From: Enterobacter sp. RHBSTW-00175
Lineage (GTDB): Bacteria; Pseudomonadota; Gammaproteobacteria; Enterobacterales; Enterobacteriaceae
Direction of reading: 5' to 3'
DNA: 64,000 nucleotides
Assembly: GCF_013927005.1 (NCBI RefSeq)
Contig: NZ_CP055930.1
Coordinates: 1,116,001-1,180,000, forward strand
Both the position numbers and the translations under genes were made by a program. Below the pieces are notes generated by a model that saw nothing but the letters and a program-made list of their open reading frames with translations, did no database searches and was not told the origin of the DNA. Below are positions 1 to 64,000 of this stretch, piece after piece (the stretch's first letter is position 1; every line of letters starts with the position of its first letter).

Positions 1-231
1 CTGTGGCTGGACTATGTGCTGTCAGAAAAAGGGCAAAGTATTCTGGCGAATCAGGCTGATATCCCGTCCATTCGTAACGATATCGAAGGCAAAAATGATA
101 TCGATGGCCTGACCAAAGTGCTGGGCAGCGCGCTGAAACCGATCCCGGTTGATGAAAGCCTGCTGGAATACCTGCAACCGAAAAAACGTCTGGACTACAT
201 CAAACAGTGGCGCGAAGCCGCAGCTAAATAA
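1..231 (+). CDS. ABC transporter periplasmic solute-binding protein, C-terminal 76 residues (5' end outside window)
   Basis: The reading frame is open from base 1 to a TAA stop at 229-231, so the gene starts before the window. The visible part has the look of the last helices of an extracellular solute-binding protein (family 1 / ferric-ion-like): a segment like 'LSEKGQSILA', typical where these proteins describe the end of the mature chain, then a Lys-rich amphipathic end. It lies directly upstream of a double permease and an ATPase on the same strand, so it should be the binding component of that importer. The substrate cannot be read from this fragment; iron(III), polyamines, phosphonates or sugar phosphates are all possible for this class. 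Confidence 0.75.
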   Translation: MWLDYVLSEKGQSILANQADIPSIRNDIEGKNDIDGLTKVLGSALKPIPVDESLLEYLQPKKRLDYIKQWREAAAK

Positions 232-241
232 GTCCGGTCAT

Positions 242-263
242 AGCGCGGCGGCTCTGCCGCGCT
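242..263 (+). other. intercistronic GC-rich hairpin between binding protein and permease genes
   Basis: An eight-base perfect inverted repeat (AGCGCGGC / GCCGCGCT) with a six-base loop lies just after the stop of the binding-protein gene and 47 bases before the permease start, with no U-run. Such stems often protect the 3' end of the abundant binding-protein mRNA and lower expression of the downstream permease; that role is inferred. Confidence 0.5.
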
Positions 264-310
264 CCTTCACCTGATGTCGTTGTTCTGGGTTCCAGTACCA
301 GGGATACACT

Positions 311-2080
311 ATGAATACATTACACAGAAAGTGGCAAAGCCTGCCTCGCGGCGTAGTGGTGTTGATAACCGCTCTGGTTATCTATGTTCCGCTGTCGTTC
401 ATCGTGATACAGAGCTTCTTATCGGCTCCCTTTTTTTCTCCGGCTAAAGAGTGGAGCTTTGAATCATTTGGATTTATTTTCACCGACCCCGACTTCTATA
501 AAGCACTCAGAAGCGGCTTCATTCTCGCGTTCGGTCTGGTCGTTATCGCCATTCCGCTTGGCGGGGTACTGGCGTTTCTGATGGTCCGCACCGACTTGCC
601 TGGCCGGCGTCTGATTGAGCCGCTGATCCTGGTGCCGATTTTTGTGTCGCCGATGGTTCTGGGCTTTGGCTATGTGGTCGCCGCCGGGCCGGTTGGTTTT
701 TTATCTCTGTGGGCGCAGTCGCTGATTGGTTTTGTGCCCTGGAATATCTACGACATGTCGAGCATCGTGGTCATCGCTGGCCTGACGCATGTTCCGCACG
801 CGTATCTGTATATTTCTTCTGCGCTGCGAAGCGTGGGTTCTGATGTAGAAGAAGCCGCGCGCACGGCGGGGGCTTCTCCCTTGCAGGTCATGACCTCCGT
901 CAGCCTGCCGATGGTGCGTCCGTCTATTCTGTACGCCATCGTGTTGCTGTTCTTCCTCGGGCTGGAGGTGTTTGGCCTGATGCTGGTGCTGGGCGATCCA
1001 GAAGGCAACATGGTGCTGGCAACCTACCTGTATCAGCTGACCAACAAGCTCGGCACACCGTCTTATCACCTGATGGCGGCAGTGGCCGTGGTGCTGATTT
1101 GTATCACCATCCCACTGGTCATGTTACAGCGTCGCCTGATGCGCACTGCCAACCGCTTTGTGACCGTGAAAGGCAAAGCGTCACAGGCGCGCGCGTTGCC
1201 GCTGGGCAAATGGCGCTGGGTGGCAGGTGCCGTGGTGGCGTTCTGGCTGACCGTGACCATTGGCGTTCCACTGCTTGGCGTGGTGTTACGCGCATTTATC
1301 TCAAACTGGGGGGTGGGAGTATCTCTCTGGGATGAGCTTTCCCTGAGCACCTTCCGCACTATCTGGGCACAACCAAACCTGCTGCGCGCCATCGTCAACT
1401 CGATGTCTATCGGCGTGATTGGCGGTGCGCTGGCGGTGGCCTGCTATCTGTTTGTCGGTATCGCCATGCACCGCAAACCGGACAACACCACGCGGTTCCT
1501 CGATTACAGCGTGCTGGTGCCACGTGCGGTCCCGGGCTTGCTTGCGGGTCTGGCTTTCCTGTGGGTGTTCCTGTTCCTGCCAATGTGGCTGGATAACTCA
1601 CTGAAATCAGGATGGCTTTCCGGGTTTGCGTGGTCAGACTGGATGCGTGAACATCTGATTGTCTGGTTGCGTTCATTACGCAGCACCATCTTCAGCGTCT
1701 GGCTGGCCTACACCGTGGTGTGGATGGCATATGGGCTACGGCTTATCTCCTCAACGCTGCTCCAGGTCGGGCCTGAACTTGAAGAAGCGGCGCGCAGCAC
1801 AGGGGCAACGCGCGGGCAAATTACCCGTCACGTCACCATCCCGTTATCACGCTACGGTCTTATTGGCTCATGGTTGTTGATGTTCCTGATCTTTGAACGC
1901 GAATACTCAACCGGTGTGTACCTGCTTTCGCCAGGTACGGAAACCATAGGCTCGATGCTGGTTTCCCTGTGGGCGGCGGGTGCCATTGATATCGTGGCTG
2001 CGCTCTCTTTTATTAACATCCTGCTGGTCGTGGTAGGTCTGGGCATTGCCCTTCGCTTCGGAGTTAAATTACATGATTGA
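311..2080 (+). CDS. ABC transporter permease, fused two-domain (FbpB/ThiP-like)
   Basis: This 589-residue inner-membrane protein is the translocation channel of the importer. It has two homologous permease halves (about residues 1-290 and 300-589), each with about six membrane segments. Each half carries an EAA loop that docks the ATPase: 'EEAARTAGAS' near residue 180 and 'EEAARSTGAT' near residue 494. Fusion of both permease domains in one chain is typical of ferric-iron (FbpB/AfuB) and thiamine (ThiP) importers and some related systems. The ATG at 311 follows the binding-protein gene by 79 bases, and the 3' end overlaps the ATPase start by 8 bases, so translation is probably coupled. The substrate is not identified. 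Confidence 0.88.
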   Translation: MNTLHRKWQSLPRGVVVLITALVIYVPLSFIVIQSFLSAPFFSPAKEWSFESFGFIFTDPDFYKALRSGFILAFGLVVIAIPLGGVLAFLMVRTDLPGRRLIEPLILVPIFVSPMVLGFGYVVAAGPVGFLSLWAQSLIGFVPWNIYDMSSIVVIAGLTHVPHAYLYISSALRSVGSDVEEAARTAGASPLQVMTSVSLPMVRPSILYAIVLLFFLGLEVFGLMLVLGDPEGNMVLATYLYQLTNKLGTPSYHLMAAVAVVLICITIPLVMLQRRLMRTANRFVTVKGKASQARALPLGKWRWVAGAVVAFWLTVTIGVPLLGVVLRAFISNWGVGVSLWDELSLSTFRTIWAQPNLLRAIVNSMSIGVIGGALAVACYLFVGIAMHRKPDNTTRFLDYSVLVPRAVPGLLAGLAFLWVFLFLPMWLDNSLKSGWLSGFAWSDWMREHLIVWLRSLRSTIFSVWLAYTVVWMAYGLRLISSTLLQVGPELEEAARSTGATRGQITRHVTIPLSRYGLIGSWLLMFLIFEREYSTGVYLLSPGTETIGSMLVSLWAAGAIDIVAALSFINILLVVVGLGIALRFGVKLHD

Positions 2081-3143
2081 ATTAGCGGTCGAAAATCTGC
2101 ACTTAACCTACGGCGACAACCCGGTGTTAAAAGGGGTTTCCATGAACCTCAAACGCGGCGAAGTAGTTTCCTTGCTGGGGCCATCGGGCAGCGGCAAGAC
2201 CACATTGCTGCGCGCGGTTGCGGGCCTGGAAAAGCCGACCCAGGGTTCGATTGTCATCGGCAAAAACAGCGTTTACAACGGCACACCGCGCAGTGAAATC
2301 CCGGCAGAGGAACGCAACCTGGGGCTGGTGTTTCAGTCCTACGCCCTATGGCCGCACAAAACCGTTTTTGAGAACGTGGCATATCCTTTAAAGCTGCGTA
2401 AGGTCCCAGCGAAAGAGGTAACCCAGCGCGTTCAGGATGTACTGGATCAGCTCGGCCTGGGCCATCTGGGTAAGCGCCACCCGCACCAGCTTTCCGGTGG
2501 TCAGCAACAGCGCGTGGCGATTGGCCGGGCGCTGGTCTATAACCCGCCGGTGATCCTGCTGGATGAACCGCTTTCGAACCTGGACGCCAAGCTGCGCGAA
2601 GAGGCCCGCGTGTTCCTGCGCGAGTTGATTATCAAGCTCGGCCTGTCGGCGCTGATGGTCACGCACGATCAGAATGAAGCAATGTCGATTTCCGATCGTA
2701 TTCTGCTGCTGAACAACGGAAAAATTGAGCAACAGGGTACGCCGCAGGAGATGTATGGCTCGCCGAAAACGCTGTTTACCGCCGAGTTTATGGGCAGTAA
2801 CAACCGCCTGCATGGCAAAGTGACCGAAGTCCGCGACGGCAAAGCGCACATTGAAGGCAACGGCTGGAGGCTGTGGGGCCAGGCGGCGGAAGGCGTGAAA
2901 GCAGGGAGTGAAGCCACGGCGGTTATCCGTGTGGAGCGTGTAGCAGTGGTGGACGGCCCGGGAGAAAACCAGCTTGAGCTGCCGTTACTCACCAGCATGT
3001 ATCTGGGGGATCGCTGGGAATATCTGTTCCGTACCGCGGGGGATGATTTTGTGATCCGCGCCTATGGCCACGACGTTCGGGATCCGCAGCACTGCCATTT
3101 GTCGTTACCGGAAAAACACGTCTGGATCTTCCCTAAAGGGTGA
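2073..3143 (+). CDS. ABC transporter ATP-binding protein
   Basis: This 356-residue cytoplasmic ATPase energises the importer. It has Walker A 'GPSGSGKTT' (about residue 39), Q-loop 'FQSYALWPH', the signature 'LSGGQQQRVAIGRAL', Walker B 'VILLDEPLSNLD' and H-loop 'MVTHDQ'. The C-terminal 110 or so residues form a TOBE-like regulatory domain. The ATG at 2073 was chosen because it gives the canonical short N-terminus (MIELAVENL) and overlaps the permease stop by 8 bases; an in-frame extension upstream would run inside the permease gene. It closes the three-gene operon, and REP elements follow. Confidence 0.9.
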   Translation: MIELAVENLHLTYGDNPVLKGVSMNLKRGEVVSLLGPSGSGKTTLLRAVAGLEKPTQGSIVIGKNSVYNGTPRSEIPAEERNLGLVFQSYALWPHKTVFENVAYPLKLRKVPAKEVTQRVQDVLDQLGLGHLGKRHPHQLSGGQQQRVAIGRALVYNPPVILLDEPLSNLDAKLREEARVFLRELIIKLGLSALMVTHDQNEAMSISDRILLLNNGKIEQQGTPQEMYGSPKTLFTAEFMGSNNRLHGKVTEVRDGKAHIEGNGWRLWGQAAEGVKAGSEATAVIRVERVAVVDGPGENQLELPLLTSMYLGDRWEYLFRTAGDDFVIRAYGHDVRDPQHCHLSLPEKHVWIFPKG

Positions 3144-3158
3144 TGAAAACCTGACAGT

Positions 3159-3222
3159 GCCCGGTGGCGCTTCGCTTACCGGGCCTGCAATACCAACGTC
3201 GGGTAAGCGAAGTGCCACCCGA
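3159..3222. repeat. pair of REP (repetitive extragenic palindromic) units in opposite orientation
   Basis: A palindromic unit 'CCGGTGGCGCTTCGCTTACC' and an inverted second unit 'GGGTAAGCGAAGTGCCACCC' are separated by a short spacer, forming a BIME-like mosaic just after the ABC operon. The same family recurs at 26331-26366, 36987-37062, 40327-40358 and 41916-41945. Confidence 0.8.
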
Positions 3223-3241
3223 CACAAACGCGTGCTACCGC

Positions 3242-3361
3242 TTATGGCGTAACAATATTGAACCAGAAATCAAAGGTATCCAGGCAATGCGGGTTCCAGA
3301 TAACATTGCCCTCCTCGCCCTTGATCATTTCCTGCGAAAGTGGCGCAATAACCCCTTTGCA
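3242..3361 (-). pseudogene. possible 3'-end remnant of an unidentified gene (39 codons)
   Basis: On the minus strand a 39-codon open segment ends in TAA and has a protein-like composition near its end ('NVIWNPHCLDTFDFWFNIV', rich in aromatics and with normal codon use). It is preceded by an in-frame TAG at 3362-3364 and has no start codon with a ribosome site, so if real it is a decayed fragment. The family is not recognised. The stretch 3144-3544 otherwise holds only the REP pair and an AT-rich promoter region for the next gene. Confidence 0.3.
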
Positions 3362-3544
3362 CTAACACGCATTTTCAGTTTCATAAATCCTCGATAGATA
3401 ATAATGAGTGTCGAAGAAACAAAGCTACCACCTGCATGTTTTATACCCCATCGCTAATACATTTAAAAATAAACAATTTAAATCTGATAGCGCAGTCAAC
3501 GTTTTAGATAATGTCAGTCTCTCTCATTTACCCAGAGTTATTCC

Positions 3545-3943
3545 ATGAAGAAACTGTCATTATTTGTGGCTATATTCAGCTTGAGTACATTAACCGCGTG
3601 TAGCGCCCCTCATCAGGATGAGGTTGAAAAGATAAACCGCCTGCAAATCCCGTTGGTTCTGCCAGGTGAAAAACCCGCAGAGGTGCAAACTTCACACATT
3701 GCAGCACTTTACCAAACGAACAAGCAACACATTAATGTGCTAACCACCAGCCTGAAAAATCACTATTTACAAAATACAACAGCGAAAGATATTTTTACCG
3801 AAGACAGTCCGGTTCAGCGCGTATATGCCTCTCTGACGAAGCTGGAGCAACTGGATATGATTAACCAGCAATATCTGAAAGATAATAATGAGATGGGTCT
3901 GAGAAGTATTAATATCGCCCTTCAACCTTTAGTGGCCGGTTAA
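3545..3943 (+). CDS. hypothetical lipoprotein
   Basis: This 132-residue protein has a lipoprotein signal peptide ending in the lipobox 'LTAC' (Cys about residue 19). The residue after the Cys is Ser, which predicts export on to the outer membrane if it is processed. The mature part is polar and helical, with several Lys/Gln-rich stretches and no recognisable catalytic motif; the family is not recognised. It stands alone between an AT-rich upstream region and a strong terminator shared with the converging OmpA-like gene. Its AT-richer composition and lack of a conserved neighbourhood suggest accessory DNA. Confidence 0.65.
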   Translation: MKKLSLFVAIFSLSTLTACSAPHQDEVEKINRLQIPLVLPGEKPAEVQTSHIAALYQTNKQHINVLTTSLKNHYLQNTTAKDIFTEDSPVQRVYASLTKLEQLDMINQQYLKDNNEMGLRSINIALQPLVAG

Positions 3944-3950
3944 ATGTCAA

Positions 3951-3983
3951 AAAGCCCGGCTACAAACGTAGCCGGGCTTTTTC
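3951..3983. terminator. bidirectional rho-independent terminator
   Basis: A 13-base perfect stem (AAAGCCCGGCTAC / GTAGCCGGGCTTT) with a four-base loop and A/T runs on both sides lies between the converging lipoprotein and OmpA-like genes, so it can end transcripts from either side. Confidence 0.9.
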
Positions 3984-4006
3984 TATTATCATGATTCTGG
4001 CAAGTC

Positions 4007-4621
4007 TTAATCGTGCTGCCCAAAACGATAGGTTAACCCTGCCGTTACAGAGCTCACATCGCTGCTGACGCCTATCTGGTTGGCATTACCCACGTTGCTC
4101 ACCCACTGATACTCCAGGCGACCCGCCCAGTTTTTGTTGAATGCGTACTCCGTACCGACAGCAGCTAGCGGGCGTACACCAGTATCAAAACGATTGTGAC
4201 CACTTACATCGGACTCAGCGCGATAGGCCATCGCCCCGGCACGACCATAAATATCCCAGCTGTCCGTCAGGCCGTAGCTGGCTTTTAAGGACATCTGCAA
4301 ACCCTGGCTTTTCATTTGCGCACCCGCGCTATGATGACCATTAATCTGCATATTGCCTAAATAATCGTAACCACCTTCAACGGCCAGCCATGGCGTTATC
4401 TGGTAACCCGTATAAATACCGCCACCGACGTTATCGTGATCGACATTATACTGGTTAGAGCCGTTGTTGTTGTCGTGCGCCTTAGACGCGGTATTGGCAT
4501 CAAAATAGTGAGACCAGCCAAATTTAGCGCCACTGTACCAGGTGCCTGCATTAGCTGCCGCAAACGCCGTGGTAGCGGTAAAGGCATTAGCAATAATTAA
4601 TGCGACAAGTGTCTTTTTCAT
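4007..4621 (-). CDS. OmpA-like transmembrane beta-barrel protein (barrel only)
   Basis: This 204-residue protein has a 21-residue Sec signal peptide (cut after 'TAFA') followed by an eight-strand OmpA-type barrel: 'GTWYSGAKFGWSHY' at the mature start, 'GGGIYTGYQITPWLAVEGGYDYLG' as the long-loop/strand pattern (residues about 65-90), and a C-terminal 'SVTAGLTYRFG' strand. It stops at residue 204 and lacks the periplasmic peptidoglycan-binding OmpA C-domain, so it is a short OmpA/OmpW-type porin-like or adhesin-like protein rather than OmpA itself. It lies 98 bases downstream of the iprA-like gene on the same strand and could be co-transcribed with it. Confidence 0.82.
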   Translation of the reverse strand: MKKTLVALIIANAFTATTAFAAANAGTWYSGAKFGWSHYFDANTASKAHDNNNGSNQYNVDHDNVGGGIYTGYQITPWLAVEGGYDYLGNMQINGHHSAGAQMKSQGLQMSLKASYGLTDSWDIYGRAGAMAYRAESDVSGHNRFDTGVRPLAAVGTEYAFNKNWAGRLEYQWVSNVGNANQIGVSSDVSSVTAGLTYRFGQHD

Positions 4622-4719
4622 ATAAATCCCGTTTGCTTAATTGAATGTTTTCAGTCAGCAAACGATATAGATAAATAAGTGCGTCGTTAATTGATTTTCA
4701 GTTTAATTTTAAATTATCA

Positions 4720-5349
4720 CTAGAAAGATTCCGGTAAATGCGTCATCTCCAGCAAATAACCGCCACGCTTAAATGAGATGTATTGCCCTTTTTTTAACGC
4801 CGATAATACATTGAGAATACTGCTGCGCGACAATAGCGTACGATCCTGAATATAGTCAAGAATTGTCGTGCGCATTCGCGCTTCTTCGGGCAGCAATATC
4901 ATCTCCTGCAAATGATTGCGAATAACGGAATAGGTACGTTGCTGTACCACCTGGGCATCACGGTAAACTAAATAGGCCGTGTGATACGAGAGCACTGCCG
5001 CGACATCCTCCCATACGCCCTGTTCGCGAAAAAGCGTGGCGGCATGGTCTGCATCGGCACGCAAAACGGTCGATTCACTTTCCACCCGCAGAATATGTCC
5101 CTGCGTAGGCTGGATCATCTCGGCGATCCCAAACAGATGCGGTTCATAAACCGTCACCAGCAACAGCCCGTCAGAAGCACGCAGCAACGACAACTCACCC
5201 TGCTGGAAAAGGTACATTTGCTGCCGACCTTTATGCGTCCAGGTGATGCGCTTACGCGGAACTAATTTCACGTTCTCCGCGATCGGTTCAAGGATCGCAG
5301 TCAGACGTTCAATGGACTGTTCGGGTCGAACAGGAGGTAAAATATGCAT
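4720..5349 (-). CDS. iprA: IprA/YaiV-type winged-helix regulator
   Basis: This 209-residue cytoplasmic regulator has a CRP/FNR-like fold. Residues 1-120 resemble a cyclic-nucleotide-binding-type beta roll ('LFQQGELSLLRASDGLLL', 'FGIAEMIQPTQGHILR'); residues about 145-205 form a winged helix whose recognition region includes 'LLSRSSILNVLSALKKGQYI'. The overall sequence matches the enterobacterial IprA (YaiV) family, reported as an inhibitor of hydrogen-peroxide resistance. In E. coli this gene is elsewhere on the chromosome, so its place beside an outer-membrane gene and an orphan flagellin is unusual; it may be a relocated copy or a paralogue. The direct targets cannot be read from the sequence. 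Confidence 0.75.
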   Translation of the reverse strand: MHILPPVRPEQSIERLTAILEPIAENVKLVPRKRITWTHKGRQQMYLFQQGELSLLRASDGLLLVTVYEPHLFGIAEMIQPTQGHILRVESESTVLRADADHAATLFREQGVWEDVAAVLSYHTAYLVYRDAQVVQQRTYSVIRNHLQEMILLPEEARMRTTILDYIQDRTLLSRSSILNVLSALKKGQYISFKRGGYLLEMTHLPESF

Positions 5350-5411
5350 GGCACTGCCCTGTAGCCTGGCGACTTTGCCAGTATAGACCAGAAAGTTAAG
5401 CGGTTACTGCT

Positions 5412-5525
5412 TCAGAACTGATAACTGTAGTTCACACTGGCAAACCAGAGGTGTGGATTATCATAGCTGCCGGATAAAACGGCGCGGGGCGCATGACCCA
5501 GCCAATGAGCTAGCGCACAGATATA
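5412..5525 (-). pseudogene. 3'-end remnant of an outer-membrane beta-barrel gene
   Basis: A 37-codon open segment on the minus strand ends with 'HLWFASVNYSYQF' and a TGA. Alternating hydrophobic residues, aromatics and a terminal Phe are the hallmark C-terminal beta-signal recognised by BamA. An in-frame stop lies just upstream and no start codon or ribosome site is present, so only the end of a former outer-membrane protein gene survives. It sits 62 bases upstream of the iprA-like gene on the same strand, suggesting deletion of an older gene when this accessory zone was assembled. The parent family is not identified. Confidence 0.5.
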
Positions 5526-5637
5526 TCAGGCGATATTTAGCGAGTAAAAAGAAAAGGGGTTCAATTTTAAATTTCAGCCTGGCGGCTCAGAAAAATTTCG
5601 GTAAAGTCACCTCTGAAATATAGTGGTTAATTTAACC

Positions 5638-5664
5638 TAAATATATCCTCTTCCTGGACGATGA
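5638..5664 (+). promoter_or_regulatory. sigma-28 (FliA)-like flagellar promoter
   Basis: TAAATATA and GACGATGA are separated by exactly 11 bases, compared with the FliA consensus TAAAGTTT-N11-GCCGATAA. The -35 core TAAA is perfect and the -10 matches at six of eight positions. It ends 37 bases before the flagellin ATG, leaving room for a short leader with an AGGTGA ribosome site. Apart from this and the remnant at 5412-5525, nothing else is seen in 5350-5701. Confidence 0.6.
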
Positions 5665-5701
5665 TCTCTCAAAGCATAATACTAAGAAAAGCAGGTGAAC
5701 G

Positions 5702-7579
5702 ATGTCTGGGATCATCACCAACGTCAATACTCTGGTAGTACAAAATACCGCGTTAAAGACCAGTTCCGTATTACAGCAATCCGTTGAGCGACTCTCCTCC
5801 GGGATGCGAATTAACAGCGCCAAAGACGATGCGGCAGGTCAGGCGATTGCTAACCGTATGGGCAGCCAGATTAAAGGTCTTCTTCAGGCGCAGCGAAACG
5901 CCAGCGACGGGCGTTCAATGGCCGAAACGGCGGAAGGTGCGCTCAGCGAAATTAACCAGCGCTTGCAGCGCATTCGTGAGCTGTCCGTTCAGTCGTTGAG
6001 TGAAACCTACACTCTGGAAGATGCAGACAGCATTCAGGCTGAAATTAACGTCAACCTGAAAGAGATTGCCCGTCTTAATTCACAGACCACCTTTAATGGC
6101 AAAAACGTACTCGATGGCAGTGCCGGGAATGTGCCGATACAGGTTGGCGTAAATGATAATGAAACCCTTGGCCTCTTCCTTGGCAAACCGGGTTTCAGCG
6201 TTGACGAACTTGGACTGACCGACCTGGTGATCCGCGGAATTAGCGGCAAAGTGACGCCGACCGATCAGCTACTGGGCTCCGCCAGCAATATCTCGCTGAG
6301 CAGCGGCAGTACCAGCGTCACCTTTAATACCGCAGGCGTCGCGCTAACATCCGCCAAACTGGTTCGCAGCAGCAGCGGTATTTTGTTTATTCAGGGCACC
6401 GATGCGCAGGGGAAAAACACCTATCTGACGGCGAACTACGGCGCGACGTACAATACCGCTACCAGTTCGGCCAGCGTAAGCGTTTCAGCCGTGACATCTT
6501 CACCGCTCTACAGCGATATCTCCACGCTGCCGTCACGCGCGGTGTCAGGGCTTTCGTTTGTAGACAACAGCAACGCGGCGATGAGCGCCGATGCGCTGGT
6601 GAGCAGCAACGGCAAATATTATATCCAGCAGGGAACGGACTATTACGAAGCCGAACTCAACTGGGGCCCGACCGGGGCAATGCAGGCCAAAGTCACTGAC
6701 CCCACGGCGCTGACGACCCTGGCATCACCGGTTAACGTCACCAGTACACCGGCGGTAGATTTAACCAGCGCCACCCCCACCTTCCTGGACAGCAGCGGGA
6801 ATGCGGTTTCCGGCACCGCGCGGCTGGTGAAAAATGGCAGCTCGTATTTTATGGAAGTGGACAACGGCGGCGGCGATTTTCGCTATTATGCCGCCTCTGT
6901 TGCTGTCAGCAGCGATGGCGGAACACCCGCCGTGACCGTTCAGGCAAACACCGCGACTGCACAAAACGCCTTTACGGATGTCAGCACCGTCGGCGGTACA
7001 TCTTACATAACGATCGACCCGGCAAAGATGCAGCTGAACTATACGGATAACGACGGCAAAATCTTCGCTAACGTACTCGATAGCGATGCTGACGGGAATT
7101 ATGTGATGAACCTCGGCGCGGATGGTAAAAGCGCCACTCTGGTACAGCAAAGTGACGGCTCGCTGCTGATTAAGACACTCAACGGCAGCGGCGAGATCCA
7201 GATTTATTATCCCAACAGCTATACCACCACAACCGACGCCGCAACGGGCTGGACCACCATCAATCTACGGGAAACCGGTGATGGGATCCGTCTGCGCAAT
7301 CCGGAAGATCCACTGGCAACTCTCGATGCGGCGATTGCCCGTGTCGATCAGCGCCGTAGCCTGCTGGGCGCAACCATGAACCGCCTCGAATCCGCGCAGA
7401 ATGTGCAAGCGGCAACCTCCACCGCACTAAGCGCCTCGCGTTCGCGAATTGAAGATGCTGATTACGCGGAAGAAGTGTCGCAAATGTCTCGCGCGCAGAT
7501 TGTGCAACAGGCGGGGAACTCGGTGCTGGCGAAATCGAACCATCTGCCGGATGCGGTACTTTCATTGTTGCAGGGGTAA
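5702..7579 (+). CDS. flagellin (orphan filament protein, FliC-like)
   Basis: This 625-residue flagellin has both conserved filament-core ends. The N-terminal D0/D1 region (residues 1-175) includes 'RLSSGMRINSAKDDAAGQAI'; the C-terminal D1/D0 region (about 535-625) includes 'SRIEDADYAEEVSQMSRAQI' and ends 'AVLSLLQG'. The central 350 or so residues are Ser/Thr/Ala-rich and variable, forming the surface domain. No chaperone, cap or other flagellar gene is nearby, so it is an orphan, probably made as an alternative filament under FliA. The start follows AGGTGA by 6 bases. The stop lies 11 bases from a degraded tRNA-Gly copy, suggesting arrival with an integrated element. It could instead be this strain's main flagellin moved away from the fli cluster. 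Confidence 0.92.
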   Translation: MSGIITNVNTLVVQNTALKTSSVLQQSVERLSSGMRINSAKDDAAGQAIANRMGSQIKGLLQAQRNASDGRSMAETAEGALSEINQRLQRIRELSVQSLSETYTLEDADSIQAEINVNLKEIARLNSQTTFNGKNVLDGSAGNVPIQVGVNDNETLGLFLGKPGFSVDELGLTDLVIRGISGKVTPTDQLLGSASNISLSSGSTSVTFNTAGVALTSAKLVRSSSGILFIQGTDAQGKNTYLTANYGATYNTATSSASVSVSAVTSSPLYSDISTLPSRAVSGLSFVDNSNAAMSADALVSSNGKYYIQQGTDYYEAELNWGPTGAMQAKVTDPTALTTLASPVNVTSTPAVDLTSATPTFLDSSGNAVSGTARLVKNGSSYFMEVDNGGGDFRYYAASVAVSSDGGTPAVTVQANTATAQNAFTDVSTVGGTSYITIDPAKMQLNYTDNDGKIFANVLDSDADGNYVMNLGADGKSATLVQQSDGSLLIKTLNGSGEIQIYYPNSYTTTTDAATGWTTINLRETGDGIRLRNPEDPLATLDAAIARVDQRRSLLGATMNRLESAQNVQAATSTALSASRSRIEDADYAEEVSQMSRAQIVQQAGNSVLAKSNHLPDAVLSLLQG

Positions 7580-7590
7580 TTGGCGTGATG

Positions 7591-7653
7591 GGGTGAAGGG
7601 AATCGAACCCTCGTATAGAGCTTGGGAAGTTCTCGTTTTACCCTTTAACTACG
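7591..7653 (-). pseudogene. degraded tRNA-Gly copy / attachment-site-like direct repeat
   Basis: About 63 bases repeat the tRNA-Gly gene at 8092-8165 in the same orientation. The half from the anticodon loop through the T-arm is identical (over 35 bases), while the 5' half has four changes and the acceptor stem is lost at both ends ('ACAGC' instead of 'GCGGG'). One anticodon-stem pair is also broken, so it should not make a tRNA. An exact copy of the tRNA 3' half is what tyrosine-recombinase elements leave at their far end. The 436 bases between the two copies could be the relic of a collapsed island. Confidence 0.7.
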
Positions 7654-7706
7654 CTGTCAGACATAGTATAGCTACCGTTGCTCCCATTCATTTTCAGAGA
7701 ATAGCC

Positions 7707-7883
7707 ATGAACGCTAAGCCGTGGGTTTTAGTATTTATTATTTTTGTGGGTTCGTTGAATACTGCTATGGCGGATAGTTGCCGAGCCAACATTTTTGATG
7801 GCCAGGACTGTCGCTATGACGATGGCACAACATCCAGCAGTCGGGCCAATATTTTCGGCGGGCAAGATACGCAAAACTATTAG
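7707..7883 (+). CDS. small secreted peptide with duplicated motif (58 aa, unrecognised)
   Basis: The ATG at 7707 starts a 58-residue protein with a clear Sec signal peptide (Lys4, hydrophobic core to about residue 18, cleavage likely after 'NTAMA'). The mature part of about 37 residues holds two copies of one motif, 'CRANIFDGQDC' and 'SRANIFGGQDT', joined by a short Asp/Gly/Ser linker. The two Cys residues flank the first copy and could form a disulfide. The upstream ribosome site is weak (AGAGA). It lies between the tRNA-Gly repeat and the intact tRNA. I do not recognise the family; a signal plus internal repeat argues that it is a real exported peptide rather than chance. Confidence 0.55.
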   Translation: MNAKPWVLVFIIFVGSLNTAMADSCRANIFDGQDCRYDDGTTSSSRANIFGGQDTQNY

Positions 7884-8091
7884 CACCAGTAGAGGGTTAT
7901 GAATGGAATCAGCATGGTCTGCTCGCACAACGCCTGCGGCAGATTTAAAATGAGCGAAAAACAATAACTTCAAGCTATGAGCAAAGCAGATGGGAAACTC
8001 TTGCGTGAAACAAAGATACCCCGCCAGTTGCACCGAAATTGTATTGTTTTTTGTTCATGGGCGGATGGGAAAATAAAGGTAGGGGAATTTT

Positions 8092-8165
8092 GGAGCGGGT
8101 GAAGGGAATCGAACCCTCGTATAGAGCTTGGGAAGCTCTCGTTCTACCATTGAACTACACCCGCT
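8092..8165 (-). tRNA. glyU: tRNA-Gly (anticodon CCC)
   Basis: A 74-base cloverleaf on the minus strand: acceptor stem GCGGGTG / CACCCGC, D-arm, anticodon arm with CCC in 'CTTCCCAAG', T-arm 'GGGTTCGATTCCC', discriminator T and an encoded CCA end. It reads GGG codons. In E. coli glyU also lies close to actS (ygeR), as here. Its 3' half is the probable integration target for the accessory zone to its left. Confidence 0.97.
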
Positions 8166-8244
8166 TTGAAGTGCGTAAAGCATTATAGGCCTTACGCACT
8201 TTCACACAAGCCTCTTGATGACTAAGTGGCGATTAAATAATCAC

Positions 8245-8985
8245 TTAGCACTTCGGTTTGCTGCCCTGTGCCGGAAGATAACGCTGCGGATCGATGGCCG
8301 TGGCGCGATAGCGGATCTGGAAGTGGAGCTTCACCGAGTCCGTCCCTGTGCTGCCCATGGTCGCAATCTTCTGCCCCGCCTTCACGTTCTGCCCATTGTT
8401 CACCAGCATAGTGTCGTTGTGCGCATACGCCGTGATGTAATCTTCACCATGCTTAATCATGATCAGATTACCGTAGCCGCGCAGCTGGTCGCCGACGTAA
8501 ACCACTTTCCCGGCACCGGATGCATAAACAGGTGTCCCGCGCGCCGCAGAGATATCAATGCCCTTGTTTCCGCCCTCAGACGTTGAATACGGCATCACTA
8601 CTTTGCCACTGGCAGGCCAGACCCAGCAGCGCTGCCCGACCGGCGGCCAGGACGATTGCGGCACTGCGTAAGATGGTGTCACTTTGGCGGTTTTCGTTTT
8701 AGACGACGTGGAGTTTTTTGCTGTAGAAGAAGAGCCGCCGTTAACCTTCAGCTTTTGCCCCACCTCGATGGTATAGGGCGCAGGGATATTGTTCATCCGC
8801 GCCAGATCTTTCACGCTAGTGCCCGTTGTACGCGCAATTCGGTACAGCGTATCCCCGCGCTTAACGGTGTACACCGCACCGCCCATATCGGAGGATTTAC
8901 TGCCCGAACACCCCGCCAGCAGTAGCGTTAGCGTCAGAAGGGATAAGGCAATAATGGGGTTTCTGTTCAGGCTTCCTGCAAACAA
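8245..8985 (-). CDS. actS: LysM/M23-family lipoprotein, amidase activator ActS (YgeR)
   Basis: This 246-residue outer-membrane lipoprotein has a lipobox 'LLAGC' (Cys about residue 26), a LysM domain ('VKRGDTLYRIARTTGTSVKD', about residues 40-85) and a degenerate LytM/M23 domain (about 140-240). The catalytic zinc ligands of active M23 enzymes are not all evident, as in NlpD/EnvC-type activators. ActS of E. coli switches on periplasmic N-acetylmuramyl-L-alanine amidases, mainly AmiC, during cell-wall remodelling. It is transcribed alone, converging with nothing, and sits between glyU and idi. Confidence 0.88.
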   Translation of the reverse strand: MFAGSLNRNPIIALSLLTLTLLLAGCSGSKSSDMGGAVYTVKRGDTLYRIARTTGTSVKDLARMNNIPAPYTIEVGQKLKVNGGSSSTAKNSTSSKTKTAKVTPSYAVPQSSWPPVGQRCWVWPASGKVVMPYSTSEGGNKGIDISAARGTPVYASGAGKVVYVGDQLRGYGNLIMIKHGEDYITAYAHNDTMLVNNGQNVKAGQKIATMGSTGTDSVKLHFQIRYRATAIDPQRYLPAQGSKPKC

Positions 8986-9149
8986 AACGGATCCTCGGTC
9001 AGCGTAAATGGCGCACTATGATACCAGCCCGGAGAGATAAGGGTCAGCCCTTTTCCGCTCCTGGAGACAAACCGTTCGTATAAGAATGCCGTATAATACT
9101 CCTCTGCTGATGGTGCAGAACCATCCGCATTATTGGCACTGGAGCAGGA

Positions 9150-9692
9150 ATGAGCATTCAAGAACACGTCATTTTAGTAAATGACCAGGGAACGGTAATT
9201 GGCACTCAGGAGAAATACGCCGCACACACGTCGCATACCCCGCTGCATCTGGCCTTCTCATCCTGGCTGTTTAACGCAAAAGGCGAATGTCTGGTTACAC
9301 GGCGCGCCATGTGCAAAAAAGCCTGGCCTGGCGTCTGGACCAACTCCGTGTGCGGCCACCCTCAATCCGGTGAAGAGATTGAACAGGCCATTATCCGCCG
9401 CTGCCGATTTGAATTGGGCGCAGAGATTACTGACATTACCGCCGTCGCGCCTGAATTTCGCTATCGTGAAGTCGATCCTTCCGGGATTGTCGAAAACGAG
9501 ATCTGCCCGGTTTATGCCGCACGCGTCACTGCCGACGTCACCATCAACCATGATGAAGTGATGGAGTACCAGTGGGTCACGCTGGAAGCGTTATTCCGTG
9601 CGCTGGACGCAACGCCTTGGGCATTTAGCCCGTGGATGGTGATGGAAGCCACCGTCGCACGCGACGCGCTCCGCGCTTTCGCCACACAATAA
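9150..9692 (+). CDS. idi: isopentenyl-diphosphate delta-isomerase (type I)
   Basis: This 180-residue enzyme interconverts isopentenyl and dimethylallyl diphosphate in isoprenoid synthesis. It is a Nudix-fold protein: catalytic Cys in '[12 protein letters not shown]' (about residue 67), metal-binding His residues in '[12 protein letters not shown]', and the acidic catalytic region with Glu in 'YQWV' and 'ENEICPVY'. The start at 9150 follows GGAGCAGGA. A strong bidirectional terminator separates it from converging lysS. Confidence 0.96.
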
Positions 9693-9726
9693 AAAAGCCC
9701 CGGCGATAATCGCACGGGGCTTTTTT
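9691..9726. terminator. bidirectional terminator between idi and lysS
   Basis: The stem AAAAAAGCCCCG / CGGGGCTTTTTT has A and T runs on both sides, so it serves both converging genes. It begins inside the idi stop codon. Confidence 0.9.
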
Positions 9727-9740
9727 AACGTCCTGACGGC

Positions 9741-11258
9741 TTATTTCACCGGACGCATCGCCGGGAAGAGGATCACGTCACGGATAGTGTGGCTGTTAGT
9801 GAACAGCATTACCATACGGTCGATACCAATGCCCAGGCCTGCGGTTGGCGGCAGGCCGTGTTCCAGTGCAGTCACGTAGTCTTCGTCGAAGAACATAGCT
9901 TCGTCGTCGCCAGCCGCTTTCGCATCAACCTGATCCTGGAAGCGCTGCGCCTGATCTTCAGCATCGTTCAGCTCGCTAAAGCCGTTGCCGATTTCGCGGC
10001 CACCGATGAAGAATTCGAAGCGGTCAGTGATTTCTGGGTTCTCGTCATTACGACGCGCCAGCGGAGACACTTCTGCAGGGTATTCGGTGATGAAGGTAGG
10101 CTGAATCAGGTGCGCTTCTGCCACTTCTTCGAAGATCTCAGTCACGATACGGCCCAGACCCCAGCTCTTCTCAACCTTGATGCCGATGCTTTCTGCAATC
10201 GCTTTCGCAGAGTCGAAGTTATCCAGGTCAGCCATCTCCGTTTCTGGACGGTATTTCTTGATAGCTTCGCGCATGGTCAGCTTAACGAACGGCTTACCAA
10301 AGTCGAACACCTCGTCACCGTAAGGCACTTCAGTTTTGCCCAGAATGTCCTGCGCCAGGGTACGGAACAGGGATTCGGTCAGTTCGATCAGGTCTTTGTA
10401 ATCTGCGTAAGCCATATAGAGTTCCATCATGGTGAACTCTGGGTTATGGCGAACGGAGATACCTTCGTTACGGAAGTTACGGTTAATTTCGAACACACGG
10501 TCGAAACCACCCACCACCAGACGTTTCAGGTACAGTTCCGGCGCGATACGCAGGTACATGTCCAGATCCAGGGCGTTGTGATGCGTGATGAACGGACGCG
10601 CAGACGCGCCGCCTGGGATCACCTGCATCATTGGGGTTTCCACTTCCATAAAGTCGCGGTTAACCATGAACTGACGGATACCAGCCATGATCTGGGAGCG
10701 GATTTTGAAGGTCTTGCGGGATTCATCGTTAGAGATGAGATCCAGGTAACGCTGACGATAGCGCGCTTCCTGATCCTGCAAACCGTGGAATTTATCCGGC
10801 AGTGGGCGCAGTGCTTTGGTCAGCAGACGCAGCTCGGTACAGTGGATAGACAGCTCACCGGTCTTGGTTTTGAACAGCTTGCCTTTCGCGCCCAGGATAT
10901 CGCCCAGGTCCCACTTCTTGAACTGCTCGTTGTAGATGCCTTCTGGCAGGTCGTCGCGGGAAACGTACAACTGAATACGACCGCCAACGTCCTGTAAGGT
11001 CACGAAAGAGGCTTTACCCATGATACGACGCGTCATCATACGGCCAGCCACAGACACTTCTACGTTCAGCGCTTCCAGCTCTTCGTTTTCTTTGCCGTCG
11101 AAGTCAGCGTGCAGTTGGTCTGAGGTGTGGTCACGACGAAAATCGTTCGGGAACGGCACGCCCTGCTCGCGCAGTGCTGCCAGCTTCTCGCGGCGGGTTT
11201 TCAGTTCGTTGTTAAGATCGACTACCGCGTCAGCGCCCTGTGCTTGTTGTTCAGACAT
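9741..11258 (-). CDS. lysS: lysyl-tRNA synthetase, class II
   Basis: This 505-residue enzyme charges tRNA-Lys. It has an N-terminal OB-fold anticodon-binding domain (about residues 60-150), then the class II catalytic domain: motif 2 around '[20 protein letters not shown]' and motif 3 '[12 protein letters not shown]' near the C-terminus. The length equals E. coli LysS. The ATG lies 9 bases after the prfB stop, so the two are co-transcribed (prfB-lysS), as in other enterobacteria. Confidence 0.97.
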
Positions 11259-11267
11259 GTTGGTTCC

Positions 11268-12366
11268 TCATAACCCTGCTTTCAAACTTGCTTCGATAAA
11301 TTGGTCCAGGCTGCCATCCAGCACCGCCTGCGTGTTACGGGTTTCAACCCCGGTACGCAGGTCTTTGATGCGGGAGTCATCAAGGACGTAAGAACGAATC
11401 TGGCTGCCCCAACCGATGTCAGATTTGTTGTCTTCCATCGCCTGTTTCTCAGCATTTTTCTTTTGCATCTCCAGTTCATAAAGCTTCGCTTTCATCTGCT
11501 TCATGGCCTGGTCTTTGTTCTTATGCTGGGAACGGTCGTTCTGGCACTGCGTAACCGTGTTGGTTGGAAGGTGGGTAATACGCACCGCCGATTCCGTACG
11601 GTTAACGTGCTGACCACCCGCACCGGATGCGCGGTAAACGTCGATTCGCAGGTCGGCCGGGTTGATTTCGATATCGATATCGTCTTTCACTTCCGGATAG
11701 ACAAACGCGGAGCTGAAGGAGGTATGACGGCGGCCGCCGGAATCGAACGGGCTCTTACGTACCAGACGATGAACGCCGGTTTCAGTGCGCAGCCAGCCGT
11801 AGGCGTAATCACCAATAATCTTAATGGTGATGGATTTAAGACCCGCGACTTCACCTTCAGATTCTTCGATGATTTCGGTTTTGAAACCGCGAGCTTCTGC
11901 CCAACGCAAATACATACGCGCCAGCATACTGGCCCAGTCCTGCGCTTCTGTACCGCCAGAACCGGCCTGAATATCGAGATAGCAGTCGGCGCTGTCATAT
12001 TCGCCGGAGAACATGCGGCGGAATTCCAGCTGCGCCAGCTTCTCTTCCAGCACGTCGAGTTCTGCTACGGCTTCGTTAAAGGTTTCTTCGTCGTCGGCTT
12101 CTACAGCCAGCTCCAGCAGACCGGAAACATCTTCCAGGCCCTGAGCCATTTGATCCAGCGTATCTACGATGGCTTCGAGAGAGGAACGCTCTTTACCCAG
12201 CGCCTGTGCGCGTTCAGGTTCGTTCCAGACGTCCGGCTGTTCCAGCTCGGCGTTTACTTCTTCAAGACGCTCTTTCTTGGCATCGTAGTCAAAGATACCC
12301 CCTAAGAACGTCGGAGCGCTCGGTGAGGTCCTGAATGCGGTTTTTTACCGGATTAATTTCAAACAT
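11268..12366 (-). CDS. prfB: peptide chain release factor 2, made by programmed +1 frameshift
   Basis: RF2 ends translation at UGA and UAA. The gene is in two frames: 25 codons from the ATG at 12366 to an in-frame TGA (12291-12289), then, after a +1 shift, the remaining 340 codons to the stop at 11268, giving 365 residues. The second part carries the stop-reading tripeptide SPF ('[10 protein letters not shown]') and the peptidyl-transfer motif GGQ ('[10 protein letters not shown]'). The frameshift is not a sequencing error: the cis signals are present (see separate entry). It is followed at 9 bases by lysS. Confidence 0.97.
12288..12303 (-). promoter_or_regulatory. prfB programmed frameshift site with internal Shine-Dalgarno
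   Basis: On the minus strand the order is AGGGGG (internal Shine-Dalgarno, 12303-12298), three bases, then CTT TGA C. The slippery CUU and the UGA read by RF2 itself allow autoregulation: low RF2 makes the ribosome pause and slip to GAC. Confidence 0.97.
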
Positions 12367-12456
12367 GGTCTGTTTTCTTTTATGGACTTGTCAAAATGCG
12401 GTGATAAGAGCGGGATTGTACCGAATCCACGCTCTTTTTTATAGAGATTACTGACG

Positions 12457-14190
12457 CTAAATTGGCCAGATATTGTCGATGATGATTTGCAGTGAGCGGT
12501 TACCGCGAAACTCGTTAATATCCAGCTTGTAGGCAAGCTCGACTTCACGTACGCCGTTGTCCGGCCAGATGGCGGTGTCGACGTTGAAAGCAATCCCGTC
12601 AAGCAGTGGGCCGCCGCCTGACGGCTCGACCATCACCTTAAGATGGCGTTCGCCAACGATACGTTGTTGCAGCAGGCGAAAACGCCCATCGAACAGCGGT
12701 TCCGGGAACATCTGCCCCCACGGACCGGCATCGCGCAGCATCTGCGCCACTTCCATGGTCATTTCAGTGGCCGTTAACGCACCATCGGAAACCACTTCAC
12801 CCTGCAACAAAGACGGGTCTATCCAGTCCGTCACCAGCTCACCAAACAGGCGCTGGAACTCGTCGAACTTCGCCGCTTCCAGCGACAAACCTGCCGCCAT
12901 CGCGTGCCCGCCGAACTTGATCATCAGCCCAGGATAGAGCGTATCCAGACGCTCCAGCGCATCACGCATGTGCAGCCCCTGAATCGAACGCCCCGAGCCT
13001 TTTAGCGTGCCATCCCCTGCCGGGGCAAACGCGATCACCGGACGATGGAAACGCTCCTTGATGCGCGACGCCAGAATACCCACCACGCCCTGATGCCACT
13101 CGGGGTGATACATCGCCAGGCCGCCAGGCAGCGCATCGCCGCTGCGTTCCAGCTTTTCGCACAGGGTCAGCGCTTCGGCCTGCATCCCCTGCTCAATCTC
13201 TTTACGGGTCTGGTTCAGCGCATCCAGCTCGTTTGCCAGCATCCGCGCTTCGCCGATGTTGTCGCACAACAGCAGCGCAACGCCGACGGACATATCGTCC
13301 AGCCTTCCGGCGGCGTTCAGACGCGGCCCCAGGGCAAAGCCTAAATCGCTTGCCGCCAGCTTGAGCGGATCACGGTTGGAAATTTCCAGCAGTGCTTTAA
13401 TGCCAGGACGGCATTTGCCTGCACGGATACGGCTTAACCCCTGCCAGGTCAAAATGCGGTTATTGGTATCGAGCGGCACAACGTCCGCCACTGTGCCCAG
13501 CGCCACCAGGTCGAGATACTCTGCCAGGTTCGGCATCGCAATTCCACGCGCGTCAAACCAGCCTTTTTCACGCAGCAGCGTGCGCAGTGCCAGCATCAGA
13601 TAAAACGCCACACCCACACCGGCCAGTGATTTGGACGGGAATTCACAGTCGCGCAGGTTAGGGTTAATGATTGCCTCGGCGGCAGGCAGGGTTTCACCCG
13701 GCAAATGGTGATCGGTAACCAGCACCGGGATCTTCAGTTCATGCGCACGATCGACACCGGCGTGTGAGGAGATCCCGTTATCCACGGTCATGATCATCTG
13801 CGCGCCAAGCGCATGGGCCTGCTCCACCACTTCCGGACTCAGACCATAGCCATCTTCAAAGCGGTTAGGCACCAGGTAGGTGACGTTATCGCACCCAAGC
13901 GCACGCAGGCTTAGCACGCTCAGCGCCGTACTGGTCGCACCATCGGCATCAAAATCACCGACGACCACAATCCGCGTCCCTTCACGGAACGCGTCGTAGA
14001 GCATCGCGGTGGCTGTTTCAACCCCGCTCAGCTGCTGCCAGGGAAGCATCCCTTTCACGCTACGTTCAAGATCGGCGGCGTTTAACACGCCACGGCTGGC
14101 ATAAAGCCGACGTAAAAGCGGTGACATATCCGCAGGGAGATCTGCGTTCTCATTCACTTCACGACGGCGGAGTTGGATGGGTGCTTTCAC
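12457..14190 (-). CDS. recJ: single-strand-specific 5'-3' exonuclease RecJ
   Basis: This 577-residue cytoplasmic nuclease acts in RecF-pathway recombination, mismatch repair and base-excision repair. It is a DHH-family phosphoesterase: Asp motif 'VVGDFDADGATSTA' (about residue 75), 'DNGIS' and the eponymous 'VTDHHLPG' (about residue 160), followed by the DHHA1 domain with 'GGHAMAAGLSLE' and a C-terminal OB fold. The length equals E. coli RecJ. The start is only 5 bases after the dsbC stop, giving an xerD-dsbC-recJ operon. Confidence 0.97.
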   Translation of the reverse strand: MKAPIQLRRREVNENADLPADMSPLLRRLYASRGVLNAADLERSVKGMLPWQQLSGVETATAMLYDAFREGTRIVVVGDFDADGATSTALSVLSLRALGCDNVTYLVPNRFEDGYGLSPEVVEQAHALGAQMIMTVDNGISSHAGVDRAHELKIPVLVTDHHLPGETLPAAEAIINPNLRDCEFPSKSLAGVGVAFYLMLALRTLLREKGWFDARGIAMPNLAEYLDLVALGTVADVVPLDTNNRILTWQGLSRIRAGKCRPGIKALLEISNRDPLKLAASDLGFALGPRLNAAGRLDDMSVGVALLLCDNIGEARMLANELDALNQTRKEIEQGMQAEALTLCEKLERSGDALPGGLAMYHPEWHQGVVGILASRIKERFHRPVIAFAPAGDGTLKGSGRSIQGLHMRDALERLDTLYPGLMIKFGGHAMAAGLSLEAAKFDEFQRLFGELVTDWIDPSLLQGEVVSDGALTATEMTMEVAQMLRDAGPWGQMFPEPLFDGRFRLLQQRIVGERHLKVMVEPSGGGPLLDGIAFNVDTAIWPDNGVREVELAYKLDINEFRGNRSLQIIIDNIWPI

Positions 14191-14195
14191 GCGGA

Positions 14196-14909
14196 TTAGT
14201 TACCACCAAACTGTTTCTGGTGCGCGTCGAGGAACTCTTTCATCTCTTTCGGCCCCTGATAACCTGGCACAACGTAGCCATTGTTCAGCACAATAGCAGG
14301 CGTACCGTTCACACCAAACTGCACGCCCAGCGCGTAGTGGTTCGCGATATCAATGTCGCAAGAAGCAGGCGTAACGCCTTTGCCGTTCATTGCATCATCA
14401 AACGCTTTGTTGCGATCTTTTGCACACCAGATAGCCTTCATGTCCTGCTCTGGCTGGCTCTGCACGCCCGCACGCGGGAAGGCCAGGTAACGCACAGTGA
14501 TCCCCAGCGCGTTGTAGTCTTTCATCTCTTCATGCAGCTTGTGACAGTAGCCACAGGTGATGTCGGTGAAGACAGTAATAACGTGTTTTTCCTGCGCCGC
14601 TTTATACACGATCATCTCTTTTTCAAGCGCGTTCAGGTTTTTCATCAGTAGCTGGTTGGTCACGTTCACCGGCTGTCCGCCGCTGACGTCATACATTGGC
14701 CCCTGAATGATGTGTTTGCCGTCTTCGGTCACATACAGCACGCCACTGTTGGTCAGCACAGTTTTCATGCCGGCGACTGGCGCAGACTGGATATCGCTGC
14801 TGGTTACGCCAAGCTTGGTCAGCGATTGCTTAATTGCGGCATCATCAGCGTGAGCAAAACCGGTAAAAGAGGCTGCCAGCAAAGAGAGCAGCGCTAAAGA
14901 CTTTTTCAT
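14196..14909 (-). CDS. dsbC: periplasmic protein disulfide isomerase
   Basis: This 237-residue precursor has a 20-residue signal peptide ('MKKSLALLSLLAASFTGFAHA'-like, cut before the first Asp). The mature dimer has an N-terminal dimerisation domain and a thioredoxin domain with active-site 'CGYC' (about residue 118) and a cis-Pro in 'GVNGTPAIVL'. It reshuffles wrong disulfides and is kept reduced by DsbD. The ATG at 14909 was chosen because it begins the signal peptide; an in-frame extension further upstream would run into the xerD end. It lies between xerD and recJ. Confidence 0.96.
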   Translation of the reverse strand: MKKSLALLSLLAASFTGFAHADDAAIKQSLTKLGVTSSDIQSAPVAGMKTVLTNSGVLYVTEDGKHIIQGPMYDVSGGQPVNVTNQLLMKNLNALEKEMIVYKAAQEKHVITVFTDITCGYCHKLHEEMKDYNALGITVRYLAFPRAGVQSQPEQDMKAIWCAKDRNKAFDDAMNGKGVTPASCDIDIANHYALGVQFGVNGTPAIVLNNGYVVPGYQGPKEMKEFLDAHQKQFGGN

Positions 14910-14937
14910 ATTCAATCCTATTACAATTCGTCGGCAC

Positions 14938-15834
14938 TCACGCGCGTGGGTGGTGCTGTTGGTGAAGCTGCCGCAGGCGTTCCGTCGCGACATGGGTATA
15001 AATTTGCGTCGTTGAAAGATCGCTGTGCCCAAGTAGCATCTGCACCACGCGTAAATCAGCTCCGTGGTTTAGCAGGTGCGTCGCGAAGGCATGACGCAAA
15101 ACGTGCGGCGACAGTTTTTCACTATCGATACCTGCCAGTGTGGCGTAATGCTTAATGCGATGCCAGAAAGTTTGCCGCGTCATCTGTTGCGCACGCTGGC
15201 TTGGGAAGAGCACATCAATAGAAACGCCGTTCAACAACCACGGGCGGCCATGCTCCAGATACGTTTCCAGCCAGTAGACCGCCTCTTCTCCCAGCGGCAC
15301 CAGCCGTTCTTTGTTCCCTTTACCGATCACACGCACAACCCCCTGACGCAGGCTGATATCACTCATCGTCAGCCCGACTAACTCAGAAACACGCAAACCG
15401 GTAGCATACAATAGCTCAAGCATGGCTTTATCGCGTAACTCCAGCGGCAGGTCAACCGCTGGCGACTGTAATAATCTCTCAACTTGTGCTTCGCTCAGAT
15501 CTTTAGGCAGTCGCTGCGGGAGTTTAGGGGAGGCCAGCATCGCGCTGGGATCGTCGGCACGGATCTTCTCACGGTAAAGGTGCTGAAAAAGCCGCCGCAT
15601 GGCGCTTAACAGGCGCGCGGAGCTGGTCGCTTTGTAGCCCCCTTCAATGCGTTCAGCCAGCAGTCCTTGCAGGTCATCGCTTTGCGCGTTTTCAAGCCCC
15701 AATTCCCTGTGCGCCAGCCACTCCACCAGCAGGGTAAGGTCACGTCGATAGGCGCTAATAGTGTTGTCGGCCAGGTTTTTCTCAAGCCACAGCGCATCGA
15801 GAAACTGTTCAATGAGTGCGAGATCCTTTTCCAC
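14938..15834 (-). CDS. xerD: site-specific tyrosine recombinase XerD
   Basis: With XerC this 298-residue recombinase resolves chromosome dimers at dif, activated by FtsK. It has the N-terminal SAM-like core-binding domain (residues 1-90) and the catalytic domain with Arg in 'ATGLRVSELVGL', 'HVLRHAFATHLLNHG' and the nucleophilic Tyr in 'TTQIYTHV' (about residue 279). The length equals the family norm. It is the first gene of xerD-dsbC-recJ and diverges from fldB. Confidence 0.97.
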   Translation of the reverse strand: MEKDLALIEQFLDALWLEKNLADNTISAYRRDLTLLVEWLAHRELGLENAQSDDLQGLLAERIEGGYKATSSARLLSAMRRLFQHLYREKIRADDPSAMLASPKLPQRLPKDLSEAQVERLLQSPAVDLPLELRDKAMLELLYATGLRVSELVGLTMSDISLRQGVVRVIGKGNKERLVPLGEEAVYWLETYLEHGRPWLLNGVSIDVLFPSQRAQQMTRQTFWHRIKHYATLAGIDSEKLSPHVLRHAFATHLLNHGADLRVVQMLLGHSDLSTTQIYTHVATERLRQLHQQHHPRA

Positions 15835-15935
15835 ATCAACCCCTTTGTTTCTGCAATCCGCGCATTATGCCTGATTGCCAGTGGTTTCTGGTACACTACG
15901 CGCAAAGTCAAAGCAAGAATTGAGATATTTACGCG

Positions 15936-16457
15936 ATGAATATTGGTCTGTTCTACGGTTCCAGCACTTGCTACACCGAAATGGCGGCAGAAAAAATTCG
16001 TGACATCATTGGCCCGGAACTGGTGACGTTGCACAACCTGAAAGATGACACGGTCGCGCTGATGGAGCAGTACGATGTGCTGATCCTTGGCATCCCGACC
16101 TGGGATTTTGGCGAGATACAGGAAGACTGGGAAGCTATCTGGGATCAGCTTGATACCGTCAACCTCGACGGCAAAATCATTGCAATGTACGGGATGGGCG
16201 ATCAGTTAGGTTACGGCGAGTGGTTCCTGGATGCGCTAGGTATGTTGCACGATAAACTGGCCCTGAAAGGCGTTACGTTTATCGGTTATTGGCCGACCGA
16301 AGGGTACGAGTTCACCAGCAAAAAACCGATTATTGCCGACGGACAGCTTTTTGTCGGGCTGGCGCTGGATGAAACCAACCAGTACGACCTCAGCGAAGAG
16401 CGTGTGCAAAACTGGTGCGAGCAAATTCTGGGCGAAATGGCCGAAAAGTTTAGCTAA
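15936..16457 (+). CDS. fldB: flavodoxin 2
   Basis: This 173-residue FMN-binding electron carrier has the phosphate-binding loop '[13 protein letters not shown]' at residues 6-18 and the isoalloxazine-binding '[15 protein letters not shown]' near residue 53, plus '[13 protein letters not shown]'. FldB is the minor enterobacterial flavodoxin, linked to the SoxRS response in E. coli. It converges with cptA, whose stop is 5 bases away on the other strand. Confidence 0.95.
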
Positions 16458-16462
16458 CCGCC

Positions 16463-16873
16463 CTATTCCTGCGTCGGTTGTTGCAACACCATCCGACGCA
16501 GATCCCGCCACTCCACTTCATCCATGCTGTCCGCTGCCAGCCACAAATGCTGGCGACGCCCACCGCCCACCTTACGTAGCCGGAGCATCATGCCGGAACT
16601 GAGCATCCAGGGCGTGCCAATAATGTCCCACTCTTTCCCCTGCCAGCGCAGGCGCGAATCCATCATCAGTTTGATTTCACCCTGACAGGCATTGATACGG
16701 CGCTGGCTACGCACGCTGTCAAACACCACGAATGACAATAACAGCAACCAGAGAGGGGTATAGCTAAGCGGCCACGGCATCAGTAATACAAATGCCGCAA
16801 CCAGCCCGTGGAGTAATAAAGACATCCACTGCGAGCGCCATGAAACGCGAAGATCAGATTGCCACAGGACCAC
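16463..16873 (-). CDS. cptA: CptA/YgfX inner-membrane protein
   Basis: This 136-residue protein has two membrane segments (about residues 15-50: '[18 protein letters not shown]', '[11 protein letters not shown]') and a cytoplasmic C-terminal part. It is the YgfX family, reported as the toxin-like partner of YgfY/SdhE that affects cell shape through FtsZ and MreB, though this role is debated. Its start overlaps the sdhE end by 20 bases, so the two are translationally coupled. Confidence 0.88.
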
Positions 16874-17120
16874 GTTCCCGATTCCGTGTTTGAATTAATT
16901 GCACCATCCGTTGCAACTCGGTGTCGGCGGGTTTGCCGTGGTTCATTAGCCAGTTGAACAAATCAGGATCGTCGGATTCAAGCAGGCGAACAAACAGACG
17001 CTTATCGTCTTCGCTTAAGCTGTCGTACTCGTATTCGAAGAATGGCATGATGGAAATATCAAGTTCACGCATTCCGCGACGGCAAGCCCAGTGGATACGG
17101 GCCTTGTTGTTAATATCCAT
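16854..17120 (-). CDS. sdhE: FAD assembly factor SdhE (CptB, YgfY)
   Basis: This 88-residue cytoplasmic protein promotes covalent flavinylation of SdhA and FrdA. The diagnostic 'RRGMRELD' (RGxxE motif, about residues 14-21) is intact, followed by the conserved five-helix fold. It is the first gene of the sdhE-cptA pair and diverges from ygfZ across a 293-base gap that holds both promoters. Confidence 0.95.
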
Positions 17121-17413
17121 GTTCTTTTTCCTGCATTACGTTTGGCACAGTCGGTGTCCCGTTCGGGATGCTTTATTTCTGCCGGGAACTCTGGCTAGTG
17201 TAACGTGTTTTTGACCGTTTCTTTACTGGAATATTGCGAACCCGGAGCAGGGTTCCAGAATAAACCACATTAAGATAGCGGATTACACTGTTTTGCGTAG
17301 CGCTGAGCAGAAGTCAGATATGGCACGAATGGTCTGCTGAAAGCGCTTGCAATGACAACAGTCTCTTTTACCATTAGGCATTATCAAAGCGTTAAGCAAT
17401 TCAGGACATCACT

Positions 17414-18394
17414 ATGGCTTTTACTCCATTTTCTCCTCGCCAGCCCGTCGCCTCTGCGCGTCTGCCGCTGACGCTTATTACTCTTGATGACTGGGCGCTG
17501 GCGACACTGACCGGCGCCGACAGCGAAAAATATTTGCAGGGTCAGGTCACTGCTGACGTCAGCCAGATGACTGAAAACCAGCATTTACTGGCTGCGCACT
17601 GCGACCCAAAAGGCAAGATGTGGAGCAATCTGCGTCTGTTCCGCCGCCTGGGCGGGTTCGCGCTTATTGAGCGCCGCAGCCTGCGCGACGCCCAACTGAC
17701 CGAACTGAAAAAATACGCGGTCTTTTCCAAAGTCACCATCGCGCCTGACGATGAGCATGTCCTGCTTGGCGTCGCCGGGTTCCAGGCGCGCGCGGCCCTG
17801 AAAAATCTGTTCAGCGAGTTGCCAGATGCCGAAACGCAGCTGGTGCATGACGGCGCGACCTCAATCCTGTGGTTTGAGCACCCGACTGAGCGTTTCCTGC
17901 TAGTGACCGACGTCGCCACCGCAGAACGCGTCACCGATGCCTTGCGTGGTGAAGCTCAGTTGAATAATAGCCAACAGTGGCTGGCACTCAACATTGAAGC
18001 CGGGCTGCCGATCATTGATGCGGCGAACAGCGCACAATTTATCCCGCAGGCCACCAACCTACAGGCGCTGGGGGGCATTAGCTTTAAGAAAGGGTGCTAC
18101 ACCGGCCAGGAAATGGTCGCGCGCGCAAAATTCCGTGGTGCGAATAAACGTGCTCTATGGACGCTGGCAGGCCACGCCAGCCGCGTACCGGAAGCCGGTG
18201 AAGATCTTGAGCTGAAAATGGGTGAAAACTGGCGCCGTACCGGCACGGTTTTGGCCGCAGTACAGCTGGATGATGGTCGCGTGCTGGTGCAAGCGGTGAT
18301 GAATAACGACATGGAGCCAGACAGCGTGTTCCGCGTACGTGACGATGCAAAAACCCTGAGCATCGAGCCACTGCCGTATTCGCTGGAAGAGTAA
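17414..18394 (+). CDS. ygfZ: tRNA-modifying protein YgfZ, folate-dependent Fe-S protein
   Basis: This 326-residue cytoplasmic protein supports radical-SAM enzymes such as MiaB and Fe-S cluster repair. It has a GcvT-like folate-binding fold and the family signature '[13 protein letters not shown]' (Cys about residue 228) that is essential in E. coli. The neighbouring sdhE-cptA is its usual divergent partner. A C-rich palindromic repeat follows. Confidence 0.95.
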
Positions 18395-18401
18395 TGATTA
18401 C

Positions 18402-18438
18402 CCGCCCTCTCCCACTGGGAGAGGGCGGGGGTGAGGGC
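18402..18438. repeat. CCCTCTCCC-type palindromic extragenic repeat (terminator-like)
   Basis: The stem CCGCCCTCTCCCA / TGGGAGAGGGCGG is followed by 'GGGGTGAGGG'. The same family recurs after bglA (21941), between gcvH and gcvP (29298) and after speA (54928). It lies between converging ygfZ and yqfA. Confidence 0.7.
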
Positions 18439-18467
18439 ATCAGACCGCAGGGTGCAAAAAACTACAC

Positions 18468-19148
<681 letters not shown>

Positions 19149-19286
19149 TTATTCATCGCCTGACTATGCTAACTGAGAATGATTCCAGTGAACACCTGTT
19201 AGCTAAAATAAAGTTAACTCTCAATTTTCCAATTTACAATCAGAGAGTTACAAAAACATTTCAGCTAACAAATGTGTTTATTTAAC

Positions 19287-19598
19287 TTAAACACATTTAA
19301 AATCAATCACATAAAACTGGGTCTGCCCTGGATAGATTTCGGCGATCACACTTCTCAGCGTACCCACCGTCATGTTTTCCTGCTCAGCATGTTTTTCCGT
19401 CAGCGTATCCAGCGTGACGGTCGATGTTCCCGTTACTTCGATGGTGCAAAAATAGCCGTCATCTTCATAGCGCCCAACGCGCAGGATATCGCCGGTTTTA
19501 AAATGGGATTCACTTTCATCACGGATGGTGATGGTTTTACGCCCGGCCAGAATGTCATCCTGAAAGCGCTGAAAAAAAGTGATGTCGTTTGGCTGCAT
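19287..19598 (-). CDS. yqfB: ASCH-domain N4-acetylcytidine amidohydrolase
   Basis: This 103-residue protein is the YqfB family; E. coli YqfB hydrolyses N4-acetylcytidine. The ASCH fold is visible from '[20 protein letters not shown]' at the N-terminus to 'FYVIDFKCV' at the end, with the Lys/Thr catalytic residues in '[13 protein letters not shown]'. The ATG at 19598 gives the E. coli length; a longer in-frame form would overlap the divergent regulator gene. Confidence 0.93.
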
Positions 19599-19650
19599 GT
19601 TATTATTCCCTGAAGATAAAGTCTGATGAGTGAGTGTAGCCACTGTGAGC

Positions 19651-20382
19651 ATGTTCTCCCATTCCGCCGTTGCCAGTCTCAACAATCTGGAGATGATGGT
19701 CTACAACTATGTCATTAAAAATCGTGACAAAGTGATGTACATGACCATCCGTGAACTGGCGGATGCGGCGGGAGTTTCGACCACCACCATTCTGCGCTTT
19801 TGTCGCAAGCTCAGCTGCGAAGGCTACTCCGAATTCCGCGTGCGCTTTAAACTCTATTTAGAGCAGAACGAACCCCAGCAGGTAAATTTCGGTGCCAGCG
19901 AAATCATTAGCTTCTTTAAAAGCGTTAATAATGAAGAGTTCGATGCGTTATTAGATGATGCCGTTGATATTATATTATCCTCTGAGCGAATTATATTTGT
20001 CGGCGCTGGCACATCAGGGTCGCTTGCAAAATATGGTGCGCGGTTTTTCTCGAATATCGGAAAATTCAGCAATCATATCGATGACCCTTATTTCCCGGTA
20101 ACCAACGATATGGCTAAAAATGCGCTGGCGATCGTGCTTTCCGTTTCGGGAGAAACAGAAGAGATCCTGCGCTTCGCCAGCCAGTTCAGCCTCCACCACT
20201 GCAAGGTCTTGTCGATTACCAGCCACGAGCACTCCCGGCTGGCAAAACTGGCGGACTTTAATCTCTCCTGGCATGTTCCGCAAACGCGTATTGCGGGCGT
20301 CTACGATATTACAACACAAATTCCCGTCATCTATATTCTGGAATCACTGGGGCGTAAACTGGCGAAGAAATTAACAGAATAA
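19651..20382 (+). CDS. MurR/RpiR-family transcriptional regulator, probable regulator of bglA
   Basis: This 243-residue regulator has an N-terminal RpiR helix-turn-helix ('[20 protein letters not shown]', about residues 38-57) and a C-terminal SIS sugar-phosphate-binding domain (about 100-235, with '[20 protein letters not shown]' and '[15 protein letters not shown]'). The gene lies 116 bases upstream of the phospho-beta-glucosidase bglA on the same strand, so a role in sensing a glucoside phosphate and controlling bglA is likely but inferred. The ATG at 19651 is preferred over an upstream GTG (19630) because the HTH domain then begins at the usual position. It is absent from this place in E. 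coli K-12. Confidence 0.85.
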
Positions 20383-20405
20383 AACACCCTGTTTTTTCAA
20401 TGTGA

Positions 20406-21932
<1,527 letters not shown>

Positions 21933-21940
21933 TCCTTCGC

Positions 21941-21965
21941 CCTCTCCTCCCGCAGGAGAGGGCAA
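21941..21965 (+). terminator. C-rich hairpin after bglA
   Basis: GCCCTCTCCT / AGGAGAGGGC with a short loop lies 9 bases after the bglA stop. It belongs to the CCCTCTCC repeat family and may act as transcript end. Confidence 0.6.
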
Positions 21966-22057
21966 ACCGCTTATCTTCCAGACACTTCTTTACAGCTTTC
22001 GCGTTGCCAAAAAACCTGCGCCCTATAAGATAGGCCTCGTGAATATTTGAGGCGAAC

Positions 22058-22417
22058 ATGATCAAGCGACAACGCAAAGCAATCCTGCTTGTAGCCCTGG
22101 CCTGTCTGGTGGTGCTGATATGCACCGCCCAGCGGATGGCCGGGATGCACGCGCTTGTCATAAATGCCACCGCCTCAGCCCAGTCCGTTCAGCAGGGCCA
22201 GGAGAGCAGCGACGCGCCGGTGACGCCGTGTGAACTCAGCGCAAAATCGCTGATGGCGGTGCCGCCTGTGCTGTTTGAAAGCGCACTGTTCGCCGTTACC
22301 CTTCTGCTGGCGCTGCTGGCAGCTATTCCACCGCGCCGCGAGCGTCTGTGGCCTCCTCGTGTTATCTCCCCACCCCGATTGCGGGTGCATCTGCGATTAT
22401 GCGTCTTCCGTGAATGA
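22058..22417 (+). CDS. scsA: suppressor of copper sensitivity protein ScsA-like
   Basis: This 119-residue protein has an N-terminal membrane segment (about residues 8-27), a periplasmic loop with one Cys in 'TPCELSAKSLM', and a second hydrophobic segment (about 75-92), ending in an Arg/Pro-rich tail. Position as first gene before scsBCD identifies it as ScsA; in Salmonella it is linked to copper and peroxide tolerance, but its chemistry is unknown. The ribosome site is GAGG. The next gene starts 48 bases on. Confidence 0.8.
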   Translation: MIKRQRKAILLVALACLVVLICTAQRMAGMHALVINATASAQSVQQGQESSDAPVTPCELSAKSLMAVPPVLFESALFAVTLLLALLAAIPPRRERLWPPRVISPPRLRVHLRLCVFRE

Positions 22418-22465
22418 GCATTCGCCTGACACATCAGGTTAATTCATCATTTACGGAGAAAATTT

Positions 22466-24475
22466 ATGTTTACTGTATTCAGGCGACTGCTGGTCTGCCT
22501 GCTTTGGCTATGGCTACCCCTCAGCCAGGCCGCCGACACGGGCTGGCTGCGCGCCGCCGATAATCAGCACGCCAGCGTCAGGCTGCGTGCCCAAACTGAA
22601 AACAGCGGCGAAACCCGCCTGCTTCTGGACGTTGCCTTACAGAAAGGCTGGAAGACCTACTGGCGATCGCCGGGAGAAGGCGGGATTGCCCCAGCGATAA
22701 CCTGGCATCAACCGCTGGAGGCGCTCTGGCGCTGGCCAACGCCCGAGCGTTTCGACGTGGCGGGTATCACCACGCAGGGATATCACGGCGACGTCAGTTT
22801 CCCCATCACCCTGCGCGGCAACGTACCCGAACGCCTTAGCGGCGTGCTGACGCTGTCCACCTGTAGCAACGTCTGTATTCTGACCGACTACCCGTTCTCA
22901 CTGGATTTGACGGCCTCTACGGGCGGTGGCTTTGATTATGATTTCAACCGGGCGATGGGCACGCTGCCACTCAGCAGTGGATTGACGTCTGCGCTTAGCG
23001 CTCGCTACGCCTCCGGCAAGCTGACGGTGACCGCGCAACGCGACGCGGGCTGGCAGCAGCCATCGTTATTTATCGACAGCATGGACGATATCGATTTCGG
23101 CAAGCCGAGCTTCTCCGTGCGCGACGGCACGCTCACTGCCACCGTGCCGGTGTCCGATAGCTGGGGCGAGACGGCACCGAATCTCAGCGGCAAAACCCTG
23201 TCTCTGGTGCTGGCCGATAGCGGTCAGGCGCAGGAGTCCAGCCTGCCTGTCGGGCAAGGCGGCTCTGCGCCAGCCCCCGCCTTAGGCTGGATATTGCTGA
23301 TGGCGCTGGTGGGTGGGTTAATCCTCAACGTGATGCCCTGCGTACTGCCCGTGCTGGCGATGAAGCTGGGCACGCTGATGCAAACCGAACATCAGGCGCG
23401 CGGTCAGGTACGCTGGCAGTTTCTGGCTTCGGTATGCGGGATAGTCATTTCATTCCTCGCGCTGGCGCTGATGATGACGGTGTTACGCTTAGGCAACCAG
23501 GCGCTCGGCTGGGGCATCCAGTTCCAGAATCCGTGGTTTATCGCTGCGATGGCGCTGGTGATGGTGCTGTTCAGCGCCAGCCTGCTGGGGCTATTTGAGA
23601 TTCGGCTTACCTCTTCTGCCAGTACCTTCCTCGCCACGCGCGGCGGCAATGGACTGGCGGGCCATTTCTGGCAAGGCGCTTTTGCAACCCTGCTGGCGAC
23701 GCCGTGTACCGCGCCGTTTCTTGGTACCGCCGTGTCGGTAGCACTGGCGGCACCGCTCCCGCTGCTGTGGGGCATTTTCCTGGCGATGGGGATCGGGATG
23801 AGCCTGCCCTGGCTATTCGTCGTCGCCTGGCCGGGGCTGGCGCAACGGCTGCCGCGCCCCGGTCGCTGGATGAATGTCGTGCGGGTCATGCTTGGCCTGA
23901 TGATGCTCGGCTCGTCACTGTGGCTGCTGAGCCTGCTGGTCGCGCACATCGGCACCCTGCCTGTCATCACGCTGGGTGTGGTACTGATCCTCATTCTGCT
24001 GCTGGCGACGGCCTGGCGCTACCGCTGGCAAACGGCACTGCGCGCCGGAGCATTAACCATTGTGGTTGCAGGTGCTGTCGCGTTTGTGACCGGCTCCGGT
24101 GGAGAGAACCCCCGTCGCGACCGGGTGAACTGGCAGCCGCTTAGCGAACAGGCTATTGCCCGCGCGCTGGCGGAGAACAAGCGCGTCTTCGTCGACGTGA
24201 CCGCCGACTGGTGCGTGACCTGTAAAGCCAATAAATACAACGTGTTGCTTCGCGACGACGTACAGGATGCGCTTTCAGCACCGGATATCATCGCCCTGCG
24301 CGGAGACTGGAGCCGCCCCTCCGCCAGCATTAGCCAGTTCTTAACCACGCGCGGCAGCGCCGCCGTGCCGTTTAACCAGATTTACGGACCAGGACTGCCG
24401 CAGGGCCACGTGCTGCCTGCGCTATTGAGCCGCGAAGCGGTGTTAACCACCCTGTCCAATGCGAAAGGAAAATAA
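22466..24475 (+). CDS. scsB: ScsB, DsbD-like transmembrane thiol reductant transporter
   Basis: This 669-residue inner-membrane protein passes electrons from cytoplasmic thioredoxin to ScsC. The order is signal peptide (1-22), periplasmic N-domain with Cys pair in 'LSTCSNVCILTDYPF' (about residue 130), eight or so membrane segments (about 270-535) with Cys in 'NVMPCVLPVLAMK' and 'ATPCTAPFLGT', and a C-terminal periplasmic thioredoxin-like domain with 'ADWCVTCKANK' (about residue 573). It is much larger than CcdA and like DsbD in design, but the N-domain differs from nDsbD. It precedes scsC by one base. Confidence 0.92.
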   Translation: MFTVFRRLLVCLLWLWLPLSQAADTGWLRAADNQHASVRLRAQTENSGETRLLLDVALQKGWKTYWRSPGEGGIAPAITWHQPLEALWRWPTPERFDVAGITTQGYHGDVSFPITLRGNVPERLSGVLTLSTCSNVCILTDYPFSLDLTASTGGGFDYDFNRAMGTLPLSSGLTSALSARYASGKLTVTAQRDAGWQQPSLFIDSMDDIDFGKPSFSVRDGTLTATVPVSDSWGETAPNLSGKTLSLVLADSGQAQESSLPVGQGGSAPAPALGWILLMALVGGLILNVMPCVLPVLAMKLGTLMQTEHQARGQVRWQFLASVCGIVISFLALALMMTVLRLGNQALGWGIQFQNPWFIAAMALVMVLFSASLLGLFEIRLTSSASTFLATRGGNGLAGHFWQGAFATLLATPCTAPFLGTAVSVALAAPLPLLWGIFLAMGIGMSLPWLFVVAWPGLAQRLPRPGRWMNVVRVMLGLMMLGSSLWLLSLLVAHIGTLPVITLGVVLILILLLATAWRYRWQTALRAGALTIVVAGAVAFVTGSGGENPRRDRVNWQPLSEQAIARALAENKRVFVDVTADWCVTCKANKYNVLLRDDVQDALSAPDIIALRGDWSRPSASISQFLTTRGSAAVPFNQIYGPGLPQGHVLPALLSREAVLTTLSNAKGK

Positions 24476-24476
24476 C

Positions 24477-25079
24477 ATGAGAGCCATTGTTGCTTTACTG
24501 CTGCTGTCTTTATCAACGTTCAGCGTTGCTGCACCGTCTGAAAAATCGTCTGATGACCAGCTGGCAGAACTGCTGTTTAACGACCCCTACAGCCCGCGAA
24601 CCGGTGCCAAAGAGCCAAAGCTGACCATTGTCTCGTTCACCGACTACAACTGTCCTTACTGCAAGCAGTTCGACCCCATGCTGGAGAAAATCGTGCGCGA
24701 TAACCCCGACGTGCAGCTGATCATCAAGCTGCTGCCGTTCAAGGGACAAAGCTCGGTGAATGCCGCTAAAGCAGCACTCTCTACATGGCGTCAGCAGCCC
24801 GATATGTTCTGGCCGCTGCACCAGCGTTTGATGATGAAAAAGGGCTATCACGATGATGCCAGCATCGCAGCGGCACGGGTGAAAACCGGCACTGACAACA
24901 TCACGACGGATGAAAAAACCATGGACTCGCTGAAAATGAACCTGATTTTGTCGCAGGTGCTGAATATCCAGGGTACTCCGGCGACTATCATCGGCGATCA
25001 AATGGTTGCGGGTGCGATCCCCTATGACGATCTGGAGGAGCTGGTGAAAGCGCAGCTGGCATCCGCCCGTGGCAAGTAA
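24477..25079 (+). CDS. scsC: ScsC, periplasmic DsbA/DsbG-like thiol oxidoreductase
   Basis: This 200-residue protein has a signal peptide (cut after 'FSVAA') and a thioredoxin fold with active-site 'CPYC' (about residue 60) inside 'FTDYNCPYCKQFD' and a cis-Pro motif 'GTPATIIG' (about residue 167). In Salmonella and Proteus ScsC is reduced by ScsB, sequesters copper and acts on periplasmic proteins. The short ATG at 24477 gives the signal peptide; an in-frame start 18 bases upstream would overlap scsB. Confidence 0.93.
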   Translation: MRAIVALLLLSLSTFSVAAPSEKSSDDQLAELLFNDPYSPRTGAKEPKLTIVSFTDYNCPYCKQFDPMLEKIVRDNPDVQLIIKLLPFKGQSSVNAAKAALSTWRQQPDMFWPLHQRLMMKKGYHDDASIAAARVKTGTDNITTDEKTMDSLKMNLILSQVLNIQGTPATIIGDQMVAGAIPYDDLEELVKAQLASARGK

Positions 25080-25569
25080 ACTCACGCGCTTGCTGCGCGA
25101 GCTGGCGCTATGGCTGACGATTGGCGTTGTTGTGAGCATCGCGGTGGACTATTTCCGCCAGCCTGCGCTGCCGCAGAATTTCTCCGCGACGGCGCTGCAA
25201 ACCCTCGACGGTGAGCCCGTTGATCTTGCCGCCATGAGCAGGGATCGGCCGCTGCTGGTCTACATCTGGGCGACCTGGTGTGGCGTGTGTCGTTACACCA
25301 CCCCCTCGGTGGCGACGCTCGCCGCAGAGGGTGGCAACGTGATATCCGTTGCGTTGCGCTCTGGCGATAACGCCATGCTGGAAACGTGGCTTGCGAAGAA
25401 GAAGATGACGCTGCCGACGGTCAATGACGCCAGCGGAGAGCTGGCGCGTCAGTGGGACGTTCAGGTAACGCCGACGATGGTGGTCATTTCTCACGGTGAG
25501 GTGAAGTCGATCACCACCGGCTGGACCAGCAGTTGGGGCATGCGCCTGAGACTGTGGCTGGCATCGTAG
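25069..25569 (+). CDS. scsD: ScsD, membrane-anchored thioredoxin-like protein
   Basis: This 166-residue TlpA/ResA-like protein has an N-terminal anchor (about residues 12-28) and a periplasmic thioredoxin domain with 'WCGVC' (about residue 71) and a cis-Pro in 'QVTPTMVVI'. It starts with GTG at 25069, overlapping the scsC stop by 11 bases, so it is translationally coupled. It converges with ygfF with 3 bases between stops. Confidence 0.9.
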   Translation: MASKLTRLLRELALWLTIGVVVSIAVDYFRQPALPQNFSATALQTLDGEPVDLAAMSRDRPLLVYIWATWCGVCRYTTPSVATLAAEGGNVISVALRSGDNAMLETWLAKKKMTLPTVNDASGELARQWDVQVTPTMVVISHGEVKSITTGWTSSWGMRLRLWLAS

Positions 25570-25572
25570 GTT

Positions 25573-26316
25573 TTACTTTCCGCCAGCAAGTTCCAGGAAG
25601 CTGCCGGTCACATAGGACGCTTTGTCGCTCAGCAGCCAGGCAATGGCCTGAGCGACTTCTTCCGGCTGGCCGCCGCGCTGCATTGGCAGCATAGACTTGA
25701 CCCTATCCACACGCCCCGGCTCACCGCCCGAGGCGTGAATATCGGTGTAAATCAGCCCGGGACGCACGCAGTTGACGCGAATACCCTGCGCGGCCACCTC
25801 CAGTGCTAACCCGGTGGTCAGCGAATCTACCGCACCTTTGGAAGCAGCATAGTCTACATATTCGCCCGGCGCGCCTAAGCGTGACGCCGCCGAAGAGACA
25901 TTCACAATGGCCCCGCCCTGGCCACCATGCTTATGCGACATGCGTTTTACCGCTTCGCGACAACAGAGAAAATAGCCCGTCACATTCGTGGCCAGCACGC
26001 GGTTGATACGCTCGGCAGACAGGTTTTCGATAGTGGATTGCTCGAAAAGGATCCCGGCGTTGTTGACCAGCGCGGTCAGCGGCTCGCCTTCCCGGTCGAG
26101 GCTTTCGAACATCGCCAGCACCTGCGCTTCATCGCTGATATCCGCGCGCACGGCAAAGGCTTTACCGCCCATATCAACAATCGTCCTGATGACATCGGTT
26201 GCCGCCTTGATGTTGCGGTGATAGTTCACCGCAACGGTGTAGCCTTCGCCTGCCAGCTGTAGCGCGGTGGCTTTACCAATTCCGCGGCTGGCACCGGTCA
26301 CAAGTGCAATTCCCAT
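25573..26316 (-). CDS. ygfF: short-chain dehydrogenase/reductase YgfF
   Basis: This 247-residue SDR enzyme has the cofactor motif 'TGASRGIGKAT' (residues 7-17), 'NNAGIL', and the catalytic Ser/Tyr/Lys set with 'NVSSAAS' and 'YAASKGAV' (Tyr about residue 158). It matches YgfF, the E. coli neighbour of bglA and gcvP. Substrate unknown; a glucose/ribitol-dehydrogenase-like activity is only a family guess. Confidence 0.92.
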   Translation of the reverse strand: MGIALVTGASRGIGKATALQLAGEGYTVAVNYHRNIKAATDVIRTIVDMGGKAFAVRADISDEAQVLAMFESLDREGEPLTALVNNAGILFEQSTIENLSAERINRVLATNVTGYFLCCREAVKRMSHKHGGQGGAIVNVSSAASRLGAPGEYVDYAASKGAVDSLTTGLALEVAAQGIRVNCVRPGLIYTDIHASGGEPGRVDRVKSMLPMQRGGQPEEVAQAIAWLLSDKASYVTGSFLELAGGK

Positions 26317-26330
26317 TCTCTTCTCCCAAT

Positions 26331-26366
26331 AAAAAAGCCGGGTAGCGCTAACGCTTACCCGGCCTA
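26331..26366 (-). terminator. REP-like terminator of the gcvTHP operon
   Basis: Reading in the minus direction after gcvP, CCGGGTAAGCG / CGCTACCCGG forms a stem followed by six or more T residues. It is a REP unit that also fits an intrinsic terminator. Confidence 0.75.
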
Positions 26367-26385
26367 CGTTACTACACCACGACTG

Positions 26386-29259
26386 TTACTGGTATTCGCT
26401 CATCGGCACGCAGGAGCAGAACAGATTACGGTCACCGTAAACGTCATCAAGACGCTTCACGGTCGGCCAGTATTTGTTCGCCACGCCAGCCGGGAAGACG
26501 GCCAGCTCACGGGTGTAGCTGTGGTTCCACTCAGCCACCAGCTCGTGCTGGGTGTGTGGCGCGTGAACCAGTGGGTTGTCTTCCAGCGTCCATTCGCCGT
26601 CCAGCACGCGATCGATCTCCATGCGGATCGCCAGCATCGCATCAATAAAGCGGTCCAGCTCAGCTTTGCTCTCGGATTCCGTTGGCTCCACCATCAGCGT
26701 ACCCGCTACCGGGAACGACATGGTTGGGGCGTGGAATCCGTAGTCGATCAGACGTTTGGCGATGTCCAGTTCGCTGATGCCGCTTTGCTCTTTCAGCGGA
26801 CGAATATCCAGAATACATTCGTGTGCCACACGGCCATCGCGGCCAGTATAGAGCACCGGGAAGGCAGACTTCAGGCGAGTCGCAATGTAGTTGGCATTCA
26901 GAATAGCCACCTGGCTTGCCTGCTTCAGCCCTTCCGCACCCATCATGCGGATATACATCCAGCTGATAGGCAGGATAGAGGCGCTACCAAACGGTGCCGC
27001 AGATACCGCACCCTGACGGGTCAACATGCCTTCAATCTGCACAACGCTGTGGCCAGGAACAAACGGTGCCAGATGCGCTTTCACACCGATTGGCCCCATA
27101 CCCGGGCCGCCACCGCCGTGTGGAATGCAGAAGGTTTTGTGCAGGTTCAGGTGCGACACATCGGCGCCGATAAAGCCCGGAGAGGTAATGCCAACCTGGG
27201 CGTTCATGTTGGCACCATCGAGGTATACCTGGCCGCCAAACTGATGCACCACTTCGCACACTTCACGGATAGTCTCTTCGTACACGCCGTGGGTGGACGG
27301 GTAAGTCACCATGATGCAGGAGAGCTTATCGCCCGCCTGTTCTGCTTTTGCACGCAGGTCAGCCAGGTCGATGTTACCGTTCTTATCGCAAGCCACAACG
27401 ACCACTTCCATCCCTGCCATCTGTGCAGATGCCGGGTTAGTACCGTGAGCAGAGCTTGGGATCAGGCAGATATCGCGATGCCCTTCGTTGCGGCTTTCGT
27501 GATAGTGGCGGATCGCCAGCAGACCTGCATATTCACCCTGTGCGCCGGAGTTCGGCTGCATACAGAGTGCATCGTAACCGGTCAGTTTCACCAGCCAGTC
27601 AGAAAGCTGGTTGATCATCAGGTGATAGCCTTCTGCCTGCTCTGGCGGGCAGAACGGGTGCAGTTCAGAGAACTCAGGCCAGGTGATTGGGATCATCTCA
27701 GCCGCAGCGTTCAGCTTCATGGTGCAAGAGCCCAGCGGGATCATCGCCTGATTGAGCGCCAGATCTTTGCGTTCCAGAGAGTGCATATAACGCATCATCT
27801 CGGTTTCGCTGTGATAGCGATTGAACACCGGGTGCGCCAGGATGGCATCGTCACGCAGCATGGATGGCTGGATGGAACGGCTGTCATGGGCCACATCTTT
27901 ATCCAGTGAGTCAACATCCAGGCCGTGCGCGTCACCCAGCAGCACGTTAAACAGGTTCAGGATATCTTCACGCGCGGTGCTTTCATCCAGTGTAATACCC
28001 ACTGCGTTGTGAATATCGCTGCGCAGGTTAATTTCTGCTGCATCAGCGCGCGCGAGAACGGCCGCTTTGTCTGCCACTTCAACACACAGGGTGTCAAAGT
28101 AGTGAGCGTGGCGCAGCTTGAGGCCTTTTTGTTGCAGGCCGCAGGCCAGAATATCCGCCAGACGATGAATTCGGCTGGCAATACGCTTCAGGCCAGCCGG
28201 GCCGTGGAAGACGGCATACAGGCTGGCAATGTTTGCCAGCAAGACCTGCGAGGTACAAATGTTGGAGTTCGCTTTCTCGCGGCGGATGTGCTGCTCACGA
28301 GTCTGCATCGCCATACGCAGTGCGGTGTTACCAGCAGCATCTTTCGATACCCCGATAATACGGCCAGGCATAGAGCGTTTGAATTCATCTTTCGCGGCGA
28401 AGAATGCCGCGTGCGGGCCACCGTAGCCCATCGGTACGCCAAAGCGTTGTGCAGAGCCGAACACAATATCCGCGCCCTGTTTGCCCGGTGCTGTCAGCAA
28501 TACCAGCGCCATAAAGTCAGCGGCGACGCTCACTACCACTTTGCGGGTTTTTAACTCGGCAATTAGCGGGCTGTAGTCGTGAACTTCACCGGTAGTGCCT
28601 ACCTGTTGCAGCAGCACACCGAAGACGTCCTGGTGATCCAGCACTTTGTCTGCATCATCAACAATCACGTCAAAACCGAAGGTTTCCGCACGGGTGCGTA
28701 CCACGTCCAGTGTTTGCGGGTGAACGTCTGCCGCCACGAAGAAGCGGTTGGCATTTTTGAGCTTGCTGACACGTTTGGCCATCGCCATGGCTTCTGCCGC
28801 AGCGGTCGCTTCATCCAGCAGAGACGCGGAAGCGATATCCAGGCCAGTCAGATCCAGCGTGACCTGCTGGAAGTTCAGCAGCGCTTCCAGACGGCCCTGA
28901 GACACTTCAGGCTGATAAGGGGTGTAAGCGGTGTACCAGCCTGGGTTTTCCAGCATATTGCGCAGGATAACCGGCGGTAACTGCACGTTGGTATAGCCCA
29001 TGCCAATGTAAGACTTGTAGCGCTTGTTCAGGCCGGCAATGGCCTTCAGCTCCGCCAGTGCGGCGAATTCTGTGGTGGCTTCACCTACCTGCGGCGGTGT
29101 TGCAAGCTGGATGTCTTTTGGCACTATCTGGCCGATCAGTGCGTTTAATGAATCCGCGCCAACCGTGTTCAGCATCTCCTGCTGTTGCTGAGCATCCGGC
29201 CCAATGTGACGTTCAATAAAAGCGCCACGGTTTTCAAGCTGGCTTAAAGTCTGTGTCAT
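26386..29259 (-). CDS. gcvP: glycine dehydrogenase (decarboxylating), P-protein
   Basis: This 957-residue PLP enzyme decarboxylates glycine and transfers the aminomethyl group to lipoyl-GcvH. It is a tandem of two aminotransferase-like halves; the PLP lysine lies in '[18 protein letters not shown]' (about residue 708). Length and ends match E. coli GcvP. It is the last gene of gcvT-gcvH-gcvP, 127 bases after gcvH; that gap contains C-rich repeats. Confidence 0.98.
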
Positions 29260-29297
29260 GAGCGATGGTTCCTGAAACGTGCAGTGAATGTGTTTTC

Positions 29298-29384
29298 TCC
29301 CTCTCCCTGAGGGAGAGGGCTGGGGTGAGGGTGTCGTCTGTTCCCCCTCCCCCTACCCTCTCCCCAAAGGGGAGAGGGATAATG
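29298..29384. repeat. two C-rich palindromic repeats between gcvH and gcvP
   Basis: Two copies of the CCCTCTCCC family stand side by side: 'CCTCTCCCTGAGGGAGAGG' followed by 'GGGGTGAGGG', then 'CCCTCTCCCCAAAGGGGAGA'. They can form two hairpins in the gcv mRNA between the second and third genes and may set the relative level of the large P-protein. The function is inferred. Confidence 0.7.
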
Positions 29385-29386
29385 GC

Positions 29387-29776
29387 TTACTCGTCTTCTA
29401 ACAGGGCTTCGTACGCGGTCGCATCCAGCAGGGCGGCAACTTCCGCTTCGTCGCTGGCTTTAATTTTAAAGATCCAGCCGCCTTCATATGGTTCGCTGTT
29501 CACCAGCTCCGGGGAGTCGCTCAGTGCATCGTTCACGGCCACGATTTCGCCGCTGACGGGTGCATAGATGTCGGATGCCGCTTTAACAGATTCCGCAACC
29601 GCGCAATCGTCACCTGCGCCTACGGTCGCGCCCACTTCTGGCAGATCAACAAACACCATATCCCCCAGCAGCTCTTGCGCGTGCTCGGTGATCCCTACGG
29701 TGTAAGTGCCGTCCGCCTCTTTGCGCAGCCACTCGTGTTCTTTGCTGTATTTCAGTTCTGCTGGCACATTGCTCAT
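29387..29776 (-). CDS. gcvH: glycine cleavage system H-protein
   Basis: This 129-residue carrier shuttles the aminomethyl group on its lipoyl lysine, which lies in '[15 protein letters not shown]' (about residue 65). Family length is normal. It lies 23 bases after gcvT, in one operon. Confidence 0.98.
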
Positions 29777-29799
29777 TGAATTTCTCCTGATAAAAATGA

Positions 29800-30894
29800 T
29801 TAGGCGACCGGCTTACCGGCGCGAACAAAAATCGGTTTAGTCACATTGACCGGCATTTCGCGGTTGCGGATTTGCACCACCGCCGTTTCGCCAATTCCCG
29901 CCGGTACACGTGCCAGTGCAATACTGTAGCCCAGAGTCGGGGAGAAGGTACCGCTGGTGATAACGCCTTCGAGGTGATTGCCGTTAGCATCGGTGAAACG
30001 TACCGGCAGTTCGCCGCGCAGCACGCCTTTTTCGGTCATCACCAGGCCGACCAGCTGTTCGGTGCCTTGTTCACGCTGAATTTCCAGTGCTTCACGACCA
30101 ATGAATTCACGGTCTGCGGGCTCCCACGCAATGGTCCAGCCCATGTTGGCTGCCAGCGGAGACACACTCTCATCCATTTCCTGCCCGTAGAGGTTCATCC
30201 CGGCTTCCAGACGCAGCGTATCGCGCGCACCCAGACCCGCTGGCTTAACGCCCGCTTCTACCAGCGCACACCAGAAATCGGCGGCTTTCTCATTCGGCAT
30301 GGCAATTTCGTAGCCCGCTTCACCGGTATAGCCGGTGGTCGCGATAAACAGATCACCTGCCTGCACGCCGAAGAACGGCTTCATCCCTTCAGTCGCTTTA
30401 CGTTGCTCATCGCTAAACAGAGAAGCGGCTTTTGCCTGTGCGTTCGGTCCCTGTACGGCGATCAACGACAGATCGTCACGAACAGTGATATCTACAGAGA
30501 AAGGTTCAGCGTGTTGGGAAATCCAGGAGAGGTCTTTTTCGCGGGTGGCGGAGTTTACAACGAGGCGGAAGAAATCTTCAGTGAAGTAATAAACAATCAG
30601 GTCATCTATCACACCGCCGGAAGCATTGAGCATCCCGGTGTAGAGCGCTTTGCCTGGGGTCTTTAGTTTTGCGACGTCGTTTGCCAGCAGATAACGCAAA
30701 AACTCCCGGGTGCGGCTACCGCGCAGGTCGACAATGGTCATATGGGACACGTCGAACATGCCGGCATCGGTGCGCACCGCATGATGCTCATCAATCTGTG
30801 AGCCGTAGTGCAGCGGCATCATCCAGCCATGGAAGTCCACCATGCGCGCGCCGCATAACACGTGTTGATCGTACAAAGGAGTCTGTTGAGCCAT
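29800..30894 (-). CDS. gcvT: aminomethyltransferase, T-protein
   Basis: This 364-residue enzyme takes the methylene group from H-protein to tetrahydrofolate, releasing ammonia. It shows '[13 protein letters not shown]' near the N-terminus, the catalytic Asp in 'MFDVSHM' (about residue 49) and '[13 protein letters not shown]' (about residue 190). It is the first gene of gcvTHP; the 430-base upstream gap is its regulatory region. Confidence 0.98.
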
Positions 30895-30985
30895 CTTTTC
30901 CTCGTTGAATAAGCAGGGCTATCTTGCGTTTCATGCGCCCAAAATCGCCACGAAACCTGGCGTCGACATCGCCTTACGGATGTCG

Positions 30986-31001
30986 ACGCAAACGTTCTCT
31001 T
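30986..31001. promoter_or_regulatory. PurR-operator-like site upstream of gcvT
   Basis: ACGCAAACGTTCTCTT resembles the PurR consensus ACGCAAACGTTTTCGT, with the central CAAACG core intact, 92 bases upstream of the gcvT ATG. E. coli gcvTHP is PurR-repressed, which supports it. The rest of 30895-31323 is AT-rich, compatible with Lrp and GcvA binding, but I see no single clear site and no riboswitch. Confidence 0.6.
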
Positions 31002-31275
31002 TGACCTGAAGTTACCACCGAAATGGGTGATTAACCATAAGGCAAAGCGGGTCATCACATTAGCTTATGACTAAAAACCGCTAAAAAGCCTACAGAGTTA
31101 TTCACTGGTAAAATGCGATTAACCCCGCATAAAATTAACATCACGCCAACATGATTTAGCACATGGTGATATTTCATGCGGAAAAGTGGGCTGAATTTCC
31201 GTAACATAAAAAACGTAAGATTAGATAATCTAATGCGAAAAATGGCGTGGAATTAGAATATTTCAAACGAGGGAA

Positions 31276-31300
31276 TTTCCCCGGCGCAGAAGCCGGGAAA
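31276..31300 (-). terminator. possible hairpin after ubiI
   Basis: TTTCCCGGC / GCCGGGGAAA with one bulge lies 24 bases past the ubiI stop, but no proper U-run follows. It may end or stabilise the ygfB-pepP-ubiH-ubiI transcript. Confidence 0.4.
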
Positions 31301-31323
31301 ATAAAGTGTGACGGGGGTCAATA

Positions 31324-32526
31324 CTATTGGAGCCAGTCGGGAAGATCGTTAAGGCCCATCGCCTGACGCAGGAGTTGCGGTTTTACACCCGGGAGGGTGT
31401 CGGCCAGTTTCAGGCCAATATCACGCAGCAGTTTTTTGGCCGGGTTTGCGCCAGCGAACAGCTCGCGAAAGCCCTGCATGCCTGCCAGCATCATCGCGGC
31501 ACTGTGCTTGCGGCTACGTTCGTAGCGACGAAGGTATAAATGCTGACCAAAATCTTTGCCTTCACGGTGCAGACGACGCAGCTCATCAACCAGCTCTGCG
31601 GCATCCATAAAGCCCAGATTAACCCCCTGCCCGGCCAGCGGATGTATGGTATGCGCGGCATCTCCTACCAGAGCCAGACGGTGCGCCGCGAACTGACGCG
31701 CATAGCGTCCGGTAAGCGGGAAGACCTGCCGTTCGCTTTCAAGGGTGCACAACCCCAGACGATTATCAAAGGCAACGCACAGCGCCTGGTTAAATTCTTC
31801 AGGCGTGGCTTCCTGCATCCGTTGCGCTTTTTCCGGCACCAGCGACCAGACAATGGAACAGAGGTGCGGGTCGGCAAGCGGCAGAAATGCCAGAATACCG
31901 TCATTATGGAAAATCTGACGCGCCACGCCGCCGTGTGGCTCTGCGGTTCGGATCGTGGCCACAAGCGCGTGATGACGATAGTCCCAGAAGGTCAGCGGAA
32001 TATCTGCTTTATTACGCAGCCAGGAGTTTGCGCCGTCGGCCCCTACTACCAGCCGCGCGGTGAGCATATCGCCGCTTTGCAGGGTAATGAATGCCTCATT
32101 TTCGCCCCAGGCCACCTGCTGGATTTGCGCGGGCGCCATAAGCGTGACATCGCTACAGCGCTGGGCTTTTTGCCACAGCGCGTGGTGGATAACTGCATTC
32201 TCAATAATATGGCCCAGATGGCTGTACCCCATGCTTTCGTCATCAAAAGCAATATGGCCAAAGCTGTCTTTGTCCCACACTTCCATTCCGTGATAGCAAC
32301 TGGCGCGGTGTGCGACAATATCCGACCACACGCCCAGGTGAGTCAGTAGTTTTTCGCTGGCGGCATTGATGGCCGACACACGTAATTCTGGCTGCGCATC
32401 CTGTGCAACGGGCTGAGGCAGTTTTTGCTCAAGCACGGCCACACGCAGGCCGCTACCCTGTAAACCACAGGCCAGCGCCAGCCCGACCATTCCGCCGCCG
32501 ACAATGGCGACATCAACATTCTGCAC
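31324..32526 (-). CDS. ubiI: 2-octaprenylphenol hydroxylase UbiI (VisC)
   Basis: This 400-residue FAD monooxygenase hydroxylates C5 of the ubiquinone ring. Motifs are the dinucleotide-binding 'VAIVGGGMVGLALACGL' (residues 6-22), 'VGADGANSWLRN' and the FAD-binding 'VGDAAHTIHPLAGQGVNLG' (about residue 283). It is the last gene of ygfB-pepP-ubiH-ubiI, 12 bases after ubiH. Confidence 0.96.
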   Translation of the reverse strand: MQNVDVAIVGGGMVGLALACGLQGSGLRVAVLEQKLPQPVAQDAQPELRVSAINAASEKLLTHLGVWSDIVAHRASCYHGMEVWDKDSFGHIAFDDESMGYSHLGHIIENAVIHHALWQKAQRCSDVTLMAPAQIQQVAWGENEAFITLQSGDMLTARLVVGADGANSWLRNKADIPLTFWDYRHHALVATIRTAEPHGGVARQIFHNDGILAFLPLADPHLCSIVWSLVPEKAQRMQEATPEEFNQALCVAFDNRLGLCTLESERQVFPLTGRYARQFAAHRLALVGDAAHTIHPLAGQGVNLGFMDAAELVDELRRLHREGKDFGQHLYLRRYERSRKHSAAMMLAGMQGFRELFAGANPAKKLLRDIGLKLADTLPGVKPQLLRQAMGLNDLPDWLQ

Positions 32527-32538
32527 GGTGATAACTCC

Positions 32539-33717
32539 TTAACGAGCGACCCAACCAAGAGTCCTCTGCGCCAGCACATCACGTGCCGGGATAAATAATT
32601 CCATCGCCATCAGCCCGAGGTTGCGCCCGGCAACCAGCGGTGCCCAGCGATTAGCAAACAGATGCACCAGGCCATCCGTGACACCGATTGTGGCTTCTTT
32701 ATCGGCATGACGGCGCTTCTGATAATGGCTAAGCACCGAATATGCGCCACAATCTTTTTGTTCACCCCACGCCTGCGCCAGCGATTCCGCCAGGCTCATG
32801 ACATCACGCAGGCCCAGATTAAACCCCTGACCTGCAATCGGGTGCAGGGTTTGCGCGGCATTCCCCACCAGCGCAACGCGATGGGAAATGGACTGGGACG
32901 CCGTCGTCAGCGACAGCGGATAAACAGATCGTTTCCCCGCATGGGTGATGCGCCCAAGCCGCCAGCCGAAGGCCTTTTGCAGCTCAGTGCAAAAGCGCTC
33001 ATCGCTCCAGGACAGCACTTCATCCGCCCTGTCTTGCGGATGGCACCACACCAGCGAACAGCGATCCTCCGCCATGGGCAGCATCGCCAGCGGGCCATGC
33101 TGCGTAAAACGCTCAAACGCACGCCCGTGATGCTCGCTCTGTGTAGAGACATTCGCAATGACCGCCACCTGCCCATAAGGCTGGGTGCGCCATTCCACGC
33201 CACACTGTGTGCCCAGCGCAGAACGGGAACCATCAGCCGCAACCAGCAGCTGGCCTTCAAGTGTCGTGCCATCGTCGAGCGTGACGTTAACGGCATCTTC
33301 GCTGCGGCTAAAACTTGCCACGCGCGCCGGGCAGTGTAGCGTCACGCCGGGTGCGTCCTGTAACAAGCGGAACAGGCGGAGCCCAACGTCATGCAGCTCA
33401 ACAACCTGGCCCAGCGCGTCGATGCGATAATCCTGCGCATCAAGGGTAACAAACCCCGCATGACCGCGATCGCTGACGTGCACTGTTTCAATGGCAGTCG
33501 CACAGTCGGCGATAGCCTGCCAGATACCAATGCGCGCTAACTGCTGGCAGGCGCCTTGTGCCAGCGCAATTGCGCGGGCATCAAAACCAGGATGTTCGGT
33601 GGTTTGAGGTGCGACAGCTTCAATCAGATGAACCGGAAGCTGCCCCTGAGTTAAATGAGATATTGCCAGAGCCAGCGTGGCTCCTGTCATGCCGCCGCCA
33701 ACGATAATCACGCTCAT
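32539..33717 (-). CDS. ubiH: 2-octaprenyl-6-methoxyphenol hydroxylase UbiH
   Basis: This 392-residue paralogue of UbiI hydroxylates C1 of the ubiquinone ring. It has 'IVGGGMTGATLALAIS' at the N-terminus, 'VAADGSRSALG', and 'VGNAAQTLHPIAGQGFNLG', in which the usual Asp of the FAD motif is Asn, as in known UbiH. The start overlaps the pepP stop by 4 bases (coupled). Confidence 0.96.
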   Translation of the reverse strand: MSVIIVGGGMTGATLALAISHLTQGQLPVHLIEAVAPQTTEHPGFDARAIALAQGACQQLARIGIWQAIADCATAIETVHVSDRGHAGFVTLDAQDYRIDALGQVVELHDVGLRLFRLLQDAPGVTLHCPARVASFSRSEDAVNVTLDDGTTLEGQLLVAADGSRSALGTQCGVEWRTQPYGQVAVIANVSTQSEHHGRAFERFTQHGPLAMLPMAEDRCSLVWCHPQDRADEVLSWSDERFCTELQKAFGWRLGRITHAGKRSVYPLSLTTASQSISHRVALVGNAAQTLHPIAGQGFNLGLRDVMSLAESLAQAWGEQKDCGAYSVLSHYQKRRHADKEATIGVTDGLVHLFANRWAPLVAGRNLGLMAMELFIPARDVLAQRTLGWVAR

Positions 33718-35033
33718 ACGCGTGCCGCTGCCATCAGCGCCTCAATGTCGTCGGCATTTTTCACAACAGAGGCAGTCAGGTTTTCATTGCCGGTTTCGGT
33801 GATGACAATGTCATCTTCAATACGAATGCCAATCCCGCGGTACTCTGGTGGGACATCCGCGTCCGGGGCGATGTACAGCCCGGGTTCAACGGTTAATACC
33901 ATGCCTGGTTCCAGCACGCGCGAACGTTCAGAACCATAGGCACCCACGTCATGAACATCCAGCCCCAGCCAGTGACTCAGGCCATGCATAAAGTACGGAC
34001 GATGGGCATTTTCGGTGATCAGGGTATCAACTTCGCCTTTCAGGATGCCAAGACGCACCAGACCGGTAATCATTATCCGCACGACAGCACCGGTGACTTC
34101 CTGAATCGAGGTGCCCGGACGATAGAGCGTCAGCGCCGTTTCCAGTGATTCAAGAACAATGTCATAAATCGCACGCTGTGCAGGCGTGAATTTGCCGTTT
34201 ACCGGGAAAGTACGGGTGATGTCCCCTGCATAGCCCTGATATTCGCAACCGGCGTCAATCAGCACCAGGTCGCCCTTACGCAGTTCACTTTCGTTCTCGG
34301 TGTAGTGCAGGATGCAGCCGTTTTCCCCGCCCCCCACAATGGTGTTGTAGGACGGATAGCGCGCGCCGTGGCGGGTAAATTCGTGGTGGATCTCGCCTTC
34401 GAGCTGGTATTCAAACATCCCGGGACGGCACTTCTCCATCGCGCGGGTATGCGCCAGAGCGCTGATTTCACCTGCACGGCGTAGCACGTCAAGTTCTTCT
34501 TCAGACTTGAAGAGACGCATCTCGTGGACCACCGGGCGCCAGTCCGTAAGCGTAGCTGGCGCAGCTAAGTTCTGGCGCGAACCCTTACGCAGCTTATCCA
34601 GCGCGTTGAAGACAATCTCATCGGCCCAGGCATATTCACCCTGGGCGTGGTACAGCACGTCCAGGCCGTTAAGCAACTGGTAAAGCTGCTGGTTGATTTC
34701 GCTAAACGCCAGGGCGCGATCGACACCAAGCTTTGCAGGCGCGGCCTCCTGGCCTAAGCGACGGCCAAACCAGATTTCGGCGGTTAAATCCCGCACGCGG
34801 TTGAAAAGCACGCTGTGGTTGTGGGTGTCATTGCTCTTTATCAGTACCAGTACTGCTTCAGGCTCGTTAAACCCGGTGAAGTACCAGAAATCGCTACTCT
34901 GGCGATAGGGGTATTCGCTGTCGGCGCTGCGCGTCACTTCAGGAGCTGCAAAAATTAACGCAGCGCTTCCTGGCTGCATTTTTGCCAGCAGCGCCTGACG
35001 ACGGCGAGAATACTCTTGATTCGAGATAACCAT
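33714..35033 (-). CDS. pepP: Xaa-Pro aminopeptidase P
   Basis: This 439-residue cytoplasmic dimanganese peptidase removes N-terminal residues before proline. Metal ligands are visible in 'DAGCEYQGYAGDITRTFP' (Asp), 'GLSHWLGLDVHD' (His), 'TVEPGLYI' (Glu) and 'IGIRIEDDIVIT' (Glu). The ATG at 35033 has an AGGAGGG ribosome site; a long in-frame extension upstream would cover the ygfB end and is rejected. Confidence 0.96.
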   Translation of the reverse strand: MVISNQEYSRRRQALLAKMQPGSAALIFAAPEVTRSADSEYPYRQSSDFWYFTGFNEPEAVLVLIKSNDTHNHSVLFNRVRDLTAEIWFGRRLGQEAAPAKLGVDRALAFSEINQQLYQLLNGLDVLYHAQGEYAWADEIVFNALDKLRKGSRQNLAAPATLTDWRPVVHEMRLFKSEEELDVLRRAGEISALAHTRAMEKCRPGMFEYQLEGEIHHEFTRHGARYPSYNTIVGGGENGCILHYTENESELRKGDLVLIDAGCEYQGYAGDITRTFPVNGKFTPAQRAIYDIVLESLETALTLYRPGTSIQEVTGAVVRIMITGLVRLGILKGEVDTLITENAHRPYFMHGLSHWLGLDVHDVGAYGSERSRVLEPGMVLTVEPGLYIAPDADVPPEYRGIGIRIEDDIVITETGNENLTASVVKNADDIEALMAAARV

Positions 35034-35058
35034 GACACCCTCCTGTGCGTTATTTTTC

Positions 35059-35637
35059 TTAATGTAAGGTTGGCTTGCGCACTTCCGGCGCGGTTGGCTG
35101 CGAGCGCGTAAAGGTGTCGTGGCACAGCAGCGCCGCAACGCGAACGTACTCAATAATCTCTTCGAGGGACATTTCCAGCTCTTCCTGGTCTTCCTCTTCG
35201 TCATAGCCAAGCTGTGCGATGTTGCGCAGATCGTCGATAGCTTCACCCGCTTCGCCGGTCACTTTATCGAGCTTAGGCTGTGTCACGCCAAGACCCAGCA
35301 GATAGTGGTTTACCCAACCGGCGAGCGCATCGGCGCGTTCGAAGACGCTAACGTCGTCGCCTTCAGGCAGATAAAGCTGAAAAAGGAAGCCGTCATCTTC
35401 CAGAGAATCGCTGGTTGCGGAGTGCATTTTACGCAGCGCTTCAGCCAGCTCGTGACCAAACGCCAGCCCCTCGTTCGTCAGGTCATGAACCAGCGGCTGC
35501 CATGAGCTGTCGCTGTTTCCGCCACACAGCATCCCGGCGATCAGACCGTGCATTTCGGCAGGGGTTAAACCCACTCCCTGCTGGTTCAGTAACTGGTTTA
35601 ATTCGTTGTAACCAGGCATTTCGTTCTGTATAGACAT
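35059..35637 (-). CDS. ygfB: UPF0149 family protein YgfB
   Basis: This 192-residue acidic protein has the N-terminal '[20 protein letters not shown]' region and no metal-binding Cys tail, as in YgfB rather than YecA. Its biochemical role is not established in enterics; in Pseudomonas a homologue modulates ampDh3 expression. It is the first gene of the pepP-ubiH-ubiI operon. The ATG at 35637 was chosen over one two codons upstream because it begins the conserved MSIQNEM. Confidence 0.92.
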
Positions 35638-35738
35638 ATGCATTCGTCATCAAAGGGAGAAGATTCATGGTATGCTACCACTTTGGACCCTGGTGATACC
35701 AGAAAAGGGCTTGTATCTTCACATCAGGGTAGCTATAG

Positions 35739-36134
<396 letters not shown>

Positions 36135-36175
36135 CACTTCTCAGTTGACTATGGTAGAGTAACTGGGAAGACAAA

Positions 36176-36359
36176 ATTTCTCTGAGATGTTCGCAAGCGG
36201 GCCAGTCCCCTGAGCCGATATTTCATACCACAAGAATGTGGCGCTCCATGGTTGGTGAGCATGCTCGGTCCGTCCGAGAAGCCTTAAAACTATGACGACA
36301 CATTCACCTTGAACCAAGGGTTCAAGGGTTACAGCCTGCGGCGGCATCTCGGAGATTCC
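36176..36359 (+). ncRNA. ssrS: 6S RNA
   Basis: This 184-base RNA closely follows the E. coli 6S sequence from 'ATTTCTCTGAGATGTTCGC' to 'GGCATCTCGGAGATTCC'; the two ends pair to form the closing stem and the large internal bubble mimics an open promoter that traps sigma-70 RNA polymerase in stationary phase. A few covariant changes lie in the terminal arm. The 5' promoter overlaps the zapA end, and fau follows, as in other enterobacteria. Confidence 0.97.
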
Positions 36360-36383
36360 CTCTCTCTTCTTCTACCGACTACC

Positions 36384-36980
36384 ATGACTCTACTTTCTGA
36401 AGTTTCTGCCTCACGCCAGGACATCCGTCAGTTAATCCGTAAACGCCGTCGTGCGTTAACCTCCGAACAGCAAACGCATTTCGCCCAGCAGGCCGCCGCA
36501 CGCATGATGGCATACCCGCCGGTTGTGATGGCACATACGGTCGCCCTGTTTCTGTCATTTGATGGCGAACTGGATACCCAGCCGCTTATCGAACAGCTTT
36601 GGCGCGCCGGGAAAAAGGTTTGCCTGCCGGTGCTGCATCCGTTTAGCGAGGGGAACCTGCTGTTCCTGAACTACCATCCACACAGTGACCTGGTAGTCAA
36701 TCGCCTGAAAATCACCGAACCGAAACTGGACGTGCGCGACGTGCTCCCACTTGCGGATCTGGATGTGCTGGTGACCCCACTGGTAGCGTTCGATGAACAA
36801 GGTCAGCGCCTGGGAATGGGGGGCGGCTTTTACGACAGAACGCTGCAAAACTGGCAGCAGTATGGATTGCAGCCGGTGGGCTATGCGCATGATTGTCAGG
36901 GCGTGGAGGCGTTGCCGGTGGAGAAATGGGATGTGCCGTTGCCTGCGGTGGTGACGCCCAGTAAAACCTGGACCTGGTAG
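36384..36980 (+). CDS. fau: 5-formyltetrahydrofolate cyclo-ligase family protein (YgfA)
   Basis: This 198-residue enzyme converts 5-formyl-THF to 5,10-methenyl-THF with ATP. It has 'RQLIRKRRRAL' at the start, 'LPVLHP' and the phosphate loop 'RLGMGGGFYDRTL' (about residue 150). It lies 24 bases after 6S RNA and is probably processed from the same primary transcript. The ATG at 36384 is preferred; a later Met at the IRKRRR segment is used in some annotations. Confidence 0.93.
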   Translation: MTLLSEVSASRQDIRQLIRKRRRALTSEQQTHFAQQAAARMMAYPPVVMAHTVALFLSFDGELDTQPLIEQLWRAGKKVCLPVLHPFSEGNLLFLNYHPHSDLVVNRLKITEPKLDVRDVLPLADLDVLVTPLVAFDEQGQRLGMGGGFYDRTLQNWQQYGLQPVGYAHDCQGVEALPVEKWDVPLPAVVTPSKTWTW

Positions 36981-36986
36981 AATAAA

Positions 36987-37062
36987 GCCGGGTGGCGCTT
37001 ACGCTTACCCGGCCTACAAAACCTCAACGTAGGTCGGGTAAGGCGCAGCCGCCACCCGACAC
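36987..37062. repeat. two inverted REP units between fau and serA
   Basis: 'GCCGGGTGGCGCTTACGCTT' and its inverted partner 'GGTCGGGTAAGGCGCAGCCG' make a BIME between converging genes. In E. coli this gap also carries the sibC/ibsC toxin-antitoxin pair, which is not present here. Confidence 0.85.
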
Positions 37063-37076
37063 TACAAACCGCACGA

Positions 37077-38309
37077 TCAGTAAAGCAGACGCGCGCGGAT
37101 AGTCCCCGGGAGCGCCTTCATGCTCAGCAGCGCCTTCTCGGCCACATCTTCATCCGCTTCAATATCAATTACCACGTAACCCATCTGAGAGTTGGTTTGC
37201 AGATACTGTGCAGCAATGTTGACGCCCTGCTCAGCGAAGATCTGGTTAATTGCGGTCAACACGCCTGGGCGGTTTTCGTGAATGTGCAGCAGACGGCGGC
37301 CACCGTGCAGCGGCAGAGACACTTCCGGGAAATTCACCGCAGAAAGCGTTGAGCCGTTGTCGGAGTATTTGCTCAGTTTGCCCGCCACTTCCAGGCCGAT
37401 GTTCTCCTGCGCTTCCTGAGTTGAACCACCGATGTGCGGCGTCAGGATCACGTTATCGAACTCGCACAGCGGAGATGTAAACGGATCGCTGTTGGTTGCA
37501 GGCTCGGTCGGGAATACGTCGATTGCCGCCCCTGCCAGATGCTTACGCTTCAGCGCATCACACAGTGCCGGGATGTCGACAACGGTGCCGCGCGCGGCGT
37601 TGATCAGCAGTGAACCAGGCTTCATCAGCGCCAGCTCTTCTGCACCCATCATGTTTTTCGTGGACGCATTTTCCGGCACATGCAGGCTCACGACATCACT
37701 CATGTTCAGCAGGTCAGACAGGTGTTGAACCTGGGTAGCATTCCCCAGCGGCAGCTTGCTTTCGATATCGTAGAAGAAGACGTTCATACCGAGGGATTCA
37801 GCAAGAATACCCAGCTGCGTACCGATATGGCCGTAACCGATGATACCCAGTTTTTTGCCACGCGCTTCGAAAGAGCCGGACGCCAGTTTATTCCACACAC
37901 CGCGGTGTGCTTTGGCGTTCGCTTCAGGAATACCGCGCAGCAGCAGCAGCAGTTCGCCAATCACCAGCTCCGCAACAGAACGGGTGTTAGAGAACGGTGC
38001 GTTAAAGACAGGAATACCGCGCTTTGCAGCTGCATTCAGGTCAACCTGGTTGGTGCCGATGCAGAAGCAACCAATGGCCACCAGCTTTTCCGCCGCAGCG
38101 ATAACGTCTTCAGTCAGGTGAGTACGGGATCGCAGGCCAATGAAGTGGGCATCACGGATGGACGCTTTCAGCTCTTCAGTATCCAGCGCGCCTTTGTGAA
38201 ATTCGATGTTGGTGTAGCCTGCTGCACGAAGGTTATCGAGTGCTTTTTGGTGCACGCCTTCTACTAGCAGGAATTTAATCTTGTCTTTCTCCAGTGATAC
38301 CTTTGCCAT
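37077..38309 (-). CDS. serA: D-3-phosphoglycerate dehydrogenase
   Basis: This 410-residue enzyme starts serine synthesis and is feedback-inhibited by serine. It has the NAD-binding 'LGIIGYGHIGTQLG' (about residue 157), the catalytic His in 'NVILTPHIGGST' (about residue 292) and a C-terminal ACT domain (about 335-410) for serine. The ATG at 38309 gives exactly the E. coli length; the longer frame upstream is untranslated leader. Confidence 0.98.
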   Translation of the reverse strand: MAKVSLEKDKIKFLLVEGVHQKALDNLRAAGYTNIEFHKGALDTEELKASIRDAHFIGLRSRTHLTEDVIAAAEKLVAIGCFCIGTNQVDLNAAAKRGIPVFNAPFSNTRSVAELVIGELLLLLRGIPEANAKAHRGVWNKLASGSFEARGKKLGIIGYGHIGTQLGILAESLGMNVFFYDIESKLPLGNATQVQHLSDLLNMSDVVSLHVPENASTKNMMGAEELALMKPGSLLINAARGTVVDIPALCDALKRKHLAGAAIDVFPTEPATNSDPFTSPLCEFDNVILTPHIGGSTQEAQENIGLEVAGKLSKYSDNGSTLSAVNFPEVSLPLHGGRRLLHIHENRPGVLTAINQIFAEQGVNIAAQYLQTNSQMGYVVIDIEADEDVAEKALLSMKALPGTIRARLLY

Positions 38310-38550
38310 TTCCCCGACCCTGTTTTTGTCTGAACTGATGTTGTGCTGGATTTGAATCCGCTGTAGCCAACATATCAAAAAAAACTATTGCAGCAATATG
38401 AACGTTTGCGTCGGCACTCTGAAGAAAAGTCATACAGGGCAAAATGGCAGAGGAAAATGCTGCATAAGTTTACGAAAGTGGCAGGATCGGCAAAAGAGGC
38501 GCAAAAACGTGACACAAGTCACCGAATTTAGCTTTTCAAAAATTTTTTAG

Positions 38551-38570
38551 CGGGGGGAGACTTCCCCCCG
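38551..38570 (-). terminator. hairpin after rpiA
   Basis: CGGGGGGA / TTCCCCCCG lies five bases past the rpiA stop in the minus direction and is followed by an A/T-rich run. It is a likely transcript end separating rpiA from serA. Confidence 0.65.
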
Positions 38571-38575
38571 TCAGA

Positions 38576-39235
38576 TCATTTTACGATGGTTTTCACGCCG
38601 TCAGCCGTACCGATCAGCGCAACATCCGCGCCACGGTTGGCAAATAACCCTACGGTGACTACGCCTGGAAGGCCATTAATGGCATTTTCCAGGGCAATGG
38701 CATCCAGAATTTCCAGACCGTGCACATCCAGGATCACGTTACCGTTGTCAGTCACAACACCCTGACGGTATTCCGGGCGGCCACCCAGCTTCACCAGTTC
38801 GCGCGCCACTGCGCTGCGCGCCATTGGGATCACTTCTACCGGCAGCGGGAATTTACCCAGAATATCAACCTGCTTAGAGGCATCCGCGATACAGATAAAT
38901 TTATCCGCAACAGAAGCGATGATCTTCTCACGCGTCAGCGCTGCGCCGCCGCCTTTGATCATCTGCATGTGGCCGTTGATCTCATCAGCGCCATCAACGT
39001 AGATCCCCAGGCGATCCACTTCGTTCAGGTCAAAAACGGTAATGCCAAGGCTTTTCAGCTTTTCCGTGGAAGCATCGGAGCTGGATACTGCGCCCTCGAT
39101 CTGCCCTTTCATCGTGCCCAGCGCATCGATAAAGTGCGCCGCCGTAGAGCCCGTGCCGACACCAACAATTGTTCCTGGTTGCACGTACTGGAGAGCGGCC
39201 CATCCTACTGCTTTTTTCAGTTCATCCTGCGTCAT
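38576..39235 (-). CDS. rpiA: ribose-5-phosphate isomerase A
   Basis: This 219-residue enzyme interconverts ribose-5-P and ribulose-5-P in the pentose phosphate pathway. It shows '[16 protein letters not shown]', the catalytic Glu region '[20 protein letters not shown]' (about residues 81-100) and 'ADASKQV'. Length is normal. It diverges from argP. Confidence 0.97.
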
Positions 39236-39424
39236 GATCTTTTTGCCTGTGGTGTGAAAACTCAGGGCGCATTATAGAACACGTAAGCAGGAAATGTCCC
39301 TGTGACCACCATCACATAACCGCGCAAAGCCCTGACAGATCCGATGTGGGTGCATTTCGTCTGTATCAAACGTAAATTTGTGTCATAGTGCTGAATAAGC
39401 ACATTTCAGGAGTAAGCCAGAGCA

Positions 39425-40318
39425 ATGAAACGTCCGGACTACAGAACACTACAGGCACTTGATGCGGTTATTCGTGAACGAGGTTTTGAGCGCGCGGCGC
39501 AAAAGCTGTGCATCACTCAATCCGCCGTATCACAACGTATCAAACAGCTTGAAAACATGTTCGGGCAGCCGCTGCTGGTGCGTACCGTACCCCCTCGCCC
39601 AACGGAACAAGGTCAAAAGCTCCTTGCCCTGTTGCGCCAGGTTGAACTGCTGGAAGATGAATGGCTGGGTGACGAACAGACCGGCTCCACGCCACTGCTG
39701 CTGTCGCTGGCGGTGAACGCCGACAGCCTGGCAACCTGGCTGCTGCCCGCTCTTGCCCCGGTACTGGCCGACTCCCCTATTCGCCTGAATTTACAGGTAG
39801 AAGATGAAACCCGTACCCAGGAACGCCTGCGCCGCGGCGAAGTGGTGGGTGCCGTCAGTATTCAGCCGCAAGCGCTGCCAAGCTGCCTTGTGGATCAGCT
39901 CGGTGCGCTGGATTACCTGTTTGTGGGTTCGAAGGCTTTCGCAGAACGCTATTTCCCGAATGGCGTTACCCGTGCAGCGCTGCTTAAAGCCCCTGCCGTT
40001 GCGTTCGACCATCTTGATGATATGCATCAGGCCTTCCTGCAACAAAACTTCGACCTGCCGCCTGGCAGCGTGCCGTGCCACATTGTGAACTCATCTGAAG
40101 CCTTTGTGCAGCTTGCGCGTCAGGGAACCACCTGCTGCATGATCCCGCATCTGCAAATTGAGAAAGAGTTAAAAAGCGGTGAGCTTATCGATTTAACGCC
40201 GGGGCTGTACCAGCGCCGGATGCTCTACTGGCATCGTTTTGCACCCGAGAGCCGCATGATGCGCAACGTGACAGATGCACTGCTGGCATTTGGGCATAAG
40301 GTATTAAGACAGGATTAA
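39425..40318 (+). CDS. argP: LysR-type regulator ArgP (IciA)
   Basis: This 297-residue regulator has an N-terminal winged HTH (residues 3-60, '[20 protein letters not shown]') and a LysR effector domain (about 90-297). ArgP activates argO with arginine and is trapped by lysine; argO lies 0.9 kb downstream on the other strand. The methylmalonyl-CoA operon found between argP and yggE in E. coli is absent. Confidence 0.97.
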
Positions 40319-40326
40319 AAAGAAAA

Positions 40327-40358
40327 AGCCGGGTGGCGGCTACGCCTTACCCGGCCTA
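40327..40358. repeat. REP unit between argP and yggE
   Basis: The single REP palindrome 'GCCGGGTGGCGGCTACGCCT' followed by 'TACCCGGC' lies between converging genes and may act as a transcript end. Confidence 0.8.
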
Positions 40359-40363
40359 CTGGT

Positions 40364-41086
40364 TTACTGAGCGGATTTTTGAGCGGGTTCCAGCTCAAAC
40401 ACCACATCAACCTGATCGTCGAACTGGATAGTCGGCTGCTCGTAAGTTTCCTGAGCAGAAACCGGCGCAGCATCGGCCTTCATCATCCGAACCATCGGGC
40501 TTGGCTGGTAGTTAGAGACGTGGTAACGCACGCTATACACCGGGCCGAGTTTGCTGTTAAAGCCTGAAGCCAGCTGCTGCGCCTGATGGATTGCATCATC
40601 AATGGCCGCTTTGCGCGCTTCGTCTTTGTATTTTTCAGGTTGCGCAACGCCCAGTGAGACAGAACGAATTTCGTTCAGACCCGCTTTCAGCGCGCCATCC
40701 AGTAATGAATTGAGCTTATCGAGCTGGCGCAGCGTGACCTCAACGGTACGCACCGCGCGATAGCCTTTCAGAATACTTTTGCCGTTCTGGTAGTCGTAAT
40801 CAGGCTGAGTGCGCAGGTTTGCGGAGTTGATATCCTTTTTCGCGACACCATTCTGTTCGAGGAAGGAGAGATATTGCGCAACACGATCGTCTGCCTGTTT
40901 TTTGGCAGAAGCGGCATCTTTTGCGGCCACATTCACTTCGATTGCCAACGTTGCCACATCCGGGACGGCATCCACACTTGCCGTGCCTGAAGTCACAATG
41001 TGCGGGCCAGCAGGCAATTCATTCGCCTGAACCGACACCGCGCCTAAACTTACTAATGCCGCCAGGGCCATCACTTTAAACTTCAC
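40364..41086 (-). CDS. yggE: SIMPL-domain periplasmic protein YggE
   Basis: This 240-residue protein has a signal peptide (cut before 'NELPAGP') and a SIMPL/DUF541 domain. E. coli YggE lowers oxidative stress and has been named an oxidative-stress defence protein; chemistry is unknown. The start is GTG at 41086, six bases inside an upstream ATG (41092): GGAGG lies seven bases before the GTG but almost touches the ATG, and the GTG gives the MKFKV start seen in E. coli. Confidence 0.9.
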   Translation of the reverse strand: MKFKVMALAALVSLGAVSVQANELPAGPHIVTSGTASVDAVPDVATLAIEVNVAAKDAASAKKQADDRVAQYLSFLEQNGVAKKDINSANLRTQPDYDYQNGKSILKGYRAVRTVEVTLRQLDKLNSLLDGALKAGLNEIRSVSLGVAQPEKYKDEARKAAIDDAIHQAQQLASGFNSKLGPVYSVRYHVSNYQPSPMVRMMKADAAPVSAQETYEQPTIQFDDQVDVVFELEPAQKSAQ

Positions 41087-41178
41087 TGTCATTCCTCCAT
41101 GTTGCGAAGAGTGCCCTATCAACAGAGCACATGCCAGCAAGCTTAGCGGGTCTTATTCAGTTGTCCATAAGACAACAC

Positions 41179-41814
41179 TTAGTTGAGTAAACCCTGTACA
41201 TGTTGAACACCGTCTTTTGCCAGCTGGAAAGCGATAAACCACATAACGACACCCACAAGCGTGTTAATGATCCGCTGTGCTTTCGCCGTGCGCAGACGGG
41301 GAGCCAGCCAGGCCGCCAGTATCGCCAGGCCGAAGAACCACAAGAAAGAGGCGCTGACCGTGCCAAGTGCAAACCAACGTTTTGGTTCGACATCCAGTTG
41401 CCCGCCAAGACTTCCCAGGACGACAAAGGTATCGAGATACACATGCGGGTTAAGCCAGGTGACTGCCAGCATGGTGACGATAATCTTCCATCGCCCCTGT
41501 TTCATGACCTCTGCCGTGGCTAATTCAAGATTGCTACTCATGGCGGTTTTCAGCGCACCAAAACCGTACCACAGCAGAAACGCCACGCCACCCCAGGTGA
41601 CCAGCGCCAGCAACCAGGGCGACTGCATCAGTAGTGCGCTACCACCAAAAATCCCGGCGCAAATCAGCAGCAAATCACTTATCGCGCACAGCAGCGCAAT
41701 CATCAGATGGTACTGACGGCGAATTCCCTGATTCATCACAAATGCATTCTGGGGGCCGAGTGGAAGGATCATGGCCGCGCCTAACGCAAGACCTTGAAAA
41801 TAATAGGATAACAT
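41179..41814 (-). CDS. argO: L-arginine exporter ArgO
   Basis: This 211-residue LysE-family inner-membrane protein exports arginine and canavanine. It has five or six membrane segments and the family signature '[19 protein letters not shown]' (about residues 18-37). The ATG at 41814 matches the E. coli N-terminus; a longer in-frame form would include the ArgP control region. Confidence 0.95.
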
Positions 41815-41915
41815 GACGAAAATCTCACAGAGTTGTCTTGGGGACAGACTATACTGCGAGAGCGACATTAGAGGAAATTGATAATATTAATTGGTGATTA
41901 GCATCGCTAATAAAA

Positions 41916-41945
41916 AGCCCGGTGGCGCTCACGCGTACCGGGCCT
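41916..41945. repeat. REP unit between mscS and argO
   Basis: 'AGCCCGGTGGCGCTCACGCG' and 'TACCGGGCCT' form one REP palindrome just downstream of mscS in the minus direction, with a T-run on that strand; it may end the mscS transcript. Confidence 0.75.
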
Positions 41946-41956
41946 GGGGGAGAACG

Positions 41957-42811
41957 TTATTCGGCTTCTTTCACTTTCTTAACGTTCACGTCCATCTGCG
42001 GGTACGGGAAGCTAATGCCATTGGCGTCGAAGTCACGCTTGATGCGTTCCAGAACATCCCAGTAAACGTTTTGCAGATCGCTGCTTTTGCTCCAGATACG
42101 TACCACGAAGTTGATGGATGACGCACCCAGCTCGTTCAGTCGTACGGTCTGCTCTTTGTCTTTCAGGATGCGGTCGTCCGACGCAATGATGTTGGTAATC
42201 AGCGACTTCACCTGATCGATATCCGAATCATACGCGACACTTATCACCAGTTCGTTGCGGCGCACCGGCTCGCGGGAAAAGTTAATAATGTTCCCCGCGA
42301 TAATTTTACCGTTCGGAACCACCACAATACGGCCGTCGACGGTACGCATAGTGGTAGAGAAGATCTGCACCTGGAGCACAGTTCCGGCAATGCCGCCCAA
42401 ATCAACATATTCGCCAGAGCGGAATGGACGGAAGGTTACCAGAAGCACGCCAGCGGCGAGGTTCGACAGCGATCCCTGCAACGCCAGACCAATCGCCAGA
42501 CCCGCGGCACCGAGTACTGCGATGACCGATGCCGTTTGCACACCAACACGCCCCAGGGCGGCAATCAGGGTAAAGGCCACAATCCCATAGCGCACCAGCG
42601 CAGAGAGGAAGTCGGCAACCGTGGCATCAATGTTTCGCGCCACCATTACGCGGTTAACGGTATTTGACACAATCCGCGCCACGATCATCCCGACAATAAT
42701 AATCGCGATTGCCGCAACGATGTTCACGGCATAACTCAGCAGTAACTCCTGGTTACGCGCAAGCCAGGTACCGGCGTTATTGATGCTGTCTACGACATCG
42801 AGTTGTTCCAT
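41957..42811 (-). CDS. mscS: small-conductance mechanosensitive channel
   Basis: This 284-residue channel opens on hypo-osmotic shock. It has three membrane segments (about residues 30-57, 68-90, 96-127); the pore helix is the Gly/Ala-rich '[19 protein letters not shown]'. A cytoplasmic beta and alpha/beta cage follows and ends in an acidic tail. Length matches the E. coli protein. Confidence 0.97.
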
Positions 42812-42951
42812 TTATTCTTCCTTTTATTAAACCAATACACAAAATCCATCCCCCATGGAGACAGGCAGGTCAGTAAAGGGTAAACAAAAAGGACAAATAT
42901 TGCCAAGCAGATCACAAAAACCAGACTAGCAGTCCATTGAAAAGCCATAAA

Positions 42952-42973
42952 AAAAGGCCCGCATTTGCGGACC
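42952..42973 (-). terminator. terminator after fbaA
   Basis: AGGTCCGC / GCGGGCCT stem (one mismatch) followed on the minus strand by a T-run, 25 bases after the fbaA stop. Confidence 0.75.
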
Positions 42974-42998
42974 TTTCTGTGGTGTTTAGCAACTCAAA

Positions 42999-44078
42999 TT
43001 ACAGAACGTCAACCGCGTTCAGTTCTTTGAATGCCTGCTCCAGACGAGTAATCATTGAAGTCTGTGCAGCACGCAGCCATACGCGTGGATCGTAGTATTT
43101 CTTGTTCGGCTGGTCTTCGCCTTTCGGGTTGCCCAGCTGGCCTTGCAGGTAAGCTTCGTTGGTTTTGTAGTATTGCAGGATACCGTCCCAGGTTGCCCAT
43201 TGGGTGTCGGTATCGATGTTCATTTTCACTACACCGTAGCTTACTGAGTCTTTGATTTCCTGAGCAGAAGAACCGGAACCACCGTGGAATACGAAGTTCA
43301 GGCTGTTGTGCGGCAGGTTGTGTTTCTTGGAAACGTATTCCTGAGAATCACGCAGGATGGTTGGGGTCAGAACCACGTTACCTGGTTTGTAAACGCCGTG
43401 CACGTTACCGAAAGACGCTGCAATGGTGAAGCGTGGGCTGATTTTGCTCAGCTCGGTGTATGCGTAATCAACGTCTTCTGGCTGGGTGTACAGTGCAGAA
43501 GCGTCCATGTGGCTGTTGTCCACGCCGTCTTCTTCACCACCGGTGCAACCCAGTTCGATTTCCAGAGTCATATCCATTTTGGACATGCGCGCCAGGTATT
43601 TAGAACAGATTTCGATGTTTTCGTGCAGTGACTCTTCAGACAGATCGATCATGTGAGAAGAGAACAGTGGTTTACCGGTTGCCGCGAAGTGTTTCTCACC
43701 CGCGTCCAGCAGACCGTCAATCCATGGCAGCAGTTTCTTAGCGCAGTGGTCGGTGTGCAGGATAACCGGAACACCGTAGTGTTCAGCCATCTGGTGAACG
43801 TGGTGCGCACCAGAAATAGCACCCAGGATTGCAGCACCCTGAGGAACGTCAGTTTTCACGCCTTTACCTGCGATGAACGCAGCGCCGCCGTTAGAGAACT
43901 GAACGATTACCGGCGCTTTAACTTTTGCAGCGGTTTCCAGAACGGCATTGATGGAGTCGGTACCCACGCAGTTAACTGCTGGCAGAGCAAAGTTGTTTTC
44001 TTTAGCTACCTGGAACACTTTCTGAACGTCATCACCAGTGATCACGCCAGGTTTTACGAAATCAAAAATTTTAGACAT
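42999..44078 (-). CDS. fbaA: fructose-bisphosphate aldolase, class II
   Basis: This 359-residue zinc aldolase splits fructose-1,6-bisphosphate. Zinc ligands are seen in 'LHTDHCAKKLLPW' (His about residue 111), 'ELGCTGGEEDGV' and 'NVHGVYKPG' with 'FHGGSGSS'. It ends the epd-pgk-fbaA cluster, 89 bases after pgk. Confidence 0.98.
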   Translation of the reverse strand: MSKIFDFVKPGVITGDDVQKVFQVAKENNFALPAVNCVGTDSINAVLETAAKVKAPVIVQFSNGGAAFIAGKGVKTDVPQGAAILGAISGAHHVHQMAEHYGVPVILHTDHCAKKLLPWIDGLLDAGEKHFAATGKPLFSSHMIDLSEESLHENIEICSKYLARMSKMDMTLEIELGCTGGEEDGVDNSHMDASALYTQPEDVDYAYTELSKISPRFTIAASFGNVHGVYKPGNVVLTPTILRDSQEYVSKKHNLPHNSLNFVFHGGSGSSAQEIKDSVSYGVVKMNIDTDTQWATWDGILQYYKTNEAYLQGQLGNPKGEDQPNKKYYDPRVWLRAAQTSMITRLEQAFKELNAVDVL

Positions 44079-44167
44079 GTTACGAGTCCTGTATCTTCGG
44101 CCTTGGAAAGAGGTGCGTGCCCTAAAGCGCGCTGAAAATTGGGCAGGTTTCCCTGCCCTTAAATGGC

Positions 44168-45331
44168 TTACTTCTTAGCGCGCTCTTCGAGCATAGCTAC
44201 TGCTGGCAGTACTTTGCCTTCCACGAATTCGAGGAATGCGCCGCCACCAGTGGAGATGTAGGAGATCTTGTCAGCGATACCGAACAGGTCGATAGCTGCC
44301 AGCGTGTCACCGCCGCCTGCGATTGAGAACGCTTCGCTGTCTGCGATTGCGTTAGCAACGATTTCAGTACCTTTACGGAAGTTCGGGAACTCGAACACAC
44401 CAACAGGACCGTTCCACAGGATAGTTTTTGCATTTTTCAGGATTTCGGCCAGTTTCTGCGCAGAAACATCGCCCAGGTCCAGAATCTGCTCTTCATCTTT
44501 GATGTCGTTTACAGATTTCAGGGTAGCGGTTGCTGTTTCAGAGAACTCAGTCGCGACACGAACGTCAGTTGGAACCGGGATATCACAGGTGGTCAGCAGG
44601 CGTTTAGCTTCGTCAACCAGGTCTGCTTCGTACAGGGATTTACCTACATTGTGGCCTTGAGCGGCAACGAAGGTATTTGCAATACCACCGCCAACGATCA
44701 GCTGGTCAGCGATTTTAGACAGGGAATCCAGAACGGTCAGTTTGGTAGAAACTTTAGAACCACCAACGATGGCAACCATTGGACGAGCAGGTTCTTTCAG
44801 TGCTTTACCCAGTGCTTCCAGTTCGTCAGCCAGCAGAGGACCTGCACACGCTACGTCTGCAAATTTACCGATGCCGTGGGTAGAAGCCTGAGCACGGTGA
44901 GCCGTACCGAATGCATCCATCACGAATACGTCGCACAGTGCAGCGTATTTTTTGGACAGTGCTTCGTCGTCTTTCTTCTCGCCTTTGTTGAAACGAACGT
45001 TTTCCAGAACAACCAGTTCACCGGCAGCCACTTCAACGCCGCCCAGGTAATCTTTAACCAGGCGAACCGGGTTGGACAGCTTGTCTTTCAGGTAATTAAC
45101 AACTGGCAGCAGAGAGAACTCTTCGTTGTATTCGCCTTCAGTTGGACGACCCAGGTGGGAGGTTACCATCACTTTTGCACCTTGCTTCAGTGCCAGTTCG
45201 ATGGTTGGCAGAGATGCACGGATACGCGCGTCGCTGGTCACTTTGCCATCTTTAACCGGTACGTTCAGATCTGCACGGATGAAAACGCGTTTACCAGCCA
45301 GATCCAGATCGGTCATCTTAATTACAGACAT
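44168..45331 (-). CDS. pgk: phosphoglycerate kinase
   Basis: This 387-residue kinase makes ATP from 1,3-bisphosphoglycerate. It has '[16 protein letters not shown]' near the start, 'SHLGRPTEG', '[11 protein letters not shown]' and '[11 protein letters not shown]' and a C-terminal '[10 protein letters not shown]' phosphate loop. It follows epd by 49 bases. Confidence 0.98.
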
Positions 45332-45380
45332 GGTGAATCCTCTCGTTGATTCTTAAAGTTTTGCAGACGCACGATGCGTC

Positions 45381-46400
45381 TTACCTGAAACCTTGAGCAG
45401 CCATTGCTAACGTGGTGTCGAGCATTCGGTTAGCAAAGCCCCATTCGTTATCACACCAGACCAGCGTCTTGATAAGGTGCGCGCCACTGACTCGCGTTTG
45501 AGTGCCATCAACAATGGCGCTATGCGGGTCGTGGTTAAAATCTACTGAGACCAACGGTAATTCCGTATAGTCAACTATACCATGAAATGCACCCTGTGCC
45601 GCTTTTTGCAGCAACAGGTTGACTTCACAGGCTTTTACCGGTTTTTTCACCGTTACACTGAGGTCAATTGCGGTGACATTAATCGTCGGAACACGCACGG
45701 CAATCGCTTCAAAACGGTCGTTAAACTGCGGGAAAATACGGGTAATCCCTGCCGCAAGTTTCGTATCCACCGGAATGATCGACTGGCTCGCCGCGCGAGT
45801 GCGTCGTAAGTCCGGGTGGTATGCGTCGATAACCTGCTGATCGTGCATGGCGGAGTGAATCGTGGTCACGGTGCCGGATTCAATGCCATACGCATCGTCT
45901 AACAGTTTGATGACCGGAATAATGCAGTTGGTGGTACAGGAGGCGTTGGAAACAATACGGTGTTCAGCTTGCAGTTCTTGCTGGTTAACGCCAAAGACGA
46001 CGGTGGCGTCGAGGTCGTTACTCCCCGGATGTGAGAACAGGACTTTTTTAGCGCCTGCCGCCAGATGGGCTTCACCATGTTCACGGTTGCCGTACACACC
46101 GGTACAGTCCAGCACTACATCCACACCCAGCTCACGCCATGGAAGCGCCTCGATACTGCGCTCGTGGAGCACGCGAATCGCATCGTCACCGACAAAAAGC
46201 TGGTCTCTTTCCTGGCGAACATCCCAGGCAAAGCGGCCATGACTGGTGTCGTATTTCAATAAATGCGCCATGCCCGTGGCATCCGCCAGTTCATTGATTG
46301 CCACCACGGTCATTTCCGCACGACGCCCGGATTCATATAAAGCACGAACCACGTTACGCCCGATGCGACCGAAGCCATTAATCGCTACGCGTACGGTCAT
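45381..46400 (-). CDS. epd: D-erythrose-4-phosphate dehydrogenase
   Basis: This 339-residue GAPDH-like enzyme oxidises erythrose-4-P for pyridoxal phosphate synthesis. It has the NAD motif '[13 protein letters not shown]' (residues 4-16) and the catalytic Cys in '[10 protein letters not shown]' (about residue 155). It is the first gene of epd-pgk-fbaA. Confidence 0.97.
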
Positions 46401-46596
46401 AGATCTCCTGCAAAGCTATCCCTGGGTTTGAGGTGGCTGAAAGAGTAATCCAGCTACGCCCGAAGGGGAATGCTTGCCTATCACAAACTGCGATTGATTG
46501 GTCAAATGTCGAACACATAATCGACTGAAACGCTTCAGCTAGAGTAAGCGAAAAGAGGAATAAAAGGAACGTCAGTCCAGCGCAATAAGCCAGCTA

Positions 46597-46612
46597 TATG
46601 ACTTGCGTCACA
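46597..46612. promoter_or_regulatory. CRP-site-like sequence upstream of epd
   Basis: TATGA-N6-TCACA matches the CRP consensus TGTGA-N6-TCACA at nine of ten positions, about 197 bases upstream of epd. E. coli epd-pgk is CRP-dependent. It could also serve nothing on the chitinase side, whose end faces it. The rest of 46401-46705 shows no gene. Confidence 0.5.
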
Positions 46613-46705
46613 TTTTCGATGGAATAATATGTTTGTTCAGAGACTGGTTTGTGCAATGGACTGGAAGATAAGGGCAAAGCGACTGCTTTGCCCGTAAGGA
46701 ACAAA

Positions 46706-49033
46706 TCAATAGTATTCTGTATAAGTTCCGCGAGGAATAGTCAGCTGTGCGACCAATGTCTTATTGCCACCAACGTTCTGGTAAACTTTCACTACGTCAT
46801 CCTGCTGCGGAACAATGTCTTTCGTCGTAGCGTAGACCATTTTCTGCTGACCTTTACCTGCGGCCTTCATGTGCTCAAGAGTGTCGGAGCCTGCAGTTTT
46901 AGTCGTCACACTGGCGACGTATTGATCGTTTAAATATACTTGGTATTGGTTGTTAAAAAATCCATCTGTAACAAGCTGAATTGCAGTATAGCCATTAAGC
47001 CTACTCACATAGACGGCCTTCAACATGTTCCCGTCAACGAGCATGGCATCGCCTAACATCTGTTTCGTTGCTGTCGTCGAGATCTGAAGTATGTCTTCTC
47101 CACTGTCCTGGCGAACAACGCTAACTACGTCACCTTCGTTAATGGTGGTTGTATCCGTCGTTACCTGTACCGTCTGTCCGTTTCTGTAAATACTCGCTTT
47201 GCTAGCTGTTCCATTAACCAGTTTCGCAATCGAAACATTGTTTACCCTTACATCAAAGGTTCCGTTTTGGAAGTCCTCATAAGGCAGTTCAAAATAGACG
47301 CCAGGTATAAAAGAAAACAGTGCCGTGGCGTCGTTGTAGCTTAAGGAGTTGCCTGCACCAGGTTTTACCGTCACATACGAGACAACGCTGCTGTCGCTGT
47401 CACCGCCGTCATCATCGCCATCGTCATTGTCATCGCTGTCCGTCGGTTTCAGGGTCGCGACAATTTTTCCGAGCGCATGATCGCTGGAATCACCGCTGAT
47501 ATCCCAAATAATGACGCCACCAAAGCCCTGTTCCTTGATGTAATTAACCTTATCGGTAATCGAGGCTTCATCGTCGTAGGTCAAAAATTCTTTTGTTTTT
47601 GCATCGTAAAGATAGGGAACATGCGCCTGAGGATCCCAGTAACGCGTGTAGTCGCCGCTGGCGATTTTTTGCTGCAGCACGTAAAACGGATTGGTCCCGG
47701 TGTATTGGTCTTCATCGTCCCATGCCCCGTGAACCGTAGCGTTGCCCTGAGCGAATAAACCAGGCAATCCTTTTACGATCTCAGTGGGTTCAACATTTCC
47801 CCACCCGCGACCGTAGAATGGTACACCCATTGTCAGTTTATTTTTTGGAACACCCCATATCGTTGCATACTCGTTCATTGCCGAGGAAACATTGAGTTTT
47901 TGATCTTCATCCTGATCGTTGGCATACAGCGCAGCATTGTGGCCCGTAACAGGATCGAAAGCGCCGTGGATGTCGTAAGCCATGACGTTGACAGAGTCGA
48001 GTAACGTGATCGTGGCCTTAGGATTGATATATGCCATGTTATTGTGATTCACCGTCACGGCAGCGGAGAGTTGATAATAAATATCATTTTGCTTACCCAG
48101 CATATCTAGCTTACTTCGCAGGCTGGTAATTAAATTGGTGAACTGTGTTTTTTCAGCGTCAGTATCTGGATATTCCCAGTCAATATCCACACCATCAAAT
48201 TTCCATTCAACAGCATAATCGACAATGCTTTGCGCCAGTTTTTCGACGCCTTCGGCCGTTGTGGTTGCCGCTTCAAATCCCCCTTCTTCCGAGTTGGTCC
48301 AGCCACCCACTGAAAGAATATTTTTCACCCCTGCCTGTTTGCTGGCTGTGGCGATCTCTCTCATCAGTTCCGGACCCTTTTCGGTATCGTGGGTCACTAC
48401 CACGCCATTTTTCACCACGCCAAACGCATAAGAGATATGGGTCAGCTGATCCCAGGCAATTTTGTCCGGAGTAAAATAGTTATGCGCAGCGTAAACACCC
48501 CATTCAGGATAATACCCGTATATGCGGGTCTGTTTGGCGACCTTATCTTTTTGCTGCGTCTGATAATCTTCAGCCTGTTGCCCCTGCCACGGCGTAAAGT
48601 TGTAGCTTGCGATAACATTATCTTCCAGCGTAGTGGCGGCACCTTTTAACCATACGCTATTGCTCCCGGGAATTTCGCCTGGATTCGCCCACCATTGGTT
48701 GGTCCAGTAATATCCGTTATAGCGAACTTTAGTATTTGCAGTACTGTAGGTTTGCGTCGGATCGTAAAGAGGCGTTGTAATAACTTCGGGTAATTTGTTG
48801 GCGACAACAACGGTTTCGGTACCAGGAAAGTCGTTATTTATCCCTTTGCTTGTTTCATCGCTTGCTTTAAGCTCAAGCCAGGTTTTGCCATTATCGGTAG
48901 AACGCATCAGGGCATTACTGTACGTGCCTTCGATTTTGTTGGTGTCGTCATTAGCGGTTAAGGTAGCCATCGCACTCGTGGAAATAAAACACGACAATAT
49001 CGCCATGGTAATTATTGATGGTGCTATTTTCAT
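46706..49033 (-). CDS. secreted modular GH18 chitinase
   Basis: This 775-residue exported enzyme hydrolyses chitin. The order is signal peptide (1-23, cut after 'STSAMA'), a linker, a small carbohydrate-binding module with 'YWTNQWWANPGE' (about 110-135, CBM5/12 type), a GH18 catalytic domain (about 170-540) with the DxxDxDxE signature 'FDGVDIDWEYP' (about residue 292), an Asp/Gly acidic linker ('DDNDDGDDDGGDSDSS'), and two tandem C-terminal beta-rich modules of about 100 residues that resemble each other ('FDVRVNN..AKLVNG' and 'YQVYLNDQYVASV'). The Asp-rich linker may bind calcium. AAGGA lies six bases before the ATG. The gene is AT-richer than its core neighbours, so it was probably acquired. 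Confidence 0.9.
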   Translation of the reverse strand: MKIAPSIITMAILSCFISTSAMATLTANDDTNKIEGTYSNALMRSTDNGKTWLELKASDETSKGINNDFPGTETVVVANKLPEVITTPLYDPTQTYSTANTKVRYNGYYWTNQWWANPGEIPGSNSVWLKGAATTLEDNVIASYNFTPWQGQQAEDYQTQQKDKVAKQTRIYGYYPEWGVYAAHNYFTPDKIAWDQLTHISYAFGVVKNGVVVTHDTEKGPELMREIATASKQAGVKNILSVGGWTNSEEGGFEAATTTAEGVEKLAQSIVDYAVEWKFDGVDIDWEYPDTDAEKTQFTNLITSLRSKLDMLGKQNDIYYQLSAAVTVNHNNMAYINPKATITLLDSVNVMAYDIHGAFDPVTGHNAALYANDQDEDQKLNVSSAMNEYATIWGVPKNKLTMGVPFYGRGWGNVEPTEIVKGLPGLFAQGNATVHGAWDDEDQYTGTNPFYVLQQKIASGDYTRYWDPQAHVPYLYDAKTKEFLTYDDEASITDKVNYIKEQGFGGVIIWDISGDSSDHALGKIVATLKPTDSDDNDDGDDDGGDSDSSVVSYVTVKPGAGNSLSYNDATALFSFIPGVYFELPYEDFQNGTFDVRVNNVSIAKLVNGTASKASIYRNGQTVQVTTDTTTINEGDVVSVVRQDSGEDILQISTTATKQMLGDAMLVDGNMLKAVYVSRLNGYTAIQLVTDGFFNNQYQVYLNDQYVASVTTKTAGSDTLEHMKAAGKGQQKMVYATTKDIVPQQDDVVKVYQNVGGNKTLVAQLTIPRGTYTEYY

Positions 49034-49240
49034 ACAATATCCTTATTAGTTTACTTATAATATCAATCAAAACACATAATATTACCTACTAAGTAATTAA
49101 GACTAACAAATCACATTAGCAAAAACTAATATTGAAATCTTGGCGAATTCGCATGAAAATATTCACAGGACAAATAAGGTGAGACATATATTAATATATG
49201 CACAATTTATATTAATAACTGAACTGGAATTTATGTGAAT

Positions 49241-49267
49241 AAAAAAGGGTGCCGAAGCACCCTTTTT
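49241..49267 (-). terminator. terminator after tktA
   Basis: GGGTGC / GCACCC stem with a four-base loop, followed in the minus direction by six T residues, 15 bases after the tktA stop. The 49034-49240 gap is very AT-rich and is the chitinase promoter region. Confidence 0.85.
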
Positions 49268-49280
49268 GAAAAAACTGTAA

Positions 49281-51272
49281 TTACAGCAGTTCTTTCGCTT
49301 TCGCGACAACGTTCTCTACGGTGAAGCCGAACTCTTCGAACAGCAGCTCTGCCGGTGCAGACTCACCGAAGGTGGTCATGCCAACGATAGCGCCATTCAG
49401 GCCCACGTATTTGAACCAGTAGTCAGCGATACCCGCTTCCACTGCCACGCGAGCGGAAACCGCTTTAGGCAGTACGGATTCACGATAGGCCGCATCCTGC
49501 TTGTCGAACGCGTCGGTAGACGGCATAGAAACCACGCGCGCTTTAACGCCTTCGGCAGACAGTTTGTCCCACGCAGCAACGGCCAGCTCAACTTCAGAAC
49601 CGGTGGCGATGAAGATAAGCTCTGGCTGGCCAGCGCAGTCTTTCAGCACGTAACCACCGCGGGCGATGTTCGCCAGCTGCTCTTCGGTACGATCCTGCTG
49701 TGCCAGGTTCTGACGGGAGAGGATCAGTGCGGTCGGGCCGTCCTGACGCTCAACGCCGTATTTCCACGCCACCGCAGATTCAACCTGGTCACATGGACGC
49801 CATGTGCTCATGTTCGGGGTCACACGCAGAGAAGCCACCTGCTCTACCGGCTGGTGAGTTGGACCATCTTCGCCCAGACCGATGGAGTCGTGGGTGTAGA
49901 CCATCACCTGACGCTGTTTCATCAGCGCAGCCATACGCACGGCGTTACGTGCATATTCTACGAACATCAGGAAAGTAGAGGTGTACGGCAGGAAGCCACC
50001 GTGCAGGGAGATACCGTTCGCGATAGCGGTCATACCGAATTCACGTACACCGTAATGGATGTAGTTACCGGCGGTATCTTCGTTGATCGCTTTAGAGCCA
50101 GACCAGATAGTCAGGTTAGATGGCGCCAGGTCAGCGGAGCCGCCCAGGAATTCTGGAAGCCAAGGGCCGAATGCTTCAATCGCATTCTGTGATGCTTTAC
50201 GGCTGGCGATTTTGGACGGGTTCGCCTGAAGTTTCGCAATGAACTCGTTCGCTTTCGCGTCGAAGTCAGACGGCATGTCGCCTTTCATACGACGGGTGAA
50301 TTCAGCTGCTTCCTGCGGGAAGGCTTTCGCGTACGCCGCGAACTTCTCGTTCCATGCCGCTTCTTTCACCTGGCCGGCTTCTTTAGCATCCCACTGAGCA
50401 TAGATGTCAGATGGGATTTCGAATGCAGGGTGGTTCCAGCCCAGAGCTTCACGGGTCAGCGCGATTTCCGCATCACCCAGTGGCGCACCGTGGGAATCGT
50501 GGGTGCCCGCTTTGTTCGGAGAACCGAAGCCGATGATGGTTTTGCACATCAGCAGGGACGGTTTGTCGGTCACGGCGCGAGCTTCTTCTACTGCGCGTTT
50601 GATCGAGTCAGCATCGTGGCCATCAACACCACGCACCACGTGCCAGCCGTAGGCTTCGAAACGTGCTGCGGTGTCATCAGTAAACCAGCCTTCAACGTGA
50701 CCGTCGATGGAGATACCGTTGTCGTCATAGAACGCAACCAGTTTGCCCAGCTTCAGGGTACCTGCCAGGGAGCACACTTCGTGAGAAATGCCTTCCATCA
50801 TGCAGCCGTCGCCCATGAAAGCGTAGGTGAAGTGGTCAACGATATCGTGACCCGGACGGTTGAACTGTGCTGCCAGAGTTTTCTCGGCAATCGCCATACC
50901 CACAGCGTTAGCAATACCCTGACCCAGCGGGCCAGTGGTGGTTTCTACACCAGCGGTGTAGCCCACTTCCGGGTGACCCGGGGTTTTGGAGTGCAGCTGA
51001 CGGAAGTTTTTCAGTTCTTCGATTGGCAGGTCATAGCCAGTGAGGTGCAGCAGGCTGTAGATCAGCATTGAGCCGTGGCCGTTAGACAGCACGAAACGGT
51101 CGCGGTCAGCCCAGGCCGGGTTCTGCGGGTTGTGGTTCAGGAAATCACGCCACAGGACTTCGGCGATATCAGCCATACCCATAGGGGCGCCCGGGTGGCC
51201 GGATTTGGCTTTCTGTACTGCGTCCATGCTCAGCGCACGAATAGCATTAGCAAGCTCTTTACGTGAGGACAT
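49281..51272 (-). CDS. tktA: transketolase 1
   Basis: This 663-residue thiamine-diphosphate enzyme moves two-carbon units in the pentose phosphate pathway. It has '[18 protein letters not shown]' near the start, the ThDP/Mg motif '[19 protein letters not shown]' (about residues 154-172) and '[11 protein letters not shown]'. The ATG at 51272 gives the E. coli length; the longer frame lies in the leader. Confidence 0.98.
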
Positions 51273-51544
51273 TTTAACTCCAGATCGGACTGTTAAAGGC
51301 CATGCCCTTGACGACAGCGCGTTTTGGGCTACGCCGGAAAAAAGTGCCAACAATGTAACCCAAGCGACAAGGCATGTACATGGAGCATTCTTTTGCCGCT
51401 TAAGAAATCTCTGGATCATGCTCGCATGTTGCGCAATCTGCTCGCTCGCTACCGTATATCTTCCTTATACTTAGCCCGACACTGGCTTTCTGGCCGGTGC
51501 ACTTTTCGGATTTAATTCAGACTAACGAGTACGGAAGCAACATC

Positions 51545-52303
51545 ATGAAAATGCGTGCAATTGTGCTGGCCCTGGGTACAACTCTCCTGCTGAGCGGCTG
51601 TCAGAATATGGATTCTAATGGTCTGATGACCTCTGGCGCGGAAGCATTTCAGGCATATTCCCTGAGCGATGCGCAGGTAAAAGCGTTGAGCGACCAGGCC
51701 TGTAAAGATATGGACGGAAAAGCCACTATCGCCCCTGCCAGCAGCACATACGCGCAGCGTCTGAATAAGATAGCCTCCGCTCTGGGTGACAACATCAACG
51801 GCCAGCCCGTGAACTACAAGGTCTACATGGCGAAAGACGTTAACGCATTTGCCATGGCAAACGGCTGTATTCGCGTCTACAGCGGGCTGATGGACATGAT
51901 GAACGACAACGAAGTTGAAGCGGTCATCGGTCATGAAATGGGTCACGTTGCACTCGGCCACGTGAAAAAAGGGATGCAGGTTGCGCTGGGCACCAACGCC
52001 GTTCGCGCGGCAGCGGCCTCCGCAGGTGGGATTGTCGGCAGCCTGTCCCAGTCTCAGTTGGGCGATATGGGTGAAAAACTGGTCAACTCTCAGTTCTCTC
52101 AGCGTCAGGAATCCGAGGCCGATGACTACTCCTACGACTTGTTGCGCAAACGCGGCATTAATCCGTCAGGGTTAGCCACCAGCTTCGAAAAACTGGCAAA
52201 ACAGGAAGCGGGACGCCAAAGCTCAATGTTTGACGATCACCCAGCGTCAGAAGAACGCGCACAGCATATTCGCGATCGTATGGCGGCAGACGGAATTAAA
52301 TAA
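51545..52303 (+). CDS. loiP: outer-membrane metalloprotease lipoprotein LoiP
   Basis: This 252-residue M48 protease has a lipobox 'LLSGC' (Cys about residue 19) and the zinc site 'VIGHEMGHVALGH' (about residue 130) with a third ligand Glu in 'QRQESEADDY'. LoiP cleaves Phe-Phe bonds and needs BepA (YfgC) for function in E. coli. It diverges from tktA. The ATG at 51545 opens the signal peptide. Confidence 0.95.
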   Translation: MKMRAIVLALGTTLLLSGCQNMDSNGLMTSGAEAFQAYSLSDAQVKALSDQACKDMDGKATIAPASSTYAQRLNKIASALGDNINGQPVNYKVYMAKDVNAFAMANGCIRVYSGLMDMMNDNEVEAVIGHEMGHVALGHVKKGMQVALGTNAVRAAAASAGGIVGSLSQSQLGDMGEKLVNSQFSQRQESEADDYSYDLLRKRGINPSGLATSFEKLAKQEAGRQSSMFDDHPASEERAQHIRDRMAADGIK

Positions 52304-52310
52304 TTTATGA

Positions 52311-52337
52311 AGGAGGCAATATTGCCTCCTTTTTTAT
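52311..52337 (+). terminator. terminator after loiP
   Basis: AGGAGGCAAT / ATTGCCTCCT perfect stem followed by seven T residues, 7 bases after the loiP stop. Confidence 0.92.
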
Positions 52338-52512
52338 TTCGCACGTATTGTCAATTTAACCGCACGTATCGATAACGCTCTGAAAGCCTTGCCGCATCAG
52401 CATTCTGACGCTGAAACCTTTGCTCACATAATTATTGCAATCAGTAAATTTTCCGGTAATTATCCCTTCGCAGTCTTTCAAATTAATATATCAAGACAGA
52501 GATGTTCCCTCC

Positions 52513-53781
52513 GTGAAAAAACAATTATCGTTAGTTGCTTTAAGTTTATTTGCCGCATTACCCGCGTTTGCAAGCCAACAATCAGACAGCCAGGGTTTTA
52601 TTGACGACAGCCATCTGGATCTGTTTTTACGTAATGCGTATATCAGCCGCGATTATCATCAGGGCCAGCAGGATAAAGCTGAATGGGGTCAGGGCATCGT
52701 CGCCACATTTGCATCTGGATACACCGAAGGCCTGGTCGGCTTTGGCGTCGATGGAATTGCACAGTACGGCGTACGCCTTGATGGTGGCCGTGGTAAGAGC
52801 GGCGCAGGCGGTATCGACTTTTTCAAACAGGAAGACGATGGCCGTGCGAAATCCGATCTGGCGAAATTTGGCGCGACCGCCAAAATGCGCATCTCCAGTA
52901 CCGTGCTGAGCTACGGTAACCAGCGTCCTGAACTTCCGATTGTGAATGCCGACAGCTCCCGCCTGCTGTTTGAAAGCTATACCGGGACGATGCTGACCTC
53001 GAAAGAGATAGACGGGCTGGAAGTCAATGCGGGTTACTTCACTGACGAACAACGCAAAAGCGACGACCGCCACGACAGCGGCCTGAAAAGCCTCTCCTTC
53101 GGCGGCGCGAGCTATCAGTTCAATGACCAGTTCAGCGGCGCGCTTTACGCTTCTCACGTTGAAGAGGTAATGAACAAGCAGTATCTGGGCATGAACTTCA
53201 AACAGCCGTTCAGCACCGGGCAACAGCTGGTTCTCGACTTTAACGGCTACAACTCACGTCTGGATCAGGGTTACGCTGACAGCCTCGATACGGGTCGCAG
53301 CAACACCATCTGGAGCATGGCGGCGAGCTATATCTGGGATATTCATACCTTTAAGGTGGCGTATCAGCAAAGCAGCGGCAGCACCGGTTACCACTATGGC
53401 AGCTATCGCGATCAGGGCGGCGTGGGTGACGGTGGTAATACCATCTGGCTTGCGAACTCTTACTGGTCTGATTTTAACGGTGAAGACGAACGCTCATGGC
53501 AGGCATCTTACGGGCTGGACTTCGCCGGACTCGGCTTACCGGGTCTGAGCTGGACCACCGCATACGTGCGCGGCGACAACATAAAAACCTCTGAAACCAG
53601 CAACGGTAAAGAGCATGAGTGGTTTAACCAGGTTCAGTACCAGGTGCAGGATGGCCCGGCGAAAGATCTGAAACTGAAACTGCGCTACTCCGTACTGCGC
53701 GTGTCCAGTAACGCCAGTGATTACAACGTGGGCGGGGACGAAATCCGCGTCTATGTGGAATACCCGTTTAACGTGTTTTAA
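52513..53781 (+). CDS. OprD-family outer-membrane porin
   Basis: This 422-residue porin has a signal peptide (cut after 'LPAFA') and an OprD-like 18-strand barrel: 'SQGFIDDSHLDLFLRNAYIS' at the mature start, 'GLVGFGVDGIAQYGVRLDGG', the 'WDIHTFKVAYQQSSG' region and a C-terminal strand ending 'VYVEYPFNVF'. OprD members carry amino acids, peptides, or sugars; E. coli ChiP (chitoporin) belongs to the same family, so a role with the nearby chitinase is possible but unproven. Translation starts at GTG (52513); no in-frame ATG exists nearby. Confidence 0.88.
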   Translation: MKKQLSLVALSLFAALPAFASQQSDSQGFIDDSHLDLFLRNAYISRDYHQGQQDKAEWGQGIVATFASGYTEGLVGFGVDGIAQYGVRLDGGRGKSGAGGIDFFKQEDDGRAKSDLAKFGATAKMRISSTVLSYGNQRPELPIVNADSSRLLFESYTGTMLTSKEIDGLEVNAGYFTDEQRKSDDRHDSGLKSLSFGGASYQFNDQFSGALYASHVEEVMNKQYLGMNFKQPFSTGQQLVLDFNGYNSRLDQGYADSLDTGRSNTIWSMAASYIWDIHTFKVAYQQSSGSTGYHYGSYRDQGGVGDGGNTIWLANSYWSDFNGEDERSWQASYGLDFAGLGLPGLSWTTAYVRGDNIKTSETSNGKEHEWFNQVQYQVQDGPAKDLKLKLRYSVLRVSSNASDYNVGGDEIRVYVEYPFNVF

Positions 53782-53785
53782 GCGT

Positions 53786-53817
53786 AAAAAAGCCCTCACC
53801 TGCTGGTGAGGGTTTTT
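53786..53817. terminator. bidirectional terminator between the porin gene and speB
   Basis: GCCCTCACC / GGTGAGGG stem with A-run and T-run, placed between the converging porin and speB genes. Confidence 0.9.
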
Positions 53818-53832
53818 ACTTAACCGCTAAGC

Positions 53833-54753
53833 TTACTCGCCTTTTTTCGCCGCCTGGATATAGAGCATTTCCAGTGCCAGCGTCGCAGCAGCCAGGGCTG
53901 TGATTTCGGATTGATCGTACGCAGGCGCAACTTCCACCACATCCATACCCACGATGTTCAAATCTTTCAGGCCACGCACCAGTTTGATGGCACGGTCAGA
54001 CGTCAGGCCGCCAATCACCGGCGTACCGGTACCCGGAGCAAATGCCGGATCCAGGCAGTCGATGTCGAAAGTCAGATAAACAGGCATATCACCGACGATC
54101 TGCTTCACCTGCGCGATGATGTCGTCAACGCCACGATCGTTAACCTGGCCGGCATCCAGCACGGTGAAGCCATTGTCTTTATCGAACTCAGTACGAATAC
54201 CGATCTGTACAGAGTGGTTCGGATCGATCAGGCCTTCGTTTGGCGCGGTGAAGAACATGGTGCCGTGATCGAATTCACAGCCGTTCGCGTAGGTGTCGGT
54301 ATGTGCATCAAAGTGAACCAGCGCCATTTTACCGAAGTGTTTCGCGTGCGCACGCAGCAATGGCAGAGTCACGAAATGGTCACCACCGAAGGAGAGCATA
54401 CGTTTACCGGCAGCCAGCAGTTTCTCGGCGTGCGCCTGGAGTTTTTCGCTCATTTCACGCGCATCGCCAAAGGCGTACACCAGGTCACCGCAGTCAACCA
54501 CGTTCAGGCGCTCACGCATGTCGAAGTTCCACGGGAAGCGATTGTGCTCCCAGGCCAGGTTAGTCGATACCTGACGGATAGCTGCCGGGCCATGACGACC
54601 ACCCGCACGGCCAGAGGTGGCCATATCAAACGGCACGCCGGTGATAACCCAGTCAGCATCACTGTCGTACGGCTGGAAGTTCATCGGAAGGCGTAAAAAA
54701 CCAAACGCGTTAGATACCAGAGAGTTATCGTACTGATGACCTAAAGTGCTCAT
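53833..54753 (-). CDS. speB: agmatinase
   Basis: This 306-residue manganese ureohydrolase converts agmatine to putrescine and urea. Metal ligands lie in '[11 protein letters not shown]' (His about residue 126), 'HFDAHTDTY' and '[14 protein letters not shown]'. It acts after SpeA and lies 207 bases from it, the usual speA-speB order. Confidence 0.97.
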
Positions 54754-54927
54754 GTCCTGACCTCTTTTAAAGTCGATTCATTAAAAAAAGATGAAAAAAA
54801 ATCCCCTCCGCGTCGTTAAACCCGACGAGGAAGGGATTGATTCGTAAATAGCATATTGAGGCGAATTATCGCCGTTAATTCATACGGGTTCAAGAGAGTA
54901 TAGGGCATTGTGCGGTCTTTGCCCCTT

Positions 54928-54960
54928 CCCCCTCTCCCCACAGGGGAGAGGGGGAAGGAA
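54928..54960 (-). terminator. C-rich repeat/hairpin after speA
   Basis: CCTTCCCCCTCTCCCC / GGGGAGAGGGGGAAGG perfect stem touching the speA stop; a member of the CCCTCTCCC family. It may set how much speA transcript reads into speB. Confidence 0.7.
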
Positions 54961-56937
54961 TTACTCGTCTTCCAGGTAAGTGTACCCGTACAGACCCGCT
55001 TCAAACTCTTCCAGGAACTGCTGCTGCAAGGCGTCGTCCAGACCGGTGTTTTTCACCTGATCGCGGAACTGGATAAGCAGTTTTTTCGGATCCAACTGAA
55101 CGTATTCCAGCATGTCCGCCACGGTGTCACCCTCATCGGACAGCTCAACTTCCACGCTGCCGTCAGGGAAGACAAACACGTCCACCGCTTCGGTATCGCC
55201 GAACAGGTTGTGCATGTTACCGAGGATCTCCTGGTACGCCCCGACCATAAAGAAGCCCAGCATTGGTGGGTTCTCCGGGTCGTATTCCGGCATTGGCATC
55301 GTGGTCGCGATACCGTCACCATCCACATAGTGATCGATGGCACCGTCTGAGTCACAGGTGATATCCAGCAGCACCGCACGGCGTTCCGGGGCGTGGTTCA
55401 GCCCTTCCAGCGGCAGTACCGGGAACAGCTGATCAATACCCCATGCATCCGGCATCGACTGGAACAGCGAGAAGTTGACGTAAATCTTATCCGCCATACG
55501 TTCCTGCAACTCATCGATAATCGGACGGTGCGCGCGGTTGCTCGGGTCGAGCTGTTTCTGCACTTCATGGCACATGTTCAGATAGAGCTGCTCTGCCCAC
55601 GCGCGCTCCTGCAAGCTAAAGGTGCCTGAAGAATAGCCGACGTGAATGTCGTGCAGATCCATCTGGCTGTCATGCAGCCATTCGCGCAGTGAACGGCGCG
55701 TGCCCGGCTCGTGCATCTCCTGCCAGGTTTCCCACATGCTTTGCAGGGAACGTGGGGCATCGTCTGCCGGAGGCGTCGCTTCGGTGATTTCGCTGCGTTC
55801 AACACCAATAATGTTGGACACCAGCACCGTATGGTGCGCGGTGACTGCACGGCCAGACTCGGTGATCACCGTTGGGTGCGGCAGGCCGTTCTCTTCACAG
55901 GCATCACCAATCGCCCAGATGATGTTGTTAGCGTATTCGTTCAGACCGTAGTTTACGGAACAGTCAGACTGCGAACGCGTACCTTCATAGTCCACACCCA
56001 GGCCGCCGCCCACGTCGAAGCACTGAATATTCACGCCAAGCTTATGCAGCTCAACGTAAAAACGCGCCGACTCACGTACACCTGTTGCGATATCGCGAAT
56101 GTTGGCCATCTGCGAACCAAGGTGGAAGTGCAGCAACTGAATGCTGTCCAGACGACCGCGCTCACGCAGGATCTCCACCAGTTGCAGCACCTGGTTTGCC
56201 GCCAGGCCGAATTTGGATTTTTCGCCGCCGGAGGACTGCCATTTACCGGAACCCTGAGAGGCCAGACGTGCACGCACGCCAAGGCGTGGGATCACGTTCA
56301 GACGCTCGGCTTCTTCCAGCACGATAGCGATTTCGGACATCTTTTCGATAACCAGATAGACCTTGTGGCCCATCTTCTCGCCAATCAGCGCCAGACGAAT
56401 GTATTCACGGTCTTTATAGCCATTACAGACGATCACTGAGCGGGTCATCCCCGCGTGCGCCAGTACAGCCATCAGCTCCGCTTTTGAACCGGCTTCCAGC
56501 CCCAGCGGTTCGCCAGAGTGGATCAAGGATTCAATGACGCGGCGATGCTGGTTCACCTTGATCGGGTAAACCAGGAAATAGTCGCCTTTGTAGCCGTAGG
56601 ATTCACGCGCGCGCTTGAACGCGGCGTTAATAGAACGCAGACGATGTTGCAGGATCTGCGGGAAGCAGAACAGTGCAGGCAAACGCTGGCCCTGTGCTTC
56701 GCGGGCTTTGACCAGCTTGGCGAGATCCACGCGCGCTTCAGGGACGTCGGGATCCGGGCAAACGCTGATGTGGCCCAGTTCGTTGACGTCGTAGTAGTTA
56801 TTGCCCCACCAGGCAATATTGTAAGTGCGCAGCATCTTGCTGGCTTCCTCGGAGCTCATCGCAACCTCCTGCATAGAACGTAGTACACCCTGTTCGCCCG
56901 CTGACGAAGGCGAAAAAGAAGACATGTCGTCAGACAT
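54961..56937 (-). CDS. speA: biosynthetic arginine decarboxylase
   Basis: This 658-residue PLP enzyme makes agmatine from arginine. The PLP lysine is in '[12 protein letters not shown]' (about residue 128), followed by the alanine-racemase-type barrel with '[10 protein letters not shown]' and '[13 protein letters not shown]', a helical insert and a C-terminal beta domain with '[12 protein letters not shown]'. The ATG at 56937 has a GAGG ribosome site inside the yqgB stop region (TGAGG, 6-base spacing), so yqgB and speA are likely coupled. The unusual leader is described separately. Confidence 0.97.
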
Positions 56938-56945
56938 AGCGAACC

Positions 56946-57077
56946 TCAACTCTTTGTAATAAGTGTAAAACAGTTGACTACTATCGCAGCGTTATACGGC
57001 GATAACAACCCATAAACGGCTCCGTTTTCCAGCATAGTATGCTGAAATCCTGACCGTGCGACCGGTTTCTTATTCAT
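56946..57077 (-). CDS. yqgB: small acid-stress protein YqgB
   Basis: This 43-residue protein matches YqgB: 'MNKKPVA' at the start, '[16 protein letters not shown]' hydrophobic stretch near the end. It sits between the leader hairpins and speA, 8 bases before the speA ATG. E. coli YqgB has been tied to the acid/arginine response. There is no good ribosome site before its ATG, hinting that its expression is controlled by upstream translation. Confidence 0.85.
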
Positions 57078-57133
57078 ATCATTGTAAAACACGTATCCGA
57101 ACTCTGTATGACAAGGTTCGGCGAAACCACGAG

Positions 57134-57165
57134 AAAACTCTTGTATTAACAAGAGCGCCCTTGTT
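57134..57165 (-). promoter_or_regulatory. candidate attenuator: two mutually exclusive hairpins in the speA leader
   Basis: On the minus strand three short blocks follow in order. Block 1 is AACAAG (57165-57160), block 2 CTCTTGTT (57155-57148) and block 3 ACAAGAG (57144-57138). Blocks 1 and 2 can pair (6 bp, six-base loop); alternatively blocks 2 and 3 pair (7 bp, four-base loop) and are followed by TTTTCTC, which looks like an intrinsic terminator. Block 1 begins six bases after the stop of the 47-codon ORF, so a ribosome ending that ORF would mask it and favour the second hairpin. The U-run is short, so it may also act at the level of yqgB translation. Confidence 0.5.
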
Positions 57166-57171
57166 CAGTTT

Positions 57172-57315
57172 TCACAAAGCGTGACCGGCCCTGGAATCCT
57201 GAGAAGCGCCGAGATGGGTATAACATCGGCAGGTTTGCAGACTAGAAATGCGGGTTGCGGGAATCAAATGCGCGCCAGAACGGCTGCGCTGAATTAGCGG
57301 AAAACGATGGTTCAT
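57172..57315 (-). CDS. candidate leader peptide upstream of yqgB-speA (47 aa)
   Basis: The ATG at 57315 is preceded by GGAGGTGAT (57332-57324), nine bases fully complementary to the 16S rRNA 3' end, with 8 bases to the ATG. The 47-codon frame ends at 57172. The peptide has no membrane segment; it contains six Arg (including rare CGA and AGG codons), two Cys and several His, and ends 'SRAGHAL'. I do not recognise it. The strength of its ribosome site, unlike that of yqgB, and its place just before an attenuator-like structure argue for a real translated leader of the arginine decarboxylase mRNA. Confidence 0.55.
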   Translation of the reverse strand: MNHRFPLIQRSRSGAHLIPATRISSLQTCRCYTHLGASQDSRAGHAL

Positions 57316-57407
57316 TATCTCGTATCACCTCCACGGCCGCTCCTGTTGAAACGGACCACAAGCCAAAGCTAAAAGTTCACTGCTTAACCCGGCTGGAAGT
57401 GGCGACA

Positions 57408-57433
57408 CGATGAGTTCATCGAGCGCTTTTTTT
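57408..57433 (+). other. palindrome with T-run facing metK
   Basis: CGATGA-GT-TCATCG, extendable by an outer GCG/CGC pair, is followed on the plus strand by seven T residues. It looks like an intrinsic terminator for some plus-strand transcript, though none is evident, or a 5' stem of the speA transcript on the other strand. The stretch 57316-57740 otherwise holds the divergent promoters described separately. Confidence 0.4.
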
Positions 57434-57453
57434 GCATGAGCCGCGCGCCGCGT

Positions 57454-57482
57454 TTTATACCGAGAAGGTGGCTAAAAAGCAA
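57454..57482 (-). promoter_or_regulatory. sigma-70-like promoter for the speA leader
   Basis: TTGCTT, 17 bases, TATAAA on the minus strand (-10 five of six). It would start RNA near 57447, giving a leader of about 510 bases before speA that contains the 47-codon ORF and yqgB. Confidence 0.5.
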
Positions 57483-57596
57483 AACAAAAATATGCGTGTT
57501 GCCATCGCCGTCAGGAAATATTTCCAGCTTCGATTTCAACGCAGTGAGAGCTTAGTCAAAAAAAACTGGAAATCGGGTGAAGAAGTGACCTAAAAT

Positions 57597-57628
57597 AGAC
57601 GTCCAGATGTTAATCCATCCATACTGAT
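57597..57628. promoter_or_regulatory. MetJ operator (tandem met boxes) upstream of metK
   Basis: Four adjacent 8-base units start with AGACGTCC and AGATGTTA, close to the met-box consensus AGACGTCT, then two weaker units. This is the expected MetJ-SAM repression site of metK. TAGAAT at 57670 is a possible -10, and AGGTGA precedes the metK ATG. Confidence 0.75.
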
Positions 57629-57740
57629 TAACACTCAGACTGCCAGTGTCAAAATCCTGCAGGCCTTGGTAGAATTATCTCCTTTGGCTATTCCACACAG
57701 CAGCTTGAGCTAACCAAATTCCTCTTAGGTGAAATAAAAC

Positions 57741-58895
57741 ATGGCAAAACACCTGTTTACGTCCGAGTCCGTATCAGAAGGACATCCTGATAAAATTGCT
57801 GACCAAATCTCCGATGCGGTGCTGGATGCGATCCTGGAGCAGGATCCTAAAGCGCGCGTAGCGTGTGAAACCTATGTCAAAACCGGCATGGTTCTGGTTG
57901 GCGGTGAGATCACCACCAGCGCATGGGTTGATATCGAAGAGATCACCCGTAACACGGTGCGTGAAATCGGTTATGTACATTCTGATATGGGCTTTGATGC
58001 CAATTCTTGTGCAGTACTGAGCGCAATCGGCAAACAGTCTCCGGACATCAACCAGGGTGTTGACCGTGCCGATCCGCTGGAACAGGGCGCGGGCGACCAG
58101 GGTCTGATGTTCGGTTATGCAACCAACGAAACTGACGTGCTGATGCCAGCACCTGTGACCTACGCACACCGTCTGGTGCAGCGTCAGGCTGAAGTGCGTA
58201 AAAACGGTACCCTGCCGTGGCTGCGCCCGGATGCGAAAAGCCAGGTAACCTTCCAGTATGACGACGGCAAAATCGTCGGTATCGATGCCGTAGTTCTGTC
58301 CACTCAGCACGCCGAAGATATTGATCAGAAATCTCTGCAAGAAGCCGTGATGGAAGAGATCATCAAGCCGGTACTGCCTTCCGAGTGGCTGAGCGCGTCG
58401 ACCAAATTCTTCATCAACCCAACCGGACGCTTTGTTATCGGTGGCCCAATGGGTGACTGCGGTCTGACCGGTCGTAAAATCATCGTTGATACCTACGGCG
58501 GCATGGCGCGTCACGGCGGCGGTGCATTCTCTGGTAAAGATCCGTCTAAAGTTGACCGTTCTGCTGCGTACGCTGCACGTTATGTTGCGAAAAACATCGT
58601 TGCTGCGGGCCTGGCTGACCGTTGTGAGATTCAGGTTTCCTACGCTATCGGCGTGGCTGAACCAACCTCCATCATGGTTGAAACCTTCGGTACTGAGAAA
58701 GTGCCTTCTGAACAGCTAACCCTGCTGGTGCGCGAGTTCTTCGACCTGCGTCCATACGGCCTGATTCAGATGCTGGATCTGCTGCACCCAATCTACAAAG
58801 AAACCGCTGCGTACGGTCACTTTGGTCGTGAACATTTCCCATGGGAAAAAACCGACAAAGCCGCGCAGCTGCGTGAAGCTGCCGGCCTGAAATAA
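57741..58895 (+). CDS. metK: S-adenosylmethionine synthase
   Basis: This 384-residue enzyme makes SAM from methionine and ATP. It shows '[18 protein letters not shown]' (residues 13-30), '[15 protein letters not shown]' and the Gly-rich loop '[16 protein letters not shown]' (about residue 258). Length matches E. coli MetK. It also feeds polyamine synthesis with SpeA/SpeB products. Confidence 0.98.
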
Positions 58896-58914
58896 CCGAC
58901 TGACCGTTGCTTTG

Positions 58915-58942
58915 AAAGGCCAGCCTCCGGGCTGGCCTTTTT
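58915..58942 (+). terminator. terminator after metK
   Basis: AAAGGCCAGCC / GGCTGGCCTTT stem with a four-base loop followed by a T-run, 20 bases after the metK stop. Confidence 0.92.
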
Positions 58943-58980
58943 GCATTTTAAAGTCGGGTGGCTGCAGCAAAGCACATCAT

Positions 58981-58996
58981 ATGAAACCGCTTACAC
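58981..58996. promoter_or_regulatory. upstream gal-type operator
   Basis: ATGAAACCGCTTACAC matches the GalR/GalS half-site pattern GTGNAANCGNTTNCAC at all but one fixed position. It is 182 bases from the second operator, a distance compatible with DNA looping. Confidence 0.6.
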
Positions 58997-59162
58997 AACC
59001 CACGTATTGCTTTTCTTTCAGAATAATCTCTTTGCATGATCGCCTTTCTTCTGGCGTTACATTTCATTTCAGTTAAGTCTGAAATATAAACACCCCCGAT
59101 GCACATCACTCAATTTATATCTATATTTTCAATATCTTAATTACATTTACATCAGAATACCT

Positions 59163-59178
59163 GTGTAACCGATTACAC
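59163..59178. promoter_or_regulatory. GalR/GalS operator at galP
   Basis: GTGTAACCGATTACAC is a perfect symmetric gal operator by the pattern GTGNAANCGNTTNCAC, 85 bases upstream of the galP ATG. Confidence 0.85.
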
Positions 59179-59181
59179 CAA

Positions 59182-59197
59182 TGTGATTTGCATCACA
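59182..59197. promoter_or_regulatory. CRP-binding site at galP
   Basis: TGTGA-TTTGCA-TCACA is a perfect CRP consensus three bases from the gal operator, so galP should be activated by cAMP-CRP and repressed by GalR/GalS. Confidence 0.88.
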
Positions 59198-59262
59198 TAT
59201 TTTTACCCCTTACTAACCTACCCTTTACATCGATAAAACTGATAACCCAACTGGAGGGCATA

Positions 59263-60660
59263 ATGCCTGACAATAAAAAACAGGGGCGTACGTCCAACAA
59301 GGCGATGACTTTCTTCGTCTGCTTCCTCGCCGCCCTGGCAGGATTACTCTTTGGCCTGGATATCGGCGTGATTGCCGGTGCGCTACCCTTCATCACCGAT
59401 GAGTTCCAGATAACCGCCCACACTCAGGAATGGGTAGTGAGCTCCATGATGTTCGGTGCAGCGGTGGGTGCAGTCGGCAGCGGCTGGCTCTCCTTCAAAC
59501 TGGGCCGTAAAAAAAGCCTGATGATCGGCGCTATTCTGTTCGTAGCCGGTTCACTGTTCTCTGCGGCGGCACCAAACGTAGAAGTGCTGCTGCTATCCCG
59601 TGTACTGCTCGGTCTGGCGGTTGGTGTGGCCTCTTATACCGCCCCGCTTTACCTGTCAGAAATCGCACCAGAGAAAATCCGTGGCAGCATGATTTCGATG
59701 TATCAGCTGATGATCACCATCGGTATTCTGGGAGCCTACCTTTCCGATACCGCGTTCAGCTACAGCGGCGCCTGGCGCTGGATGCTCGGCGTCATTATTA
59801 TCCCTGCGATCCTGCTGCTGATTGGTGTGTTCTTCCTGCCGGACAGCCCGCGCTGGTTTGCCGCAAAACGCCGCTTCGTGGATGCTGAGCGCGTGTTATT
59901 GCGCCTGCGCGATACCAGCGCAGAAGCGAAAAAAGAGCTGGAAGAGATCCGCGAAAGCCTGAAGGTGAAACAGTCCGGCTGGGCACTGTTCAAAGAAAAC
60001 AGCAACTTCCGCCGCGCCGTATTCCTGGGCGTACTCCTCCAGGTGATGCAGCAGTTCACCGGGATGAACGTCATCATGTACTACGCGCCAAAAATTTTTG
60101 AGCTGGCGGGTTACACCAATACCACCGAACAGATGTGGGGCACCGTGATCGTGGGCCTGACTAACGTGCTGGCCACCTTTATCGCCATTGGTCTGGTTGA
60201 CCGTTGGGGACGCAAACCAACGTTGACGCTGGGCTTCCTGGTGATGGCGGTGGGGATGGGCGTCCTCGGTACCATGATGCATGTGGGCATTCACTCACCT
60301 TCTGCACAGTACTTTGCCGTGGCCATGCTGCTGATGTTCATTGTAGGTTTTGCGATGAGCGCCGGCCCGCTGATTTGGGTCCTGTGCTCTGAGATCCAGC
60401 CGCTGAAAGGGCGTGATTTTGGTATCACCTGCTCTACCGCAACCAACTGGATCGCCAACATGATTGTCGGCGCAACCTTCCTGACCATGCTTAATAGCCT
60501 GGGTAATGCCAACACCTTCTGGGTTTACTCTGCTCTGAACCTGTTCTTTATTGTGCTGACCGTGTGGCTGGTTCCAGAAACCAAACACGTGTCGCTGGAA
60601 CATATTGAACGTAATCTGATGAAAGGCCGTCCTCTGCGCGAGATTGGCGCGCACGACTAA
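59263..60660 (+). CDS. galP: galactose:H+ symporter
   Basis: This 465-residue MFS sugar porter has twelve membrane segments and the family signatures '[16 protein letters not shown]' (helix 1), '[14 protein letters not shown]' (loop 2-3), '[16 protein letters not shown]' and '[12 protein letters not shown]'. It imports galactose and glucose. The ATG at 59263 follows GGAGG. No terminator is clear before sprT. Confidence 0.97.
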
Positions 60661-60718
60661 CCTGCCTGCGGGAGGTGCCTCTTGCACCTCCCTTTCGCAA
60701 GCTCTATGCTCTGCCCCT

Positions 60719-61216
60719 ATGAAAACGCCCCGTCTTCCCATCGCTATTCAGCAGGCCGTAATGCGCAGCCTGCGGGAAAAACTCGCCCAGGCAAACCAGA
60801 AGCTCGATCGCAATTACCCGGAACCTAAGCTCGTCTATCAGCAGCGTGGAACCTCTGCCGGCACGGCCTGGCTGGAGTCGTACGAAATCCGTCTTAACCC
60901 GGTGCTGATGATGGAAAACCAGCAGGCGTTTATCGATGAAGTGGTTCCGCACGAGCTGGCCCATCTGCTGGTATGGAAACACTTTGGGCGCGTTGCGCCG
61001 CACGGCAAAGAGTGGAAATGGATGATGGAAGCGGTGCTTGGCATTCCGGCACGCAGAACTCATCAGTTCGAGCTGGAGTCGGTTCGCCGCAATACCTTCC
61101 CCTACCGCTGCCAGTGCCAGCAGCATCAACTGACCGTGCGCCGTCATAATCGCGTGGTACGCGGTGAAGCCACCTATCGCTGCGTCAAATGCGGCGAGCC
61201 GCTGGTTGCAGAATAA
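60719..61216 (+). CDS. sprT: SprT-family zinc metalloprotein
   Basis: This 165-residue protein has the HExxH motif '[15 protein letters not shown]' (about residue 78) and C-terminal zinc-ribbon Cys pairs ('YRCQCQQHQ', '[10 protein letters not shown]'). It is related to the eukaryotic DNA-protein crosslink protease Spartan, but the role in bacteria is unproven. It lies 58 bases after galP and upstream of endA. Confidence 0.94.
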
Positions 61217-61310
61217 TCAATTGAACAATCAGGAACTTTCCTGATCTGACTGATTGCATACAGGAACAACATTCGTTACGTTGCGGGCTCGTTTTGACAC
61301 GGAGTTAACG

Positions 61311-62018
61311 ATGTCCCGTAATATTTCTCTCGCGGTCGCTTTTCTGGCGACGGCATTCTCAGGCTATACGCTGGCCGATGGTATTAACAGTTTCTCTCAG
61401 GCTAAAAACGCAGGTGTAAAAGTTAACGCCGACGTTCCAGGTGATTTCTACTGTGGCTGTAAGATTAACTGGCAGGGCAAAAAAGGGATCGTTGATCTCG
61501 AATCCTGCGGCTATAAAGTGCGTAAAAATGAAAACCGCGCCAGCCGAATCGAATGGGAACACGTTGTTCCGGCATGGCAGTTTGGCCACCAGCGCCAGTG
61601 CTGGCAGGACGGCGGGCGAAAAAACTGCGCCAAAGACCCGGTCTACCGCCAGATGGAAAGCGATATGCATAACCTGCAACCGGCGGTGGGCGAAGTGAAC
61701 GGCGATCGCGGCAACTTTATGTACGGCCAGTGGAATGGCGGCGAAGGTCAGTACGGGCAGTGCGCCATGAAGGTAGATTTTAAAGAGAAAGTGGCTGAGC
61801 CACCGGCTCGAGCGCGCGGCAGTATCGCCCGCACCTACTTCTATATGCGTGACCGTTACGACCTCACCCTCTCCCGCCAGCAGACACAGCTGTTTAATGC
61901 CTGGGATAAGCAATATCCGGTCACCGACTGGGAGTGCCAGCGCGACGAACGCATCGCCAAAGCGCAGGGGAATCATAACCCTTATGTCCAGCGAGCTTGC
62001 CAGGCGCAAAAGAGCTAA
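61311..62018 (+). CDS. endA: DNA-specific endonuclease I
   Basis: This 235-residue periplasmic nuclease has a signal peptide (cut after 'SGYTLA') and the EndA/NucM core: '[20 protein letters not shown]' (catalytic His), '[19 protein letters not shown]'. Eight Cys form disulfides that keep it active in the periplasm. The ATG at 61311 begins the signal peptide. Confidence 0.96.
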
Positions 62019-62070
62019 CCTACACTAGCGGCAATTCGCTTACATTGCATGACACACGGAATTTCTGACT

Positions 62071-62802
62071 ATGCGCATCCCTCGCATTTACCACCCTGAA
62101 CTGATTACCGCAGGCCGCGAAATCGCCCTGTCCGACGAAGCCGCCAACCATGTTGGCCGCGTGCTGCGCATGGGCGCAGGCCAGGCTGTCCAGCTTTTCG
62201 ACGGCTCAAATCAGGTTTTCGACGCTGAAATCACCCGTGCTGATAAGAAAAGCGTGCATGTAAATGTGCTGCGTGGCGAAGTGGATGACCGTGAATCGCC
62301 GCTGCATATTCATTTAGGCCAGGTGATGTCGCGCGGTGAAAAGATGGAATTCACCATCCAGAAATCGATCGAACTGGGTGTAAGCCTCATTACGCCACTT
62401 TTTTCTGAGCGCTGTGGCGTTAAACTGGATGCGGAACGTCTGAACAAAAAGATCCAGCAGTGGCAGAAAATCGCCATTGCTGCCTGTGAACAGAGCGGCC
62501 GCAACCGCATCCCGGAGATCCGCCCGGCGATGGATCTGGAAAACTGGTGTGCCGAACAGGACAGCGGGCTTAAGCTCAACCTCCACCCGCGCGCCAGCGC
62601 CAGTATTAATACGTTGCCGCTGCCCGTTGAACGTGTTCGCCTGTTGATTGGCCCGGAAGGCGGCCTGTCTGCTGACGAAATTGCTATGACGGCGCGTTAC
62701 GAGTTTACTGATATTCTGTTGGGACCTCGCGTTCTGCGCACTGAGACAACGGCACTCACTGCCATTACCGCGCTGCAAGTGCGGTTTGGCGATCTGGGTT
62801 GA
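62071..62802 (+). CDS. rsmE: 16S rRNA m3U1498 methyltransferase
   Basis: This 243-residue SPOUT enzyme has an N-terminal PUA-like domain (residues 1-70) and the knotted SAM-binding region '[14 protein letters not shown]' (about residue 190) and '[11 protein letters not shown]' (about 216). It is 19 bases upstream of gshB and probably in one operon with it. Confidence 0.96.
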
Positions 62803-62821
62803 AGCATTATTGGAGAGGAAC

Positions 62822-63769
62822 ATGATCAAGCTCGGCATCGTGATGGATCCCATCGCAAACATTAACATCAAGAAAGATTCCAGCTTCGCTATGCTGCTGG
62901 AAGCGCAGCGTCGCGGCTATGAACTCCACTACATGGAGATGAACGATCTCTACCTGATCAACGGTGAAGCCCGCGCACGCACCCGTATTGTTAACGTCGA
63001 GCAGAACTACGATAAATGGTACGAATTCGGCACCGAGCAGGATATCCAGCTTGCCGATCTCGATGTGATCCTGATGCGTAAAGATCCGCCGTTCGACACC
63101 GAATTTATCTACTGCACCTATATCCTTGAGCGCGCAGAAGAAAAAGGCACGCTGATCGTGAATAAACCGCAGAGCCTGCGCGACTGTAACGAGAAGCTCT
63201 ACACCGCCTGGTTCTCAGATCTGACGCCGGAAACGCTGGTAACCCGCAATAAAGCACAGCTGAAAGCCTTCTGGCAGAAGCACGGCGATATCATCATGAA
63301 ACCGCTGGACGGTATGGGCGGCGCATCGATTTTCCGCGTGAAAGAGAGCGACCCGAACATTGGCGTGATTGCCGAAACGCTGACCGAACTGGGTACCCGT
63401 TACTGCATGGCGCAAAACTATCTGCCTGCCATCGTCGATGGCGACAAGCGCGTTCTGGTGGTGGATGGCGAACCGGTTCCTTACTGCCTGGCGCGTATCC
63501 CGCAGGGCGGCGAAACCCGTGGTAACCTGGCGGCAGGTGGCCGTGGCGAACCGCGTCCGTTGACCGAAAGCGACTGGGAAATTGCCCGCCGCGTTGGCCC
63601 AACGCTTAAAGCCAAAGGCCTGATCTTCGTTGGCCTGGATATCATCGGCGACCGCCTGACCGAAGTGAACGTCACCAGCCCAACCTGCATTCGTGAAATC
63701 GAGGCCGAATTCCCAATCTCGATCACCGGAATGCTGATGGACGCTATTGAAAAACGTTTACAGAAATAA
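62822..63769 (+). CDS. gshB: glutathione synthetase
   Basis: This 315-residue ATP-grasp enzyme joins gamma-glutamylcysteine and glycine. It has 'DVILMRKDPPFDTEF' (about residue 80), 'IMKPLDGMGGASIF' (ATP-binding lysine and Gly loop, about residue 160) and 'EVNVTSPTCIREIE' near the end. Length equals E. coli GshB. Ribosome site GAGAGG. Confidence 0.98.
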   Translation: MIKLGIVMDPIANINIKKDSSFAMLLEAQRRGYELHYMEMNDLYLINGEARARTRIVNVEQNYDKWYEFGTEQDIQLADLDVILMRKDPPFDTEFIYCTYILERAEEKGTLIVNKPQSLRDCNEKLYTAWFSDLTPETLVTRNKAQLKAFWQKHGDIIMKPLDGMGGASIFRVKESDPNIGVIAETLTELGTRYCMAQNYLPAIVDGDKRVLVVDGEPVPYCLARIPQGGETRGNLAAGGRGEPRPLTESDWEIARRVGPTLKAKGLIFVGLDIIGDRLTEVNVTSPTCIREIEAEFPISITGMLMDAIEKRLQK

Positions 63770-63774
63770 CCTGT

Positions 63775-63818
63775 GACAGCGCCTGAGTTTGTCCCCATAC
63801 TGGGCGCTGTCGCTTTTT
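63775..63818 (+). terminator. terminator after gshB
   Basis: GACAGCGCC / GGGCGCTGTC stem with an 18-base loop and a following T-run, 6 bases after the gshB stop. Confidence 0.75.
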
Positions 63819-63843
63819 AAACCAGGAAACAGAACCTCTGACA

Positions 63844-64000
63844 ATGAATTTACAGCATCACTTTCTTATTGCCATGCCTGCTCTCCAGGATCCTATTTTC
63901 CGCCGTTCCGTCGTTTATATCTGTGAATACAATGAAGACGGTGCGATGGGTATCATCATTAATAAGCCTCTGGAAAACCTGCAAATTGAAGGCATTCTGG
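63844..64000 (+). CDS. yqgE: YqgE/AlgH-family protein, N-terminal 52 residues (3' end outside window)
   Basis: The ATG at 63844 opens '[19 protein letters not shown]' and continues '[20 protein letters not shown]', the highly conserved start of the UPF0301/AlgH family. The frame runs past base 64000. The function is unknown in enterics; in Pseudomonas AlgH is linked to alginate control. It follows gshB as in E. coli. Confidence 0.95.

Follow-up and report, generated by a model that had tools for sequence, protein, structure and literature searches.

Polyamine synthesis starts with arginine decarboxylase, the product of speA. In the TnaC leader, a nascent chain senses a catabolic substrate and Rho is blocked; peptide, gene and ligand differ there from those of the yqgG-speA locus treated here. 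By analogy, the closest worked-out case for this locus is orf34-speF of Salmonella. Translation of orf34 blocks Rho, its Arg codons sense arginine and a hairpin lies past the stop; low arginine favors speF, and frequent Arg codons sensed arginine like rare ones (PMC6386406). In E. coli, mdtU-mdtJI resembles the present locus in joining a uORF with a conserved C-terminus to Rho and to a polyamine function, and differs in its exporter gene, in its peptide and in an experimentally demonstrated spermidine effect (PMC7815308). The E. coli toiL-topAI pair is similar in that uORF stalling frees a sequestered ribosome site and relieves Rho termination, and different in that ribosome-targeting antibiotics are sensed and a toxin-antitoxin gene is controlled (PMC12121999).

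For speA, the translation of yqgG (PMC8921622) and Rho termination in the E. coli leader (PMC7815308) are already published. The termination was reported without a mechanism and yqgG as a small protein, and neither is explained in the papers listed by the searches; among these openly licensed papers, no link of yqgG to speA control was found. New here are the conserved ORF end, two slow Arg sites, a rut-like tract, covariation of the 2:3 hairpin and the position of hairpin H2 at yqgB. We read YqgG, with a probability of roughly 0.6, as a cis-acting leader peptide whose translation shuts Rho out and controls yqgB-speA, in the manner of orf34/SpeFL at speF. On balance, yqgG would join the leader peptides that control Rho as a new and well-conserved member; the sequence suggests that ribosome reading of yqgG decides whether arginine decarboxylase is made. 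Anatomy, conservation, codon bias and covariation form the basis, all drawn from sequence, and we infer the steps that link yqgG translation to Rho termination. Joining yqgG with speA-leader Rho termination gives a direct test, feasible in E. coli K-12. Polyamine synthesis would gain, on its arginine branch, a non-homologous counterpart of SpeFL; further gains would be a candidate for ribosome arrest, the six conserved terminal residues, and a case of apparently conserved codon speed.

The window, that is, the whole stretch of DNA analyzed, comprises 64,000 nt of Enterobacter sp. RHBSTW-00175 (NZ_CP055930.1, 1,116,001-1,180,000), and all coordinates are window positions. A 47-codon ORF (57315-57172), yqgB and speA follow in this order on the minus strand, with metK divergent. 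The mapped parts are:

57454..57482, minus strand: promoter-like TTGCTT-17-TATAAA, ~140 nt upstream of the small ORF
57324..57332, minus strand: Shine-Dalgarno (SD) GGAGGTGAT of the small ORF, nine bases
57172..57315, minus strand: uORF, yqgG homologue of 47 codons with a C>G (rut-like) tract, from Pfam PF23505 and conservation
57226..57228, minus strand: slow Arg codon CGA (R30, -15 from the motif end), from codon conservation
57184..57201, minus strand: conserved C-terminal codons QDSRAG, from selection on codons
57190-57192, minus strand: slow Arg codon AGG (R42, -3) within QDSRAG, from codon conservation
57156..57166, minus strand: block 1, GAACAAGGGCG, 19-25 nt past the motif Gly codon in 72/76 core leaders
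57137..57156, minus strand: hairpin H1 (the 2:3 hairpin of the preliminary description), then TTTTCTC, from covariation
57123..57137, minus strand: strongly conserved TTTTCTCGTGGTTTC, possibly pairing with block 1 and so extending H1, no covariation
57097..57121, minus strand: hairpin H2, its 3' arm overlapping the likely yqgB ribosome site, from covariation
56946..57092, minus strand: yqgB (NF033844, PF11036), likely start GTG at 57092; the usual annotated start type is the ATG at 57077
54961..56937, minus strand: speA, biosynthetic arginine decarboxylase, from similarity

The elements on which the preliminary description was built are all present on the minus strand: behind its nine-base SD, the small ORF runs from the ATG at 57315 to a TGA ending at 57172 (translation MNHRFPLIQRSRSGAHLIPATRISSLQTCRCYTHLGASQDSRAGHAL), and AACAAG (57165-57160), CTCTTGTT (57155-57148), ACAAGAG (57144-57138) and TTTTCTC (57137-57131) follow.

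Two sets of leaders were compared. The core set (n = 81) holds the window and 80 Enterobacteriaceae loci, the best 80 of 437. The divergent set (n = 91) consists of leaders of the window's wide family picked for divergence, from 80 of 132 speA-matching genomes and 11 others, and reaches genomes with a SpeA N-terminus only ~82% identical to that of the window (G400). An ORF with a strong SD is found in 79/81 core and 70/91 divergent leaders. Among these, TATAAA lies 60-200 nt upstream of the ORF in 70/79 core and 57/70 divergent leaders, and a TTG at -35 with a 16-18 spacer to TATAAA is seen in 64/79 and 54/70. A sigma-70 scan of the window did not list the promoter-like element, whose -35 matches only 3/6. 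On the plus strand, 57408-57421 and the Ts that follow form a terminator-like hairpin with a T-run, upstream of yqgG.

RefSeq names the 47-codon ORF yqgG (MG1655 b4784), and the window protein matches Pfam PF23505 (YqgG) with 61.1 bits at a cut-off of 27, which means that the ORF is not unknown: judged by similarity, it is a homologue of E. coli yqgG. The region is matched in 5375/5426 E. coli genomes, nearly all at 80-90% identity. When two other leader peptides were scanned with PF23505, a divergent one scored 36.6 bits and one ending in DTCAG gave no match; PF10940 (SpeFL/ORF34) gave no match at E <= 1 among the three leader peptides scanned. E. coli yqgG was picked up as an sORF in start-site profiling, where its count is low (6), and an epitope-tag western blot confirmed it (PMC8921622). 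The MG1655 annotation also carries yqgC (L253 1688-1903), antisense to yqgG and partly overlapping it, which may not be a gene.

The C-terminal motif, defined as D[SPTA][RSGC]A[GS], occurs in 76/81 core and 48/91 divergent leaders (52 with four further divergent ORFs ending in RAG). The divergent set also contains 21 leaders without a strong-SD ORF and 18 more that have an ORF without the motif. A leader RNA model under strict filters matched 11/295 genomes of the order at E <= 0.001, all of the window's family; at E <= 1 it matched 64/149 genomes of the family, and many of the remainder are reduced genomes.

The N-terminus of the peptide is variable and its end nearly fixed, QDSRAG, often directly before the stop codon, which follows the motif immediately in 34/52 divergent ORFs and lies 3-21 nt past it in the core set. 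The last six codons often change synonymously and seldom in the amino acid encoded, with dN/dS of 0.010 in core and 0.142 in divergent sequences, a low value that stems partly from row selection, as only the 128 motif-bearing sequences were used. The first 20 codons are loosely held (0.65 core, 0.62 divergent). In the other two frames of the last 20 codons, the ratios are 0.73 and 3.7 in the core and 0.88 and 1.35 in the divergent set. For the 14 codons preceding these six, the ratio is 1.09 (core) and 0.63 (divergent); core bases hardly vary there, synonymous or not, which indicates that RNA constraint is mixed in. By this pattern, the ORF looks less like a folded protein than like a nascent-chain signal at its very end, preceded by an RNA constraint. 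The conservation expected among relatives in the preliminary description is thus present, in the ORF itself and in coding selection on its last six codons.

The upstream residues of the SecM motif are absent from YqgG. Arrest at RAG/P or RAPP is described for SecM and RAPP peptides (PMC10951299, PMC10951233), and YqgG keeps the RAG. It differs in what follows: His comes after RAG in the window, no Pro is among the commonest next residues (six per set), and the next codon is a stop in many divergent ORFs and free in the core.

Two arginine codons stand out. Codons counted as slow (AGA, AGG, CGA and CGG) are taken from E. coli usage. At Arg -3, a slow codon is used in 119/128 motif-bearing sequences (76/76 core, 43/45 divergent with Arg there), and at Arg -15 in 116/128 (CGA in 76/76 core, slow in 40/41 divergent). 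Elsewhere in the same ORFs, slow codons account for 71/454 Arg codons (29/277 core, 42/177 divergent), and in speA of 80 loci for 98/3006. The two sites are twelve codons apart. When eight rare codons are profiled over positions -30 to -1, the profile reaches 0.91 at -15 and 0.93 at -3, with 0.46 at -26 (CCC) and at most 0.09 elsewhere. Since it concerns synonymous choice, this result is less open to row selection; Fisher values for it are descriptive only, the species being related. At -3, first and third bases vary within the slow set, so decoding speed fits better than base pairing. At -15, where the core has CGA only, an RNA constraint may also act, and this codon may be part of the constraint on the 14 codons mentioned above. 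Codon speed, beyond the amino acid, thus seems to be conserved at two fixed sites, as read from codon usage. These are the same codons, CGA at 30 and AGG at 42, that had been singled out earlier as potential slow sites.

Could YqgG instead be a trans-acting small protein whose leader position is incidental? The western blot of the E. coli protein (PMC8921622), the existence of a Pfam family (PF23505) and the conserved C-terminus all agree with such a role. A length that ranges from 44 to 68 residues among ORFs with the motif and an N-terminal dN/dS near 0.65 speak against it, as do codon-level conservation at two sites, the C>G tract and the near-fixed spacing to block 1. A function in trans is thus unlikely, and the cis-acting leader peptide is retained as the preferred reading.

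A C>G skew marks Rho loading and is used here as a proxy for rut. Over the uORF, C exceeds G in 149/149 leaders with an ORF (79/79 core, 70/70 divergent), and it still does when the last 20 codons are removed (79/79 and 68/70). After a slide of 144 bases, the excess is seen in 3/79 core leaders on either side and in 14 and 24 of 70 divergent ones. It is likewise rare over yqgB (3/79 core, 14/70 divergent) and the start of speA (2/79 and 12/70), two stretches whose borders are approximate: the speA start was taken three bases early in 80 loci and is approximate by up to tens of bases in divergent loci. In the window, 6% of 144-base stretches reach the skew of the uORF, so that single genomes prove little and it is the agreement across genera that carries weight. 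In E. coli, the speA 5' UTR has a Rho-dependent 3' end by Term-seq with a Rho score of 3.1, backed by a lacZ fusion and a northern blot, and yqgB-speA is among the candidate uORF-gene pairs of that study (Adams et al. 2021, PMC7815308); yqgG was not found in its searched main text, with one occurrence counted elsewhere in the article. The likely terminator of the speA leader is Rho.

The preliminary description had proposed a classical attenuator, in which a 1:2 antiterminator competes with a 2:3 intrinsic terminator. Both pairings can be drawn in the window, and a T-run follows 2:3. A terminator scan picks the 2:3 hairpin (57156-57137), which has 8 pairs of which 3 are G-C; it found 4 terminator-like sites in the window against 1.7 +/- 1.4 in shuffles, and so is not decisive by itself. 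By its make-up, 2:3 is a weak intrinsic terminator. The 166-nt leader RNA is mildly more stable than expected (folding z -1.70), 10/200 shuffles folding equally well. What lifts the leader above chance is conservation: the ORF in 79/81 core leaders, the motif in 76/81, and compensatory changes in 2:3 and H2.

Covariation was scored in an alignment of 67 rows, the window and 66 of 67 distinct loci with identical copies collapsed; L026 (wrong anchor place), L003 and L020 (no SD) and L023, L029 and L035 (insertion) were left out. H1 and H2, counted with H0, hold all 48 cells that changed on both sides, where shuffles of the whole structure give 15.5, and their covariation score is above all 500 shuffles. 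Covarying pairs (6 against 4.2 expected) were reached by 33/500 shuffles and pair types (17 against 15.3) by 80/500; only the cell counts and the score exceed all shuffles, and the species in the alignment are related. The 1:2 pairing was rejected, as it has zero compensatory changes in the 67 leaders. Its pair at columns 89/98 is broken in 13/67, and in 12 of these a change on the opposite side preserves the pair of 2:3. Thus, of the two stems, 2:3 shows covariation and 1:2 does not. With 1:2 broken where 2:3 is kept, 2:3 only 3/8 G-C and the published E. coli termination Rho-dependent (PMC7815308), an attenuator of this kind is very improbable, and one half of it is wrong as drawn. Control by leader translation, the broader part of the earlier proposal, fares better, with a conserved ORF, a selected end and a translated E. 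coli homologue (PMC8921622); the 1:2/2:3 switch is not supported.

Block 1 does not vanish with 1:2. Of the 91 divergent leaders, 18 keep GAACAAGGG, and what follows it in 11 of these does not resemble the 2:3 (H1) arm, which points to some other role. From the RAG Gly codon to AACAAGGGC, the distance is 19-25 nt in the 72 of 76 core leaders listed above; the other 4 have no match to the block pattern. This distance is kept and the stop drifts (3-21 nt past the motif), so the geometry follows the motif rather than termination of translation. A ribosome of the usual footprint standing at RAG would end just before block 1.

Several further pairings were considered. An extended H1, block 1 with TTCTCGT, is drawn by the folding program; it has no covariation and three of its pairs are invariant. 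A long-range pairing of the CTCAGGA codons with TCGTGG has both sides nearly invariant. H0, inside the uORF (codons -16 to -9), seemed compensated in single genomes and is not claimed, since 143/500 shuffles reach its score in a control of 54 of 101 distinct sequences (16/54 core, 38/47 divergent), hand-picked for spread. Pairing of the left arm of H2 with the speA ribosome site was rejected for lack of joint change. CGCTCTT in H1, which we take to be boxA-like, was dropped because it is changed in Kosakonia loci. Rfam over 56700-57900 gave nothing at gathering score; its single match, at E 2, fell short of that score.

Some loci have lost the ORF naturally. In L003 and L020, SD and start are gone through a deletion that runs from just past the TATAAA box into the ORF; the motif of L003 is decayed and its hairpins are intact. 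In three Citrobacter loci (L023, L029 and L035), an insertion inside yqgG, presumably ERIC-like, breaks the frame (it is shorter in L029) and the hairpins are kept; the three share a change in an Ala codon downstream of the insertion. By sequence comparison, these leaders fit relaxed selection on the peptide once translation was lost. As H1 and H2 persist without an intact ORF, either the hairpins also act alone or the losses are recent. This persistence, together with the overlap of H2 with the likely yqgB ribosome site, agrees with the idea that H1 and H2 serve in RNA processing or in protecting a 3' end, or regulate nothing but yqgB translation, with no role for the uORF. Adams et al. also allow that speA 3' ends may come from processing (PMC7815308). 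Selection on the uORF end would be left unexplained, and the idea is quite improbable.

H2 leads to the question of where yqgB begins. From the leader alignments, YqgB probably starts at the GTG at 57092, five codons upstream of the usual ATG annotation. An in-frame upstream start codon is present in 69/81 core leaders (64 GTG, 3 TTG, 2 ATG), and in the remaining 12 a one-base loss creates a stop that overlaps the ATG as ATGA. The box before yqgB, GTGTTTTACA(A/C)T, encodes M-F-Y-N/T. Of the 81 core leaders, 66 have the speA ATG 8 nt past the yqgB stop, and in the other 15 it overlaps yqgB by 8 nt. Deleting yqgB in Salmonella lowers speA and speB transcripts (PMC13159126), a result that action of the leader in cis would fit.

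Taken with orf34/SpeFL, the yqgG leader has several points of likeness: a short ORF before a polyamine-forming decarboxylase, a hairpin after the stop, rare Arg codons with one by the stop, and a sequestered ribosome site of the enzyme (PMC6386406). Blocking of Rho by translation, described for orf34 in the same report, is proposed for YqgG. The peptides are unlike, YqgG matching PF23505 and not PF10940; its slow Arg codons are separated rather than adjacent, and yqgB stands between leader and enzyme.

In the proposed mechanism, the uORF RNA would be a Rho loading site, and strongly loaded ribosomes would cover the rut-like tract and exclude Rho. Pausing at the slow Arg codons, or arrest of the ribosome by the QDSRAG end of its own product, would let transcription go on, and the paused ribosome would leave block 1 and H1 free just past its edge. 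H2 would then be opened, or reached by coupled translation, so that yqgB and subsequently speA could be translated. With the uORF unoccupied or its ribosomes unpaused, the tract would be open and Rho would end transcription before or early in speA. The switch would respond to arginine, the substrate, or to the polyamine product, and arginine is favored as signal because arginine codons are singled out. Ligand and sign are the weakest steps of this proposal. The sign for speA is not transferable from orf34, since low arginine favors speF and frequent Arg codons work there too. Against the proposal counts that the stop has drifted past the motif in the core, unlike in leader peptides that arrest at the stop. 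So do the hairpins that survive in leaders with a lost or broken ORF, the divergent leaders that lack the ORF or its motif, and the low start-site count of E. coli yqgG.

A more tentative reading makes YqgG a ligand-sensing arrest peptide, held by arginine (or agmatine/putrescine) and shielding the coinciding rut tract. RCY near -14 and QDSRAG at the peptidyl-transferase center would then act together, helped by the slow Arg codons twelve apart. If true, the substrate of arginine decarboxylase would itself switch the enzyme across the wide family of the window.

The same leader anatomy would serve feedback in place of substrate induction, with a polyamine product (putrescine, agmatine or spermidine) arresting YqgG and switching speA off. 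Putrescine reportedly represses speA in E. coli, according to an older report, which counts for feedback; the phrase was not found in the openly licensed literature searched. The use of spermidine, Rho and a uORF by E. coli mdtU-mdtJI (PMC7815308) is a further point in its favor. The conserved slow codons are Arg, however, and Arg accounts for 11.3% of residues in the uORF but 5.7% in SpeA, which points at arginine. A ribosome stalled over the rut-like tract would, moreover, be expected to favor read-through. Feedback by a product is therefore rather unlikely, and arginine remains the favored signal of the cis-acting leader peptide.

Variant leaders extend the range of forms. A third leader group of six genomes (L126, L127 and L238-L241), from another group of genera, has the SD GGGGGT and an ORF without QDSRAG; these ORFs begin with MNHYLL, MNHCLL or MIHNLL and end in FRCYPHLSHR or unlike it, RCY being recognizable in some. 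In L225, L228 and L230 (G408, G353 and G419), the uORF ends early, at RCYSPLW, RSYFTFR and RCYPLLG, respectively, and a motif remnant, CTCAGGATTC, lies past the stop, in frame in one and shifted in two. For the speA 5' UTR of Shewanella, a terminator-like structure was predicted in 2009 (PMC2659441). In one genome (G018, C22), speA is in two pieces ~48 kb apart, and the leader ORF is without the motif.
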